NCBI RefSeq assembly: GCF_000787815.1
Contig: NZ_BBPO01000030.1
Span: 29,756-91,409 of the forward strand
Direction of reading: 5' to 3'
Length of the DNA stretch: 61,654 nucleotides
Source: Streptacidiphilus neutrinimicus
GTDB taxonomy: Bacteria > Actinomycetota > Actinomycetes > Streptomycetales > Streptomycetaceae
The notes beneath the pieces are model-generated. The model saw nothing but the letters and a program-made list of their open reading frames with translations. It was not told the DNA's origin and made no database searches. Below are positions 1-61,654 of the stretch, in pieces; within the stretch, counting starts at the first letter, position 1; each line of letters starts with the position of its first letter. The position numbers and the translations under genes are program-made.

Positions 1-102
1 GGCGCGCTCGTCGGAGCGGTCATGAAGGCGACGCGCGGCCAGGCCGACGCCGCCCGCGTCAAGGAGCTGATCTTCGAGAAGCTCGGCGTCACGCCGGAGT
101 AG
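1..102 (+). CDS. gatB: Aspartyl/glutamyl-tRNA amidotransferase subunit B, C-terminal end (partial)
   Basis: Only the last 33 residues and the stop codon are in the window; the gene continues upstream. The tail (residues [20 protein letters not shown], then [13 protein letters not shown]) has the look of the GatB/YqeY C-terminal helical domain, which binds tRNA in the GatCAB enzyme that converts Glu-tRNA(Gln) or Asp-tRNA(Asn) to the amidated form. The placement upstream of the ilv-serA region matches Streptomyces gene order. A strong hairpin follows the stop. The assignment rests on this short tail and on synteny. Confidence 0.82.
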
Positions 103-151
103 GCGTCGACGCGCGCCGCGGTGAGCCGCGGTAAGGCGTCTTAGCCCGTAC

Positions 152-196
152 GGACCGCCGCCTTCGAGTACTTAGGAGTGCTCGGGGCGGCGGTCC
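152..196 (+). terminator. Terminator hairpin after gatB
   Basis: Positions 152-172 and 177-196 form a nearly uninterrupted stem of about 21 pairs, including a few G-T wobbles, closed by a TAGG loop. No long T-run follows, which is common for Streptomyces terminators. It lies 50 bp past the gatB stop and before the next small gene. Confidence 0.75.
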
Positions 197-324
197 TGCG
201 TTTCTAAGGACCCGGGGCCCTTCAAGATCAGGCAAGCGCCCGATGCCGCGCATCCCCCTGGCAGAGGAGATTGGACGTCGTCAGGAAGAGAAACCCGGAC
301 GACCCATCCACAGGGGGAACGAAG

Positions 325-501
325 ATGTTCGAGTACCAGCTGATCGTCGCCCGCACCGACGAGCTCATCGCCAAGGCCGAGCACCAGCGCCTGGTCCGCG
401 AGGTCCAGCGCGCGAACAAGGCCCGGAAGGCGGGTGAACGCCGGGACGCCGCGAGGAGCGGGCGGCCTGCCCGCCGCTTCCTCCACGCGACCGCCCGATG
501 A
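325..501 (+). CDS. Small conserved-type basic protein, 58 aa
   Basis: A short ORF starting at ATG 325 after a purine-rich AGGGGG site 8 bases upstream. An upstream in-frame ATG at 271 lacks a comparable site. The product begins MFEYQLIVARTDELIAKAEH and continues with a strongly charged, Arg-rich helix; it has no signal peptide or membrane segment. Short proteins with an MFEY start, a 'LI.+AEH.RLVR' helix and an Arg-rich tail are common hypothetical proteins in Streptomyces, so I judge this to be real. Function unknown. It stands alone between the gatB terminator and the LAL regulator. Confidence 0.6.
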   Translation: MFEYQLIVARTDELIAKAEHQRLVREVQRANKARKAGERRDAARSGRPARRFLHATAR

Positions 502-537
502 CGCCTTAATCCGTGCTGACCAGCGGGGTTGTGTGCG

Positions 538-3500
538 ATGCTGCCGAACGTGGAGCGGATATCAGTCAGTCCCGTGTTCATCGGACGCGGATCCCAGATG
601 GCCGCCCTCACTGACGCGCTGGAGCGCGCCGACGGGGGACAGCCACAGGTCCTGCTCATCGGGGGAGAGGCAGGCGTCGGTAAGTCCCGCCTGCTGGAGG
701 AGTTCCAGGCCGCGGCCGAGGCACGGGGGTCCACGGCCGTGGTCGGGAACTGCCTCGAGGTGGGCGCGGAGGGGCTGCCCTACGCGCCCTTCGCCACGAT
801 CCTGCGGCGGCTGCACCGAGCTCTTGGGAGCGAGCTCGGCGCGGCCGCCGTCGGACGTGAGAGCAGCCTGGCCCGGCTGCTGCCGGACATGGGCGAGGCG
901 CCGCCCGAGGCGCATGACGAGTACGCGCGAGCCCGTCTCTTCGAGCACACCGCGCAGCTCTTCGAGCAGCTGACGGCCGAGCGGACGCTCGTCCTCGCCG
1001 TCGAGGACCTGCACTGGTCGGACCGCTCCACCCGGGAGCTGTTCGCCTACCTGATCCGCACCCTGCACCGGGCCCGGCTGGTGCTGCTCGCCACCTACCG
1101 CAGCGACGACCTGCACCGCCGCCACCCCGTCCGGCCCTACCTCGCCGAACTGGAGCGGCTGCGCACCGTCCAGCGGCTGGAGCTGCCGCGGCTCGGCCGC
1201 CGCGAGGTGGGACGCCAGCTGACCGGCATCCTCAGCCCGTCCCGGCCCAGCCCGGAGCTGGTCGGCCAGATCTTCAAGCGGTCCGAGGGCAACCCGTTCT
1301 TCGTGGAGGAGCTCGCCGTCGCCTCCCAGCAGGGCTGTCGCACCGGCCTGACCGAGACGCTGCGCGACCTGCTGCTGGTGCGCATCGAGGCGCTGCCCGA
1401 GCCCACCCAGACGATGCTGCGCATCCTCGCCCAGGGCGGCTCCCGCGTCGAGCACGGCCTGCTGGCCGCCGTCGTCGAGGCGACCGGCACGCTCGACGAG
1501 GACGAGCTGATCGACGCGCTGCGCACCGCCGTCGGCGCCAACATCATCCAGCAGACCTCCGACGGCGACGGCTACCGCTTCCGGCACGCGCTGGTCCGCG
1601 AGGCCGTCTCCGACGACCTGATGCCGGGCGAGGTCACCCGCGCCAACCGCCGCTACGCCATGGTGCTGGAGTCCGACCCGTCGCTCGTCTCCAGCGACCA
1701 GCGCGCGTCCCGCCTGGCCGGGTACTGGTACTGCGCCAACGACCCCGCGCGCGCCATGCCCGCCGTCCTCAACGCCGGGCGTGAGGCCCGCCGCCGCAAC
1801 GCCTTCTCCGAGCAGCTGCGGATGCTGGACCGCGCCCTGGAGCTGTGGGAGGACGTCCCCGCGGAGATCCGCGACACGCTGCGCGACTACGACCACGCCG
1901 ACGAGAGCTATCCGGCGTGCGCCTGCGAGGGCGACTGCACCTGCGACGGGGACTGCGTGGCGATCCAGCTCGTCGACCTGCTCGCCGAGGCCACCGTCGC
2001 CGCCCGCCTCAGCGGCGAGACCGACCGGGGCCTGCGCTACACCAAGCGCGCGCTGCGCCTGATCGACGAGAAGAAGACCCCGGAGCGCGCCGCCTGGTTC
2101 ATCCTCGCCCGCGCCCGGGCGCTGCGCTACGACGTCGGCGCGGCGACCCTCCCCGATATGGAGCACGCGCTCGCGCTCCTGGAGGGCCGCGAGCCCTCGG
2201 CGGTCCTGGCCGAGCTGTTGCACCGTCAGGCGTGCGACGGGATGCTGGGCATCCCGCGCCGCGAGGACCTCGACATCGCCCGGCGCGCCGTCACGATCGC
2301 CGAGCAGGTCGGCGCCACGTCGCTCCAACTGCACGCCCAGCTGACGCTGGGCATGCTGCACTGCGCCTACGGCGAGCTCGACGAGGGCGCGGCCCTGCTC
2401 GCGGAGATCCTCGAACGGGCGGAGGCGATCGGCGACGTGGATCTGCTCAGCCGCGTCTACACCAACCTCTCCAGCCATCACGAGCTGCAGGGCCGCTCCC
2501 GCGAGGCCGCGGAGGTGGCCCGCACGGGTCTGGCCATGATCCGTGCCAACGGGATGACCGGCTACTCGGGCACGATCATCCTCGGCAACCTCGCCGAACC
2601 GCTGATCTCGCTCGGCGAGCTGGACGAGGCCGAACGACTGCTCGCGGAGGAACCGGACTGGGCGGGTCAGCGCGCCCACCGCGACTTCATGCACCGGCTC
2701 CGTGGCGAGATCGCGCTGCTGCGCGGCGACGTCTCCGGCGCGGCGGAGTACCTCGCCGAGAGCAGACGCGTGGGGCTGGTGTGGCAGCCGCAGAAGTACG
2801 TCCCGACGGCGCTGCTGGCGATGCGGATCGCCGCCGCGCAGGGCAGGTACGCCGAGGCGCGGGCGGAGCTCGTCGCCGTCCTGGACGGCGACCGCCCCGA
2901 GGGCCACGACCGCAGTTGGTGGGCGCTGCTCGCCGCGGGCGCGGCGGTGGAGGCGGACGCCCGCTACCTGCCGACGATGGCCGCCGGCCGCGCGGAGGTC
3001 CTCGCCCGCATCCGCGGGACGGCGGCCGGCCTCACCGCCGAACTCCCCCTGTACGCCGGTTGGCGGGCCGTCCTCGACGCCGAACTCGCCCGCGCCGAGG
3101 GCACGGTGACGACGGCGCACTGGCGTCGGGCGGCCGACGCGCTCTCCGTCCTGGAGTGCCCCTTCCCGCGCGGCCTCGCGCTCTTCCGCCTCGCGGAGTC
3201 CCTCGCGGCGGCGGGCGAGCGGGCGGAGGCGGGGCAGGTCGCGGCCCAGGCCGAGGAGCTCGCCCGCCGCCAGGGCAACCAGCTCCTGCTCGACGACCTC
3301 CGCGCGCTGACGGGCCGCGCTCGCCTGACCCCGACGGCGGCCCAGCCGCCGCAGGAGGAAACCTTCCACCTCACCCCGCGCGAGCGGGACGTTCTCAAGC
3401 TTTTGGCCCTGGGGCGTACCAACCGCCAGATCGCGGAGGAGCTTTTCATCTCCCCGAAGACGGCGAGCGTGCACGTCTCCAACATCCTCGCCAAGCTCGA

Positions 3501-3564
3501 CGTCACCGGCCGCGGCGAGGCCGCCGCGGTGGCCTACCGCCTGCGCCTGATCCCGGCGAGCTGA
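538..3564 (+). CDS. LAL-family (large ATP-binding LuxR-type) transcriptional regulator with a cysteine-repeat insertion
   Basis: The protein is 1008 aa when started at ATG 538, which has a GGGG-rich site about 8 bases upstream; a TTG at 529 is an alternative. An AAA/STAND ATPase module is visible at the N-terminus: Walker A GGEAGVGKSR near residues 42-51 and Walker B LVLAVEDLHWSD near 153-164. A long helical TPR-like middle section follows. The C-terminus has a typical LuxR helix-turn-helix (LTPRERDVLKLLALGRTNRQ onward, about residues 940-1000). Such proteins bind DNA in response to an unknown ligand and ATP. Odd point: residues 461-473 read CACEGDCTCDGDC, a regular C-x-C-x3 repeat that could bind metal or sense redox. 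It is not adjacent to a biosynthetic cluster here; its position is that of a core gene. Confidence 0.88.
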   Translation: MLPNVERISVSPVFIGRGSQMAALTDALERADGGQPQVLLIGGEAGVGKSRLLEEFQAAAEARGSTAVVGNCLEVGAEGLPYAPFATILRRLHRALGSELGAAAVGRESSLARLLPDMGEAPPEAHDEYARARLFEHTAQLFEQLTAERTLVLAVEDLHWSDRSTRELFAYLIRTLHRARLVLLATYRSDDLHRRHPVRPYLAELERLRTVQRLELPRLGRREVGRQLTGILSPSRPSPELVGQIFKRSEGNPFFVEELAVASQQGCRTGLTETLRDLLLVRIEALPEPTQTMLRILAQGGSRVEHGLLAAVVEATGTLDEDELIDALRTAVGANIIQQTSDGDGYRFRHALVREAVSDDLMPGEVTRANRRYAMVLESDPSLVSSDQRASRLAGYWYCANDPARAMPAVLNAGREARRRNAFSEQLRMLDRALELWEDVPAEIRDTLRDYDHADESYPACACEGDCTCDGDCVAIQLVDLLAEATVAARLSGETDRGLRYTKRALRLIDEKKTPERAAWFILARARALRYDVGAATLPDMEHALALLEGREPSAVLAELLHRQACDGMLGIPRREDLDIARRAVTIAEQVGATSLQLHAQLTLGMLHCAYGELDEGAALLAEILERAEAIGDVDLLSRVYTNLSSHHELQGRSREAAEVARTGLAMIRANGMTGYSGTIILGNLAEPLISLGELDEAERLLAEEPDWAGQRAHRDFMHRLRGEIALLRGDVSGAAEYLAESRRVGLVWQPQKYVPTALLAMRIAAAQGRYAEARAELVAVLDGDRPEGHDRSWWALLAAGAAVEADARYLPTMAAGRAEVLARIRGTAAGLTAELPLYAGWRAVLDAELARAEGTVTTAHWRRAADALSVLECPFPRGLALFRLAESLAAAGERAEAGQVAAQAEELARRQGNQLLLDDLRALTGRARLTPTAAQPPQEETFHLTPRERDVLKLLALGRTNRQIAEELFISPKTASVHVSNILAKLDVTGRGEAAAVAYRLRLIPAS

Positions 3565-3590
3565 GCCGCACGCCGCTCAGCGGCCAGGGC

Positions 3591-3640
3591 CTCGCCTCGC
3601 TGCGCGGGATCCCGCACTTCGCCCGCCTGCAGGACCGGGT
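3591..3640 (+). pseudogene. Short decayed copy of part of the neighbouring 2-hydroxyacid dehydrogenase gene
   Basis: These 50 bases match positions 4044-4093, inside the downstream gene, at about 44 of 50 positions. Translated in the matching frame they give LASLRGIPHFARLQD against LASLRGIPHFTRLQD in the intact gene. No further homology is visible on either side. The differences fall partly at third codon positions, which suggests a remnant of a once-coding duplicate rather than a very recent copy. Confidence 0.55.
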
Positions 3641-3725
3641 GCCGGTGAGTCGCGTTCCCGCCTGCCGCACCGCACCGACAGGTCCGCTGTCCGGCATGGC
3701 GGGGGGACGTGGTTAAGGTCGGGGC

Positions 3726-4637
3726 ATGAGTGCTCGCTATCTGCTCCCCTACGCCCCCGACGCCATCGGCGGGCTGCCCGTCGGGCTCGACGTCCTCGTG
3801 TGGGACGGGGACGGGCCGGTGCCGTCCGACGAGGAGCTGCGGGGAGTGGAGTTCTTCTGCCTGCCGTACATGCGGCACCCCGTCGCGGTCACGGTGATCC
3901 CGCGCCTGCCGTCGCTGAAGGTGGTGCAGACCCTGACCGCCGGTATGGACGACGTGCTGCCGTACGTGCCGGAGGGCGTCGTGGCCTGCAACGCGCGCGG
4001 GCTGCACGACGCGAGCACCGCGGAGCTCGCGGTGACGCTGGTCCTCGCTTCGCTGCGTGGGATCCCGCACTTCACCCGGCTGCAGGACCAGGGGCGCTGG
4101 AGCCAGGAGTTCCACGAGTCGCTCGCCGACAAGACGGTGCTCATCCTCGGTTACGGCTCGATCGGCCGCGCGCTCGCCGCGCGTCTGGAGCCGTTCGAGT
4201 GCGACGTCGTGCGGGTCGCGCGTCGTGCGCGCCCCGAGGAGGAGGTGCACGGCGCGCAGGAGTTGGCGGCCCTGCTCCCGACCGCCGACGTCGTCGTCCT
4301 GTTGACGCCGCTCACCCCTGAGAGCCGTCACCTCGTCGACGCGGGGTTCCTCTCCCGGATGAAGGACGGCGCCCTGCTGGTGAACGTCGCGCGCGGCCCC
4401 GTGGTCGACACCGAGGCGCTGCTGAAGGAGCTCGGCGCGCAGCGCCTGCGCGCCGCGCTCGACGTGACGGACCCGGAGCCGCTGCCCGCCGACCACCCGC
4501 TCTGGCACGCCCCCGGCGTGCTGATCACCCCTCACGTGGGCGGACCCAGCAGCGCGTTCCTGCCCCGGGCCAAGCGCACGCTGCGCGAGCAGATCCGGCG
4601 GTACGAGAACGGGGAGCCGCTCGCCAACCGGAGCTGA
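3726..4637 (+). CDS. D-isomer-specific 2-hydroxyacid dehydrogenase
   Basis: 303 aa, starting at ATG 3726 behind an AAGG-containing purine stretch. The NAD-binding Rossmann motif is at about residue 140 (LILGYGSIGRALAARLE). The family signature with catalytic residues follows: LLVNVARGPVVDTEAL (Arg), a Glu in the TDPEPLPADHPLW segment, and His in LITPHVGGPS. These enzymes interconvert 2-keto acids and D-2-hydroxy acids, and the protein is cytosolic. The substrate cannot be told from sequence. It is a single gene, separated by about 240 bp from the next. A 50-base decayed duplicate of its middle lies just upstream. Confidence 0.88.
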   Translation: MSARYLLPYAPDAIGGLPVGLDVLVWDGDGPVPSDEELRGVEFFCLPYMRHPVAVTVIPRLPSLKVVQTLTAGMDDVLPYVPEGVVACNARGLHDASTAELAVTLVLASLRGIPHFTRLQDQGRWSQEFHESLADKTVLILGYGSIGRALAARLEPFECDVVRVARRARPEEEVHGAQELAALLPTADVVVLLTPLTPESRHLVDAGFLSRMKDGALLVNVARGPVVDTEALLKELGAQRLRAALDVTDPEPLPADHPLWHAPGVLITPHVGGPSSAFLPRAKRTLREQIRRYENGEPLANRS

Positions 4638-4874
4638 CGCTCGAGCGGCGCTCGTGCGCCCCCGGCGTGCGCCCAGGCCACCCCCTTCCTGCGCAGCAGC
4701 ACCGCCCGGATTCCCTCGAATCGGGTACAGCTACCTCGACAGTGGCCATTACTCTGAGTTGAGTGTGCATGTCTCTGAGTGACGACTGTGGTGTAGGTTC
4801 CCGACCGGGAGACCCGGTACGGAGTTGTCCGCCCCGCTGGTCCGATCGCACCCGGGGCCGGAGGGGGATTGCCC
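4638..4874. other. Intergenic region upstream of the GGDEF protein
   Basis: 237 bp without a supportable gene. It is locally less G+C-rich around 4705-4800, as expected for a promoter of the downstream diguanylate cyclase gene, but I cannot assign -35 and -10 boxes with confidence. A strong GGAGGGG ribosome site at 4860-4866 serves the ATG at 4875. Confidence 0.4.
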
Positions 4875-7802
4875 ATGCTGAGCACTGAGCTGACCACCGA
4901 GCTGAGCACCGACGCACCGCTGCTGCCCGGCCAGTCCCGCCGCGGCGGGCCCTGGGCGGCCGAGGAGCACGGCCGGTCCGCCGCCTCGCCCTTCGCCTAC
5001 GGCGAGGGCGAGGGTGAGCAGGAGGAGCTGGAGCACCCCGACGACCTCGTCGGGGGGCCGTCCCAGGACGGCGCGGCCCGGGACGCGCACGCACCCGAGC
5101 CACTGCGGCTCTCGCAGGCCGCCGCCCGGCTGCCGCGGATACTCGCGATGCTGGTCTGCCTGCTCTACCTCGCGGGCGCGGCGTACGGCTGGGGCTCACC
5201 GGCGGTTGCGGACTTCATGGGCGACTTCGGCCTGGCCGGGGCCGCGCTGACCGCCTCGCTGTCCTGCTTCGGCTACGGGCGGCTCGCCGGGGGGCGACAT
5301 CGCAAGGCCTGGGTCTGCTTCGGACTGAGCTCGCTCATGGTCGCTCTCGGCAACGGCATCTGGGGCTGGTACGAGTGCGTGCTCCGCCAGTCGCTGCCGT
5401 CACCCTCGATCGCCGACTACGTCTTTCTCTTCTTCGCCCCGCCCGCCATCCTCGGGCTGCTGATGCTCTCCAACCGGCCCCGCAATGCCGCCGGCTGGCT
5501 CTGCCTGGCACTCGACGGATGGCTGATCGCCGGCTCGCTGCTGACGCTGAGCTGGTCCCTCGCCCTGGGCCGGACGGCGGCGGGCGACCAGCACAGCCCG
5601 CTGCGCCTGACGGTCGGGCTCGCCTATCCGCTGCTGGACATCCTGCTCATCAGCATGGTCCTGGGCCTGCGCTTCCGCCGTCAGGACGGCAACCGGGCGG
5701 CGGCGCACACGGCGGTGGTGGGGCTGGCCGTGACGGTGGTCTGTGACGCGGTCTTCACCAGCCAGTCCTTCAAGGACGCCTACCACTCGGGCCAACTGCT
5801 CGACGCGGGCTGGTTCTGCGGCTCCATGCTGCTGGCCTGGGCCCCTTGGGCGGGGGGCGGCCGCGCGCTCACCCGTGAGTCCGTGCGGCGGCCGCGCGTG
5901 GCCTCCACCTTCAGCGCGCTGACCCCCTACGCCGCCACCGGCGTCTGCACCATCGCGCTGCTCTACAACGCGCTCGGGCAGCACCACCTGGACCGGTTCG
6001 TGCTGATCATCAGCTGCACCGTCGTCATCGCGCTGATCCTGCGTCAGGGCGTGATGCTGCTGGACAACCTGGCGCTGGCCCAGCGGCTCAGCCACCAGGA
6101 GCGGCACTTCCGCTCACTGGTGCAGGGCTCCAGCGACGTCATCATGATCGCCGACCCGGACGGCGTGCTGCGCTACGTCAGCCCGGCTGCCGCCGGCGTC
6201 TACGGGCGCCCGGCGGAGGAGCTGGTCGGCACCAGGCTGCCGGACATGGTGCACCCGGACGACCTCGGCCACGTGCTGTGGGAGGTGCAGCGCTATCTCG
6301 CCAAGGCGCCCGCCCACGGACCGGCGGCCGAGTCGACCGCCCGGATCGAGTGCCGGGTGCGCTCGGGCGCGGGGGAGTGGCTGGACGTGGAGTCCACCGT
6401 CAACCGCTACCGCGACGGGCTGATCTTCAACTGCCGCGACATCTCCGAACGCGTCCGCCTTCAGGCGCAGTTGGAGTACAACGCGTTCCACGACGCGCTG
6501 ACCGGGCTGCCCAACCGGGCCCTGTTCCTCAAACGCGCCCGGGACGCGCTCACCCCCCGGGCCGAGAGGCGTCCGGACGTCGCGGTGCTCTTCGTCGACC
6601 TCGACGGCTTCAAGGCCGTCAACGACACCGCCGGGCACCAGGTCGGCGACGAACTGCTGGTGCTGGCCGCGAAACGGCTGCGCGAGTCCGTGCGCGAGGG
6701 CGACACGGTCGCCCGCCTCGGCGGCGACGAGTTCGCGGTGCTGCTCGTGGGCGAGGTCGACCGGGAGCAGGCCTTCGGCATCGCCGAGCGGCTGCGCCTC
6801 GCCGTCTCCGCGCCCTACCCCCTCGGCAACGAGGAGCACGCCGTCGCCGCCAGCATCGGCATCGCCTTCGCCGAGCCGACCGTGGGCCCCGAGGGCGCGG
6901 CCGACCTGCTGCGCAGCGCGGACCTGGCCATGTACCAGGCCAAGAAGCGCGGCAAGGACCGCGTCCACGAGTACTCGCCCGAGCTGCGCACGGAACTGCG
7001 CCGCCGCACCGAGCTGGACCAGCGGCTGCGCACCGCCGTGCGCGAGGGCGAGTTCACCCTCGTCCACCAGCCGATCGTGGACCTGCGCAGCGGCCGGGTC
7101 AGCGGCCTGGCGGCGCAGGCCAGGTGGCGCTCCGCGCAGGGGCTGCTGCTCACCCCGGCCGAGTTCCTGCACGCGGCGGGCGGCGGGGAGCGGGCGCTGC
7201 GGCTGTCCCGCTGGATGGTCGAGCAGGCCGTCGAGCAGGCCGCCGAACGCGGCGGCGGGCTGCCGGTGACGGTCCGGCTCTCGCCGCGCGCGCTGACGGC
7301 CCCGGGGGTGGTGGAGACCGCGGAGACGGTGCTCCGCCGCACCCGCCTGCCCGGTGGCCGGCTGCTCGTCGAGCTGGGCGACAGCGGCCCCGGGTCCGTG
7401 GACGGCCGCGGCCACGGCGTCGACGAGCTGGTGCAGCGGCTCGGCCGGCTCAAACAGTTGGGCGTCGGCCTCGTCCTGGACGGGCTCGGCGGCGGCGCGA
7501 CCCCGCTCAGCGAGCTGCGCCGGCTGCCGGTGGACGCGCTCAAGCTGGAACGCGGCGTCGTGGACGGCCTGCTCGACTCCGCCTTCCTGCGCACCCTCGC
7601 TTCGTCCGTCCTGCGGATCGGCCACGAGCTCGGCCTGGAGACCGTCGCCGACGGCGTGGACCGCGTCGAGCAGGCCCGCATCCTGCGGGATCTCGGCTGC
7701 TCACGAGGCCAGGGCCTGCACTTCGCGCCGCCGATGCGGGAGGATGAACTGAAGGCACTGCTCCTGGCGGATACCAGGACGTCCGAGGAAGATCCCGAAT
7801 GA
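4875..7802 (+). CDS. Membrane PAS-GGDEF-EAL protein: probable diguanylate cyclase with degenerate EAL domain
   Basis: 975 aa from ATG 4875. The first ~90 residues are acidic and disordered, followed by a multi-span membrane sensor region (about residues 92-385), a PAS domain (about 410-530), GGDEF (about 545-700) and an EAL-like domain (about 715-965). The cyclase signature GGDEF is intact at residue ~616, with an RxxD inhibitory site (REGD) nine residues before it. The EAL domain has lost key residues: the EAL triad reads AAQ (GLAAQARWR) and the DDFGTG loop reads DGLGGG. It should therefore make c-di-GMP but not hydrolyse it. It directly precedes the ilv attenuator. In S. coelicolor the gene in this position is a known GGDEF-EAL gene; I leave the symbol blank. 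Confidence 0.88.
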   Translation: MLSTELTTELSTDAPLLPGQSRRGGPWAAEEHGRSAASPFAYGEGEGEQEELEHPDDLVGGPSQDGAARDAHAPEPLRLSQAAARLPRILAMLVCLLYLAGAAYGWGSPAVADFMGDFGLAGAALTASLSCFGYGRLAGGRHRKAWVCFGLSSLMVALGNGIWGWYECVLRQSLPSPSIADYVFLFFAPPAILGLLMLSNRPRNAAGWLCLALDGWLIAGSLLTLSWSLALGRTAAGDQHSPLRLTVGLAYPLLDILLISMVLGLRFRRQDGNRAAAHTAVVGLAVTVVCDAVFTSQSFKDAYHSGQLLDAGWFCGSMLLAWAPWAGGGRALTRESVRRPRVASTFSALTPYAATGVCTIALLYNALGQHHLDRFVLIISCTVVIALILRQGVMLLDNLALAQRLSHQERHFRSLVQGSSDVIMIADPDGVLRYVSPAAAGVYGRPAEELVGTRLPDMVHPDDLGHVLWEVQRYLAKAPAHGPAAESTARIECRVRSGAGEWLDVESTVNRYRDGLIFNCRDISERVRLQAQLEYNAFHDALTGLPNRALFLKRARDALTPRAERRPDVAVLFVDLDGFKAVNDTAGHQVGDELLVLAAKRLRESVREGDTVARLGGDEFAVLLVGEVDREQAFGIAERLRLAVSAPYPLGNEEHAVAASIGIAFAEPTVGPEGAADLLRSADLAMYQAKKRGKDRVHEYSPELRTELRRRTELDQRLRTAVREGEFTLVHQPIVDLRSGRVSGLAAQARWRSAQGLLLTPAEFLHAAGGGERALRLSRWMVEQAVEQAAERGGGLPVTVRLSPRALTAPGVVETAETVLRRTRLPGGRLLVELGDSGPGSVDGRGHGVDELVQRLGRLKQLGVGLVLDGLGGGATPLSELRRLPVDALKLERGVVDGLLDSAFLRTLASSVLRIGHELGLETVADGVDRVEQARILRDLGCSRGQGLHFAPPMREDELKALLLADTRTSEEDPE

Positions 7803-7823
7803 TGAGACACGGATCGAGTGGGC

Positions 7824-7850
7824 TTGACACCCCCCGGGGCGTCGGAGGAT
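7824..7850 (+). promoter_or_regulatory. Candidate promoter of the ilv leader transcript
   Basis: A perfect TTGACA (7824-7829) is followed after 15 bases by GAGGAT (7845-7850), close to the Streptomyces -10 consensus TAGGAT. Transcription would begin near 7857, only a few bases before the leader-peptide ATG at 7861, giving an almost leaderless message. The GGAGG at 7844-7848 might instead act as a ribosome site if transcription starts further upstream. Confidence 0.5.
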
Positions 7851-7860
7851 GGTCGTCAGC

Positions 7861-7902
7861 ATGCGCACCCGAATTCTCGTACTTGGCGGGCGCGTCGGCT
7901 GA
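7861..7902 (+). CDS. ilv operon leader peptide MRTRILVLGGRVG
   Basis: A 13-residue ORF with consecutive Ile-Leu-Val-Leu codons (att ctc gta ctt) plus another Val, ending in TGA at 7900-7902. It lies just upstream of RNA hairpins and an intrinsic terminator that precede ilvB. This is the classical layout of transcription attenuation controlled by charged Ile, Leu and Val tRNAs. An in-frame ATG at 7849 would add four residues. Confidence 0.82.
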   Translation: MRTRILVLGGRVG

Positions 7903-7978
7903 GCCGGGAGTCAACTCCCGAGCTGACCTGGCCGACGCGCTACCCCTCGCATGCCCACACGGGCACGAGGGGTTTTTT
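7890..7978 (+). promoter_or_regulatory. ilvB transcription attenuator (pause stems and intrinsic terminator)
   Basis: Three dyads are visible. GCGCGTCGGC (7890-7899), inside the leader ORF, pairs perfectly with 7931-7940. CGGGAG (7905-7910) pairs with CTCCCG (7915-7920) around a TCAA loop. The terminator pairs CCCCTCG (7943-7949) and TGCCC (7952-7956) with GGGCA (7961-7965) and CGAGGGG (7966-7972), followed by six Ts (7973-7978). A ribosome stalled at the Ile-Leu-Val codons would mask the first arm near the stop codon and change the folding. The exact antiterminator pairing was not worked out. Confidence 0.8.
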
Positions 7979-8069
7979 GTTGCCGTGAGGCAGTCAGCGC
8001 AGCGCGCTCAGCGTGAACCGCCCTAGAGATCCCCTCCGAGAAGTCCGAGCAGCCGAGAAGGAACAGCAG

Positions 8070-9905
8070 ATGACCGAGCAGGCAGCAGCGCCCGTCCCGC
8101 ACCACGCGGGCCCCGAACCGATGACCGGTGCCCAGTCGCTCATCCGCTCCCTCGAGGCGGTCGGCGCGGACACCGTCTTCGGCATCCCCGGCGGCGCGAT
8201 CCTCCCGGCCTACGACCCGCTGATGGACTCGACCCGGGTGCGTCACATCCTGGTCCGCCACGAGCAGGGCGCGGGACACGCGGCGACCGGCTACGCGCAG
8301 GCCACCGGCAAGGTCGGCGTCTGTATGGCGACCTCCGGTCCGGGTGCGACCAACCTGGTGACGCCGCTGGCGGACGCGTACATGGACTCCGTCCCGGTGG
8401 TCGCGATCACCGGCCAGGTCTCCTCCAAGGCGATCGGCACCGACGCCTTCCAGGAGGCGGACATCTGCGGCATCACGATGCCGATCACCAAGCACAACTT
8501 CCTGGTCACCGACGCGGACGAGATCCCGCGCGTGATCGCGGAGGCGTTCCACATCGCGAGCACCGGACGTCCGGGCCCGGTCCTGGTCGACATCGCCAAG
8601 GACGCGCTGCAGGCGCGGACCACGTTCCGCTGGCCGGTCGAGCCCCAGCTGCCCGGCTACCGCCCGGTGACCAAGCCGCACGCCAAGCAGATCCGCGAGG
8701 CCGCGCGTCTGCTGGCCGCCTCCCGGCGTCCCGTGCTGTACGTCGGCGGCGGCGTGCTGAAGGCCGGGGCCACGGCCGAGCTGCGCATCCTGGCCGAGCT
8801 GACCGGCGCCCCGGTCGTCACCACGCTGATGGCGCTGGGCGCCTTCCCCGACAGCCACGACCAGCACCTGGGCATGCCCGGCATGCACGGCTCGGTCGCC
8901 GCGGTCACCGCGCTGCAGAAGGCGGACCTGCTGTTCGCCCTGGGCACCCGCTTCGACGACCGCGTCACCGGCAAGCTGGACACCTTCGCCCCGAACGCCA
9001 AGGTCGTCCACGCCGACATCGACCCGGCCGAGATCGGCAAGAACCGCGCGGCCGACGTCCCGATCGTGGGCGACGCCCGCGAGATCATCGCGGATCTCAT
9101 CGTCGCGGTCCAGCAGGAGCAGGCCGCCGGCCAGACGGCGGGCGACCGTCGCTTCGACTACGGCCAGTGGTGGGAGCAGCTCAACGCCTGGCGCAAGACC
9201 TACCCGGTGGGCTACGAGGCAGCCCCGGAGGGCATGCTCAGCCCGCAGCAGGTCATCGAGCGGATCGGCCAGAAGGTCGGCTCCGACGCGATCTACGCCG
9301 CTGGCGTCGGTCAGCACCAGATGTGGGCTTCCCAGTTCATCTCCTTCGAGAAGCCCGCCACCTGGCTGAACTCCGGCGGCGCCGGGACCATGGGTTACGC
9401 GGTCCCGGCCGCGATGGGCGCGAAGGCCGGCTGCCCCGACACGCAGGTCTGGGCGATCGACGGCGACGGCTGCTTCCAGATGACCAACCAGGAGCTGGTC
9501 ACCTGCGCGCTGAACAACATCCCGATCAAGGTCGCGATCATCAACAACGGCTCGCTGGGCATGGTCCGCCAGTGGCAGACCCTCTTCTACAACCAGCGCT
9601 ACTCCAACACCGTCCTGCACGACGGCCCGGAGAACGACGGCAGGGGCCCCGCCGCGGGCACCCGCATCCCGGACTTCGTGAAGCTGTCCGAGGCCATGGG
9701 CTGCCACGCGCTGCGCTGTGAGCGCCCCGAGGACCTGGACGCGGTGATCGAGAAGGCGATGTCGCTCAACGACGCGCCGGTCGTCATCGACTTCATCGTC
9801 CACCAGGACGCGATGGTCTGGCCGATGGTCCCGGCCGGTGTCAGCAACGACGAGATCCTGGCCGCGCGCGACGTCCGTCCGGACTTCGGCGACGAGAACG
9901 ACTGA
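8070..9905 (+). CDS. ilvB: Acetolactate synthase large subunit
   Basis: 611 aa from ATG 8070, which has GAAGGAA upstream; an in-frame ATG at 8013 overlaps the attenuator region and is less likely. It catalyses the first common step of Val/Leu/Ile synthesis, condensing pyruvate with pyruvate or 2-oxobutyrate. Family features seen: TPP-dependent N-domain with catalytic Glu in [15 protein letters not shown], the central FAD-binding domain, and the C-terminal TPP/Mg motif starting [19 protein letters not shown]. Length is normal. ilvN follows 22 bp downstream in the same operon. Expression should be governed by the leader peptide and attenuator just upstream. Confidence 0.96.
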
Positions 9906-9927
9906 GACGAAGGGGCCCTCGAAAGCC

Positions 9928-10452
9928 ATGTCCAAGCACACCCTCTCCGTCCTGGTCGAGAACAAGCCGGGCGTCCTCGCCCGGATCGCCGCTCTGTTCT
10001 CGCGTCGCGGCTTCAACATCGACTCCCTGGCCGTCGGCCCGACCGAGCACCCGGACATCTCCCGCATGACGATCGTCGTCAACGTGGAGGACCTCCCGCT
10101 GGAGCAGGTCACCAAGCAGCTGAACAAGCTGGTCAACGTCATAAAGATCGTCGAGCTGGACCCGGTCGCGGCGGTCCGCCGCGAGCTGATGCTGGTCAAG
10201 GTCCGCGCGGACGCGGAGACCCGCGGCCAGGTCACCGAGATCGTCCAGCTCTTCCGCGCGAAGACGGTCGACGTCTCCCCGGACGCGGTGACGATCGAGG
10301 CCACGGGCAGCAGCGACAAGCTCGAGGCCATGCTGAAGATGCTGGAGCCGTACGGCATCAAGGAGCTCGTCCAGTCCGGCATGGTCGCCATCGGCAGGGG
10401 AGCACGGTCGATTACCGACAGGTCGCTCCGCGCTGTCGAGCGGTCCGCCTGA
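9928..10452 (+). CDS. ilvN: Acetolactate synthase small regulatory subunit
   Basis: 174 aa from ATG 9928. The N-terminal ACT domain is clear (HTLSVLVENKPGVLARIAAL, then FSRRGFNIDSL), and the C-terminal ALS_ss_C domain follows. It binds valine and mediates feedback inhibition of the IlvB catalytic subunit. The start is supported by the family's usual MSKHTLSVLVE beginning. It lies 22 bp behind ilvB; a hairpin 24 bp past its stop separates it from ilvC. Confidence 0.95.
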   Translation: MSKHTLSVLVENKPGVLARIAALFSRRGFNIDSLAVGPTEHPDISRMTIVVNVEDLPLEQVTKQLNKLVNVIKIVELDPVAAVRRELMLVKVRADAETRGQVTEIVQLFRAKTVDVSPDAVTIEATGSSDKLEAMLKMLEPYGIKELVQSGMVAIGRGARSITDRSLRAVERSA

Positions 10453-10475
10453 GCCGCGCGCCCCTGATTTTCCCC

Positions 10476-11575
<1,100 letters not shown>

Positions 11576-11596
11576 GCGCTCTCGTCAGCAGTGAAC

Positions 11597-11630
11597 CGGG
11601 GGTGGCCGAGCGGTCGAGCGGCCACCCCCG
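11597..11630 (+). terminator. Terminator after ilvC
   Basis: A perfect 12-bp inverted repeat (11597-11608 with 11619-11630) encloses a 10-base loop. There is no T-run. It lies 22 bp after the ilvC stop and closes the ilvBNC transcription unit. Confidence 0.8.
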
Positions 11631-11872
11631 CGGCATTACAGCATTCCTGTAGGGATCGTTTGTACGGTCCGTACCATCCCCGGCGGGTGATTCTTCCGCA
11701 GGGGCGCTCGGCGGAAGCACCTCCGCCGATAGACTCAATCTGCGCGTCAGGCTCACAGCGTCGTGCGTCTCCAACGCGGCATGCCACCGTCCCCTCCATG
11801 CCGTCCAAGCAACGCGGGTGCGCCCCCATTCGCACGGCTTCGGGGAGAACCGGACAGTAAGGACAAACTGTC
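11631..11872 (+). promoter_or_regulatory. serA upstream region with two dyads
   Basis: No gene is supportable here. Two dyads stand out: GTACGG-T-CCGTAC (11662-11674), a perfect odd palindrome of operator-like size, and CGGCGGA...TCCGCCG (11709-11715 with 11722-11728). The promoter for serA must lie in this stretch, but no clear -35/-10 pair can be assigned. AAGGA near 11861 is the ribosome site for the GTG start of serA. Confidence 0.4.
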
Positions 11873-13465
11873 GTGAGCAGCAAGCCTGTAGTTCTCATCG
11901 CTGAAGAGCTGTCTCCTGCCACCGTCGACGCGCTCGGGCCGGACTTCGAGATCCGCCACTGCGACGGGGCCAACCGCGCCGAGCTCCTTCCCGCCCTCGC
12001 GGACGTGGACGCGATCCTGATCCGCTCCGCCACCAAGGTGGACGCGGAGGCGATCGCCGCCGCGCGCAAGCTCAAGGTCGTCGCCCGCGCCGGCGTCGGT
12101 CTCGACAACGTGGACGTCCCCTCCGCCACCAAGGCGGGCGTGATGGTCGTCAACGCGCCGACCTCCAACATCGTCACCGCCGCCGAACTCGCCTGCGGCC
12201 TGCTGCTTTCGACGGCCCGTCACATCCCGGCCGCCAACGCCGCGCTGAAGGGCGGTGAGTGGAAGCGCAGCAAGTACACCGGGGTGGAGCTGGCCGAGAA
12301 GACCCTCGGCGTCGTCGGCCTCGGCCGCATCGGCGTGCTGGTCGCGCAGCGCATGTCCGCATTCGGCATGAAGATCGTCGCCTACGACCCCTACATCCAG
12401 GCCGCGCGCGCCGCGCAGATGGGCGTCAAGCTCGTCTCGCTGGACGAGCTGCTGGAGGTCGCCGACTTCATCACCGTCCACCTGCCGAAGACCCCGGAGA
12501 CCATCGGTCTGATCGGCGACGAGGCGCTGCACAAGGTCAAGCCGACCGTCCGCATCGTCAACGCCGCGCGGGGCGGCATCGTCGACGAGGAGGCGCTGGC
12601 CGCCGCGCTCAAGGAGGGCCGGGTCGCCGGCGCGGGCCTGGACGTCTTCGTCAAGGAGCCCTGCACCGACTCGCCGCTCTTCGGCTTCGACAACGTCGTG
12701 GCCACCCCGCACCTGGGCGCCTCCACCGACGAGGCGCAGGAGAAGGCGGGCATCTCCGTCGCCCGCAGCGTCCGCCTCGCCCTCGCGGGCGAGCTGGTGC
12801 CGGACGCCGTGAACGTCCAGGGCGGCGTCATCGCCGAGGACGTCCGTCCGGGCCTGCCGCTGGCCGAGAAGCTCGGCCGCATCTTCACCGCGCTGGCCGG
12901 CGAGGTCGCCGTCCGCCTGGACGTCGAGGTGCGCGGCGAGATCACCCAGCACGACGTGAAGGTGCTGGAGCTGTCCGCCCTCAAGGGCGTCTTCGAGGAC
13001 GTCGTCGCGGAGACGGTCTCCTACGTCAACGCCCCGCTGTTCGCGCAGGAGCGCGGCCTCGAGGTCCGCCTCACCACGCTGAGCGAGAGCCCCGAGTACC
13101 GCAACGTCATCACGGTCCGCGGCACCCTGACCGACGGCCGCGAGATCTCGGTGGCGGGCACGCTCACCGGTCCGAAGCGCCAGCAGAAGATCGTCGGCGT
13201 GAACGAGTTCGACGTGGACGTCGCCCTCACCGACTTCATGGGCTTCTTCCGCTACGAGGACCGCCCGGGCGTCGTCGGCACCCTCGGCAAGCTCCTCGGC
13301 GACGCCGGCATCAACATCGCCGGCATGCAGGTCTCCCGCGACGAGGAGGGCGGCGACGCGCTCGTCTCCCTGACGGTCGACAGCGAGATCCCGCAGGGCC
13401 TGCTGAACGAGATCGCCGCGGAGATCGGCGCGAAGTTCGCGCGCAGCGTCAACCTGTCCGCGTAA
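11873..13465 (+). CDS. serA: D-3-phosphoglycerate dehydrogenase
   Basis: 530 aa from GTG 11873 with AAGGA upstream. First step of serine synthesis from 3-phosphoglycerate. Domains in order: the split substrate-binding domain, an inserted NAD-binding domain with GVVGLGRIGVLVAQRM (about 143-158) and the conserved ARGGIVDEEAL and catalytic His region ATPHLGAST, then an actinobacterial allosteric substrate-binding (ASB) insert (about 320-450) and a C-terminal ACT domain (FFRYEDRPGVVGTLGKLLGD). The four-domain length is that of the mycobacterial-type, serine-inhibited enzyme. Transcribed alone. Confidence 0.96.
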   Translation: MSSKPVVLIAEELSPATVDALGPDFEIRHCDGANRAELLPALADVDAILIRSATKVDAEAIAAARKLKVVARAGVGLDNVDVPSATKAGVMVVNAPTSNIVTAAELACGLLLSTARHIPAANAALKGGEWKRSKYTGVELAEKTLGVVGLGRIGVLVAQRMSAFGMKIVAYDPYIQAARAAQMGVKLVSLDELLEVADFITVHLPKTPETIGLIGDEALHKVKPTVRIVNAARGGIVDEEALAAALKEGRVAGAGLDVFVKEPCTDSPLFGFDNVVATPHLGASTDEAQEKAGISVARSVRLALAGELVPDAVNVQGGVIAEDVRPGLPLAEKLGRIFTALAGEVAVRLDVEVRGEITQHDVKVLELSALKGVFEDVVAETVSYVNAPLFAQERGLEVRLTTLSESPEYRNVITVRGTLTDGREISVAGTLTGPKRQQKIVGVNEFDVDVALTDFMGFFRYEDRPGVVGTLGKLLGDAGINIAGMQVSRDEEGGDALVSLTVDSEIPQGLLNEIAAEIGAKFARSVNLSA

Positions 13466-13510
13466 CGCACAGGGGCGCGGGGCTGCGCGACGAGCCCAGT
13501 CCCGCGCCGC

Positions 13511-14140
13511 TCAGTCGTGGCCGCCGACCCACGTGTCGAGCCACTCGTTCAGCGGCTTCGTCGCCTTCAGGAAGCCGACCACGCGGGTCTTGGCCTCGGC
13601 CGTCCCCAGCCACGGCTCGACCGGCCACTGTCGCCACGCCACCATGCTCTTGTTGCGCAGCAGTTCGATCCGCGGGTGGTCCTTGGGATAGCCGCGCGGT
13701 GCGCTCCTGAGGCGGCCGTGGGACATGATCTCGATGTCCGCCTTCGTCAGTTTCGCGATGGCCGACTCCAGCGCCCTGCCCGACTTCTCCTCGGCCGCGG
13801 CCTCGCGGAAGCGCGCCAACTGGTCGGTGGACATCAGGTAGCAGCCGCTGCCCGCGCCCAGGCCGTCGGCCGAGAACTGGACGTAGCCGCCGTTCTCCAG
13901 CACCGCGCCGATGTGGGTCTTGTAGGGCGACTTGTCCGCCGAGAAACGGATGTCGCGGTTGGGGCGGAAGATCTTCGCCTCGCCGAAGCGCGGCGCGAGC
14001 TCCTCCAGCAGGGCCTCCATCGGCTCGCGCACGCAGCGCTCGTAGACGTCCTTGTGGGACGTCCAGTAGTCCCTGCTGTTCTCCGCCTCCAAGCCCTCGT
14101 AGAACTCGAGCGCCTCGGCCGGCCAACCCTGGAAGCTCAT
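13511..14140 (-). CDS. DUF2461 family protein
   Basis: 209 aa, starting MSFQGWPAEALEFYEGLEAE. The hallmark features of the DUF2461 (TIGR02453) family are visible: 'LEAENSRDYWTSHKDVYE', 'FRPNRDIRFSADKSPYKTHI' and the C-terminal GYPKDHPRIELLRNKS. These are widespread cytosolic proteins of unknown biochemical function. It converges with serA. No partner gene is evident; the 249 bp upstream separate it from the divergent 50-aa small gene. Confidence 0.88.
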   Translation of the reverse strand: MSFQGWPAEALEFYEGLEAENSRDYWTSHKDVYERCVREPMEALLEELAPRFGEAKIFRPNRDIRFSADKSPYKTHIGAVLENGGYVQFSADGLGAGSGCYLMSTDQLARFREAAAEEKSGRALESAIAKLTKADIEIMSHGRLRSAPRGYPKDHPRIELLRNKSMVAWRQWPVEPWLGTAEAKTRVVGFLKATKPLNEWLDTWVGGHD

Positions 14141-14207
14141 GGTCAGAGCCTAGTGGCCGCAGGGGGTCAGGGCAGCGTGCGCAGCGTGCCCGGGTGGTGT
14201 CCGTCTC

Positions 14208-14231
14208 GGATAGTAGGAATTCCAAGTATCC
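14208..14231. promoter_or_regulatory. 24-bp palindromic operator-like element
   Basis: The element has half sites GGATA/TATCC flanking a central perfect GGAATTCC (14216-14223); 18 of 24 positions are symmetric. It lies in the divergent intergenic region between the DUF2461 gene and the 50-aa small gene and is AT-rich relative to the genome. It looks like a dimeric repressor site, but I cannot name the regulator. Confidence 0.45.
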
Positions 14232-14389
14232 GTGCAGACAGCGCAGACGCGTTGTCGTAACGTGAAATGCATGCAGTCGGATGGTCTGCCGTATCCACGG
14301 CCATGTCCGGCTCGGCCCCAGCGCAGGAGACCCCTGTCCGGCCCGTCATATCGCATCCCGGACCGTACTCACTCCCCAGGAGTCTCCCC

Positions 14390-14542
14390 ATGCACGCCAT
14401 TAAGACGCGTACCCGTCGTACCCCCGCCACCGCCCAGACCCGCGCTCAGGCGGCCGCCGCGCTGCAGCGGGCGCTGGACCGCCGTGACAACGGCGGCTCC
14501 ACCGGACACGAGCTGCACGCCGACGCCGCGGCCGCTAGCTGA
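14390..14542 (+). CDS. Small Ala/Arg-rich protein, 50 aa
   Basis: ATG 14390 follows AGGAG at a spacing of about 8 bases, one of the better ribosome sites here. The product (MHAIKTRTRRTPATAQTRAQ, then a mostly Ala-rich helix) is basic at the N-terminus, has no signal peptide and no recognisable domain. It stands alone, convergent with the acyltransferase gene, and is preceded by a region carrying the 24-bp palindrome. The clean ribosome site and third-position G+C bias argue that it is translated. Function unknown. Confidence 0.55.
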   Translation: MHAIKTRTRRTPATAQTRAQAAAALQRALDRRDNGGSTGHELHADAAAAS

Positions 14543-15746
14543 CGCGGTCCCTGGCCGGCGCCCCCTGGTGGGGAACACCCCGGGGGGCGGGGGCGACTTC
14601 GAGCGACCCGGGCATCCGGGCCGACCACCACTTGCGGACCGGCTCCTCGACCAGCGTGTAGAGGAGCCAGGCGCAGAAGGTGCCGATCGCGGCGGTCACC
14701 AGCATGATCCACACGTTGCCGTTGCTGGCCGGCTGCCACAGGTGCAGGTCGTACATGGCCTGGATCACCTGCTGGTGGACCAGGTAGAAGCAGTACGACC
14801 AGGCGCCGAGCAGCACCAGCGGGCGCCAGTGCAGCAGCCCCTTCCGTCCGTCGAGCTCACGCTGGACGAACGCGCAGATGAGCAGCACGGAGAAGACCGC
14901 GACCGTCTGCCGGACCGTCGCCTCCACCTGGATGCCGTAGCGGCCGTAGGGGCCCACCGCGTGGAGGTCGTACACGGGGATGTAGGCGGCGAACAGGACC
15001 AGGACCACGGCCGGGTGGAGCCGCATCCGCCAGCCGCGGCGCAGCGCGAACGCGAACGCCATGCCCAGGGCGAACTCCGGCAGGTAGACCACCGGCGTGC
15101 GCATCAGCCACGACTCCATGGACGGGCGCAGGGTGTACAGCGCCCACACGTCCAGCAGCCACATGGCCACGAAGCCGCCGAAGGCGACGAGCATGAGCGT
15201 CCTGGTGCGCAGCCGCTCGAAGAGCCGGTAGGCGAACGGGAACAGCAGGTAGAACAGCAGCTCGACGCTGAGCGTCCAGGTCACCGGGTTGCCCGGCAGG
15301 GAGGGGTTCACCCCCGGGAACCAGCTCTGCACCAGGAACAGCGAGGAGACGGTCGACCAGAGATTGGTGTGGTCCGTGCCCCAGCCGATCTTGTAGAAGA
15401 GCAGCATCGCGGGGATCGTCGCGACCAGGTGCGCGGGCCAGATGCGGCCCGCGCGGCGCCAGTAGTAGCCGCCGAGGCTCTGCCGCCCCGGCCGCCAACT
15501 CCAGGTGAGCAGGAAGCCCGACAGCACGAAGAAGAACGTGACGCCGTGCGCCCCGATCAGGGTCCAGGGGTACAGCAGCGGCACCCTGGCGACGCCTCCG
15601 TGCCGGTCGAAGCCGTTGAAGTGGTGCATGAAGACCGCGAACGCAGCGAAGAACCGCAGGCTCGTCAGGGCGTCGAGCCGCACTGCTCCGCTGTTGGGCC
15701 CTCCGGTGAAACGGACCAGGCGTCGGGAGGGGCGTGAGGTCTGCAC
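14535..15746 (-). CDS. Membrane acyltransferase 3 family protein (OafA/YrhL-like)
   Basis: 403 aa. The N-terminus carries the family hallmark around LDALTSLRFFAAFAVFMHHF (catalytic His in MHHF), followed by about ten hydrophobic segments, with GVTFFFVLSGFLLT and WTLSVELLFYLLFP typical of the Acyl_transf_3 domain. Such proteins transfer acetyl or other acyl groups to sugars of cell-surface polysaccharides or to exported metabolites. It follows the GT39 gene by about 90 bp on the same strand, so it probably modifies the glycan made by the upstream glycosyltransferases. Confidence 0.88.
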   Translation of the reverse strand: MQTSRPSRRLVRFTGGPNSGAVRLDALTSLRFFAAFAVFMHHFNGFDRHGGVARVPLLYPWTLIGAHGVTFFFVLSGFLLTWSWRPGRQSLGGYYWRRAGRIWPAHLVATIPAMLLFYKIGWGTDHTNLWSTVSSLFLVQSWFPGVNPSLPGNPVTWTLSVELLFYLLFPFAYRLFERLRTRTLMLVAFGGFVAMWLLDVWALYTLRPSMESWLMRTPVVYLPEFALGMAFAFALRRGWRMRLHPAVVLVLFAAYIPVYDLHAVGPYGRYGIQVEATVRQTVAVFSVLLICAFVQRELDGRKGLLHWRPLVLLGAWSYCFYLVHQQVIQAMYDLHLWQPASNGNVWIMLVTAAIGTFCAWLLYTLVEEPVRKWWSARMPGSLEVAPAPRGVPHQGAPARDRVS

Positions 15747-15835
15747 CCGGAGACGATATCCCGGAATCTGGTGTTCACCTTGCGGTCGTTTCCACTATGA
15801 GACGATTTGCCGTTCAACTCATATGTGGACCCCAC

Positions 15836-17461
15836 CTACGGGGTCGTGCGCACCAGCAGCTGGACCTCGACGCGCGACAGGCGGTACGTCTGCTCGACCC
15901 TGTAGTGCTGCCGCAGCGCCTCGACCTGGGCGTCGAACGGAGCGGTGGGCCGGTAGTTCGAGGTCTGCCGGACGACCCAGACCCGGTCGGGGGCGCTGGC
16001 CACGCAGGCGGTCGGACGGGCGCAGTACGTCGGTACGTAGGTGCCGTTGCGCTGGGGCGTGCGGGAGACGAAGAACTGGTCGAGCGTCTTCAGGTGCGTG
16101 CCCAGGTAGTAGTCCACCCCGAGGTCGATCATGTCGCCCCGGTAGGCCACGTACACCAGGCCGTCCCCGGGCCGGGCGTGCGCCACGACAGCCTCGGCGG
16201 CCCCCTGGTAGGAGAAGTACCGGTCCAGCGGCCTGAGCGGATAGCTGATCCACTCGTGGGACGCGTAGGTCCGCAGTTCGCGCTGGTCGTGAAGGGTGGT
16301 CGCGGCGGTGAGGGCCAGCCCGCCGGCTGTCAGCAGTGCCACCAGCGGCTTCCCCCCGCGTCCGAGCGGCGCGAACCGCGCGGGCAGCCGGCGGACGGCC
16401 GGCCGCGCGCCCGCGACCAGGCCCGCGCCGGCGAGCACCGCCCAGCAGGGCAGGGTGAAGAGCAGATAGCGGGCCAGGAAGTAGGAGGTGCCGAACTCCG
16501 ACACCACCACGACGGCGAGCACCGGCAGGACGGCGCCCGCGACGGCGGTCCCCCGGGCCGGGCCACGGCCTCGTGCCAGGCACAACGCGGCCGGCACGAG
16601 GAGCCCGAGCACCAGCGCCCCGACGGACGAGCCGACCAGCGCCTCGCCCAGATCGCCGAAGGTGGACCAGGGCCGGGCGAGGTCGGGGTGGTGGACCCAG
16701 TACAGCTGCTTGCCGACCTGGGAGTGGCTGAGCAGCAGCAGCGGGGACAAGGCCGCGGCCACACAGGCCACGGTGGCGGCGAAGGCGGCCACCGGGCGCC
16801 ACGACCGGTGCCGGCGTGCGTGGAGCAGCACCGCGGCCCCGTGCCCCAGCAGAGCGGTGAGCGCGACCAGGTGGGCGGCGCCGGCCAGCGCCGCAGCGAC
16901 CCCGTACAGCGCCCACCGGGCTACCCCGGGCCGCTCCAGCGCGCGGAGCAGGAGCAGCAGCGCCACCGCCGCGGCCATCACGACGAGCGCGTACGCGCGC
17001 GCCTCCTGCCCGTACCGCGAGACGGTCGGCATCAGGGCGAAGAGCAGGCCACCGGCCAGGCCCGCGGCGTCGCCGAAGAGCCGGCGGCCGACGCAGGCGA
17101 CGGCACCCGCGGCCACCGTCATGAACAGCGCCGAGGGCAGCCGCATCGCGACGGCGGACAGACCGAAGACCTGGGTCCAGGCGTGCAGCACCAGGTAGTA
17201 CGCGCCGGTCGAGGCGTCCACGTTGCCGAGCAGGTGCAGCAGCTCCGGGAGGGGGCGGCTGACACCGCTCCACGTCGCGTTCTCGTCCCGCCACAGCTGC
17301 GGCCGGCCGATGTCCCACACGGTCAGCAGGAGCATCAGCCCGGCGGGCCACACCCACACCGGTAGGGCCCGCAGACGCCGGGCGACGCCCCGCTCCCCGG
17401 ACCGCTCGGCGCGCGGGCCCGGCGCGGCGGGTGAAGCGGTGTCGACGATCTGCTCGGTCAC
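15836..17461 (-). CDS. GT39-like (GT-C fold) membrane glycosyltransferase
   Basis: 541 aa from GTG 17461, whose codon overlaps the GtrA stop (GTGA). About nine to ten hydrophobic segments fill residues 30-380, followed by an extracytoplasmic C-terminal domain. The acidic motif in the first loop, WRDENATW, fits the D/E pair of GT-C mannosyl- and arabinosyltransferases that use polyprenyl-phosphate sugars; the EARAYALVV segment is also usual in this family. It should act on the outer face of the membrane with sugar supplied by the GT2 and GtrA neighbours. Sugar and acceptor unknown. Confidence 0.82.
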   Translation of the reverse strand: MTEQIVDTASPAAPGPRAERSGERGVARRLRALPVWVWPAGLMLLLTVWDIGRPQLWRDENATWSGVSRPLPELLHLLGNVDASTGAYYLVLHAWTQVFGLSAVAMRLPSALFMTVAAGAVACVGRRLFGDAAGLAGGLLFALMPTVSRYGQEARAYALVVMAAAVALLLLLRALERPGVARWALYGVAAALAGAAHLVALTALLGHGAAVLLHARRHRSWRPVAAFAATVACVAAALSPLLLLSHSQVGKQLYWVHHPDLARPWSTFGDLGEALVGSSVGALVLGLLVPAALCLARGRGPARGTAVAGAVLPVLAVVVVSEFGTSYFLARYLLFTLPCWAVLAGAGLVAGARPAVRRLPARFAPLGRGGKPLVALLTAGGLALTAATTLHDQRELRTYASHEWISYPLRPLDRYFSYQGAAEAVVAHARPGDGLVYVAYRGDMIDLGVDYYLGTHLKTLDQFFVSRTPQRNGTYVPTYCARPTACVASAPDRVWVVRQTSNYRPTAPFDAQVEALRQHYRVEQTYRLSRVEVQLLVRTTP

Positions 17462-17898
17462 GCCGTCCTCGTGAGGATCTTGCGCGACAGGACGAAGGTG
17501 AACGGGATCGCCGCGACCGCCGCCACCAGCGGGGCGATCTTGTCGTTCATCCCGACGCCGCTCACCAGGATCACCGTGCCGACGCTCGTGATCACGTAGT
17601 TGGTCACGTTGGTCAGCGGGAACCGGACGAACTTCCCCCAGGTGGGCCGCGTCCGGTAGGTGAAGTAGGTGTTCATGAAGAACGACCCGACCATGCTGAC
17701 CACGAAGGCGAGGGTGTAGGCCAGGAAGTACGGCATGTGCGGGTGCAGCAGCAGGTAGGACGCGTAGAAGGTGGCCGTGTTCACGCCGCCGACCATGCCG
17801 AACTTGACGATCTGCCACAGGTCCTTGCGGCCGACCCGGGGTCGGGCCGCGGCGGCCTGCTCCGAGGTCTGCGGGCCCGGTGTGCTCACTTCCGTCAC
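17458..17898 (-). CDS. GtrA-family flippase-like membrane protein
   Basis: 146 aa from GTG 17898, overlapping the stop of the GT2 gene (GTGA). Four transmembrane segments with the family pattern: KFGMVGGVNTATFYASYLLL, AYTLAFVVSMVGSFFMNTYF (the conserved N-F-N-type signature), and a TW-KF-RF-N stretch before the last two spans. GtrA proteins are thought to flip polyprenyl-phosphate-linked sugars across the membrane. It is coupled on both sides, to the GT2 polyprenyl glycosyltransferase and to the GT39 enzyme, a complete make, flip and transfer set. Confidence 0.88.
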   Translation of the reverse strand: MTEVSTPGPQTSEQAAAARPRVGRKDLWQIVKFGMVGGVNTATFYASYLLLHPHMPYFLAYTLAFVVSMVGSFFMNTYFTYRTRPTWGKFVRFPLTNVTNYVITSVGTVILVSGVGMNDKIAPLVAAVAAIPFTFVLSRKILTRTA

Positions 17899-18833
17899 CG
17901 CCGGTCCAGCCGATCTCCCGCACGCTCCTTGACGAGGTAGTGCGGTCGCCGCTTGGTCTCGTAGTAGATGCGGCCGATGTACTCGCCGACCAGGCCGATC
18001 ATGGCCATCTGCAGGCCGCCGAGGCCGACGATGGCCACGATCAGGGTGACGTAGCCGGGCGCGGTGATGCCGTTGACGATCGCCAGAACGGTGATCACCG
18101 CAGCGTACGCGACAGCCAGGGCGCTCAGCAGCAGGCCCATGTGGATACCGAGGCGCAGCGGGCGGTTGTTGAAGGAGATCAGACCGTCGAGCGCGTAGTT
18201 CAGCAGCGAGCTGAAGCGCCACTTGGTCTCGCCCGCCTCGCGGCTGGCGTTGCGGTAGTCGAAGGTCGCGGTGTCGAAGCCGATCCAGGAGAACAGGCCC
18301 TTGGAGAAGCGGTTGTACTCCTGCAGCGACAGCAGGGCGTCCACGGCCTGGCGCGACAGCAGCCGGAAGTCGCCCACGCCGTCGGTCAGCTCGACGTCGA
18401 CCACCCGGTTGATCAGGCGGTAGTACGCCTTGCTGAACAGCGTCCGGACGAACTTGTCGCCCTCGCGGGTGCGGCGGGCGATGACCTGGTCGTGGCCGAG
18501 CTGGTAGAGCTCGAGCATCTTCGGGATCAGCTCCGGCGGGTGCTGCAGGTCGGCGTCCATCAGCACGACCGCGTCGCCGGTGGCCTCCTTGAGGCCGGCC
18601 AGCATGCCCGCCTCCTTGCCGAAGTTGCGGCTGAAGGAGACGTACTTGGTGGTCTCCGGGTTGTCCTTGGCGAGCCCGCGCAGCTGGTGCAGGGTCCCGT
18701 CGCGGCTGCCGTCGTCGACGTAGCAGAGCTCGTACTCGAGGGGGAGCTCGTCCAGGACCTCACGGATCCTGGTGTCGAAGAGCTGGAGGACAGCTTCCTC
18801 GTTGTAGCAGGGGACGACGATCGACAGTCTCAT
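17895..18833 (-). CDS. Polyprenyl-phosphate glycosyltransferase, GT2 (GtrB/DPM1-like)
   Basis: 312 aa. The N-terminus (RLSIVVPCYNEEAVLQLF) is the GT-A fold entry. DDGSRDGT near residue 40 and DADLQHPPELIP near residue 90 hold the nucleotide-sugar and metal-binding acids. Two transmembrane segments lie near residues 230-290, as in GtrB. It should load a sugar (Glc or Man by family) from a nucleotide donor onto polyprenyl phosphate on the cytosolic face. It starts 19 bp after the YfhO-like gene and overlaps gtrA, so the group is one operon. Confidence 0.92.
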   Translation of the reverse strand: MRLSIVVPCYNEEAVLQLFDTRIREVLDELPLEYELCYVDDGSRDGTLHQLRGLAKDNPETTKYVSFSRNFGKEAGMLAGLKEATGDAVVLMDADLQHPPELIPKMLELYQLGHDQVIARRTREGDKFVRTLFSKAYYRLINRVVDVELTDGVGDFRLLSRQAVDALLSLQEYNRFSKGLFSWIGFDTATFDYRNASREAGETKWRFSSLLNYALDGLISFNNRPLRLGIHMGLLLSALAVAYAAVITVLAIVNGITAPGYVTLIVAIVGLGGLQMAMIGLVGEYIGRIYYETKRRPHYLVKERAGDRLDRR

Positions 18834-18852
18834 GTGGCGATTCCGGGTCTCA

Positions 18853-21402
18853 TCAAGCGCGGGGACGGAACAGCGGGGAGCGGCGGCGGACCCAGACGGA
18901 GCCGGGCTGTGCGAGCAGTCCGATCAGGCCGATTCCGGTGCCGAGAGCACCGGCCTTGAGTCCGGGTGGAGTGTACGCGCAGGACAGCGCACTCGCACCG
19001 GAGGGGCCCAGCGGGATGCCGAACAGCCCATCGTAGTCGACCGGTCTGAGCCCAGGTCCGCCGTCGACCGTGCAGGTCCAGCCGGTGCGGACGGTGGAGG
19101 CGAGCACCGCGTAGCCGATGCTGCCGTGCGGGAGCCGGGCCGAGAAGGCGTGCCCGGAGATCTCCAGGGAGGTCGGCCCGCCCGCCTTCTGCGCGGCGAC
19201 CGCCGCGTCCAGTGCGGCGAGGTCCAGGCAGCCCACCTGGCCGGGGGAGAGGGTCTGCCGGCCCGTCGCGCGGAGCCGTACGGCGATCCGGCCGTCGGCG
19301 CCGATCCGGCCGAAGTCCGTCAGCCCGTAGCTGGTCAGCGGGTAGGAGCCGAGCAGCCGCCGGGAGGTGCCGTTCACCGTGACGGTGCCGCCGACGAAGC
19401 CGCCGTCGACGTACACCTCGGAGCCCGCCGGGCAGCTCGCGGTGAACTCCGTCCCCGGGCGCGCCGCGGCCGGCCCGGGCACGACCGCCCCCGGCGCGAC
19501 CCAGACGTCGCCGCCGAGCAGGTCGTTCTGCCGCTGGAAGGCCGAGGTGGCCCGCGCCCCGGCGGGGGCGGCGCGGTGCAGCGTCAGCAGCGGCGAGGCT
19601 TTCTGGTGGCGCTGGACGAAGCCGGCCGGTCGGCCGGGAGCGGCCTCCAGGTACGAGGTGACACCGAAGACGGCACGGGTGGCGGGATCGTTCGGGCCGT
19701 ACACGTGCCGGCCCGCCATCGTGTACATCAGGCCGAGCCGGCCCGTCGCGGTGGCCGTCTCGGCCGGGACGTAGCTGCTGTAGTAGTCGCCGCCCTGGCC
19801 GTCGAGCAGCTCCGAGTCGTTGTCGGCGAAGCCGTGCGGGCCGGGGTCGGTCCGGGAGGCGGGCCAGTGGGCCGTCGCGGCGAGCGCGGCCACGGCCCTC
19901 CTGGTCTGCGCGTCCACGGTCACGTGGGGTGCGAAGAAGGGACGCAGGTTGCGGAGGGTGTCGAGGGCGTAGACCTGGACCACGCCGCCCGCGAAGACCG
20001 TCAGGGCCAGGGCCACGCCGACCGCGCGGACGGCCCGGGGGCGGCCGTGCGTCCGGCGCAGCGCCGCGATTGCCACGACCGACAGCGGGCCGCCCACCGC
20101 CACGGTCGGGAGCAGGTAGGAAAGGACGCCGGGCTGGCGGGAGGCGCAGAAACAGGCGCAGACGACGATCGCCACCAGCAGCCCGGCGCCGCCGAGCAGC
20201 TCCCGCAGCGCCGGTCGGCGGCTGATGGCCAGCCACGCGACCGTGACCTGCATCGCACTGAAGACGAACACCTCACGGAAGAGGCTGCCGTTCGGCAGCG
20301 CGCCGCCCTGCCACAGGATCAGCGTCGGCTCGAAGACCATGCTGGCCCAGGTCACCGCGAGCAGGAGCATCCAGGCGACCCGCTCGCGCCCCGGCACTCC
20401 GCGCATGAAGGGGAAGGTGAGACAGAGCAGCAGCGCCGTCACCCCGACCGCGCTGTCCGGCCCGGCGAACCGGTACCGGACCGCCGGGAGCAGCCAGGCG
20501 ACCTGTTGGAGGAAGCCCGGCAACGGCACCGGCGCCGGGGGCATCGGCGCCGCCAGCCGGCTGGCCCGGTAGGAGACCAACAGCACCGGCGCCGCCAGGG
20601 CCACCCCGACCGCGACGACCGCCGCCGCGCGCAGCAGCGAGAGCAGCCCCCGCCGCAGGCCCTCGTCCCGCAGGCAGACGCGGACCACCGCGATCAGCCC
20701 GGCGGCGAGGGTGGCCATCGCGGCCGTGTAGAAGTCGCCGAACCAGGAGACCGCGACCAGCAACGAGCCGAGCACCCAGCGACGGCCGGTGAGGGCCCAG
20801 TCCACCGCGATCCCGATCAGTGGCAGGGAGACCAGGCCCCAGGACCACATGGGGTCCGGGGATGCCTCGTTGACGGCCCAGGAGCAGAGCCCGAAGCCGA
20901 CGGCGAGCAGCGCCCGCAGCCACGGCGAACCGGGCCGTACCCGGCCCAGCCAGTGCGTCATCAGGCCGGTGCCCAGGCCGATGCCCAGCAGCGCGGTCAG
21001 GAACACCGGCAGGTTCACCGCGTCGCGCGGGAACAGCACGGTGAGCCAGGAGAAGGGGTCGGCCAGATAGGTGAGGAAGTCCCCGAGATAGGGGACGCCG
21101 AAGCCGCTGTTCCAGTTGTAGAAGAGGTCGCCCCCGCCCTTGCCGTGGGCGAGGTCCCACAGGTGTGCGTGGAAGGGGACGAACTGGTTGCCGAGGTCGT
21201 TGATGGCCCGGCCCCGCGGACCGAAGGGGTAGGTGCCGCGCAGGGCCGTCGCGACGCAGTACGCGCCCATCGCGAGCAGGGCAGCGACCAGCCCGGCCCG
21301 CAGTTCCCGCCCGGCCGGCAGGACGGTCGGTCGCGCGGTCGCGGACGCCTCGCGCGGCGACGCCGGTGCGGCGTCGTGGACGGCGCAGGACACTCTTTCC
21401 AA
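18853..21402 (-). CDS. YfhO-family multi-span membrane protein, copy 1
   Basis: 849 aa with about a dozen hydrophobic spans over residues 35-480 and a large C-terminal extracytoplasmic region ending in one more span. The YfhO pattern is clear: GTYPFGPRGRAINDLGNQFV, then NWNSGFGVPYLGDFLTYLADP. YfhO proteins are GT-C-like membrane proteins implicated in glycosylation of wall polymers. It shares its architecture and motifs with the second copy at 26402-29041. It follows the first PIG-L gene by 36 bp and precedes the GT2 gene by 19 bp. Confidence 0.87.
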   Translation of the reverse strand: MERVSCAVHDAAPASPREASATARPTVLPAGRELRAGLVAALLAMGAYCVATALRGTYPFGPRGRAINDLGNQFVPFHAHLWDLAHGKGGGDLFYNWNSGFGVPYLGDFLTYLADPFSWLTVLFPRDAVNLPVFLTALLGIGLGTGLMTHWLGRVRPGSPWLRALLAVGFGLCSWAVNEASPDPMWSWGLVSLPLIGIAVDWALTGRRWVLGSLLVAVSWFGDFYTAAMATLAAGLIAVVRVCLRDEGLRRGLLSLLRAAAVVAVGVALAAPVLLVSYRASRLAAPMPPAPVPLPGFLQQVAWLLPAVRYRFAGPDSAVGVTALLLCLTFPFMRGVPGRERVAWMLLLAVTWASMVFEPTLILWQGGALPNGSLFREVFVFSAMQVTVAWLAISRRPALRELLGGAGLLVAIVVCACFCASRQPGVLSYLLPTVAVGGPLSVVAIAALRRTHGRPRAVRAVGVALALTVFAGGVVQVYALDTLRNLRPFFAPHVTVDAQTRRAVAALAATAHWPASRTDPGPHGFADNDSELLDGQGGDYYSSYVPAETATATGRLGLMYTMAGRHVYGPNDPATRAVFGVTSYLEAAPGRPAGFVQRHQKASPLLTLHRAAPAGARATSAFQRQNDLLGGDVWVAPGAVVPGPAAARPGTEFTASCPAGSEVYVDGGFVGGTVTVNGTSRRLLGSYPLTSYGLTDFGRIGADGRIAVRLRATGRQTLSPGQVGCLDLAALDAAVAAQKAGGPTSLEISGHAFSARLPHGSIGYAVLASTVRTGWTCTVDGGPGLRPVDYDGLFGIPLGPSGASALSCAYTPPGLKAGALGTGIGLIGLLAQPGSVWVRRRSPLFRPRA

Positions 21403-21438
21403 CTCCCTACCCCTGACCCGCGGCGTTCCCGTCCGCCG

Positions 21439-23751
21439 TCAGTTCGTACGACTCGACTTCGCTCCCGGCCGGTCGCCGACGACCCGCCAGGAGCCCAGCG
21501 CGGCACCCGCGGTGGCCGTGGCGGCGCGCGCCACCACCAGGCGTCCGTCGGGGCCGAGCGTCAGCGCGACGACGTGTCCGGCCCCGTCCTCGACCAGGCT
21601 GGGGGAGTGCACGTGGAACGGGCCGCCGTGCTCCCACGCGGTCGGCAGCCCGGGGGCCGTCGCGGCGGCCACGCCGCCGTCGTCGTCGCGCGCGGCCAGG
21701 ACCAGGCCCGGTGCGGCGGCTCCGGACTGGGCGAGGGCGGCGATCCGGCCGTAACCCCCGACGGTCTCGGGGGTTTCGTCGATCTGCCAGCTCTTCGCGC
21801 CGGGCTTCAGGTCGGTGACCAGGACCCGGCCGCTGACCGGCTCGCGGTAGACCAGGCGGACGGTGCCGTCCCGCAGCGTCACGGCCGTGACGGCGTCGCA
21901 GGAGCCGGGCAGACCGGTGGGGGTGCCGGGCCGCAGCGGCGTGCCGGGGCCCTGGGTGGACCACTGGACCAGCGCCTTGGGCGAGCCGGCGAACACGTGC
22001 ACGGCGCCGTCGGGGGTCGCGGTCACGCCCAGCCCGTCCAGGACGCCGACGTAGCCCTTGGACGCCAGTCCGGCGGGGAGGGCGGCGGTGACCCAGTCGC
22101 TCCAGGCGCCGCCCGGGGGCTGTTGCCGTGAGCTGACCGATCCGGACCAGTCGCGGACCACCAGGTTCAACGCTCCGCTGTGGTCCAGCACCACCGCGGG
22201 GAAGCCCATCTCCAGCGACTTCTGCGGGTCGTCCCCGGGAGTGCCCAGGCTCTGCCACGGGCCGAAGGCCGCAGGCGCGCCCTTGGCGGGGGTTCCCTGC
22301 TGCACGCAGGTCACTACCTCGCGTCGCTGGCGCTGCAGGCCGGTGTCGAAACTCGTGCGGATGGCGAACAGGGCGACCAGGCCGTTGGCCTGCTGCACGG
22401 CCGAGATCTGTCCGGCGAGGCCGTTCCCGCTGTCCGTGGCGTCGACGGCGACCGGGCCGGTCCAGTCGCCCGAGCCGGAGTCGCGCTCCACCCACTGCAC
22501 GGCCTGCCCGTTCAGGACCGCGAAGGCCGCGAGCCGCCCGTCGCCGAGCCTGACCGCCCAGTCGGTGGAGCCCGGGGCGGTGGTGCGGATGCTGCGGGAC
22601 CAGCCGTTGCGCGCACCCAGCGGGCCGACCTTGAGGTCGCCGCAGCCGGCGGGGTCGCCGCAGTCGCGGTTGTCGCCCCAGGCGTACGTGTTGAGCAGCG
22701 CCTGCTTGGTGCGCAGGATGACGGGGCCGAGGTTCGCCGGAAGGTTGGCGTTGACGTACCCGCGGTAGGACTCCACGCTGCACTCGCGCGGGTTGCGAGC
22801 GGAGGCCCAGTAGGTCTGCAGCGCCTGGTGCGCGAAGAGCGCCGAGTAGGTGTGGTCCTGGTGGTCCAGGTAGAGCGGCACGCGCAGCGCGGGCGCGGGC
22901 AGCCGGTTGCCGCCGCCGAAGTTCCTGGGCTGCGTCGGGATGTGGATCGGATTCGGGTCCAGGGTCCGTACGACCGTCGGGTTCCAGCGCTGGTAGAGCG
23001 CGACCAGGGAGTCGATCACGTTCTGCCGGGTATAGGCGTAGCTGGAGCGGACCGGGCTCTCGGTCGGCACCAGGGTCGGCAGCGTGTCCTCTGCGCCCAG
23101 CCACAGGCCCCGCAGGCTGACCGGGTTGGCCATGGCCACGGAGCGGGCCTCCCGCAGCTCCATCCAGACCAGTTGGACGTGGGGATGGTCGCGCAGCGTG
23201 TTCAGCTCCACCTGGAAGCCGGGTATCAGCTCGTCGGCGGTGATGTCCCAGGGAGCGTCCCAACGGCCGGTCGCCATCTGGGCGTGGGCCGCACGCAGGC
23301 CGTTCATCCGGGCACGGACGAAGTCGGGCCGGCTGTACCGGTACTTCCCGCCGTGGTGGAACTTGGTGTGAGACAGGTTCAGGCCGTCGGACTCGCCGCC
23401 GGTGAGACAGACCGTCACGGAGTCAGCCCCGCCCGCCACCGCCTTCCTGATCGAGAGCATCAGGTCGGGGTTGTGGAAGTAGAGCCCGTCGTCGGCGTGC
23501 GCGATGACATGGACGTAGGAGAGCCCGGTGGTGACCGCGTCGACGCTGGTCGAACGGCCGACCTCGGCGTCCTGCCGACCGCCCGCTCCGGCTCCGTCGG
23601 GCAGCAGCTCCCAAACCCCGGCCGCCGCCAGGCCGGTGACGGCCACGCCGCCCCCGAGCGCGAGGACGCGGCGTCGGGTGAGCGGGACCGCGGAGCGGAA
23701 GTTCATCATCGGAGCGAGGGCTTTCTGCCTGTCGGCACATCTGACGTTCAT
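21439..23751 (-). CDS. Tat-exported PIG-L family deacetylase with beta-propeller tail, copy 1
   Basis: 770 aa as drawn; starts at M15/M16 (23709 or 23706) are equally possible because no start has a convincing ribosome site. A twin-arginine signal is visible (TRRRVLALGGG). The LmbE/PIG-L motif reads AHADDGLYF near residue 97, and the second zinc motif HxxH is in YLDHQDHTYSALFAHQ. The C-terminal ~400 residues contain propeller-type repeats (SLGTPGDDPQKSLEMGFP and similar). The family removes N-acetyl groups from sugars; this one would act outside the membrane. It is a paralogue of the next gene and is linked to YfhO copy 1. Confidence 0.85.
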   Translation of the reverse strand: MNVRCADRQKALAPMMNFRSAVPLTRRRVLALGGGVAVTGLAAAGVWELLPDGAGAGGRQDAEVGRSTSVDAVTTGLSYVHVIAHADDGLYFHNPDLMLSIRKAVAGGADSVTVCLTGGESDGLNLSHTKFHHGGKYRYSRPDFVRARMNGLRAAHAQMATGRWDAPWDITADELIPGFQVELNTLRDHPHVQLVWMELREARSVAMANPVSLRGLWLGAEDTLPTLVPTESPVRSSYAYTRQNVIDSLVALYQRWNPTVVRTLDPNPIHIPTQPRNFGGGNRLPAPALRVPLYLDHQDHTYSALFAHQALQTYWASARNPRECSVESYRGYVNANLPANLGPVILRTKQALLNTYAWGDNRDCGDPAGCGDLKVGPLGARNGWSRSIRTTAPGSTDWAVRLGDGRLAAFAVLNGQAVQWVERDSGSGDWTGPVAVDATDSGNGLAGQISAVQQANGLVALFAIRTSFDTGLQRQRREVVTCVQQGTPAKGAPAAFGPWQSLGTPGDDPQKSLEMGFPAVVLDHSGALNLVVRDWSGSVSSRQQPPGGAWSDWVTAALPAGLASKGYVGVLDGLGVTATPDGAVHVFAGSPKALVQWSTQGPGTPLRPGTPTGLPGSCDAVTAVTLRDGTVRLVYREPVSGRVLVTDLKPGAKSWQIDETPETVGGYGRIAALAQSGAAAPGLVLAARDDDGGVAAATAPGLPTAWEHGGPFHVHSPSLVEDGAGHVVALTLGPDGRLVVARAATATAGAALGSWRVVGDRPGAKSSRTN

Positions 23752-23924
23752 CGCGGCGGAGGCCGCTGCGGCACGATACGGCAGCCGTGCAAGAACACAC
23801 GGTAAGAGCGTGTTCCCCCGCCCCTTCCCCCGCGTTCACCCAGAGGACGCGAGGCGGGGGCGGTTCGGTTCCGCGCCGTTTCCGGCCCGGGTCGGGGGCC
23901 CCCGGCCGTTCGACCGCCGCAGTG

Positions 23925-26222
23925 TCAGACCCCCTGCTGGTTCGCCGTCTGGGCCGGGTTCTCGCCGCCGAGGGCGCGGTCCGCGGCCGGGGCCCAGTCG
24001 GTGAACGGCGCACCCGGAGCCGCGGAGGTCTGCCGCGAGAGGTAGAGCGCACCGTCCGCGCGCATCGCCGCCGCCACGGCCCGGCCCTTCACGTCCACGG
24101 CCAGGCCGGGCACATGAACGTGGAAGTCCGCGTTCGACTGCCAGGCGGCGGGCAGGCCCGTGCCCGCCGCGGCCGCGGCCGCGACGCCGCCCGCGTCGTT
24201 GCGGGTGACCATGGCCACACCCGTCGCCGCACCGGCGGATCCGGTCTCCCGCGCCACGACCAGGCCGTAACCGCCGGCGTCGGGGAGGTTGTCGACGACC
24301 CGCCACGCCTTCGCCTTCGGCGCGAGCTCCGCGACGACGATGGTGCTCGTCCCGGGCTCGCGGTAGCACAGGCGAATCGTTCCGTCCGCCAGCGCGAGGC
24401 CGCTCAACGGCCCCGAGGAGAGCGGCAGGCCGACGGCGGTGGCCGGACGCGGCACCGCTCCCGGCGTGGGGGAGACCCAGTAGGCCAGCGCCTTGGCGCC
24501 CGGCGCGAAGACGTGCACCCGCCCGTCCGGGGCGGCCACGGCGGCCAGGCCGTCCTGCACCCCGATCAGGCCGAAGGCCCGGACGTCGCCGCCCAGGCTC
24601 GCCCACGGCTGCCAGGCGCCTTCGGCGTTGCGGACCCGGAAGGCGACCCCGCCGGAGAAGGTGCGCACGAAGACGTAGGTGTTGCCGTTCGGGTCCACCG
24701 TGACGGTCGGAAAGCCCATCTCCATGTTCTGCACCGGGTCGCCGTCCGGAGCGCCGAGGCTCTGCCAGTCGCCGAAGACCAGTGGCTTGTCCAGACCGCT
24801 GATCTGCGTGGCGAACACCACCTCGCGGACCGACCGCTGCGGATCCTGGTCGAGCACCATCCGCACCGAGAACAGCGCGAGGCTGCCGTCGGGCTGACGC
24901 ACCGCGGAGATCTGGCCCGTCAGGCCCGACCCTCCCACCTGCGTGGGCCCCGTCCAGCCGTCCTCGCCGGCGCTGCGCTGCACCCATTGCATGGCGCCGC
25001 CGTTGAGCAGCGCGAACGCGGCGAGCCTGCCGTCGCTCAGCCGGGCCACCCAGTCCGGCGCGCCGGGCGCGACGTACCGCGTGCTCCGCGCCCAGCGCTC
25101 GGTCACGTCGAACGTGCTGAGCTTGTGGTCCGCGCATCCGGCCGGGTCGGCGCAGGGGGCGAGCGGCGTCTCCATGCCGGCGTAGATCTCCAGCGCTTCC
25201 CGCTTGGGGGCGAGCAGGTCGACGCCCAGGTTCCACGGCAGGAACTCGTTGACGTAGCCGCGGTAGGTCTCGACCTGGCAGAGCCGCGACTGCCGGTCGT
25301 CGGCCCAGTACTCCTCGAGCGCCTGGTGGGCGAAGAGCGCCGAGTAGATGTGGTCCGCGTGGTCGGTGTACACGGGCAGACGCAGCTGCGGCACCGGCGG
25401 CTGCTTGCCGTTGCCGTAGTTCGGCGGCTGCTTCTGGGCGTGGATCGGGTTGGCGTCCAGCGTGCGCACGAGGGAGGGCCGGTACTTGCGGAAGACCGCC
25501 TTGAGCGAGTCGACGACGTCCTGGCGGGAGTACTGGAACGTGCCCTGGACCGGGCTCTCCTGGGGGCGCACCGTGCCCAGCGTCGCCGTGGCCCCGAGGT
25601 AGAGCCCCCGCAGGCTGTCCGGGTTCGGGCGGGCGATGGTGCGGTTCTCCTGGAGCTGCAGCCAGTACAGCTTGACGTTCGGCGCGTCCTCCAGGGTGTT
25701 GATCTCCACCTGGTGTCCGGGCACCAGCTCGCCGGCGCTGATGGTCCACGAGCTCTGGAGGTCGCCGGTGGCTGTCCAGGCCAGCGCGCGACGCAGCGCG
25801 TTCATCCGGGCCCGGACGTAGGCGGGCCGGTTGTGGGGGCCGAGCGGGTGCGGAGGCTTCTTGCCTTGGAGCTCCTGGCCCTCCAGGCCGTTGTAGCCGT
25901 CCGACTCACCGCCGGTCAGACAGACCACGACGCACGGGTGGCCGGACTTCATGGCGAGTGCCAGCTCGGGGTCGTGGAAGTAGAGGCCGTCGTCGGCATG
26001 GGCGATCACGTGGACGAAGGCGGTGCCGGTGCTCTGCCCTATCGGCGAGGCGACGCCCGGCGTCGCCACTGCGGCGGTGTCCCGGGCCGGCCGGAAGACC
26101 CCCTGGTACAGCTCCCACCCGGAGACACCGGCCAGCGTCGCGGCCGCGACGCCTCCGCCAAGCCGAAGTGCCCGACGCCTCGTCAATCCCCCCGCCAGAC
26201 GGCCGGCCATGCCTTCTGCCAT
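23925..26222 (-). CDS. Tat-exported PIG-L family deacetylase with beta-propeller tail, copy 2
   Basis: 765 aa from ATG 26222, with AAGGAGA about 10 bases upstream. Signal TRRRALRLGGG fits Tat export. PIG-L motif AHADDGLYFHDPEL and zinc motif DHADHIYSALFAHQ match those of copy 1, and the C-terminal propeller repeats are also shared (SLGAPDGDPVQNMEMGFP). The two genes are tandem on the minus strand, 173 bp apart, so they arose by duplication but have diverged widely. It is divergent from YfhO copy 2. Probable substrate: an N-acetylated sugar in the envelope glycan. Confidence 0.85.
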   Translation of the reverse strand: MAEGMAGRLAGGLTRRRALRLGGGVAAATLAGVSGWELYQGVFRPARDTAAVATPGVASPIGQSTGTAFVHVIAHADDGLYFHDPELALAMKSGHPCVVVCLTGGESDGYNGLEGQELQGKKPPHPLGPHNRPAYVRARMNALRRALAWTATGDLQSSWTISAGELVPGHQVEINTLEDAPNVKLYWLQLQENRTIARPNPDSLRGLYLGATATLGTVRPQESPVQGTFQYSRQDVVDSLKAVFRKYRPSLVRTLDANPIHAQKQPPNYGNGKQPPVPQLRLPVYTDHADHIYSALFAHQALEEYWADDRQSRLCQVETYRGYVNEFLPWNLGVDLLAPKREALEIYAGMETPLAPCADPAGCADHKLSTFDVTERWARSTRYVAPGAPDWVARLSDGRLAAFALLNGGAMQWVQRSAGEDGWTGPTQVGGSGLTGQISAVRQPDGSLALFSVRMVLDQDPQRSVREVVFATQISGLDKPLVFGDWQSLGAPDGDPVQNMEMGFPTVTVDPNGNTYVFVRTFSGGVAFRVRNAEGAWQPWASLGGDVRAFGLIGVQDGLAAVAAPDGRVHVFAPGAKALAYWVSPTPGAVPRPATAVGLPLSSGPLSGLALADGTIRLCYREPGTSTIVVAELAPKAKAWRVVDNLPDAGGYGLVVARETGSAGAATGVAMVTRNDAGGVAAAAAAGTGLPAAWQSNADFHVHVPGLAVDVKGRAVAAAMRADGALYLSRQTSAAPGAPFTDWAPAADRALGGENPAQTANQQGV

Positions 26223-26401
26223 GTGAGGCGTGTCTCCTTCAACCCATTTCCAGATATCAACCCGCGACGCGGCAGCGAAACCCTAGCCCACCGGGAGAGG
26301 CGGCCACGGAGAGGGTCGCTGCGATCGCTCTTACGTGTGACTGGACGCGGCAGGCCGCTACACTGTTCCCTTCCGAAGGTCACAAGTTCACTGCTGGGAA
26401 G

Positions 26402-29041
26402 GTGCGTCGCGGAGGGCCGTCGGGCGCCTCCCGCCACAGCCCGAGAGCAGGCACCCAATTGCGGAGCATCAAGGCGGCGAGCCTGTCGGCCGTGCTGTCC
26501 ATGGCGGCCTACTGCACCGGCCTGGCGATCTACGGCACCTATCCGTTCGGCAGCCACTCGCGGGCGATGAACGACCTCCGCAACCAGTACGTGCCGTTCC
26601 ACGTCGGCCTGTGGGACCTGCTCCACGGCGTCGGCCACAACAGCCTGTCCTTCAACTGGAACAGCTCCTACGGCGTCGGCTTCCTCGGTGAGTACTTCAC
26701 CTACCTGGCCAACCCCTTCTCGCTGCTGGTCGGCCTCTTCCCGCGGAACGAGGTCGACTTCCCGGTCTTCCTGGTCTCGGTGCTCAGCATGGGCCTGGGC
26801 GCCGCGATGATGACGGTCTTCCTGGGCCGGCTCCAGCCCGGCTCCGGCTGGCTCCGTGCACTGCTGTCGGTCGGATACGCCCTGTGCGGCTGGTCGGTGC
26901 TCGACGGCTCGATCGTGCCGATGTGGATGTTCGGCCTGGCGGCGCTGCCGATGCTCTGCATCGCCGCCGACTGGTGCCTCCAGGGCCGCCGCTGGGTCGC
27001 GGGCACCCTGGTCGTGGGCCTGTGCTGGTACGCCAACTTCTACGTCGCCGCCATGGCGATGATCGGCGCGACGCTGGTCCTGCTCCTGCGCCTGCTGCTC
27101 GCCGAGGAGCTGGACCTGCGCGACAGGCTGCGGGTGCTGTGGCGGGCCGCCACCATGTCCGGGGTCGGCCTGATGCTGGCCGCCCCCGCGATCCTGGTCT
27201 CGGGCCTGGCCTCCGGCGACGCCCAGCCCTCCGAGAGCTATGTGATCTCGGTGGCCGTGGGGCCGCTGGACTACCTGGCCAAGTTCCTGCCGGGCGTGTT
27301 CACCCCGACGGTCAACCGGCCCAACGTCTTCGTCGGCGTGCTGGTGCTGCTGCTCGTCCTGGTCCTGCCGTTCCAGCGGAGGGTCCCGGTCCGGGCGCGG
27401 ATCGGCTGGCTGGCGCTGATCGTGCTCACCGCCGTCTCCTTCACCGTCCACACCACCGCGCTGGTCTGGCAGGGCTTCGCGATCCCGCACGGCGTCCCGT
27501 GGCGCGAGACCTTCGTGCTGAGCGGCTTCATGGTGATGGCGGCCTGGCTGGCTCTGGCCAACCGCCCGGACCGCCGCGCCGTCCTCGGCGGCGGTGGCCT
27601 GCTGGCCCTGCTCGCGCTGGTCACCGTCGGCACGCACACCGCCAACAGGCTCAGCTGGGCGCTGCTCGGCGTGGGCGGCGTGCTGGCGGTCGGCGCGCTC
27701 GTCGTGCTGGGCCGGGAGGGCCTCGCGCCCGCGCGGCGGCGGCTGGTCTGCGGCCTGCTGACCGTCGGCGTCTTCGCCGGCGGCACCCTCGCCGTCTACA
27801 ACGCCACGGACCTTCAGGGCTACACCGGCACCCGGACGACCCTCAACAGCGTCACCTCCTCCGGCTACGCGGCGGTCAAGTCCGCCGACGCGTGGCCGCA
27901 GCAGCGCTTCGACGTCGGCTCCGACGTCTTCGTCACGGACAACGACCCGATCCTGATGGACTCCGAAGGCGGCTCCTTCTACAGCAGCTACATCCCGGCC
28001 GTGACGGCCACCGCGCTGCAGAAGCTGGGCCTCCCCTGGGCGATGGCGGGACGCCACATCAGCGCGCCGTCGGACCCGGTCTCCCAGGCGCTGCTCAGCG
28101 TGGGCCGCACGTTGACGGCCGGGGTGGCGGGCGGCCGTTCGGCGGGCACGGTCTCGGTGAAGCCGTCCGCGGTCCCGCCCGTCCCGCTGGTCACCGTCCA
28201 CACCGGCGACGGCACGGATCCCCACGGGGCCCCGACCGGCACCGTGTGGGCGGACCAGCAGGCGCTGCTCGGCGCGACCGTCTACCAGGTCCCGCGGCTC
28301 GGCCAGGCCGGCCCGGCGGCCGCGGCGTCGCAGGCCGCGCTGGGCGGGGTCGGCGGCAGCCAGGCGTACCCCGTCGCGGCCGGCTCACCGGCCACGTACG
28401 GCTTCCAGTGCCGGGCAGGCAGCGCGGCGTTCCTCTACGCCCCCTACTTCCAGGGCACGGTGACCGCCTTCGGCAAGGCGCGCACCCTCAACGGCGCGTA
28501 CCCGGTGCTCAGCACCGGCGTGCGCTTCCTCGGCGACGTCCCGGCCTCCGGCCGGGGGCAGGTCGCGTTCACGACGGCCCGCGCCGGTCAGCAGATCCCG
28601 GAGTACGCCGTGGGCTGCCTGAGCCTGCCGGCGCTGAAGGCCGCGACGGCGGCGTCGGCGCTGACCGCGCCGACGGCGCTGCAGGTCCAGGGCGGACACC
28701 TGCAGGCCTCGTTCCCGGCCGGCACGACCGGCACCGCGGTCGTGGCCGCGACGGACGTGAAGGGCTGGACCTGCTCGGTCAACGGGGGCGCGGCGAAGAC
28801 GCCGACCTCCTACGCCGGCATGCTCGGCGTGCCGCTGGCCGGGGGCGGGGGCGCGCAGCGGATCGCCTGCGACTACACCCCGCCGGGCCTCACCCCCGGC
28901 CTGGCCGGCTCCGCCGCGGGCTGCCTCGCGGTGATGGGCGTCCTCGCCGTCACCTGGTGGCGTCGCCGCCGACGCCCGGCCGAGCCCCTGACCGCCCCCG
29001 CGGCGCCGCACCCGACCGCGTCGCTGCCCGTGACCCGATAG
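26402..29041 (+). CDS. YfhO-family multi-span membrane protein, copy 2
   Basis: 879 aa if started at GTG 26402, chosen because the reading frame upstream has no family similarity and runs antisense through the PIG-L gene; the GGGAAG before it is only a fair ribosome site, and TTG 26459 is an alternative. The family pattern is the same as in copy 1: [20 protein letters not shown] and [20 protein letters not shown], many membrane spans, then an extracytoplasmic domain and a final span near the C-terminus followed by WWRRRRRP. It is transcribed divergently from PIG-L copy 2. A strong terminator follows. Confidence 0.85.
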
Positions 29042-29067
29042 GTCCGAAACCGCCGGTCGCGGACCCC

Positions 29068-29098
29068 GAGCCCCGGAGCGCGCCGTGCTCCGGGGCTC
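29068..29098 (+). terminator. Terminator between YfhO copy 2 and leuB
   Basis: A perfect 12-bp stem (29068-29079 with 29087-29098) with a 7-base loop lies 26 bp after the YfhO stop. There is no T-run. Confidence 0.8.
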
Positions 29099-29162
29099 GC
29101 CCGTGCGTCCAGAGTGCGGACGATACGTGTCACAGCATGGACGCCGGAGTATGGTCGACCGC

Positions 29163-30209
29163 ATGTCGCTCACTCTCCGCCTCGCAGTGATCCCTGGTGA
29201 CGGTATCGGCCAGGAGGTCGTGGCCGAAGGGCTCAAGGTCCTGTCCTCGGCACTTCCCGCCGACGTGAAGGTGGAGACCGCCGCGTACGACCTCGGCGCC
29301 CGCCGCTACCACGCCACCGGCGAGACCCTGCCGGACAGCGTGCTGGAGGAGCTCAAGGAAGCCGACGCGATCCTGCTGGGCGCCATCGGCGACCCGTCCG
29401 TGCCCTCCGGCGTGCTGGAGCGCGGGCTGCTGCTGAAGCTGCGCTTCGCCTTCGACCACCACGTGAACCTGCGCCCCGGCAAGCTCTTCCCGGGCGTCCG
29501 CTCGCCGCTCGCCGGCGACCCGGAGATCGACTTCGTCGTGGTGCGCGAGGGCACCGAGGGCCCCTACGTCGGCAACGGCGGTTCGCTGCGCGCCGGCACC
29601 GACCAGGAGATCGCCACCGAGGTCAGCCTGAACACCGCTTTCGGCATCGAGCGCGTCGTCCGCGACGCCTTCGCCCGCGCGCAGGCCCGCCCGCGCAAGA
29701 AGCTCACGCTGGTCCACAAGAACAACGTGCTGGTCCACGCCGGCCACCTGTGGAAGCGGATCTTCGACGCGGTGGCAGCCGAGTACCCCGAGGTCACCAC
29801 CGACTACCTGCACGTCGACGCGGCGACGATCTTCTTCGTCACCCAGCCCGAGCGCTTCGACGTGATCGTCACCGACAACCTCTTCGGCGACATCCTGACC
29901 GACCTCGCCGCGGCCGTCACCGGCGGCATCGGCCTGGCCGCCTCGGGCAACATCAACCCCTCCGGCGCGTTCCCGTCTATGTTCGAGCCGGTCCACGGCT
30001 CCGCCCCGGACATCGCCGGCCAGGGCAAGGCCGACCCGACCGCCACGGTCCTGTCGGTCGCCATGCTGCTGAACCACCTCGGCTACACCGCGGAGGCCGC
30101 CGCGATCGATGCCGCCGTCGCCGCCGACCTGGCCGAGCGCGCCTCGCTCAACGCGCCGCGCACCACCTCGGAGATCGGCGACGCGCTCGCCGCCCGAGTA
30201 GCCGGCTGA
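29163..30209 (+). CDS. leuB: 3-isopropylmalate dehydrogenase
   Basis: 348 aa from ATG 29163; the frame is open further upstream but overlaps the terminator. The start matches the family ([20 protein letters not shown]). It oxidatively decarboxylates 3-isopropylmalate in leucine synthesis. Visible: substrate-binding Arg residues and the [11 protein letters not shown] motif, catalytic Lys in [12 protein letters not shown], and the metal-binding signature [20 protein letters not shown] with the NAD-binding [20 protein letters not shown]. An in-frame ATG at 29151 lies directly behind GGAG and cannot be excluded. It sits upstream of ilvE, separated by a terminator. Confidence 0.95.
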
Positions 30210-30236
30210 CCCGCCGGCTCCCGTAGCAGCTCCACC

Positions 30237-30266
30237 CAGCACCGGGCCGGCGACGGCCCGGTGCTG
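30237..30266 (+). terminator. Terminator between leuB and ilvE
   Basis: A perfect 12-bp inverted repeat (30237-30248 with 30255-30266) with a 6-base loop, 27 bp past the leuB stop. A short GTTTG follows. ilvE therefore probably has its own promoter within 30267-30385, though no clear boxes were found. Confidence 0.8.
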
Positions 30267-30399
30267 CGCGTTTGCGCTCCTCACCGACGCGGGCCCACCG
30301 CACCTGGCTGTCGCTCACGGCCCGATCAGTGCGACTATCGACCCTGGGGACTCGCCCGCCGAGGACCCGCCAAGACGACACGGTGAAGGACAAACGTCG

Positions 30400-31497
30400 A
30401 TGACCTCCCTCTCAATCGAGCTCAAGCCCTCGGCCCATCCGCTGCCCGCCGCCGAGCGGGAGGCCCGTCTGGCCTCTCCCGGCTTCGGCCGCTTCTTCAC
30501 CGACAACATGGTGACCATCCGCTGGACGGAGGGGCGCGGCTGGCACGACGCCCAGCTGGTGCCCTACGGCCCGCTGGAGATCGACCCGGCCAACATGACC
30601 ATCCACTACGGTCAGTCGATCTTCGAGGGCCTGAAGGCGTACCGCACCGCGGACGGTCGCATCCAGACCTTCCGCCCGGAGGCCAACGCCGCCCGCTTCC
30701 AGGCGTCCGCCCGCCGTCTGGCCATGCCCGAGCTGCCCGAGGAGCTCTTCGTCGCCGCCGTCGAGGCCCTGGTCACTCAGGACCAGGCGTGGGTGCCGAC
30801 TCAGGAGGAGGCCAGCCTCTACCTGCGTCCGTTCATGTTCGCCACCGAGGTCGGCCTGGGCGTGCGCCCGGCCAACGAGTACCTCTTCATGCTGATCGCC
30901 TCCCCGGCCGGCGCCTACTTCCCCGGCGGCGTCAAGCCGGTCTCGGTCTGGATCTCCGAGGAGTACGTCCGCGCGGCGCCCGGCGGCACCGGCGCGGCCA
31001 AGTGCGCCGGCAACTACGCCGCCTCGCTGGTCGCCCAGGCCCAGGCCGCCGCCGAGGGCTGCGACCAGGTCGTCTGGCTGGACGCCGTGGAGCGCCGCTG
31101 GATCGAGGAGATGGGCGGAATGAACCTCTACTTCGTCTTCGGCGAGGGCGAGGACGCCAAGGTCGTCACCCCCGAGCTCTCCGGCTCGCTGCTGCCCGGC
31201 ATCACCCGTGACTCGCTGCTCTCCATCGCCGGCGACCTCGGCCTCGCCACGGAGGAGCGCAAGATCTCCACCGACGAGTGGCGCGAGGCGAACGCCGCCG
31301 GCGCCCTGACCGAGGTCTTCGCCTGCGGCACCGCCGCCGTGATCACCCCGGTGGGCTCGGTCAAGTCCGCCCGCGGCGACTGGCAGGTCGGCGACGGAAA
31401 GCCGGGCCCGGTCACCATGAAGCTGCGCGAGACGCTGCTGGCGCTGCAGACCGGTCAGCGCGAGGACTCCCACGGCTGGATGCACCCGATCGTCTAG
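30400..31497 (+). CDS. ilvE: Branched-chain amino acid aminotransferase
   Basis: 365 aa from ATG 30400 with GAAGGAC upstream. A class IV PLP aminotransferase that makes Val, Leu and Ile from their 2-oxo acids. Visible: the [13 protein letters not shown] motif, [11 protein letters not shown], the PLP lysine in [14 protein letters not shown], the [12 protein letters not shown] segment, and [13 protein letters not shown] binding the cofactor phosphate. Its length and the long N-terminus match the actinobacterial IlvE (type II) subgroup. A strong terminator follows before the cimA leader. Confidence 0.95.
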
Positions 31498-31530
31498 AAG
31501 ACCGTCGTCGCGTCAGCGAATTCGTAGGAC

Positions 31531-31563
31531 GGCCGCGCATCTCGCATCGCAAGATGCGCGGCC
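31531..31563 (+). terminator. Terminator after ilvE
   Basis: A perfect 12-bp stem (31531-31542 with 31552-31563) with a 9-base loop is followed by CGTTTCG. It begins 33 bp after the ilvE stop and isolates the cimA leader transcript. Confidence 0.82.
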
Positions 31564-31594
31564 CGTTTCGCGGCCGCTGTGTCAAACTGCGAAC

Positions 31595-31639
31595 GTGCCC
31601 AAGCTCGCACTGATTATCAGCTGCAGCGCGCCGGCCTGA
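31595..31639 (+). CDS. cimA leader peptide (M)PKLALIISCSAPA
   Basis: A 14-residue ORF from GTG 31595 to TGA 31637-31639 containing Leu, Leu, Ile and Ile codons (ctc, ctg, att, atc). There is no good ribosome site, so a leaderless message beginning at or near the GTG is likely. Placed 30 bp before a strong intrinsic terminator that precedes cimA, it fits transcription attenuation sensing Ile and Leu. Confidence 0.65.
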   Translation: MPKLALIISCSAPA

Positions 31640-31669
31640 GTTCTCGGAAGAAGAACCAGCCAGCGTGCA

Positions 31670-31698
31670 GACCTCTCGCATCCGCGAGGGGTCTTTTT
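31670..31698 (+). promoter_or_regulatory. cimA attenuator terminator
   Basis: GACCTCTCGC (31670-31679) pairs with GCGAGGGGTC (31684-31693), ten pairs with one wobble and an ATCC loop, followed by five Ts (31694-31698). It lies between the leader ORF and the cimA start at 31738. A smaller dyad, GTTCT...AGAAC near 31640-31656, could be a pause or antiterminator element. Confidence 0.75.
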
Positions 31699-31737
31699 CG
31701 TTGAACGAGCAGCCACCGTGACAGGAGACCACCGGCC

Positions 31738-33327
31738 ATGAGTTCCCTCTCCGACGAATTCCACGTCTTCGACACCACGCTGCGCGACGGCGCGCAGCGC
31801 GAGGGCATCAACCTCACCGTCGCGGACAAGCTCGCCATCGCCCGCTACCTGGACGAGTTCGGCGTGGGCTTCATCGAGGGCGGCTGGCCGGGCGCCAACC
31901 CGCGCGACACCGAGTTCTTCGCCCGCGCCGCCACCGAACTCAAGCTGGAGAACGCCCAGCTGGTCGCCTTCGGCGCGACCCGCCGGGCGGGCGGCACCGC
32001 GGAGGAGGACGCGCAGCTGCGCGCGCTGGTCGCCTCCGGGGCACCGGTGGTCACGCTCGTCGCCAAGGCCCACGACCGCCACGTCGACCTGGCGCTGCGC
32101 ACCACGCTGGAGGAGAACCTCGCCATGGTCCGCGACAGCGTCGCGTACCTGCGCGCCCAGGGGAAGCGGGTGTTCATCGACTGCGAGCACTTCTTCGACG
32201 GCTACAAGGCCAACCGGGAGTACGCCCTGGCGGTCGTCCGGGCGGCGCACGAGGCCGGCGCGGACGTGGTCGTGCTCTGCGACACCAACGGCGGCATGCT
32301 GCCCGCGGGAGTCCGCGAGATCGTCGCCGACGTCCTCGCCGAGACCGGCGCGCGCCTCGGCATGCACGCCCAGGACGACACCGGCTGCGCCGTCGCCAAC
32401 ACCCTTGCCGCGGTGGACGCGGGCGCGACTCACGTCCAGTGCACCGCGAACGGCTACGGCGAGCGGGTCGGCAACGCGAACCTCTTCCCGGTCGTGGGCG
32501 CGCTGGAGCTGAAGCACGACCGGCGCGTCCTGCCCGAGGGCCGACTGGCTGAGATGACCCGGATCTCGCACGCGATCGCCGAGGTGGTCAACCTCACCCC
32601 CTCCACCCACCAGCCCTACGTCGGCGTCTCCGCGTTCGCCCACAAGGCGGGCCTGCACGCCTCCGCCATCAAGGTCGACCCGGACCTGTACCAGCACACC
32701 GATCCGGCGCTGGTGGGCAACACCATGCGGATGCTGGTCTCCGACATGGCCGGCCGCGCCTCAGTCGAGCTCAAGGGCAAGGAGCTGGGCTACGACCTCT
32801 CCACCGACCGCGACCTGGCGGGACGTGTGGTCGACCGGGTCAAGGAGAAGGAGCTCGCGGGCTACACCTTCGAGGCGGCCGACGCCTCCTTCGAACTGCT
32901 GCTCCGGGCCGAGGTCCAGGGCGTCCAGGACCGGTTCTTCACCCTCGAGTCCTGGCGTGCCATCGCCGAGCAGCGGGCCGACGGCTCCACCGCCAACGAG
33001 GCCACGGTCAAGCTCTGGGCCAAGGGCGAGCGCATCGTCGCCACGGGCGAGGGCAACGGCCCCGTCGACGCGCTCGACGCGGCCCTGCGGGCCGCGGTGG
33101 GCCGCTTCTACCCCCAGCTGGCCCGGCTGGAACTGACGGACTACAAGGTCCGCATCCTGGAGGGCCAGCACGGCACGGGCTCCAAGACCCGCGTCCTGAT
33201 CGAGACCACCGACGGCGAGTCCACCTGGTCCACGGTCGGCGTCGCCGAGAACGTCATCGGCGCCTCCTGGCAGGCCCTGGACGACGCCTACACCTTCGGC
33301 CTGGTCCGCGCCGGCCTCACCCCCTGA
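31738..33327 (+). CDS. cimA: (R)-citramalate synthase (LeuA2/CimA type)
   Basis: 529 aa from ATG 31738 with AGGAGA upstream. HMGL-like TIM barrel: DTTLRDGAQREGINLTVADK at the N-terminus and CDTNGGMLP in the middle, with the metal-binding motif GMHAQDDTGCAVANTL; the C-terminal LeuA-type allosteric dimer domain begins about residue 390. The family condenses pyruvate and acetyl-CoA into citramalate, a threonine-independent entry to 2-oxobutyrate and isoleucine. This fits the Ile/Leu leader peptide just upstream. Length and the RDGAQREGI signature separate it from isopropylmalate synthase, though only assay can settle the substrate. Confidence 0.88.
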   Translation: MSSLSDEFHVFDTTLRDGAQREGINLTVADKLAIARYLDEFGVGFIEGGWPGANPRDTEFFARAATELKLENAQLVAFGATRRAGGTAEEDAQLRALVASGAPVVTLVAKAHDRHVDLALRTTLEENLAMVRDSVAYLRAQGKRVFIDCEHFFDGYKANREYALAVVRAAHEAGADVVVLCDTNGGMLPAGVREIVADVLAETGARLGMHAQDDTGCAVANTLAAVDAGATHVQCTANGYGERVGNANLFPVVGALELKHDRRVLPEGRLAEMTRISHAIAEVVNLTPSTHQPYVGVSAFAHKAGLHASAIKVDPDLYQHTDPALVGNTMRMLVSDMAGRASVELKGKELGYDLSTDRDLAGRVVDRVKEKELAGYTFEAADASFELLLRAEVQGVQDRFFTLESWRAIAEQRADGSTANEATVKLWAKGERIVATGEGNGPVDALDAALRAAVGRFYPQLARLELTDYKVRILEGQHGTGSKTRVLIETTDGESTWSTVGVAENVIGASWQALDDAYTFGLVRAGLTP

Positions 33328-33347
33328 CGACACCGCCCCGCCGCCGC

Positions 33348-33378
33348 GTCCCGCACCGCGTGCGCGGCGGTGCGGGAC
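33348..33378. terminator. Bidirectional terminator between cimA and the aldo/keto reductase gene
   Basis: GTCCCGCACCGC (33348-33359) pairs perfectly with 33367-33378 around a 7-base loop. It lies 20 bp after cimA and 21 bp beyond the stop of the convergent reductase gene. It also marks the left border of the biosynthetic cluster. Confidence 0.8.
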
Positions 33379-33399
33379 GAGCGGGAGGCGTCGCGGGAA

Positions 33400-34386
33400 T
33401 CAGTTGGCCGAGTCGAGCTTCGCCCGCTGCTCGGCGGTGAGTTCGAGGTCCGCCGCGGCGAGGCTCTCCTCCAGCTGCGCCACCGAGGAGGCGCCGACGA
33501 GCGGGAGGACCGGGATGTCGCCGCCCATCAGCCAGGCGAGTACCACCTGGTTCACCGTCGCGCCGGTCTCGGCCGCCACCTCCCGGACCGCCTTGAGCCG
33601 GGGCTCGGTGCCGGCGTGGTCGAAGCCCGGGCCGAGCGGCTTGTCGTCGCGGACGTAGGCGCCGGAGATCAGCGGCGAGTAGGAGACCTGCGTGAGCTCG
33701 GGATTGGCGCGCAGGTAGCTGAGCAGGTCCCCGCTGACCAGGCCCTGGTTGCCGTCGGGCGAGCGCAGGCTCGGGACGTCGGTGCGCTGGCGCAGGTAAC
33801 TGTGGTGGTGCTGCAGTACCTCGTAGCCGGGCAGGCCCGCCGCCTTGGCGAGGGCGCGGGCGCGCTCGACCCGCCAGGCCCAGTGGTTGCTGGCGCCGAG
33901 CAGGCCGGCCACACCGTCCGCGACGACCTCGGCGAAGCCCTGGACGGTCTCCTCCAGCGGGGTGTGCTCGTCCATGATGTGCGCGTAGAGCAGGTGGATC
34001 CTCTCGATGCCGAGGCGCTCGCGGCTGCGCTCCGACGACTCGCGGATGACCTTGGCGGACAGGCCCTCCACGTCCAGGCTGAAGCCCGAGGTCGGCTGGT
34101 TGGGACGGGCGCCGAGCTTGGTGGCGATGGTGATCTCGTCGCCGACGCCGCGGGCCTTGAGCCAGCGGCCTACCAGCTCCTCGCTCTCGCCGCCCTGCGT
34201 GCCGTGCACCCAGAACGCGTAGTTGTTGGAGGTGTCGATGAACGTGCCGCCCGCCTCGACGAAGCGGTCGAGGATCGCGAAGGAGGTGGCCTCGTCCACG
34301 GTGGTGCCGAAGGTCATGGCACCCAGGCTCAGTACGCTGACCTCGCGGCGGGTCTCCGGGGAGCTTCCGATGACGCGGTACTTCAT
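33400..34386 (-). CDS. Aldo/keto reductase, cluster-associated
   Basis: 328 aa. The AKR catalytic tetrad is present: Asp and Tyr in FIDTSNNYA, Lys in ITIATKLG and His in LLYAHIMD. The (beta/alpha)8 fold with NADPH-binding C-terminal segment (LPLVGASSVAQLEESL) is evident. It begins 14 bp after the thioesterase stop, with AAAGGGAAA as ribosome site, so it is third in a P450-thioesterase-AKR operon and very probably reduces a carbonyl in the cluster's product or a precursor. Substrate unknown. Confidence 0.85.
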   Translation of the reverse strand: MKYRVIGSSPETRREVSVLSLGAMTFGTTVDEATSFAILDRFVEAGGTFIDTSNNYAFWVHGTQGGESEELVGRWLKARGVGDEITIATKLGARPNQPTSGFSLDVEGLSAKVIRESSERSRERLGIERIHLLYAHIMDEHTPLEETVQGFAEVVADGVAGLLGASNHWAWRVERARALAKAAGLPGYEVLQHHHSYLRQRTDVPSLRSPDGNQGLVSGDLLSYLRANPELTQVSYSPLISGAYVRDDKPLGPGFDHAGTEPRLKAVREVAAETGATVNQVVLAWLMGGDIPVLPLVGASSVAQLEESLAAADLELTAEQRAKLDSAN

Positions 34387-34400
34387 GATTTCCCTTTCGG

Positions 34401-35216
34401 TCAGGAGTGGGCCGGCCGGACGGCCGGCAGGTCGGCGCGCAGTTCCTGTACGACTGCGGCCAGGTGGGGGACGAGGAAGAAGTGGCCGCCCGGGTACGAA
34501 CGCAGGCGGAAGGCGCCGGTGGTGTGCGTGCGCCAGGCCTGTGCCTGCGGCTCGTCGACCCGCGGGTCGACGTCGCCGATCAGCGCGGTGACCGGGCAGT
34601 CCAGGGGGGCCGCGCCGCGGAACCGGTAGGTCTCGGTGGCCACGTAGTCGCTGCGCACGGCGGGCAGGATCGCGGCCAGCAGCTCCGGGTGGTCGAGCAT
34701 CCGCTCGTCCGTGCCGCCGAGCAGCTTGATGTCCGCGATGAGCCGGGCGTCGTCGGCGCGGTGGACCGCGCCCGGCGCCGGGATCGAGGGGGCGCGGCGG
34801 CCCGAGACGGCGAGGGCCGCGGGCGGGTGGCCGGCGTCACGGAGCCGGCAGGCGACCTCGAAGGCGAGGGAGGCGCCCATGCTGTGCCCGAAGACCGAGA
34901 AGGGGCGGTCCAGCAGCGGCGCCGTCCCGTCGCACAGCGCGGCGGCCACCAGGTCGGCCAGCTCGTGCAGCGACTCCACGCACGGCTCGCCGAAACGTTC
35001 CTGACGGCCCGGATACTGCACCACCAGTACGTCCGCGTGCTCGGCCAGCGCGGCCGAGAGGGGGAAGAAGTAGGAGGCGTTGCCGCCCGCGTGCGGCAGG
35101 ACCAGCAGGCGCGGGGCGTCGTCCGGGGCGGTGTGGAAGCGGCGCAGCCACGGCGTGCCGGTCGGCGCGACGGGCGCCGCCCTGCGGGGCCCGGACAGGT
35201 CGGAGAGGACCGTCAT
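34401..35216 (-). CDS. Type II thioesterase (alpha/beta hydrolase), copy 1
   Basis: 271 aa from ATG 35216, overlapping the stop of the P450 gene (ATGA). Typical NRPS/PKS editing thioesterase: LLVLPHAGGNASYFFPLSAA at the N-terminus, QYPGRQERFGEP, nucleophile in FGHSMGASLAFE, Asp in IGDVDPRVD and His in SYPGGHFFLVPH. Such enzymes clear mis-acylated carrier proteins or release intermediates. A second one lies at 50960-51724; two in one cluster may mean that one has a dedicated release role, perhaps with the stand-alone A-PCP protein or the orphan PCPs. Confidence 0.9.
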   Translation of the reverse strand: MTVLSDLSGPRRAAPVAPTGTPWLRRFHTAPDDAPRLLVLPHAGGNASYFFPLSAALAEHADVLVVQYPGRQERFGEPCVESLHELADLVAAALCDGTAPLLDRPFSVFGHSMGASLAFEVACRLRDAGHPPAALAVSGRRAPSIPAPGAVHRADDARLIADIKLLGGTDERMLDHPELLAAILPAVRSDYVATETYRFRGAAPLDCPVTALIGDVDPRVDEPQAQAWRTHTTGAFRLRSYPGGHFFLVPHLAAVVQELRADLPAVRPAHS

Positions 35217-36529
35217 ACGGAGCTCCTCGCCCGGCCGTTGCCGCCGCGCGCGGGCCGGGCGGTGATCGGGATGTGCTTGTAGCCGGAGACGAAGTTGGAC
35301 CGCAGACGCTCGGGGCGGCCGGCCGGCTGGAAGTCCTCGAAGCGGGTGAACAGCTCGTGGAACATGGTCTTCAGGGTGACCCGGGCGACGCTGTGGCCGA
35401 TGCAGTAGTGCGGTCCGATGCCGAAGGCCAGGTGCTTGTTGGGCTTGCGGCGGATGTCGAACTCGCTGCCCCCGGCGAAGACGAGGTCGTCCCGGTTGGC
35501 GGAGCCGAGCCAGACCACGACCGGGTCCCCGGCCTTGATCAGGGTGTTGCGGATCTCCACGTCGTGGGTGGCGTAGCGCAGGAAGTGGTTGACCGGGGAG
35601 GCCCAGCGCAGCGACTCCTCCAGCGCGGTGGCGTCCACCTCGGGGTGCGCCGCCCAGTCCTGGAGCACGCCGGACCCGATGAACTCGGCCATCACGAAGT
35701 TGGGCGCGTGCGGCGTGGTGACGTTCGCGCCGAGCAGCAGGCTGTAGCAGTTGGCGACGATCTCGTCGGGCGCCATGTGGCGACCCTCGAAGCGAGTGGA
35801 GATCAGGACGCTGAGCAGGTCGTCGCCGAGGTGGTTGCGGCGGAACCTGACCAGGTCCTGGAAGTAGGCGAACAGGTCGCGGTGGGCGGCCTTCAGGGTG
35901 GCGTTGCGGCCGTCCGGCTCCTGGTACTCGGGGTCGTCGGCGGCGATGCACACGGTGGTCAGGCGGTTCAGCCAGGCCCAGTCCCCGGTGGGCAGGCCCA
36001 TCATGGTGCCGGTGACCGACATCGGCATCGCGAGCATGGCCTGCGCGAAGTCGAAGGTGCCGCCGTCGCCCAGCGGTTCGAGGAGCGGTACGACCAGATC
36101 GCGGATCATCTCGCGCTGCCGGTCGACGGACTTGATGGCCAGGGCCTTCTTGAGGCGGGCCTGCATCTCGGTGTGGCGCGGCGGGTCGGTGGCGGCCAGC
36201 TGCTTGCCGCTGGCCGGGTCGTCGAGACCCAGCAGGTCGAGCATGGTGCCGCGCTCGGAGGTGAAGGTCGCCGTGTCCCGCAGCACGCGGTCGGCGTCCT
36301 CGAAGCGGACGACGTTCCAGAACCAGCGGTCCTCGTCGATGTGGTGACGGGTCAGCACGTCGAGCGAGCGCAGTCGGCGCCAGACCGGGTGCGGGTCGCC
36401 GTCGCTGTAGAGACCCGGGTCGACCAGGTCCAGCGCGTTGACGGCTCCGGTCGCGGCGGCGTGCATCGGGCAGCCGGGCGGGGGCGTGAGCGACGGTACG
36501 GCAGGGGCGGAGATGGCGTGGACGGTCAA
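35213..36529 (-). CDS. Cytochrome P450, copy 1 (I-helix GANVTT)
   Basis: 438 aa from TTG 36529 with GGAAG upstream; the first downstream ATG is residue 22. Heme loop FGIGPHYCIGHSVARV, ExxR in EESLRW and the C-helix DPPRHTEMQARLKKA are all intact. The I-helix reads LLLGANVTTPHAP (residues 264-276): Thr is present but the acidic residue of the usual (A/G)GxxTT motif is Val270. Such departures occur in P450s that act on carrier-bound amino acids, so it may hydroxylate a PCP-tethered residue. First gene of the left-arm operon; no ferredoxin gene is found nearby. Confidence 0.88.
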   Translation of the reverse strand: MTVHAISAPAVPSLTPPPGCPMHAAATGAVNALDLVDPGLYSDGDPHPVWRRLRSLDVLTRHHIDEDRWFWNVVRFEDADRVLRDTATFTSERGTMLDLLGLDDPASGKQLAATDPPRHTEMQARLKKALAIKSVDRQREMIRDLVVPLLEPLGDGGTFDFAQAMLAMPMSVTGTMMGLPTGDWAWLNRLTTVCIAADDPEYQEPDGRNATLKAAHRDLFAYFQDLVRFRRNHLGDDLLSVLISTRFEGRHMAPDEIVANCYSLLLGANVTTPHAPNFVMAEFIGSGVLQDWAAHPEVDATALEESLRWASPVNHFLRYATHDVEIRNTLIKAGDPVVVWLGSANRDDLVFAGGSEFDIRRKPNKHLAFGIGPHYCIGHSVARVTLKTMFHELFTRFEDFQPAGRPERLRSNFVSGYKHIPITARPARGGNGRARSSV

Positions 36530-36772
36530 GACCCGTCTTCCTTTCGCCTGGGCGGGCGGTGGAGACGCGCCGTGACGCGGCGCCGCGCCGTGGGAACGGC
36601 GCGGCGCACGCGACAGGAGATGGGGCTCGAAGACCGGGAATGACGACCCGGCGGACCCAGCGTGGCGCGACGGGGAACCAACCGGTCTGCGCGGTGCCGT
36701 GGCCAGGGAAGGGCCGGCACGGGATGACGCTGTGCGTACAAGCTACATGACGGCGGGGGAGACGTGAAGGAC
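36530..36772. other. Intergenic region upstream of the left-arm operon
   Basis: 243 bp between the P450 start and the regulator stop, both on the minus strand. It must contain the promoter of the P450-thioesterase-AKR operon. The only marked structure is a perfect 12-bp hairpin with a GGGA loop (36580-36591 with 36596-36607). This could terminate the regulator message or act in the 5' leader of the P450 message. The short ORFs here have no ribosome site or family likeness. Confidence 0.5.
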
Positions 36773-37753
36773 CTACTCCGACGCGTCCTCCAGGAAGCCG
36801 CTCCTGGCGATCAGGTAGGCGAGCTGGGCCCGGCTGCGGCTGCCGAACAGTTCGGCCGCCCAGCGCATGTGGTTGGCCACGCTGCGCGTGCTCATGCCGA
36901 GCCGGGCGGCGATCGCCTCGTCGGTGTACCCGTTCACCATGTGCCGCAGGATCGCCCGGCGCACCTCGTCGGTCAGCAGCGGGGGCAGCCGGTTGCTGGG
37001 GTAGGCGGGCATCGGCGAGGCGCGCTGCCAGGCGTGATCGAAGACGCTGACCAGGTACCGGACCACACCGGGGTGCTCGACGGCGAGCGCGATCTCGCTC
37101 CGCTCGGCGGCGGGGTCGGGGATGAACGCGATCCTGCGGTCGCAGACGATCAGCCGGTTGAAGACCTCGTCCAGCGTCCGGATCTCGCCGCCGGCCTGCA
37201 CGATCCGTTCCGCGTAGGTGAGCGTGGGCTGGTGTGAGCGGACCATGTGCTGATAGATCGTCCGTTGGGCGACTCCCCGTTCCAGCGCGGCCAGATCGCT
37301 GGTGAGCGCCTTGTCCAGCAGCTCCTGGGGACGTTGGCCTCCCGGCTGGGCTGTCAGGAGCTCTTCCTGGCAGGCGTGCACGGCCGCGGAGAGGGTCGCG
37401 CTGATCGCGCTGGAGCCCTGCACCACGCGGATCAGCCCGGAGTCCCCCTTGCCGTAGCTGTCCAGGTAGATCTCCTGCGCCTTGGCGATGGAGGCGCGCA
37501 GGGTGCCGAGCGAGCTCCGCTTCTCCTCGATGGCGCGCTCCAGCCGGTCCATCTCCGCGCCTCCGGCCAGCCGGGGCGGGATCGGGGCCAGGCTGCCGTC
37601 CGGCAGGTGCTGAACGAGCCCCAGGTCGAGCAGACAGGAGGGGCAGTCGCCCGACCTCACCCGGCCCTGCAGGGCGTCCGAGTAGTACTGGAGCCCGTCC
37701 GCGCAGATCTCGACGGGTCTGTGTTCACCCCGACTGTCCGAACTCGCACACAT
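36773..37753 (-). CDS. LuxR-type (C-terminal HTH) pathway regulator paired with the DSQWG peptide
   Basis: 326 aa from ATG 37753, which has AAGGTGG upstream; longer starts (37789, 37897) would run into the peptide promoter and have no properly spaced site. The C-terminal ~60 residues are a LuxR/GerE helix-turn-helix (LTDEVRRAILRHMVNGYTDE, then AIAARLGMSTRSVANHMRWA). The N-terminus has several cysteines (CASS, EICADG, GDCPSC) and a helical region without receiver, ATPase or autoinducer-domain signatures. It is transcribed divergently from the exported peptide gene 152 bp away, so the likely role is peptide-responsive control of the cluster. The ligand is inferred only from this arrangement. 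Confidence 0.85.
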   Translation of the reverse strand: MCASSDSRGEHRPVEICADGLQYYSDALQGRVRSGDCPSCLLDLGLVQHLPDGSLAPIPPRLAGGAEMDRLERAIEEKRSSLGTLRASIAKAQEIYLDSYGKGDSGLIRVVQGSSAISATLSAAVHACQEELLTAQPGGQRPQELLDKALTSDLAALERGVAQRTIYQHMVRSHQPTLTYAERIVQAGGEIRTLDEVFNRLIVCDRRIAFIPDPAAERSEIALAVEHPGVVRYLVSVFDHAWQRASPMPAYPSNRLPPLLTDEVRRAILRHMVNGYTDEAIAARLGMSTRSVANHMRWAAELFGSRSRAQLAYLIARSGFLEDASE

Positions 37754-37905
37754 ATTTCCACCTTGCTGGTTGTCGCATTGCAGGATCATCCTCCTCGATC
37801 GACGAGACCTGGTGTACACGCAGCAAGCATGATTTCGAGCGGGGAACCGACCACGAATTTCCGCACCAACCAATTGCCCGAACCACGAAGAAGGCAAGGT
37901 AAGAG
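37754..37905. promoter_or_regulatory. Divergent promoter region between regulator and peptide genes
   Basis: 152 bp, distinctly richer in A+T than its surroundings. A dyad CTTGCTG (37762-37768) and CAGCAAG (37821-37827) flanks a central TCGATCGA palindrome at about 37796. These are plausible operator pieces for the LuxR-type protein, but the match is short. The purine-rich stretch at 37889-37900 is the ribosome site of the peptide gene. Confidence 0.5.
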
Positions 37906-38133
37906 ATGTTTCAGCACGTTTCCAAGCGCCATCTGGCCGCTCTTGCTCTCTCGCTCCTGATCGCCACCGGATTCACCGCCGCTGTCGAGAGCGGCAAGCC
38001 GGCCACCGCCGTAGCCGACTCCCAGTGGGGAGCGACCCCGGGCACCACGGCCACCACGTCCACCACGGTCCAGGCCGACTCGGCCGCGGCCCCCGTGGCC
38101 CCCGCGGGCCCGGTCGACTCCCAGTGGGGCTGA
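37906..38133 (+). CDS. Exported small peptide precursor with two DSQWG motifs (candidate signal peptide)
   Basis: 75 aa. The N-terminus is a Sec signal: basic MFQHVSKRH, hydrophobic LAALALSLLIATGF, and an A-x-A site (AVA, residues 35-37). Cleavage there would release a 38-residue peptide that begins with DSQWG (residues 38-42) and ends with DSQWG (71-75) at the very C-terminus, joined by an Ala/Thr/Pro/Val-rich linker. The two motifs share a 15-base identical repeat (38016-38030 and 38115-38129). It has no cysteines, no lanthipeptide or lasso maturation gene nearby, and no similarity to carrier or MbtH proteins. Divergent from a LuxR-type regulator and upstream of the NRPS operon, it looks like a precursor of a secreted signalling peptide. 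Function is inferred. Confidence 0.8.
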   Translation: MFQHVSKRHLAALALSLLIATGFTAAVESGKPATAVADSQWGATPGTTATTSTTVQADSAAAPVAPAGPVDSQWG

Positions 38134-38301
38134 GTCTCCTCCCGAGCCCCTGCCGAGCCTGACCCCCTTCTGAGCCGGCTCGTCGTATCCGTGGCCCACG
38201 AGGCCTGACGCGAGCGGCCGCGCGACCGCCCCTGAGGATCCGGGGCCCGTCTCCCGCACCCCCTTTCCACAAACCTGTCCCAGCCTTCCGGAGGTCCTCT
38301 C
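38134..38301. other. Gap between the peptide gene and the NRPS operon
   Basis: 168 bp without a gene. I see no clean terminator, so the NRPS operon may be read through from the peptide promoter or have its own promoter here. CGGAGGT at 38289-38295 is the ribosome site for the GTG start at 38302. Confidence 0.4.
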
Positions 38302-39918
38302 GTGCTGCCCGCAGAGACGCACGCTCCGTCACCAGACGGATACACCTGGTATCCAGCCACCCGGGTGCAACAGGGCATCTGGGTCCTGGACCGCGACCAG
38401 GTGCTGCGTCCCACCCAGTTGGTCCCCACGGTCGTCGAGTTCGCCGGCCGCGTGGACCACCCGGCGCTGACTGCGGCGGTCGGACACGCGCTCCGCCGTC
38501 ATCCGTCGCTGCGGGCCCGGTTCCGGCTCGACGTCAAACGGCGCCGGGTCGAGTACCACACCGACGGCCCACCGGCCGAGCCGGTCCTCCTCGACGCCGA
38601 GGTCGAGGGCTGGACCGAGGACCAGGTCGACGACCGGGTCCGGAGCCTGTGCACCGCGCCCTTCGACCTCGCCCGGGACGCGCCCGCGCGGGCCGAGGTG
38701 ATCCGCCTGTCGGCGGAGCGGACCCTGCTCGTCCTGAACGTGCATCACATCATCTTCGACGGCGTCTCCCGCGGCATGCTCCTGGAGGATGTCTGCGCCC
38801 TCTACCGGGCGGCCGTCGCCGGCGTCGCCCCCGAGTTGAGCAGCCCGCCGCACCCGGCGTCGGTCGTCGCCGACCGCACCCCGGAGGTGATCGCCGAGCA
38901 GGTCGCCGAGGTCGTCGACCGGCTCCGCGGCGCCCCGACCGGGATCCACCTCCCGCTCGCCCGCACCCCGGACGTGGGGCCCGAGGAGTCCCTGCTCGGC
39001 GCCTCCGCCCAGGTCTCGATCGACCCGGAGACCACCGCCCGGGTGATGGCGGTGGCGGCCCGGGAGGGCTGCACCCCCTTCATGGTGGGGGTCGCCCTGC
39101 TCGCCGCGACGCTCGCCCGCACGGGGCCGCAGCGCGACTTCCTGATCGCCTTCGCCTGGCCGGGCCGCGACGATCCCGCCACCGCCGAGGTGATCGGGAT
39201 GTTCATGACCACGGTCGTGCTCCGCGCCGCCGTCGGCCCCGAGGACACCTGGCACGACCTGCTCGCCGGCGTACGTCTCGGCGGCATGGAGGCCTTCGTC
39301 GACAGCGACGTGCCGCTCGACGCGGTGTCAGCCGCGCTCAACCCCGACCGCAACGCCCTGTGGCCACCCCTCTCCCCGGTCCTGGTCAACCTCGACGAGG
39401 CGCCGCGGACGGTGGAGCTGGCGGCCGGGGCTACCGGCCGACTCCGGCCGCTGGACCCGATGTTCATCAAGTACGACCTGGCCCTGTTCGTCCGCCTGGA
39501 GGACGCGCCCGACGGGCGTCGCCTCGCACTGTCCCTGGACTACCCGGTCCACGTGTTCGACACCGGCGACGTCCACCGCTTCCTCGACGCTCTGCGGCGC
39601 AGCGCCGCGGACCTCGCTACCTTCCCGGAGAGAATCGTGCTCGAAGAGTCCACCACCCTCACCGCCCCGGCCGTCGACCTGGACGACCCCGCCGCCCGCC
39701 TGGAGCTCGTCCGCTCCATCTGGCGCGAGGTACTGGACACCGACGACGTGGCCGACGACGTCAGCTTCTTCGAGTCCGGCGGCGACTCGCTGCTGCTGGT
39801 CCTGCTGGTGGAGCGCCTCGGCCAGGCCTCGGGCCGCGAGGTACGGACCATGGACCTGTTCCGCTCCCCGACCGTCAGCGCCCAGGCCGGTCTGATCGCG
39901 GGAGAGGCCACCCGATGA
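38302..39918 (+). CDS. NRPS protein, condensation domain plus PCP (no adenylation domain)
   Basis: 538 aa from GTG 38302 with CGGAGGT upstream. A condensation domain spans about residues 15-440, with the active HHIIFDG motif at 148-154. A PCP lies near the C-terminus with phosphopantetheine Ser in FFESGGDSLLLVLL. There is no adenylation domain, so the PCP must be loaded in trans or receive an acyl or aminoacyl group from another station. Its stop overlaps the next start (ATGA), and the next protein begins with a second PCP. The pair of adjacent orphan PCPs is unusual and suggests docking of trans-acting enzymes such as the stand-alone A-PCP protein or the P450s. Confidence 0.92.
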   Translation: MLPAETHAPSPDGYTWYPATRVQQGIWVLDRDQVLRPTQLVPTVVEFAGRVDHPALTAAVGHALRRHPSLRARFRLDVKRRRVEYHTDGPPAEPVLLDAEVEGWTEDQVDDRVRSLCTAPFDLARDAPARAEVIRLSAERTLLVLNVHHIIFDGVSRGMLLEDVCALYRAAVAGVAPELSSPPHPASVVADRTPEVIAEQVAEVVDRLRGAPTGIHLPLARTPDVGPEESLLGASAQVSIDPETTARVMAVAAREGCTPFMVGVALLAATLARTGPQRDFLIAFAWPGRDDPATAEVIGMFMTTVVLRAAVGPEDTWHDLLAGVRLGGMEAFVDSDVPLDAVSAALNPDRNALWPPLSPVLVNLDEAPRTVELAAGATGRLRPLDPMFIKYDLALFVRLEDAPDGRRLALSLDYPVHVFDTGDVHRFLDALRRSAADLATFPERIVLEESTTLTAPAVDLDDPAARLELVRSIWREVLDTDDVADDVSFFESGGDSLLLVLLVERLGQASGREVRTMDLFRSPTVSAQAGLIAGEATR

Positions 39919-42900
39919 CCGCCACCGTCCACTCGCTCGCCGCCCGGATCCTGGAACTCCCGGACACCCCGGACGTCTTCGGCGAAGACAGCTTCATCGC
40001 CCTCGGCGGCGACTCGCTGCGCGCGATGCGCCTCGTCGCGGTCCTCCAGGAGGACCTCGGACTGCGCGTGGCCGTCATGGACCTGCTCGGCGACGCCCCG
40101 CTCGCCCGGGTACTCGACGGCGCCACCCCCGTCGCCCCCGAGGTACCCGAGGGCACGGCCGAGCTCGACGAGCGCGCCGCCGAGCAGCCGCTCACCCCCG
40201 CCCAGCGCGGCATGTGGCTGATCGAGCGCGTCGCCGGCGGCTCCCCGTACAACCTCGTCTTCCGCTGCTTCACCCAGGGCGGCCGACTCGACCGCGAGCT
40301 GCTCGCCAAGGCCGTCGCCGAAACGGTCGCCCGTCACGAGGGGCTGCGGACCGTGGTCCGCGAGACCGCGGACGACGTGGTGCAGGAGATCCTGCCCGCC
40401 TACACCCCCGAGCTCGTCGAGTACCCCTACGACGGCCAGGCCGAGGCGTTCGAGAGCACCGTGCGCCGCCAGGGCGCCGAGCTCGGCCGGGAGCCCTTCG
40501 ACCTCGCCGCCGCCCCCGCGTACCGGTTCGCCTACTGGAACGGGCCGGACGAGCGCAGCGCCCTCGTCCTCGCGGCGCACCACATGGTCCTCGACGGCCA
40601 CGCGGTGGGCCAGTTGCTGCAGGAGGTCTTCGGGACGTACGCGGCGCTCAACGCCGCGGCCGACCGCGCCGCGCTGCTGGGCGCCGGCACGCCGCTGTCG
40701 GCGCTGCGCCGGTACCAGCAGGCGGCCCGCGACCGCGGCGCCTGGGACGAGCAGACCGAGTTCTGGCGCACCCGGCTCGACGGGGCGCCGACCGTCCTCG
40801 ACCTCCCCGCCGACCGGCAGCGTCCCACCGTGCAGAACGGCGCGGGTGACCGCGTCGGACTCGACCTGGGCCCGGACGTCACCGACCACGTCGCCGCGCA
40901 GGCCCGCGCGTTCGGCATCACGCCGTACGCCTTCCTGCTGGGCGCCTTCGGGCTGACCCTGGCCCGCCGCACCGGCGTCCGCAGCCTGCTGGTGGGCGTA
41001 CCCCTGCTCGGCCGCGGCACCTCCGAGCTGCGCGGCCTGATCGCCGTCTCGGGCAACCTGGTACCGGTCCGCGTGGACGTGGACGACGACGTCGACGTGG
41101 CGACCTACCTGCGCGGGGTGCACGCCTCGCTCGCCGCCGCAATCGACGCGGGCGACCTGCCCTTCGAGGAGCTCGTCGCCCGGCTGGGCGTCGAGCGCAG
41201 CCTGAGCTGCCACCCCTTGGTCCAGGTCTGCTTCGGCATGCACGACCAGCTGGTACCCAGGGAGCTGACCGCCGGTCGGCTGCGGGTCCAGATCGAGGAG
41301 GGCCACGGCGGCGGCTCGCAGTTCGACCTGACCATGCTGGTCGGCCAGGCCGACCCGTCCTACGCCGGGCACCTCGAGTACGCGACCAGCGTCTGGCGCC
41401 GGTCCGAGACCGAGGCCTTCGTCGCCGACTTCCGCGCCACCGTCGGCGAGCTCGCACAGGCCGGCGAGACCCGCCTCGAGGACGTACGCGGCATCTCCGG
41501 TGAGGCCAGGGCGCTGCTCGACGAGGTCAACGAGAGCGGCCTGGACTTCCCGGACACCTCGCTCGACGCGCTCTTCCGCGAGGCGGCCGCGCTCACGCCG
41601 GACGCCGTCGCGGTACGCGACGGCTCGCACACCCTGACCTACGGTCAGCTGGCCGACGCGGCGGCCGAGCAGGCCCGCCTGCTGACCGCCGCGGGCGTAC
41701 GGCCGGGCGACCGGGTCGTGGTGGGCGTCGAGCGTTCGGTGGCCGAGGCCGTCGCCGTCCTCGGCGTGACCTGGGCCGGCGCCGCGTACGTGGGCCTCGA
41801 CCCGGAGCTTCCCGAGAGCCACCTGGTCAAGCTGCTGGACCGGGCCCGGCCCGCCGCCGCCCTGGTCGGCGCCGTCGACGGCCCGGCGGCCGGGCGCTTC
41901 GCCGGCCTCGGCGTACCTGCCGTGGCGACCTGGCGGCCCGACTGGGAGCCGGTACCGGCCGGCACCGTGCCGACGGCGCCCGCCGACCCGGCGCGCCTGG
42001 CCTACGTGGCCTTCACGTCCGGCTCGACCGGCCAGCCCAAGGGCGTCTGCGTACCCCACCGCGCCGTCATCCGGCTGATCCACGAGGCCGGATACGTACG
42101 GCTGGGCAAGGGCGAGCGCATGCTGCGGCTCGCGCCGCTCTCCTTCGACGCCTCCACCCTGGAGCTGTGGGGCGCCCTGCTCACCGGCGCCTCCCTGGAG
42201 GTGCACCCGGCCGGTCTCGCCTCCCCGACCGAGCTGGGGGCGTTCCTTAAGGAGCGCGGGATCACCGTGGCCTGGCTGACCGCCGGACTCTTCCGGCTGG
42301 TCGAGGAGTTCGCCCCGGACTCGCTGCGCGGCCTGCACCAGCTGCTCACCGGCGGCGACGTCGTCCCGCACGAGCACACCGCCCGGGTCCTGTCCCGGCA
42401 CCCCGGCATCGTCATCACCAACGGCTACGGCCCGACCGAGAACACCACGTTCACCACCACCCACTCGGTGCTTCGCGCCGAGGACGTGGACGGTCCGCTG
42501 CCGATCGGCCGCCCGGTTCCAGGCACCCGCGTGTACGTCCTGGACGCCCGCCGGCGTCTGCTCCCGCCCGGCGCGGTCGGCGAGCTCTACACCGGCGGAG
42601 CCGGGCTCGCCGACGGCTACCTCGGCGACGAGGCGGAGACGGCCCGTGTGTTCGGCCACCTCTCCCCGGACGTACCGGAGCGCCTGTACCGCACCGGGGA
42701 CCTGGTGCGGATCGACGCCAAGGGTCGGCTGCACTTCCTCGGCCGGGCCGACGACCAGGTCAAACTGCGCGGCTACCGGGTCGAGTTGAGCGCGATCAGC
42801 GACGTGCTGAGCGAGCACCCCGAGGTCCAGGACGCCGTGGTGACGGTGACCGACGGGGGCGGCGCGGACAAGCGCCTGGTCGCCGCGGTGGTGCTCGTAC

Positions 42901-43355
42901 CCGAGGCCGCTGTCGACGCGGTCGCGCTGCGGGACCTGCTGGCGGAGAAGCTGCCGTCGTACATGATCCCCAACCTGTGGGCCGTGGTGGACCGGCTGCC
43001 GGTCACCGCCAACGGCAAGGTGGACCGGCGGGCACTGGCCGCCGTGGCCGGTCCGGCCCGGCGCTCCGCCGCCGCGCCGTCCGCGCCGGAGCCGGCCCCG
43101 GCGGTCGTGGCCGTGGAGCGCGTCGCCGCGCTGTTCGCCGCCGTCATCGAGGGCGACCCGGTCGGCGACGTCGTCGAGGACACCGACTTCTTCATGATCG
43201 GCGGCAACTCCCTCGGCGCCGTGCGCCTCATGCGCAAGGTCAAGGAGGAGCTGGGCGCGAACGTACGCCTGCGGGAGTTCCTGCTGGCGCCCACCCCCGG
43301 CGGACTGATCGCGCTGATCGAGAAGGCGCTCGTCGAGAAGGCCGCCCACCGATGA
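39915..43355 (+). CDS. NRPS protein, PCP-C-A-PCP, valine-like adenylation code
   Basis: 1146 aa. Order: PCP (Ser34 in FIALGGDSLRAM), condensation (HHMVLDG near residue 220), adenylation (about 540-1045) and PCP (FFMIGGNSLGAVRL). A-domain motifs are intact: TSGSTGQPKG, FDASTLELWG, NGYGPTENT, YRTGD, and Lys in NGKVDRR. The specificity residues read by eye are D-A-L-W-L-G-G-T-F-K, closest to the known valine code DAFWIGGTFK. No epimerase, methyltransferase or TE domain, and no MbtH-like gene in the cluster. Coupled by ATGA overlaps to the genes on both sides; the PKS two genes downstream should extend its product. Confidence 0.92.
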   Translation: MTATVHSLAARILELPDTPDVFGEDSFIALGGDSLRAMRLVAVLQEDLGLRVAVMDLLGDAPLARVLDGATPVAPEVPEGTAELDERAAEQPLTPAQRGMWLIERVAGGSPYNLVFRCFTQGGRLDRELLAKAVAETVARHEGLRTVVRETADDVVQEILPAYTPELVEYPYDGQAEAFESTVRRQGAELGREPFDLAAAPAYRFAYWNGPDERSALVLAAHHMVLDGHAVGQLLQEVFGTYAALNAAADRAALLGAGTPLSALRRYQQAARDRGAWDEQTEFWRTRLDGAPTVLDLPADRQRPTVQNGAGDRVGLDLGPDVTDHVAAQARAFGITPYAFLLGAFGLTLARRTGVRSLLVGVPLLGRGTSELRGLIAVSGNLVPVRVDVDDDVDVATYLRGVHASLAAAIDAGDLPFEELVARLGVERSLSCHPLVQVCFGMHDQLVPRELTAGRLRVQIEEGHGGGSQFDLTMLVGQADPSYAGHLEYATSVWRRSETEAFVADFRATVGELAQAGETRLEDVRGISGEARALLDEVNESGLDFPDTSLDALFREAAALTPDAVAVRDGSHTLTYGQLADAAAEQARLLTAAGVRPGDRVVVGVERSVAEAVAVLGVTWAGAAYVGLDPELPESHLVKLLDRARPAAALVGAVDGPAAGRFAGLGVPAVATWRPDWEPVPAGTVPTAPADPARLAYVAFTSGSTGQPKGVCVPHRAVIRLIHEAGYVRLGKGERMLRLAPLSFDASTLELWGALLTGASLEVHPAGLASPTELGAFLKERGITVAWLTAGLFRLVEEFAPDSLRGLHQLLTGGDVVPHEHTARVLSRHPGIVITNGYGPTENTTFTTTHSVLRAEDVDGPLPIGRPVPGTRVYVLDARRRLLPPGAVGELYTGGAGLADGYLGDEAETARVFGHLSPDVPERLYRTGDLVRIDAKGRLHFLGRADDQVKLRGYRVELSAISDVLSEHPEVQDAVVTVTDGGGADKRLVAAVVLVPEAAVDAVALRDLLAEKLPSYMIPNLWAVVDRLPVTANGKVDRRALAAVAGPARRSAAAPSAPEPAPAVVAVERVAALFAAVIEGDPVGDVVEDTDFFMIGGNSLGAVRLMRKVKEELGANVRLREFLLAPTPGGLIALIEKALVEKAAHR

Positions 43356-44554
43356 CCCGCACCGCCGCACCGGTCCCGCCGTCGTCCCTGGTGGACGACG
43401 TGCGGGCGCCGGAGTGGGACGAGGGCCTGGACTGCTGGGTCGTGGCCGACCCCCGGCTGGCACAGCAGGTCCTCAACCACCCCGGCTTCGCCTCGGGGAC
43501 CTTCGAGCGCTCCTTCCAGCTCTACATGACGGACGTGGCGCGGGCCGAGTACCGCGAGCTCACCGAGTTCCTGCGGCTCTGGTTCGTCCAGGCCGACGCC
43601 CCCGAGCACTCCGCGCTGCGCCGCCCGGTGCAGCGCATGCTCTCCCCCTCCTACATCCGGTCGCTCGCGCCGCACATCGAACAGATCACGGACGAGTGCC
43701 TGACCGAACTCGCCGCGACCCGCCCGCAGGACGTCATGCCGACCGTGGCGGAGGGCGTCTCGGGGCGGGTGATGGCGCACATCGTCGGCGTCGACGTCCC
43801 GCCGCCCGTGCTGCACCACTGGTCCCGGACGCTGTCGCTGTTCATCGGCGCCATGTACCGCAGGGACCACGCGCAGGCCGCCCACCAGGTGATGGTGGAG
43901 ATGTCCGAGGCGCTCACCGGCGCACGGGCGTTGGAGGGCTTCCCCACCGACACCCCCGCCGACCGGGCCAGGACCATCGCGACCTGGGCCATGTGTCTCT
44001 TCGGCGGGCTGGAGACCACCGCCTCGCTGCTCGGCTCGACCGTCCTGACCGCCCTCGGCGACCGGGAGGTGTGGTCGGGCGTCCGGAGCGAGACGGCCGG
44101 TGCGCGGTCCGGCGCGGTGGCCGGTCTGGTCGAGTCGGTCCTGGTCACCCGCCCGCCGCTGCGGCATCTCGGCCGCGTGGTCGCCCACGACCAGGAGTTC
44201 GCCGGGGCCCGGCTGCGCGAGGGCGACCTGGTGCTGGTGAGCCTCACCGGCCAGGGGCCTCTCGACGAGGCCGCCGAGCCGGACGCCGCCGTCTGCCCGG
44301 TGACGGGTGCGAGCGCGGCTCCGGCCGTGACGCCGGCCGTGACCTCGGGCGGCGAGCGGAACCTCGTCTTCGGCCACGGGCCGCACTACTGCGTCGGCGC
44401 TCCGCTGGCCCGGCTGGAGGCCGCCATCCTGCTCCGCCGGCTGGCCGCACGGTTCCCCGACGCCCGGCTCTCCGAGGAGGCCACGGTCTGGGGTCCCAAC
44501 CTCAGCTACGTCGGTCTCGACCACCTCTACGTCGATCTGGGCGGAGAAATCTGA
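43352..44554 (+). CDS. Cytochrome P450, copy 2, lacking the ExxR motif
   Basis: 400 aa from ATG 43352. The heme loop FGHGPHYCVGAPLARLE is intact (Cys347) and the I-helix MCLFGGLETTASLL has the normal acid-Thr pair. The K-helix is abnormal: where most bacterial P450s read EELLR, this one reads ESVLV (residues 261-265), so both Glu and Arg of ExxR are gone. ExxR loss is rare (known for example in the CYP157 family). The protein is otherwise complete, so it is probably a functional but unusual enzyme or a catalytically altered binding protein. It lies between the NRPS and PKS genes, coupled to both. Confidence 0.88.
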   Translation: MTRTAAPVPPSSLVDDVRAPEWDEGLDCWVVADPRLAQQVLNHPGFASGTFERSFQLYMTDVARAEYRELTEFLRLWFVQADAPEHSALRRPVQRMLSPSYIRSLAPHIEQITDECLTELAATRPQDVMPTVAEGVSGRVMAHIVGVDVPPPVLHHWSRTLSLFIGAMYRRDHAQAAHQVMVEMSEALTGARALEGFPTDTPADRARTIATWAMCLFGGLETTASLLGSTVLTALGDREVWSGVRSETAGARSGAVAGLVESVLVTRPPLRHLGRVVAHDQEFAGARLREGDLVLVSLTGQGPLDEAAEPDAAVCPVTGASAAPAVTPAVTSGGERNLVFGHGPHYCVGAPLARLEAAILLRRLAARFPDARLSEEATVWGPNLSYVGLDHLYVDLGGEI

Positions 44555-44555
44555 C

Positions 44556-47500
44556 ATGGCCCTCTCTCTTGTCGAGGGCGAACGGGCCGGGAGCGCGACT
44601 CCCGACCCGTCCGCCGACCACGCCGTCGCCGTCGTCGGCATGGCCTGCCGGCTGCCCGGCGCGCCCGACGTCCGCGCCTTCCGGGCGATGCTGCGCGACG
44701 GCCGCGACGGCATCAGCCGCCTCAGCCGTGAGGAGGTGCTGCGGCGCGGAGCGGACCCGGCGTACACGGGCCGGGAGAACTTCGTGGCGGCCATGGGCGT
44801 CATCGAGGACTCCGGGCGCTTCGACTGGTCCTTCTTCCGGTACAGCCGGGCGGAGGCCGCGGCGATGGATCCGCAGCAGCGGGTCTTCCTGGAGTGCGCG
44901 GCGACCGCGGTCGACGACGCCGGTCTCGATCCGATCCGGTTCCCCGGCCGCGTGGGCGTGTTCGCCGGCGCCGACCGCTCGGGGCCGGGCCGGGACGACT
45001 CCTCGCTGGGCGAGCTGGCGCGGTACATCGGCAGGGAGAAGGACTTCGTCGCCACCCGCGTGGCGTACAAGCTGGGCCTGCGCGGGCCCGCACTCACGGT
45101 GCAGACCGCCTGCTCCACCTCGCTGACGGCGGTTCACCTCGCGGTGCGCGCGCTGCGGTCCGGCGACTGCGACGCGGCCCTGGCGGGCGGGGTCACCGTG
45201 ATGCCGGCCGGGGAGTGGGGCTACCTGTTCGAGCCCGGCGGCATCCTCGCCCCGGACGGGCACTGCCGCCCGTTCGACGCCCGGTCCGCGGGGACCGTGC
45301 CGAGCGAGGGCGTCGGCGTGGTCGTCCTCAAGCGCCTCGCCGACGCCGTGCGCGACGGCGACCGGATCGCCGCCGTCATCGCCGGCACCGCGCTCAACAA
45401 CGACGGCGCGGAGAAGATGGCCTACACCGCGCCCTCCGCCGCCGGGCAGAGCGAGGTCATCCGCGCCGCCCTGGAGGACGCGGGACTGTCCGCCGCCTCC
45501 GTCGGTCACGTGGAGGCCCACGGAACGGCCACGCAACTCGGCGACCCGATCGAGGTGCAGGCCCTCACCGAGGTCTACGGCACCGTCGGCCGGCAGACCG
45601 GCTGGTGCGCGCTGGGCGCGGTCAAGGGCCAGGTCGGGCACACCGGCGCCGCCGCCGGGGTGACCGGTCTGATCAAGACGGTCCTGATGCTGGAGCATCG
45701 CGAGATCTACCCGACGGCCCACTACACCGAGCCCAACCCGTTGCTGGAGCTGGAGCGTTCGCCGTTCAAGGTGGCGCAGGCGCTGGTGCCGTGGGAGCTG
45801 CCGGAGGGCCGGTCCAGACGCGTCGGCGCGGTCAGCTCGTTCGGCGTCGGCGGCACCAACGCCCACGTGGTGCTGACCGAGGCCCCCGACGCGGCGCGGA
45901 CCCGTCGTCCGGCCGCGGTCGCCCAGCCCGTCCCTCACCTGCTGCCTCTGTCGGCCCACAGCCCGGCCGCGCTGGCCCGCCTGGCCGGCACCCTGGCGGA
46001 CCGCTTCGCCGAGTCCGACGCGCCGGAACTCGACGCGGCCGCCGTGACCCTGGCCGGCCGCCGGGTCCACCCGCACCGGCGGACCGCCGTCGTGCCCGAC
46101 GCCGCCCGCGCCGCCGAGGCGCTGCGCGCGGCCGGCGCCGCGGCCGAACGGCTGGACGCCACAAGCCGGTTGGGCAAGGTGGCCTTCCTCTTCCCGGGGC
46201 AGGGAACGCTCAAGGACGCCGCGGGCGAGGCGGCGTACCGGCTGCTGCCCGAGTTCCGCGCGGCCTTCGACGAGATCCGTACGATCGCCCGCCACGACTG
46301 CCGCGTCGATCTGGGCCTGGTGATCACCCCGGCCGTGCCCGAGGGACCGGACGGCGGCGACGACTGGTACGCGGACACCGTGCACCAGCAGCTCGGCCTC
46401 TTCGCCCTCGGCTACGCCTTCGGCCGTCAGCTGGCCGCCTGGGGCGTCGTCCCGCACGCGATGCTCGGCAACAGCGTCGGCGAGTACGCCGCCGCGGCCC
46501 TCGCCGGGGTCTGGGAGCTGCGTGACGCCGTCGTCCTGGTCCACCGGAGAGCCGTCGCGATGCGCGACGCGGCTCCCGGGCGGATGGCCGCGGTCGAGGC
46601 CGACCCCGCCGAGATCGAGGCCCGGCTGCCTGCCGACTGCGGCGTCACGGTGGCGGTCCGCGGCAACGGGTCCGCGGTGCTCTCGGGCCCCGAGGCCGCC
46701 ATGGACTCCCTCCTCGCGGGTGAGGCGCTCACCGGACTGCGCGTCACACCCGTCCACACCCGGCGAGCCTTCCACTCGCCGTCCATGAGCCCGGCAGCCG
46801 AGGCGGTGCGGGACCATCTGTCGTCGATGCCCGCCCGCCCGTCACGGCTGCCGTACATCTCCAACACCTCGGGTGACTGGGTCGACCCCGAGGCCGCGGC
46901 CACGCCCGGCCACTGGGCCGCGCACCTGCGCGAGCCGGTACGGCTGGACGCAGGCACCGCCACCCTGCTGACGGCCGGCTGCACCACGTACCTGGAGCTG
47001 GGCCCCGGCGGATCGATGGCCGGCGCGCTGCGCCGTGCCCCCGGCTGGGACCCGCGGCAGCTGACCGTCCGGCTCGCCCCCGGCGCCCGTGGTGACGTCG
47101 ACGCCGAGGCCGGGCTGCTCGGCGCGCTCGGCACGCTGTGGGAACTCGGCGTCGACCCCGCGCTGGCGGCCGTCCTGACGGCCCGGCACCCCGACCCCGA
47201 GGACCGGCCCGGCCGCTGCTCGCTGCCGGCGCACCCGTTCCTCGGCGAGGAGCCGGAGGCGCTCGGCGAGAGCCGGAGCCCGCAGCCGGTCCGTGTCGCC
47301 GCGCCGCCGGAGCGCGCGGCGACCGTCCGACCCCAGGCGAGCGGCCGCCCGTCCGCCTCGGTGCGACCGGGCGGCGCGCTGCGCGCGGTTCTCGCGGAGG
47401 TCTGGTGCCAGACCCTCGGCGTCCCGGACGTCACCGACGAGGACGACTTCTTCGGCCTCGGCGGCGAGTCGCTGCTCTGCATCGCGCTCGCCACCGCAGT

Positions 47501-48341
47501 CCGTGAGCGCGTCGGCGCGGAGATCTCGGTCACCGACTTCACGCTGAAGGGCACCTTCGCCGGGCTCGTCCAGCTCGTCGCGGACCGGCTGCCCGGCCAG
47601 GACGGCCACGCCACGGTGACGCCCCCCGGCGTGGCCACGCTGCGGGAGGGCGCCGGGCGACCGGTCTTCCTCCTGGCGGACGCCGTCGGCACCGCCCTGC
47701 CCTACCAGGACCTGGCCGCCCGGCTCAGGCTCCCCGACGACCGCCCGCTGCTGGCCCTGGAACGGGCAGCCCACGTCGGCGGGACCCTCCGGGAGCTCGC
47801 CGCCGCGCAGGCGCGCACCCTGCTGCGGGTCCAGCCGGCCGGTCCGGTCACCCTCGGCGGCTGGTCCTTCGGCGCCGTGGTGGCCCAGCAGACCGCGCGC
47901 CTGCTGATGCGCCTGGGCCGGGAGGTGGACCTGCTGCTCCTCCTCGACGGCTACGTACCCGACAGCCGGCCGCTGCCGGTCGCCGGCGCACCGGACTTCC
48001 TGCTGGGCGGGGTGCGCGCCGGGTTCGACGCCCTGTTCGGCCGGGGACCGGTGGGCGGTGCTCTGCGCCGCGCGCCCCGGGCGCGCGGGCGGTTCCTCGG
48101 CGGCCAGGCCGCCGTGCTGACCTACCGGCCCGACCCGGTGTTCTGCCCGACCGTGCTCCTCAAGGCGGACGCGGACGAGGCGTCGGTCGCCCGGCTTGCG
48201 CACCGCCTCGCCGGGCTCTACCCCGCGGGCCTCCGGGTGGTCCCGGTGGCCGGCGACCACTGGTCGATGCTCCGGCACCCCCACGTCGACGAGCTGGCCG
48301 CCCATGTCGAAGAAGCGATCAAGGAGAGGAAGGTTTCATGA
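44556..48341 (+). CDS. Type I PKS module KS-AT-ACP-TE
   Basis: 1261 aa. KS about residues 22-440 with Cys186 (QTACSTSL), His in EAHGTAT and His in VGHTGAAAG. AT about 540-860, opening FLFPGQG, with Ser640 in GNSVGEYAAA: the usual GHS is GNS. The RAFHS segment resembles the xAFH motif of malonyl-CoA-selecting ATs. ACP with Ser972 (GLGGESLLC). C-terminal thioesterase with Ser1104 (GGWSFGAV) and His in GDHWSML. No KR, DH, ER or MT domain, so one malonate-type extension of the NRPS chain and release is predicted; keto reduction would need the SDR or AKR in trans. Confidence 0.93.
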   Translation: MALSLVEGERAGSATPDPSADHAVAVVGMACRLPGAPDVRAFRAMLRDGRDGISRLSREEVLRRGADPAYTGRENFVAAMGVIEDSGRFDWSFFRYSRAEAAAMDPQQRVFLECAATAVDDAGLDPIRFPGRVGVFAGADRSGPGRDDSSLGELARYIGREKDFVATRVAYKLGLRGPALTVQTACSTSLTAVHLAVRALRSGDCDAALAGGVTVMPAGEWGYLFEPGGILAPDGHCRPFDARSAGTVPSEGVGVVVLKRLADAVRDGDRIAAVIAGTALNNDGAEKMAYTAPSAAGQSEVIRAALEDAGLSAASVGHVEAHGTATQLGDPIEVQALTEVYGTVGRQTGWCALGAVKGQVGHTGAAAGVTGLIKTVLMLEHREIYPTAHYTEPNPLLELERSPFKVAQALVPWELPEGRSRRVGAVSSFGVGGTNAHVVLTEAPDAARTRRPAAVAQPVPHLLPLSAHSPAALARLAGTLADRFAESDAPELDAAAVTLAGRRVHPHRRTAVVPDAARAAEALRAAGAAAERLDATSRLGKVAFLFPGQGTLKDAAGEAAYRLLPEFRAAFDEIRTIARHDCRVDLGLVITPAVPEGPDGGDDWYADTVHQQLGLFALGYAFGRQLAAWGVVPHAMLGNSVGEYAAAALAGVWELRDAVVLVHRRAVAMRDAAPGRMAAVEADPAEIEARLPADCGVTVAVRGNGSAVLSGPEAAMDSLLAGEALTGLRVTPVHTRRAFHSPSMSPAAEAVRDHLSSMPARPSRLPYISNTSGDWVDPEAAATPGHWAAHLREPVRLDAGTATLLTAGCTTYLELGPGGSMAGALRRAPGWDPRQLTVRLAPGARGDVDAEAGLLGALGTLWELGVDPALAAVLTARHPDPEDRPGRCSLPAHPFLGEEPEALGESRSPQPVRVAAPPERAATVRPQASGRPSASVRPGGALRAVLAEVWCQTLGVPDVTDEDDFFGLGGESLLCIALATAVRERVGAEISVTDFTLKGTFAGLVQLVADRLPGQDGHATVTPPGVATLREGAGRPVFLLADAVGTALPYQDLAARLRLPDDRPLLALERAAHVGGTLRELAAAQARTLLRVQPAGPVTLGGWSFGAVVAQQTARLLMRLGREVDLLLLLDGYVPDSRPLPVAGAPDFLLGGVRAGFDALFGRGPVGGALRRAPRARGRFLGGQAAVLTYRPDPVFCPTVLLKADADEASVARLAHRLAGLYPAGLRVVPVAGDHWSMLRHPHVDELAAHVEEAIKERKVS

Positions 48342-49696
48342 CGGTCTCGCAGACGTCGCCCGACGTACAGCCGCAGACGGAACAGCTCACGGAGGCGGCG
48401 CCCCAGGAGGCGGCGCCCGAGGAGGTGGCCCAGCAGGAGAAGCCGCTGCTGAGGAACCTCGACTTCCAGTCGCTGTGGACCAGTGAGGCGTTCGCCGCGC
48501 TCGCCAAGGAGACGGCGGAGGTCGCCTACCCGCTGCTCATCCTGGCCACCACCGGCTCCGCCTTCTACGCGGGCGCGGTCGGCTCGGCGCAGCTGCTCAC
48601 CGCGAGCCTGCTGTCCATACCCGGCGGCACGCTGGCCGACCGGATGGACCGCCGGCTGCTGATGCTGCTGTGCAACATGGTCAGGGTCGTCCTGCTCGGC
48701 CTGTTCAGCGTGCTGATCTTCGCCGACCGGACCAACCCGTTCCTGATCTTCGCCATCGCCGTCGGTTCGTCCGCCTGCCTCGGCATCTCCAACCCCACCG
48801 GGCTGGCCGCCATCAAGCAGCTGGTGCCGCCCTCCCAGCTCACCCAGGCGACGGCCCAGAACCAGATCCGGTACTTCGCCGCGACCATGGGCGGCCCGCC
48901 CATCGGCGGCGGGCTCTTCGGCGTGGCGCGCGCCTTCCCCTTCCTGGCCGCCTCCATCGCGTTCCTCTGCTCCAGCGTCCTGCTGCTCTTCATCCGCAAG
49001 CCGATGAAGGTGGAACAGGCCGCGCCGGGGGAGAAGCGCAACACCATCGAGGGCTTCCGGATCCTGGCCCGGCAGCCGGTGCTGCGCCTGCTCATCGTCT
49101 GGATCATGGGCTCGAACATGGCGTTCACCCACACCGGCGTCTTCCTCGCGCTGATCGCCACCGCGCAGAGCCGGGGCGCCTCCGCGAGCTACACCGGTCT
49201 GCTGCTGGCCATCGCGGGCGTGGGCGGTCTGCTCGGCTCGCTCATCGCGGGTCCGGTCATCAAGAAGGTCGCGCCGGCCAAGCTCTTCCTGACGGCCGCG
49301 TGGATCGGCCCGGTGGCGGCGATCGCGCTCGCCAACGTCTCCGGGGTCATCCCGCTCGGGATCATCGTCGCCTGTGTCTTCCTGCGCGGTCCCATCACCA
49401 GCGCCCTGTTCCTCGCCTACCTCGCCGCCATGGTCCCCGACAAGGCGCAGGGCCGGGTCCTCGGCGCGGTGATGTTCATGTCGATGATCGCCGCCCCGGT
49501 CGGCGTCTTCCTGATCGGCGCGATCTTCGACCAGGCAGGTCCGGTCTGGGTGTTCACCGTCATGGCCGTGCTCTCCGGCCTGGCCGCCCTGCCCACGCTC
49601 AGCCCGCGCATCCGCAAGCTCGCACCCCCGGAGGCGTACACGGACGCGGTGTCCGCGGACACCGCGCCTGCCGCTCAGGAAGGAGAATCCCGATGA
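48338..49696 (+). CDS. MFS exporter
   Basis: 452 aa with a disordered acidic N-terminus of about 40 residues followed by 12 hydrophobic segments. The loop after the second span reads GGTLADRMDRRLLM, the MFS signature, and the protein resembles the MFS_3 (enterobactin/macrolide exporter) group. Its start overlaps the PKS stop (ATGA) and its stop overlaps the next P450. The likely role is efflux and self-protection for the cluster product. Confidence 0.9.
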   Translation: MTVSQTSPDVQPQTEQLTEAAPQEAAPEEVAQQEKPLLRNLDFQSLWTSEAFAALAKETAEVAYPLLILATTGSAFYAGAVGSAQLLTASLLSIPGGTLADRMDRRLLMLLCNMVRVVLLGLFSVLIFADRTNPFLIFAIAVGSSACLGISNPTGLAAIKQLVPPSQLTQATAQNQIRYFAATMGGPPIGGGLFGVARAFPFLAASIAFLCSSVLLLFIRKPMKVEQAAPGEKRNTIEGFRILARQPVLRLLIVWIMGSNMAFTHTGVFLALIATAQSRGASASYTGLLLAIAGVGGLLGSLIAGPVIKKVAPAKLFLTAAWIGPVAAIALANVSGVIPLGIIVACVFLRGPITSALFLAYLAAMVPDKAQGRVLGAVMFMSMIAAPVGVFLIGAIFDQAGPVWVFTVMAVLSGLAALPTLSPRIRKLAPPEAYTDAVSADTAPAAQEGESR

Positions 49697-50958
49697 CCAC
49701 CGAGCTGCCCCGCACCACGGACCAGCTGCCCCCCGAGTTCTTCACCGCTCCCGAGGGCGGCGACCTGCACGCCGGCAACGCCAGGCTGCGCGCCTCCGGC
49801 TGCCCGGTCCAGGCCATCAACTACCCCGTGGGCGGCGAGGGCTACGTGGTCGCCGACTACGCCACCGTGGCCAGGGCGTTCAGCGACCCGCGGCTGTCCA
49901 AGCGCGTCGACAGCGCCCCCGCCTGGTTCCGCGACCTGGTGAAGGACGCCAGCCCCGTCCTGGTCCGCAACATGCTGACCGCCGACCCGCCGGAGCACAC
50001 CCGGCTGCGCAAGCTCGTCAGCCGCGCCTTCGTCCCGCGTCGGATGGAGCTGCTGCGCCCGCGCATCCAGGAGATCACCGACGAGTTGATCGACGCCTTC
50101 CCCGAGCAGGGCGACGTGAACCTGATGGAGTTCGCCTTCGCGCTGCCGATGCGCGTCATCTGCGAGTTCCTCGGCGTCCCGGTCGCGGACCGGCCGCAGC
50201 TGCACACCTGGGGCACCTGGCTCAGCGGCGCGCCCTACCCCGACGCCGAGTCGAACGAGAAGCTCAAGGACGCCAGCGAGAGCATCGAGCGCTACCTGGT
50301 GGACCTGCTCGCCGACCGCCGCGCTCACCTGGGCGAGGACCTGGTCAGCATCCTGGTACGGGCCGCCGACGAGGAGGACCGCTTCACCAACGACGAGCTG
50401 GTCTCCACCCTGGTGCTGCTGATCATCGCCGGGCACAAGACCACCGCCAACCTGATCGGCAGCGGCTCGCACGCCCTGCTCACCCACCCCGACCAGCTGG
50501 AACTGCTGCGGAACGAACCCGAGTTGGCCCCGTCCGCAGTCGAGGAGTTCCTGCGCTTCGAGTCCCCGGTCTACCGCGGCACGCTCCGCGTCGCCGCCGA
50601 GGACATGGAGCTCGGCGGCTGCCCGATCCCCAAGGAGAGCTTCGTCCACCTGCTGATGGGCTCCGCCAACCGCGACCCGGAGGCCTTCGAGAACCCGGAT
50701 GAGCTGGACATCACCCGCACGGCCAACCGGCACCTCGCCTTCGGCCAGGGCCCGCACTTCTGCGTCGGCGCCCCGCTCTCCCGGGTCGAGGGACAGATCG
50801 CCTTCACCACCCTGCTGCGCCGCCTGCCCGGCCTGCGCCTGGCGGTACCGGCCGACGAGGTCGAGTGGCTCTTCGACAACTCCACCAGCCGCGGCCTGGT
50901 CCGGCTGCCCGTCACCTACGACGCCCGCCTCGCCGCCGACGCCCCCGAGGAGCGCTGA
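49693..50958 (+). CDS. Cytochrome P450, copy 3 (I-helix AGHKTT)
   Basis: 421 aa from ATG 49693. CYP107/105-like layout: C-helix ADPPEHTRLRKLVSRAF, ExxR in EEFLRF, and heme loop FGQGPHFCVGAPLSR. The I-helix reads LIIAGHKTTANLIG, where the usual AGHETT acid is Lys249. The acid-alcohol pair normally delivers protons for oxygen activation, so loss of the acid may mean altered chemistry or a substrate-assisted mechanism. Translationally coupled to the MFS gene; the thioesterase starts one base after its stop. Probable tailoring enzyme. Confidence 0.9.
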   Translation: MTTELPRTTDQLPPEFFTAPEGGDLHAGNARLRASGCPVQAINYPVGGEGYVVADYATVARAFSDPRLSKRVDSAPAWFRDLVKDASPVLVRNMLTADPPEHTRLRKLVSRAFVPRRMELLRPRIQEITDELIDAFPEQGDVNLMEFAFALPMRVICEFLGVPVADRPQLHTWGTWLSGAPYPDAESNEKLKDASESIERYLVDLLADRRAHLGEDLVSILVRAADEEDRFTNDELVSTLVLLIIAGHKTTANLIGSGSHALLTHPDQLELLRNEPELAPSAVEEFLRFESPVYRGTLRVAAEDMELGGCPIPKESFVHLLMGSANRDPEAFENPDELDITRTANRHLAFGQGPHFCVGAPLSRVEGQIAFTTLLRRLPGLRLAVPADEVEWLFDNSTSRGLVRLPVTYDARLAADAPEER

Positions 50959-50959
50959 C

Positions 50960-51724
50960 ATGTCCGACCGCACCACCCTGGTCTGCCTGCCGTTCGCCGG
51001 CGCGGGCGCCTCGTTCTACCGTCCCTGGCAGCGCCAGGCCGAGCCGCTCGGGCTCGACGTGCTCCCGCTCCAGCTCCCCGGCCGCGAGCGGCGGATCGAC
51101 GAGGAGCCCTACCGGGACGCGACCGTGGCGGCCGGCGCCCTCCACGCGGAGCTGCTCGCCGCGCTGGGCGGCCCCGGCGAGGGCCGGGGCGCGCACCGGG
51201 TCGCCCTGTTCGGCCACAGCCTGGGCGCGGTCCTCGCCTACGAGCTGGCCCGCCGACTCGTGGCGACGCCCGGGGTACGGCTGGTCGGGCTCTTCGCCAG
51301 CGGCTCCCCGCACCCGGCCGAGCCCCGCTCCCGGCAGGCCACCGGCCTGGACGACGACGCCTTCCTGGCCCGTGTCAACGAGTTCGCCGGCTACACCCAC
51401 GAGGCCCTGCAGGACCCGGAGATGCGCGAGCTGATCCTGCCCACGCTCCGCGCCGACGTGGAGATGCACGAGTCCTACCGCCCGGCCGACGAGACCGCGC
51501 TGCCGGTACCCGTCACGGCCCTGCGCGGCTCCGCCGACACCCTCGTCACCCGTGACGAGCTCGCGGCCTGGGCCCGCACCACCGACGTCGCCTTCCGCGC
51601 CGTGGAGTTGGACGGCGGCCACATGTACCTGACCGAGTCGGCTCCGGAGCTGCTCCGGATCGTCGCCGAGCACCTGAGCCCGAATCCGATCCCGAGCCGC
51701 GTCGCGGAGGAACTGTGCGTCTGA
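50960..51724 (+). CDS. Type II thioesterase, copy 2
   Basis: 254 aa from ATG 50960. LVCLPFAGAGASFYRPWQ, QLPGRERRIDEEPY, nucleophile in FGHSLGAVLAYE, Asp in RGSADTLVT and His in DGGHMYLTE: a complete catalytic triad of the RifR/GrsT type. It sits in the middle of the NRPS-PKS operon, its 3' end overlapping the SDR start by 10 bases. Most likely it removes aberrant acyl groups from PCP or ACP. Confidence 0.92.
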   Translation: MSDRTTLVCLPFAGAGASFYRPWQRQAEPLGLDVLPLQLPGRERRIDEEPYRDATVAAGALHAELLAALGGPGEGRGAHRVALFGHSLGAVLAYELARRLVATPGVRLVGLFASGSPHPAEPRSRQATGLDDDAFLARVNEFAGYTHEALQDPEMRELILPTLRADVEMHESYRPADETALPVPVTALRGSADTLVTRDELAAWARTTDVAFRAVELDGGHMYLTESAPELLRIVAEHLSPNPIPSRVAEELCV

Positions 51725-52539
51725 CCGGCAAGACCGTGCTGATCACCGGCGCCGCCCGCGGACTGGGCCGGGCCACCGCGCTCGCCTGCGCCGCGGAGGG
51801 CGCCGACCTGGTCCTGCTCGACCTGTGCGAGGACCTCGACGGCGTCCCCTACCCGCTGGGCACCAGGGGGCAGTTGGAGCACACCGCGACGCTCTGCCGC
51901 AAGCAGGGCGTCACGGTCCTCCCCGTCGCCTGCGACGTGCGCGACCTGGACGCGGTCGAGCGGGCCGTCGCCCTCGCCGAGGACCGGTTCGGCCGCGTCG
52001 ACGGAGTCGTCAACAACGCCGGGATCGCGGCGCCCTCGGGCAAGCCGGTGCACGAGATCGGCGAGGCCGAGTGGGCGCTGATGATCGATGTGGACCTCTC
52101 CGGCGCCTGGCGGGTGACCCGCGCCGTCGCCGGGGCGATGAGCGCCCGGCGCTCCGGCTCGATCGTCAACGTCTCCTCCACCGCCGGACTGGTCGGTTAC
52201 CGGCACTTCGCCGGCTACGTCGCCGCCAAGCACGGCCTGATCGGACTGACGAAGGCCGCGGCGCTCGACTACGCGCCCACCAAGGTGCGCGTCAACGCCG
52301 TCTGCCCCGGCTCGGTCCGCGACGACGCGACGGCCGAGGGCCGGATGCTCGCCGAGATCGCCCGCGCCCTGGAGGTCCAGGTCGGCGAGCACGAGCAGAC
52401 GTTCACCGAGGCGCAGCCGATGAACAGCCTGATCGAGCCCGAGGACGTGGCCGCCGCGGTGGTCTACCTGCTCTCGGACGACGCCCGCCAGGTGACCGGC
52501 TCCGTGCTCACCGTGGACGGCGGGTTCACCGCGCGCTGA
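51715..52539 (+). CDS. Short-chain dehydrogenase/reductase resembling the mycofactocin-coupled subfamily
   Basis: 274 aa from GTG 51715 with GGAGG upstream. TGAARGLGRAT binds the cofactor; NNAG, the Ser in VNVSSTAG and YVAAK provide the active site. After the second strand it has an extra segment, DLCEDLDGVPYPLGTRGQLE, strongly reminiscent of the insert in SDRs of the mycofactocin-coupled group (TIGR03971), which hold their nicotinamide cofactor tightly. Here it could reduce the beta-keto group left by the KR-less PKS module or oxidise a side-chain alcohol. Cofactor behaviour is inference from the insert. Confidence 0.86.
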   Translation: MRLTGKTVLITGAARGLGRATALACAAEGADLVLLDLCEDLDGVPYPLGTRGQLEHTATLCRKQGVTVLPVACDVRDLDAVERAVALAEDRFGRVDGVVNNAGIAAPSGKPVHEIGEAEWALMIDVDLSGAWRVTRAVAGAMSARRSGSIVNVSSTAGLVGYRHFAGYVAAKHGLIGLTKAAALDYAPTKVRVNAVCPGSVRDDATAEGRMLAEIARALEVQVGEHEQTFTEAQPMNSLIEPEDVAAAVVYLLSDDARQVTGSVLTVDGGFTAR

Positions 52540-52593
52540 CCCGCAGACGCGACCCCCGGAATGTGACCGCTGGAATGAAAGGGAGGACACCCC

Positions 52594-55315
<2,722 letters not shown>

Positions 55316-55323
<8 letters not shown>

Positions 55324-56038
55324 ACGCGTACGGACCCGATTCGCCGTCCGCACCCTGGACGGCGCCTTCCCCGAGCCCGGGCCGCCGCCGCTCGGTGACG
55401 AGGTGGTGCTGTGGTGGCTGGACACCGACCGCGAGGTCGTGGGCGGCTACCCGGTGGCGTCGCAGGAGGCGCCGCTGAGCCCCGCCGAGCGCGAGCGGTC
55501 CGCCCGGCTGCGCCGTCCCGCCGACCGTCACCGCTACCGGGCGGCCCACGTCGGTCTCCGGCTGATCCTGGGCGGGTACACCGGGCTCGCCGCCGAGGCG
55601 GTGCGTCTGGCCCGCGAGGGCTGCCCGTGCTGCGGCGAGCCGCACGGGCGGCCCGCCCTGGCGGACGCCGGACCGCACTTCTCGCTCTCGCACAGCTGCG
55701 GGCGCGCCCTGATCGCCGTGTCCGGAGTCCGGGTGGGCGCCGACGTCGAGGGGGTGCCCCAACCCGCCATCGCCGAGGAGTTGCTGCCCGCGCTGCACCC
55801 GCGCGAGCAGCGCGCCCTGCGCGCCCTGCCGGATGCGGACCGCCCCGCGGTCCTGGCCCGGATCTGGACGCGCAAGGAGGCGTACCTGAAGGCGACGGGG
55901 GTGGGCCTCGCCTACGGGGTCGCCGACCCGTACGTGGGCGCCTCGGCCGTACCGGCCGCGCAGCGGAAGTTCACCGTCCACGACGTCGCCGCGCCGTCGT
56001 CCTTCGCCGCCGCGATCGCCCTCGCCACGGCCGGCTGA
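55316..56038 (+). CDS. Sfp-type 4'-phosphopantetheinyl transferase
   Basis: 240 aa from GTG 55316, overlapping the upstream stop by 8 bases. It carries the family motifs PHFSLSHS, GADVEG (metal-binding Asp and Glu) and WTRKEAYLKATG. It converts the apo PCP and ACP domains of the cluster to holo form using CoA. A Cys-rich CPCCGEPHGRP segment precedes the active site, as in many actinobacterial Sfp enzymes. A hairpin overlaps its stop codon, which may end the main NRPS-PKS transcript. Confidence 0.93.
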
Positions 56039-56060
56039 CCGGATCACCGGTCGTCCCGGC
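56030..56060 (+). terminator. Hairpin at the end of the PPTase gene
   Basis: GACCGG-ATCA-CCGGTC (56037-56052) is a perfect inner stem, extended by an outer GCCGG/CCGGC pair (56030-56034 with 56056-56060). It lies across the stop codon and 42 bp before the oxidoreductase genes, so it may separate two transcripts. No T-run. Confidence 0.5.
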
Positions 56061-56102
56061 TCTGTCTTCCCGACTGTCACTTCCCAGTAAGGACCAGATT
56101 CC

Positions 56103-58022
56103 ATGTCGCTTCTCACCCCGGTGGACATCGGTGACGTCGCCGAGCCGAGCCCGCCCGCCCCCGCCCGCTCGGTGGTCCGCCGCCGGGACCGCGTGGTCAT
56201 CCGCTTCGCGGGCGACTCCGGCGACGGCATGCAGCTGACGGGCGACCGGTTCACCTCCGAGACGGCGTCGTTCGGCAACGACCTGTCCACGCTGCCCAAC
56301 TACCCCGCCGAGATCCGCGCCCCCGCGGGCACCCTGCCGGGTGTCTCCTCCTTCCAGGTGCACTTCGCCGACCACGACATCCTCACGCCGGGCGACGAGC
56401 CGGACGTCCTGGTCGCGATGAACCCGGCCGCCCTGAAGGCGAACATGGCGGACCTCCCGCGCGGCGCGGAGATCATCGTCGACTCGGACGAGTTCTCCGC
56501 GCGGGCGCTGCAGAAGGTCGGCTACGACGCCTCCCCGCTGGAGGACGGCTCGCTCGACGCCTACCGCCTGCACCCGGTGCCGCTGACCACGCTGACGGTC
56601 GAGGCGCTGAAGGCCTTCGACCTCACCAGGAAGGAGGCCGAGCGCAGCAAGAACATGTTCGCGCTGGGCCTGCTGTCGTGGATGTACCACCGGCCCACCG
56701 AGGGCACGGAGAAGTTCCTCGCGTCGAAGTTCGCGAAGAAGCCCGAGGTCGCCCGGGCGAACATCGCGGCGTTCCGTGCGGGCTGGAACTTCGGGGAGAC
56801 CACGGAGGAGTTCGCGGCCTCCTACGAGGTGGCGCCGGCGGTGAAGGCCTTCCGGCCGGGGCGCTACCGCAACATCTCCGGCAACCTGGCCCTGGCCTAC
56901 GGCCTGATCGCCGCGTCCCGGCAGGCGGAGCTGCCGCTGTACCTGGGCTCGTACCCGATCACCCCCGCCACGGACATCCTGCACGAGCTGTCCAGGCACA
57001 AGAACTTCGGCGTACGGACCTTCCAGGCGGAGGACGAGATCGCCGGCATCGGCGCGGCCCTCGGCGCGGCCTTCGGCGGCTCCCTCGCGGTGACCACCAC
57101 CTCGGGGCCGGGCGTGGCACTGAAGTCGGAGACGATCGGGCTGGCGGTCTCCCTCGAACTTCCCCTCGTGGTCGTCGACATCCAGCGCGGCGGGCCCTCC
57201 ACCGGCCTGCCCACCAAGACCGAGCAGGCGGACCTGTTGCAGGCCATGTACGGGCGCAACGGCGAGGCGCCGGTGCCGGTGGTGGCCCCGCGCACCCCCG
57301 CGGACTGCTTCGACGCGGCCGTCGAGGCGGCCCGGATCGCGCTGACGTACCGCACGCCCGTCATGCTCCTCTCCGACGGCTACCTCGCCAACGGCGCCGA
57401 GCCGTGGCGCATCCCGGAGCAGGACGAACTCCCGGACCTGCGCGTGCCGTTCACCACCGCCCCGAACCACGTGCTGGAGGACGGGAGCGAGGTCTTCTGG
57501 CCCTACAAGCGGGACCCGGAGACGCTGGCCCGTCCGTGGGCGGTCCCCGGCACGCCCGGGCTGGAGCACCGTATCGGCGGCATCGAGAAGCAGGACGGCA
57601 CGGGCAACATCTCCTACGACCCGGCCAACCACGAGTTCATGGTCCGCACCCGCCAGGCCAAGATCGACGGCATCGCCGTCCCCGACCTGACGGTGGACGA
57701 CCCGGGCGGTGACGCGAAGCTGCTCGTGCTGGGCTGGGGCTCGACCTACGGGCCGATCACCGCCGCGGTGCGGCGACTGCGCGGCGCGGGCGAGCGCGTC
57801 GCCCAGGCCCACCTGCGGCACCTCAACCCGTTCCCGAAGAACCTCGGCGAAGTCCTGGCCCGCTACGACAAGGTCGTCGTCCCCGAGATGAACCTCGGCC
57901 AGCTCTCCGTCCTCGTCCGCGCCCGCTACCTCGTCGACGCCCGCTCCGTCACCCAGGTCAACGGCATGCCGTTCAAGGCCGACGCACTCGCCGACTCGCT
58001 CAAGGAGGCCATCCATGGCTGA
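56103..58022 (+). CDS. korA: 2-oxoacid:ferredoxin oxidoreductase, fused gamma-alpha subunit
   Basis: 639 aa from ATG 56103 with AAGGA upstream. The N-terminal gamma domain starts at about residue 30 (VIRFAGDSGDGMQLTG). The alpha (pyrimidine-binding) domain begins around residue 260 with GNLALAYGLIAASRQ and LGSYPITPATDILHELS, and GGPSTGLPTKTEQADLLQ is the family signature. With KorB it oxidatively decarboxylates a 2-oxo acid (2-oxoglutarate by family) to the acyl-CoA and reduces ferredoxin. In this position it may be part of the cluster, supplying low-potential electrons or an acyl-CoA; this is inference. Overlaps the beta subunit by 8 bases. Confidence 0.9.
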   Translation: MSLLTPVDIGDVAEPSPPAPARSVVRRRDRVVIRFAGDSGDGMQLTGDRFTSETASFGNDLSTLPNYPAEIRAPAGTLPGVSSFQVHFADHDILTPGDEPDVLVAMNPAALKANMADLPRGAEIIVDSDEFSARALQKVGYDASPLEDGSLDAYRLHPVPLTTLTVEALKAFDLTRKEAERSKNMFALGLLSWMYHRPTEGTEKFLASKFAKKPEVARANIAAFRAGWNFGETTEEFAASYEVAPAVKAFRPGRYRNISGNLALAYGLIAASRQAELPLYLGSYPITPATDILHELSRHKNFGVRTFQAEDEIAGIGAALGAAFGGSLAVTTTSGPGVALKSETIGLAVSLELPLVVVDIQRGGPSTGLPTKTEQADLLQAMYGRNGEAPVPVVAPRTPADCFDAAVEAARIALTYRTPVMLLSDGYLANGAEPWRIPEQDELPDLRVPFTTAPNHVLEDGSEVFWPYKRDPETLARPWAVPGTPGLEHRIGGIEKQDGTGNISYDPANHEFMVRTRQAKIDGIAVPDLTVDDPGGDAKLLVLGWGSTYGPITAAVRRLRGAGERVAQAHLRHLNPFPKNLGEVLARYDKVVVPEMNLGQLSVLVRARYLVDARSVTQVNGMPFKADALADSLKEAIHG

Positions 58023-59067
58023 GACTCTTCTGTCGCTCGTACCCAAGGCCGAGGCCCGGCAGACGATGAAGGACTTCAAGTCCGACCAGGAGGTGCGCTG
58101 GTGCCCGGGCTGCGGTGACTACGCGATCCTCGCGGCCGTCCAGGGCTTCATGCCCGAACTCGGTCTCGCCCGCGAGAACATCGTCTTCGTCTCCGGCATC
58201 GGCTGCTCCTCCCGATTCCCGTACTACATGAACACCTACGGGATGCACTCCATCCACGGCCGCGCCCCGGCGATCGCGACGGGACTGGCCACCAGCCGGC
58301 GCGACCTGTCGGTCTGGGTGGTCACCGGGGACGGCGACGCGCTGTCCATCGGCGGCAACCACCTGATCCACGCGCTGCGCCGCAACGTGAACCTGAAGAT
58401 CCTGCTCTTCAACAACCGGATCTACGGCCTGACCAAGGGCCAGTACTCGCCGACCTCCGAGGTCGGCAAGATCACCAAGTCCACGCCGATGGGATCGCTG
58501 GACGCGCCGTTCAACCCGGTCTCCCTGGCCATCGGGGCGGAGGCGACCTTCGTGGCGCGCACGGTGGACTCCGACCGCAAGCACCTCACCTCGGTGCTGC
58601 GGGCCGCCGCCGAGCACCAGGGCACCGCGCTGGTGGAGATCTACCAGAACTGCAACATCTTCAACGACGGCGCCTTCGACGCCCTGAAGGACAAGGAGCG
58701 GGCCAAGGAGGCCGTCATCCGCCTGGAGCAGGGTCGTCCGATCCGTTTCGGCGCGAACGGCGAGCAGGGCGTGGTCAGGGACCGGGCCACGGGTGAGCTG
58801 AAGGTGGTCACGGTGACGGCGCGGAACGAGGCCGACCTCCTGGTCCACGACGCCGGCGCCGCCTCGCCGACCACCGCGTTCGCGCTCTCGCGCCTGGCCG
58901 ACCCGGACACCCTGCACCACACTCCGATCGGCGTCTTCCGCGACGTCGAACGCCCCGTCTACGACACCCTGATGGCCGACCAGCTCGACACCGCCGTCGC
59001 CCGGTACGGCGAGGGCGACCTGATGTCGCTGCTCGCCGGCGGCGACACCTGGACCCGCGATGAGTGA
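58015..59067 (+). CDS. korB: 2-oxoacid:ferredoxin oxidoreductase beta subunit
   Basis: 350 aa from ATG 58015. TPP-binding motif GDGDALSIGGNHLIHALRRN and the 4Fe-4S ligands: CPGC near residue 30, Cys in GIGCSSRF, and Cys in QNCNIFNDG. NNRIYGLTKGQYSPTS is the family's substrate loop. The protein is complete and partners KorA. Its stop overlaps the start of the aldolase gene, so the three genes form one unit. Substrate (2-oxoglutarate, pyruvate or a branched 2-oxo acid) cannot be settled by eye. Confidence 0.92.
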   Translation: MAETLLSLVPKAEARQTMKDFKSDQEVRWCPGCGDYAILAAVQGFMPELGLARENIVFVSGIGCSSRFPYYMNTYGMHSIHGRAPAIATGLATSRRDLSVWVVTGDGDALSIGGNHLIHALRRNVNLKILLFNNRIYGLTKGQYSPTSEVGKITKSTPMGSLDAPFNPVSLAIGAEATFVARTVDSDRKHLTSVLRAAAEHQGTALVEIYQNCNIFNDGAFDALKDKERAKEAVIRLEQGRPIRFGANGEQGVVRDRATGELKVVTVTARNEADLLVHDAGAASPTTAFALSRLADPDTLHHTPIGVFRDVERPVYDTLMADQLDTAVARYGEGDLMSLLAGGDTWTRDE

Positions 59068-60175
59068 GGCCGGGCGCACCTTCCTGAGCGACAACGCCTT
59101 CGGCGCCTCCCCGGAGGTGCTGGAGGCGGTCACCGCCGTGGCGGTGGGCGACGCCGCGCCGTACGGCGCCGACCCCCTCACCGAGGCCGTGCGCCACCGG
59201 CTCCGGGAGCTCTTCGAGCGCGACCTCGACGTCTTCCTGGTCTCCTCTGGCACCGCCGCCAACGGGCTGGCCCTGGCCACCCTGGCCCAGCCGTGGGGCA
59301 GCGTCCTGTGCCACCCCGACAGCCACATCGACAACGACGAGGGCGGCGCGGCCGAGTTCTTCACCGGCGGCTCCAAGCTCGTGGGCGTCCCGGGCGCCGA
59401 CAGCAAGATCGACCCCGACGCGCTGCTCCGCGCGCTGGGCCGTCGCACCGAAGACCCGCACGGCGTGCGGCCCTCCGCGCTGAGCATCAGTCAGGGCACC
59501 GAGAGCGGCTCCGTGTACACGCTCGACGAGCTCGGCGCCCTCTGCCGGGACGCCAGGGCCGTGGGTCTCGGGGTCCACATGGACGGCGCCCGGTTCGCCA
59601 ACGCACTGAGCCGACTCGGCGCCACCCCGGCCGAGATGACCTGGAAGGCCGGGGTCGACGTGCTGTCCTTCGGCACCACGAAGAACGGCACGATCTCCGC
59701 CGACGCGGTCGTCTCCTTCACCCCCGCGGCCTCCCACGAGCTGCGGGCCCGGGTGAAACGTGCCGGCCAGCTCGCCGCCAAGACCCGCTTCTCCGCCGCG
59801 CAGCTCCAGGCCTACCTCGCGGACGACCTGTGGCTGCGCAACGCGTCCCGGGCGAACACCCTGGCCACCCGTCTCTGGGAGGGCCTGCAGGGCCTGCCGG
59901 GCGTCGTACCCCACGGCGCGCCGGAGACCAACATGGTCTTCTGCGGCCTCACCCCGTCCGTCGTCAAGGGGCTGCTCGCGCAGGGATATGCCTTCTACCA
60001 CGACCGCTGGGAGCCGGGGGTCGTCCGCTTCGTCACCTCGTTCGCGCACTCCGCCGCCGAGGTCGACGGGCTCACGGCGGAGATCGGCCGCCTCTCGCGC
60101 GAGGGCGCCGACCGGCCCGGGGCCCGGCGTCCGCGTCACCGCGACGAATCCTGGGACCACTGCCTGTGGGCCTAG
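59060..60175 (+). CDS. Low-specificity threonine aldolase / beta-eliminating lyase family PLP enzyme
   Basis: 371 aa from ATG 59060, overlapping korB. Fold type I PLP enzyme: LSDNAFGASPEVLEAV at the N-terminus, SSGTAANGLALATL for phosphate binding, HMDGARFANA with the cofactor Asp, and the Schiff-base Lys in SFGTTKNGTISADAV. The family splits or forms beta-hydroxy-alpha-amino acids from glycine and an aldehyde. Its place next to a Thr-type A-PCP suggests that it makes or recycles the hydroxy amino acid building block. A strong hairpin between it and cvnD marks the right border of the cluster. Confidence 0.87.
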   Translation: MSEAGRTFLSDNAFGASPEVLEAVTAVAVGDAAPYGADPLTEAVRHRLRELFERDLDVFLVSSGTAANGLALATLAQPWGSVLCHPDSHIDNDEGGAAEFFTGGSKLVGVPGADSKIDPDALLRALGRRTEDPHGVRPSALSISQGTESGSVYTLDELGALCRDARAVGLGVHMDGARFANALSRLGATPAEMTWKAGVDVLSFGTTKNGTISADAVVSFTPAASHELRARVKRAGQLAAKTRFSAAQLQAYLADDLWLRNASRANTLATRLWEGLQGLPGVVPHGAPETNMVFCGLTPSVVKGLLAQGYAFYHDRWEPGVVRFVTSFAHSAAEVDGLTAEIGRLSREGADRPGARRPRHRDESWDHCLWA

Positions 60176-60195
60176 TGGGCCGCCGCGCTCCGGAA

Positions 60196-60264
60196 CGCGA
60201 AAGCCACCCGAGGCGGATGGTCCCTGGTGATCAGGGCCATGCGCGCTGGGTGGCTTCTCGCGTC
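60196..60264. terminator. Long bidirectional terminator between threonine aldolase and cvnD
   Basis: ACGCGAAAGCCACCC (60196-60210) pairs with 60249-60264 with a single bulge. The enclosed arm contains a smaller stem CCCTG-GTGAT-CAGGG. It sits between two convergent genes and likely ends both transcripts. Confidence 0.75.
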
Positions 60265-60274
60265 TCCTGGAGCG

Positions 60275-60871
60275 TTACCGCAGGCGGGCCAGCAGTGCGT
60301 GCTCGACGAGCGTGATCAGCGCGGACTTGGCGCTGTCGCGACGCCGGGCGTCGGTCGTGATGATCGGGGTGTCGTGGCCCAGCTGGAGGGCCTCGCGGAC
60401 CTCGTCCGGGGTGTGGGTCTGGCTGCCGTCGAAGGCGTTGACCGCGACGATGAACGGCAGGCCGCTGTTCTCGAAGTAGTCGATCGCCGGGAAGCAGTCG
60501 GCGAGGCGGCGGGTGTCGACCAGGACGACGGCGCCGATGGCGCCGCGGACCAGGTCGTCCCACATGAACCAGAAGCGGTCCTGTCCGGGGGTGCCGAACA
60601 AGTAGAGGATCAGGTCCTCGTCGAGCGTGATACGGCCGAAGTCCATGGCGACCGTCGTGGTCGTCTTGCCGCTGACGTGGCTGAGGTCGTCGATCCCGGC
60701 CGAGGCCGAGGTCATGACGGCCTCGGTACGCAGCGGGTTGATCTCGGAGACCGCGCCGACGAGGGTCGTCTTGCCCACGCCGAAGCCGCCCGCCACCACG
60801 ATCTTCGCGGAGGTCGTGCTGCGGCCCCCGGTCGCGGCCGGGGCAGTCGGCCTAGAGCTTGCGAAGTCCAC
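60275..60871 (-). CDS. cvnD: Conservon ATP/GTP-binding protein (CvnD type)
   Basis: 198 aa from GTG 60871, overlapping the DUF742 gene by 20 bases. Ras-like small GTPase fold: P-loop GGFGVGKTTLVGAV near residue 28, the Thr-rich switch GKTTTTVAMDFGRI, and LFGTPGQDRFWFMWDD in place of the DxxG switch II. NAFDGS takes the place of NKxD. Conservon operons encode a membrane histidine-kinase-like CvnA, roadblock CvnB, DUF742 CvnC and this GTPase, acting as a G-protein-like switch in development. By synteny it may belong to cvn1 of S. coelicolor. Confidence 0.9.
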   Translation of the reverse strand: MDFASSRPTAPAATGGRSTTSAKIVVAGGFGVGKTTLVGAVSEINPLRTEAVMTSASAGIDDLSHVSGKTTTTVAMDFGRITLDEDLILYLFGTPGQDRFWFMWDDLVRGAIGAVVLVDTRRLADCFPAIDYFENSGLPFIVAVNAFDGSQTHTPDEVREALQLGHDTPIITTDARRRDSAKSALITLVEHALLARLR

Positions 60872-61427
60872 TGAGCACCCTTTCGAGCAGTGTCACATCA
60901 GGCGTTCCGCCGGATTCGCCCCCGGCGGCAGGCTGGTGGATCGCGACGAGGCCGGACTCGGCCAGGTCGGCGACGAGGATGCGGGCCACGCCGAGCGGCA
61001 TCGACAGCAGCGCCGAGATCTCGGCGACCGACTTGATGTCGGTGCACAGGCTGCAGATGCGCTGGTGCTCGGGCAGCAGGGAACCGATCCGCTCCGGGGC
61101 GGCGGTGGTCGACACCAGCGCCTCGATCGCGAGCTGGTAGCGCGGACGGGTCCGGCCGCCGGTCATCGCGTAGGGGCGGATGAGCGGCTCGTCGTCCTGG
61201 TCCATCTCGACCGGAGCGTGGTGACGGCCGGGAGGCGGGGACTGGGGCTGCCACTCCTGTGGCTGCTGGTCCTGCCAGTAGCCGGACTGCCCGGCTTGGG
61301 GCGCCTGGCTGTAACCGGCGTACCCAGGAGCCGGGGCATAGCCGCCGGCGGGACCGCCGAACGCGTCATGGCCTGTCCCCGGATAGGCAGCGCCGTACTG
61401 GCCGTTCTGGTCCTCGGGCGGTGTCAC
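60852..61427 (-). CDS. cvnC: Conservon DUF742 protein (CvnC type)
   Basis: 191 aa from GTG 61427 with AGGAGGAA upstream. The N-terminal ~75 residues are Gly/Tyr/Gln/Pro-rich and disordered (AGYSQAPQAGQSGYWQDQQP). The DUF742 domain follows: LIRPYAMTGGRTRPRYQLAI, then QRICSLCTDIKSVAEISALL, a winged-helix-like fold, ending LLERVLSGLRKL. It lies between the roadblock gene and the GTPase gene, overlapping the latter. Partner of the conservon switch. Confidence 0.92.
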   Translation of the reverse strand: MTPPEDQNGQYGAAYPGTGHDAFGGPAGGYAPAPGYAGYSQAPQAGQSGYWQDQQPQEWQPQSPPPGRHHAPVEMDQDDEPLIRPYAMTGGRTRPRYQLAIEALVSTTAAPERIGSLLPEHQRICSLCTDIKSVAEISALLSMPLGVARILVADLAESGLVAIHQPAAGGESGGTPDVTLLERVLSGLRKL

Positions 61428-61494
61428 GGTTCCTCCTCACAGTCGAAATGGTGCGGACGTGGTTCATGGTGACGTCATCAGCTATGACGTCTGA

Positions 61495-61654
61495 TCAGTG
61501 CAGAAGGCTCCCCTGGAGTTCGGCGCGGAGGGCCGGGGTGAGCACGGTGCCGGCGCGGTCGACCAGGAGGGCCATCTCGTAGCCGACGAGGCCGATGTCG
61601 CTGTCGGGGGAGGCGAGGACGGCGAGGGAGGAGCCGTCGGAGACCGCCATGATG
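61495..61654 (-). CDS. cvnB: Conservon roadblock/LC7 protein, C-terminal part (CvnB type, partial)
   Basis: Only the last ~52 residues are in the window; the gene enters from the right edge. The tail reads IMAVSDGSSLAVLASPDSDI followed by a 'GYEMALLVDRAGTVLTP' segment and ends LRAELQGSLLH, which matches the end of roadblock/LC7 proteins of conservons. CvnB-type proteins act with the CvnD GTPase. It lies 67 bp upstream of cvnC. Confidence 0.88.
   Translation of the reverse strand, partial: IMAVSDGSSLAVLASPDSDIGLVGYEMALLVDRAGTVLTPALRAELQGSLLH

Follow-up and report, generated by a model that had tools for sequence, protein, structure and literature searches.

Comparative analyses indicate that a small gene in a 61,654-nucleotide stretch of the Streptacidiphilus neutrinimicus genome (hereafter, the window) probably encodes a Phr-like pro-pheromone, of a type that often carries several motif copies, and that its DxxW(+1) peptide is probably recognised by a TrmBL2-like regulator bearing a LuxR-type helix-turn-helix (HTH). 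A preliminary description of the window had proposed that a secreted peptide acts as a signal read by this regulator. Sequence comparison strongly supports that proposal, through the pairing of precursor and regulator genes in relatives, the identity of motif copies within precursors, the synonymous-only change of the motif codons and the recovery of the pairs in a motif-first search, together with a modest co-change of motif and regulator. On a wider scale, the evidence leans towards a large, unnamed family of oligopeptide pheromones in the Streptomycetaceae, with precursors carrying 1-10 private [DE]xxW copies and with divergent TrmBL2-like/LuxR sensors, one clade of which would be widespread in Streptomyces, and with portable pairs that would switch unrelated antibiotic-type operons.

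The precursor gene, its regulator and the biosynthetic cluster

The precursor gene (positions 37906-38133, plus strand) encodes 75 residues, in the order of a basic start, a hydrophobic segment, ATAVA, DSQWG, a 28-residue spacer, a second DSQWG and the stop, and is preceded by a Shine-Dalgarno-like stretch, AAGGCAAGGTAAGAG. The predicted Sec-type signal (residues 1-37; 37906-38016, plus strand), which was called by eye and from hydropathy, ends in ATAVA, such that D38 of the first DSQWG copy (38017-38031) comes right after ...TAVA, immediately past the predicted cleavage site. The second copy (38116-38130) makes up the last five residues before the stop, an ending (DSQWG-stop) that is also present in relatives, and both copies are encoded by an exact 15-base identity, CGACTCCCAGTGGGG. 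The ORF with its coordinates, the repeat, the 152-bp gap to the regulator and the A-x-A site right before DSQWG were all confirmed on the sequence as first described. The mature form is, as also proposed, predicted to be 38 residues long, but the active form in general is unlikely to be this 38-mer, because the constant unit is [DE]xxW (see below). The GC content by codon position (0.66/0.64/0.86) is as in a high-GC coding frame; a minus-strand ORF over the peptide gene (37911-38429), from a crude GC3 gene caller, is disfavoured by the plus-strand conservation of the motif. That the window peptide is more than a chance ORF follows from conservation in relatives rather than from the single sequence. 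A search of its own genome with the peptide gave the self match, the next matches being at E 0.08 or worse, and the link to other precursors was thus found through the regulator; none of seven precursors, including that in the window, that were scanned with Pfam and/or NCBIfam was above a curated cut-off.

The regulator (326 residues; 36773-37753, minus strand) has a C-terminal LuxR/GerE HTH, as identified by Pfam. Its N-terminus had been described as lacking any known small-molecule domain, but it is not devoid of known domains: single-sequence Pfam matches in the N-terminal part are below threshold, and a profile of the regulator family matches TrmBL2 (PDB 5bpd), i.e. a winged helix and a PLD-like domain, over profile positions 7-260 (E 5.5e-11), as well as GerE/NarL-type HTHs near the C-terminal end. 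Neither a tetratricopeptide repeat (TPR) nor an autoinducer-binding domain is among the Pfam matches at E up to 1, the family profile giving TrmBL2 and GerE/NarL chains. AlphaFold2 prediction of the regulator with six relatives gave a poor model (pLDDT 56, pTM 0.27). Cysteines 17, 40, 128 and 204 are invariant in the seven nearest regulators, some in a CPxCLL-like context, and a redox or metal role for them is possible.

The divergent intergenic region (37754-37905), 152 bp long, separates the peptide gene from the start codon (ATG) of the regulator on the minus strand. It contains an aligned conserved block, GCATTGCAGGATCATCCT (37775-37792), which holds the imperfect palindrome AGGATCATCCT (37782-37792); all 13 aligned sequences, which comprise the window, its clade and a near relative, have ATGAnCnnGCA on the regulator strand, and 27 sequences of the other clade have a conserved intergenic block of the GCATCATGTTC type. 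We infer that these blocks, including that at 37775-37792, are candidate operator or promoter elements.

The peptide gene heads a putative NRPS-PKS operon, as the preliminary description had it. The next gene of this putative operon encodes an NRPS condensation-PCP protein (38302-39918, plus strand; Pfam), is called from a GTG at 38302, 168 bp past the peptide stop, and has homologues beside the pair in loci L045, L046, L048 and L206. It is followed by genes for an NRPS C-A-PCP protein (39915-43355, plus strand) and a PKS with KS-AT and a thioesterase-type stretch (44556-48341, plus strand), both identified by Pfam; in all, the region 3' of the peptide gene includes NRPS C-PCP, C-A-PCP, PKS KS-AT-TE, MFS, P450, thioesterase, SDR and A-PCP genes. 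Within the operon, positions 43352-44554 encode a 400-residue protein with no Pfam match at 1e-12, which is 83% identical to one in L206. After the regulator lie genes for a cytochrome P450 (35213-36529, minus strand) and then a thioesterase (34401-35216, minus strand), as assigned by Pfam and by comparison with relatives. There are no AfsA- or ScbR-type genes among the window genes scanned, which represent part of the window.

Putative operons of at least three unlike kinds are headed by DSQWG pairs. One, the NRPS-PKS cluster, occurs with the pair in the window, L045/L206 and L048, and in L046 with a frameshifted peptide gene. The L202 pair heads aminotransferase, TauD dioxygenase and KAS III genes (4 of five scanned genes), and the L204 pair heads GTP cyclohydrolase II, RibD and glycosyltransferase genes (3 of five scanned genes); when the L203, L205 and L049 operons were compared with the window cluster, the regulator alone matched. 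In L046 the two DSQWG copies are in different frames, and the apparent frameshift may be an assembly fault or decay. The regulator is kept as an apparent orphan in L044 and L047 (9 kb each) and in L207 (19.5 kb, from the same genome as L051); no NRPS, P450 or complete thioesterase gene and no DxxW precursor was found in these stretches, with L044 retaining a 69-residue thioesterase piece. The NRPS-PKS cluster could sit elsewhere in these three genomes. An aldo/keto reductase gene adjoins the orphan regulator in L044 and L047.

Pairing of precursors and regulators among relatives

Within the S. neutrinimicus genome itself, four of the six regulator paralogue places that were read, with three weaker matches left out, face small exported-looking ORFs, i.e. 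L010 (...PGDVGWDVVPPSR), L011 (ADSVWD; ...ASADSVWDGGHMTATASR), L012 (...GDGIGWDQAP...TNGIGWD-stop) and L013 (...AVADTAHRAPVAAPATGTWG-stop, ending in TGTWG), with no such facing small ORF at L014 and L016. The L011 pair (22-934 and 1048-1263, C149) adjoins ORFs that were taken, on visual inspection, for DnaJ and HspR. An intact DSQWG precursor is present in three of six named Streptomyces relatives, i.e. L045 from S. tibetensis (...LADSQWG...DDSQWG-stop), L048 (...LADSQWGASAPQGGTGANDSPRG) and L049 (...FEDSQWG-stop), and regulators that are 51-61% identical (L052-L057 and L061) face precursors with a DSQWG or DSAWG end, the remainder being unlike.

For a census of such pairs, regulators were taken from 14 same-genus genomes, 394 family genomes, 394 class genomes, named relatives and plasmids; only fetched loci, that is the best-scoring matches and hand-picked ones, were used, and the sample is therefore not random. 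Removal of loci with <640 bp upstream or <250 residues left 209, and removal of identical proteins left 193. The rule, which was fixed after examples had been seen, called as a precursor any divergent ORF of 18-140 residues within 620 bp that had a repeated [DEG]xxW, that combined an export-type start with DxxW[GNDSTPAQ], or that had a DxxW at its C-terminus together with a Shine-Dalgarno-like stretch. By this rule, 90 of the 193 distinct regulators face a DxxW-type precursor (37 by the repeat, 45 by signal plus motif and 8 by the C-terminal arm), compared with 0/193 on the other strand and 0/579 for dinucleotide shuffles. L013, with its TGTWG end, fails the rule and was counted as having none. 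A simpler tally of D..W[GNDS] in short ORFs, made earlier on loci up to L137 minus L013, L015 and L016 (126, reduced to 88 at 80% identity), gave 40/88 versus 2/88 on the other strand, with 3/102 for downstream strands and 32/880 for shuffles.

The pairing follows the phylogeny of the regulators. On a FastTree tree the precursor label needs 27 changes, compared with a mean of 64 when shuffled, none of 500 shuffles being as low, with near-copies contributing to this value. One regulator clade has a precursor in 32/32 cases, and all 32 rows carry genus code g9, which we take to be Streptomyces. The 103 regulators without a precursor by the rule are clustered in particular clades, the family with code f26 having 0/11. 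Homologous regulators lacking a peptide gene, and loss of the DSQWG end among relatives, had been named as observations that would count against a signal. The former do occur, in these 103 cases, which are clade-clustered; three in the window clade are also without cluster genes nearby. The DSQWG end is kept beside 9 of the 14 window-clade regulators; the five that fail the rule are L044, L047 and L051 (without cluster genes nearby), L046 (frameshift) and L017, for which no precursor was found in the 4 kb read.

Many precursors have export-type N-termini, as judged from hydropathy only, and some of 28-32 residues have little or no export signal. The precursors of L059, L062, L064, L065, L066, L067 and L071, with 29-31 residues and no clear export signal, combine variable middles with a constant C-terminal DSAWG. 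Among seven plasmid relatives that were opened, a DxxW precursor was evident, by the display employed, in one, L200 (DDQWG); in another, L196, an annotated divergent 43-residue ORF has DENW and no export-type start, and was excluded from the count. On Streptomyces linear plasmids, family regulators are located near ScbR-type (L195) and beta-methylarginine (L197) genes, and the L200 plasmid regulator is near AfsA/ACP/phosphopantetheinyl transferase genes. Arrays of two to four family regulators, one of them facing a precursor, are present in L208 (9003-12851) and in L188-L194; for the remaining regulators in these arrays the rule finds no separate precursor, and they may respond to the same peptide as the paired one.

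A motif-first search, which began from the codons of DSQWG followed by TGA, with serine as TCN only, gave 7 matches in 389 family genomes, and the same pattern read backwards gave 1. Six of the seven are exported-looking precursors that are divergent from a regulator of the window family; for the seventh (L210), the 3 kb that were read contain no regulator. A scrambled motif gave 2 matches in the same genomes, again with no regulator in the 3 kb around either of them.

Constancy of the motif and its co-change with the regulator

There are 35 precursors with 2-10 [DE]xxW copies, with that in the window being of the two-copy form and others having, for example, DVGW eight times (L110), DIAW nine times (L115), EPSW nine times (L133), DSTW ten times (L166) or DPIW four times (L126). 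Within precursors, all 324 pairs of copies agree in the middle dipeptide (35/35 precursors), compared with 54 of 595 pairs between precursors; the motif analysis covered 88 precursors because two of the 90 have GIGW without [DE]xxW. Identical copies are favoured by the repeat criterion, but precursors with two unlike motifs could still enter if they had an export-type start, and none of this kind was present in the census. Between copies, the two middle motif codons have 230 synonymous and 0 nonsynonymous differences, whereas the flanking codons have 1266 nonsynonymous and 296 synonymous differences; the copies have thus drifted, with the motif being held by selection. The fifth residue differs within some precursors (GNVSA in L127), such that the constant unit is [DE]xxW, and DxxW(+1) was adopted in place of a strict pentapeptide unit. 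In 20 of 88 precursors an [AVSTG]xA site immediately precedes the first motif, a weak excess over the background (448 of 3811 positions).

If the regulator reads the peptide, changes in the motif are expected to coincide with changes in the effector domain. Regulator residues 105-258 co-change with the dipeptide to an extent that was reached by 7 of 1000 random sets (174 branches, 45 dipeptide changes), and with the fifth-residue label to an extent reached by 10 of 1000. The signal-peptide residues, used as a control label, gave no excess (816/1000), but precursor length as a control gave 22/1000, implying that the domain-wide co-change is not fully specific; the co-change of motif and effector domain suggested by these alignments is thus modest. 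Residues 146-154, a segment picked after looking at the data, gave 0/1000 for the motif versus 345 and 121 of 1000 for the two controls, and as a peptide contact site this segment is only a lead.

Proposed mechanism, alternatives and relation to known systems

In the scheme that we infer for export, processing, import and binding, the product of the small gene would be exported as a pro-pheromone, from which signal peptidase and extracellular proteases would release a DSQW(G) peptide of 4-5 residues, which an oligopeptide permease would then take back into the cell; there are 12 SBP_bac_5 matches in the own genome, some of which could serve peptide import. On binding DSQW(G) through its PLD-like effector domain, the divergently encoded TrmBL2/LuxR regulator would switch the promoter region that the two genes share, and thereby the peptide gene together with the NRPS-PKS operon that follows, making the switch dependent on cell density. 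The middle residues of DxxW would set the specificity of each pair, like the variable residues of Phr pheromones.

Alternatively, the precursor may be read by the regulator and yet report on something other than cell density, such as extracellular protease activity or envelope/protein-folding stress, via the amount of DxxW released. Release would require broad proteases, since the flanking residues, and in many cases the fifth residue, vary between copies, and the L208 pair is near a ClpB-type gene, as L011 is beside the putative DnaJ and HspR ORFs; nonetheless, we consider this reading unlikely, because the identical, pair-specific middle residues within a precursor fit private signalling better and the DSQWG pairs are located on putative biosynthetic operons. 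That the precursor instead gives a secreted end product, such as a P450-modified RiPP or a small antimicrobial, which is merely co-regulated with its neighbour, appears decidedly improbable. Some P450 RiPPs use Trp-containing cores, and the window has two P450 genes, one just past the regulator; however, no RiPP enzyme family was matched among the 23 window genes scanned besides those for the peptide and regulator (3 at E up to 1 and 20 at E up to 1e-12), nor in a scan of ten genes next to the L202 and L204 pairs. The initial statement that no RiPP maturation gene is nearby is to be qualified as applying to these 23 genes, which are part of those in the window and include three, of the 20 scanned at 1e-12, with no match at all; the two P450s would be candidates for such an enzyme. 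The common partner of the precursors is, moreover, the regulator; most cases were found through it, and the motif-first search agrees.

We attach very little probability to a cis-acting leader ORF, the translation of which, e.g. via its Trp codons, would control the downstream operon with no trans-acting peptide. The peptide gene is on the same strand as, and 5' of, the NRPS gene, and there is a Trp codon in every motif, but such a role leaves unexplained the single Trp codons with variable linkers, the export-type signal and the identical residues before Trp. Chance ORFs selected by a flexible motif can in practice be set aside, for although DxxW is short and the rule postdates the examples, the census controls, the synonymous-only change and the motif-first result all stand against them.

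The preferred reading, that of a sensed DxxW(+1) peptide, may extend to a Streptomyces model strain. In L208, the only member of the 32-row clade for which neighbouring genes were scanned, a ClpB-type gene lies near the pair and additional regulators, but as the L011 regulator falls in another clade, a common ancestral locus is only a guess. In Streptomyces coelicolor we take clpB to be SCO3661 and hspR to be SCO3668, and from this gene order SCO3664 is presumably placed in the regulator family of the window. SCO3665 and SCO3666 are given as LuxR-family proteins, of 327 and 394 residues, in PMC3282765, and the mutants reported in PMC6585502 to make >50-fold more actinorhodin include one with SCO3664 ('regulator') disrupted by insertion. 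SCO3664, SCO3665 and SCO3666 would on this view be members of the family, which may touch antibiotic control in the model strain. The extracellular oligopeptide signal of S. coelicolor (BLD261) is said to enter via the BldK ABC permease (PMC11303876); as a possible relative of the DxxW peptides it is a lead only.

Many of the biosynthetic clusters of Streptomyces remain silent in culture (PMC7142297). Signals in Actinomycetota are, according to one source, typically enzyme-made small molecules (PMC10075063), and a 2016 review names gamma-butyrolactones and cyclic or modified peptides (PMC4748050). A portable linear peptide-regulator pair heading clusters would be a cheap handle, with a synthetic tetra- or pentapeptide being used to switch a cluster on, and the motif would allow sequence-based matching of peptide to regulator. 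No description of DxxW motifs or of the regulator pairing was found in open-licence PubMed Central papers, a set with preprints excluded and with few subscription papers, and from their sequences the DxxW precursors and paired regulators look like an unrecognised peptide-signal family.

The window regulator resembles the archaeal TrmB/TrmBL2 regulators, the known TrmB ligands of which are sugars, in the profile match to TrmBL2, and differs from them in having an extra C-terminal LuxR/GerE HTH. This HTH is common to the LuxR homoserine-lactone receptors, whereas their autoinducer-binding domain is absent from its Pfam matches. The gamma-butyrolactone systems (AfsA/ScbR) represent signalling attached to Streptomyces biosynthetic clusters, as is likewise proposed here, but employ an enzyme-made lactone rather than a gene-encoded peptide. 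The preliminary description would have the peptide act in place of gamma-butyrolactones; the two kinds of signal can lie close, as in the plasmid relatives near an ScbR-type (L195) or an AfsA-type (L200) gene.

A close parallel is with the Rap-Phr/RRNPP systems of Bacillota, which have a small exported precursor beside the receptor gene and a short linear peptide; with its predicted export and short peptide, the DxxW system may, by analogy, work like Rap-Phr. Some Phr precursors carry several identical repeats, according to PMC5199041; the DxxW precursors differ in that their motif is anchored by an acid and Trp and is present in up to ten copies. The RRNPP criteria given in PMC10075063 include a receptor of 250-500 residues, adjacent genes and TPRs. 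The 326-residue regulator falls within this length range and the genes are adjacent, albeit divergent, with 90/193 relatives being paired, but the regulator has no TPR match, and the DxxW system is thus not RRNPP, differing from it in its TrmBL2-like sensor with a LuxR HTH, its divergent gene order and its presence in Actinomycetota. If the proposed scheme is correct, it would represent a class of peptide quorum sensing with a non-TPR intracellular receptor, outside Bacillota, and, if binding is shown, the DxxW/regulator system would be a class of its own.
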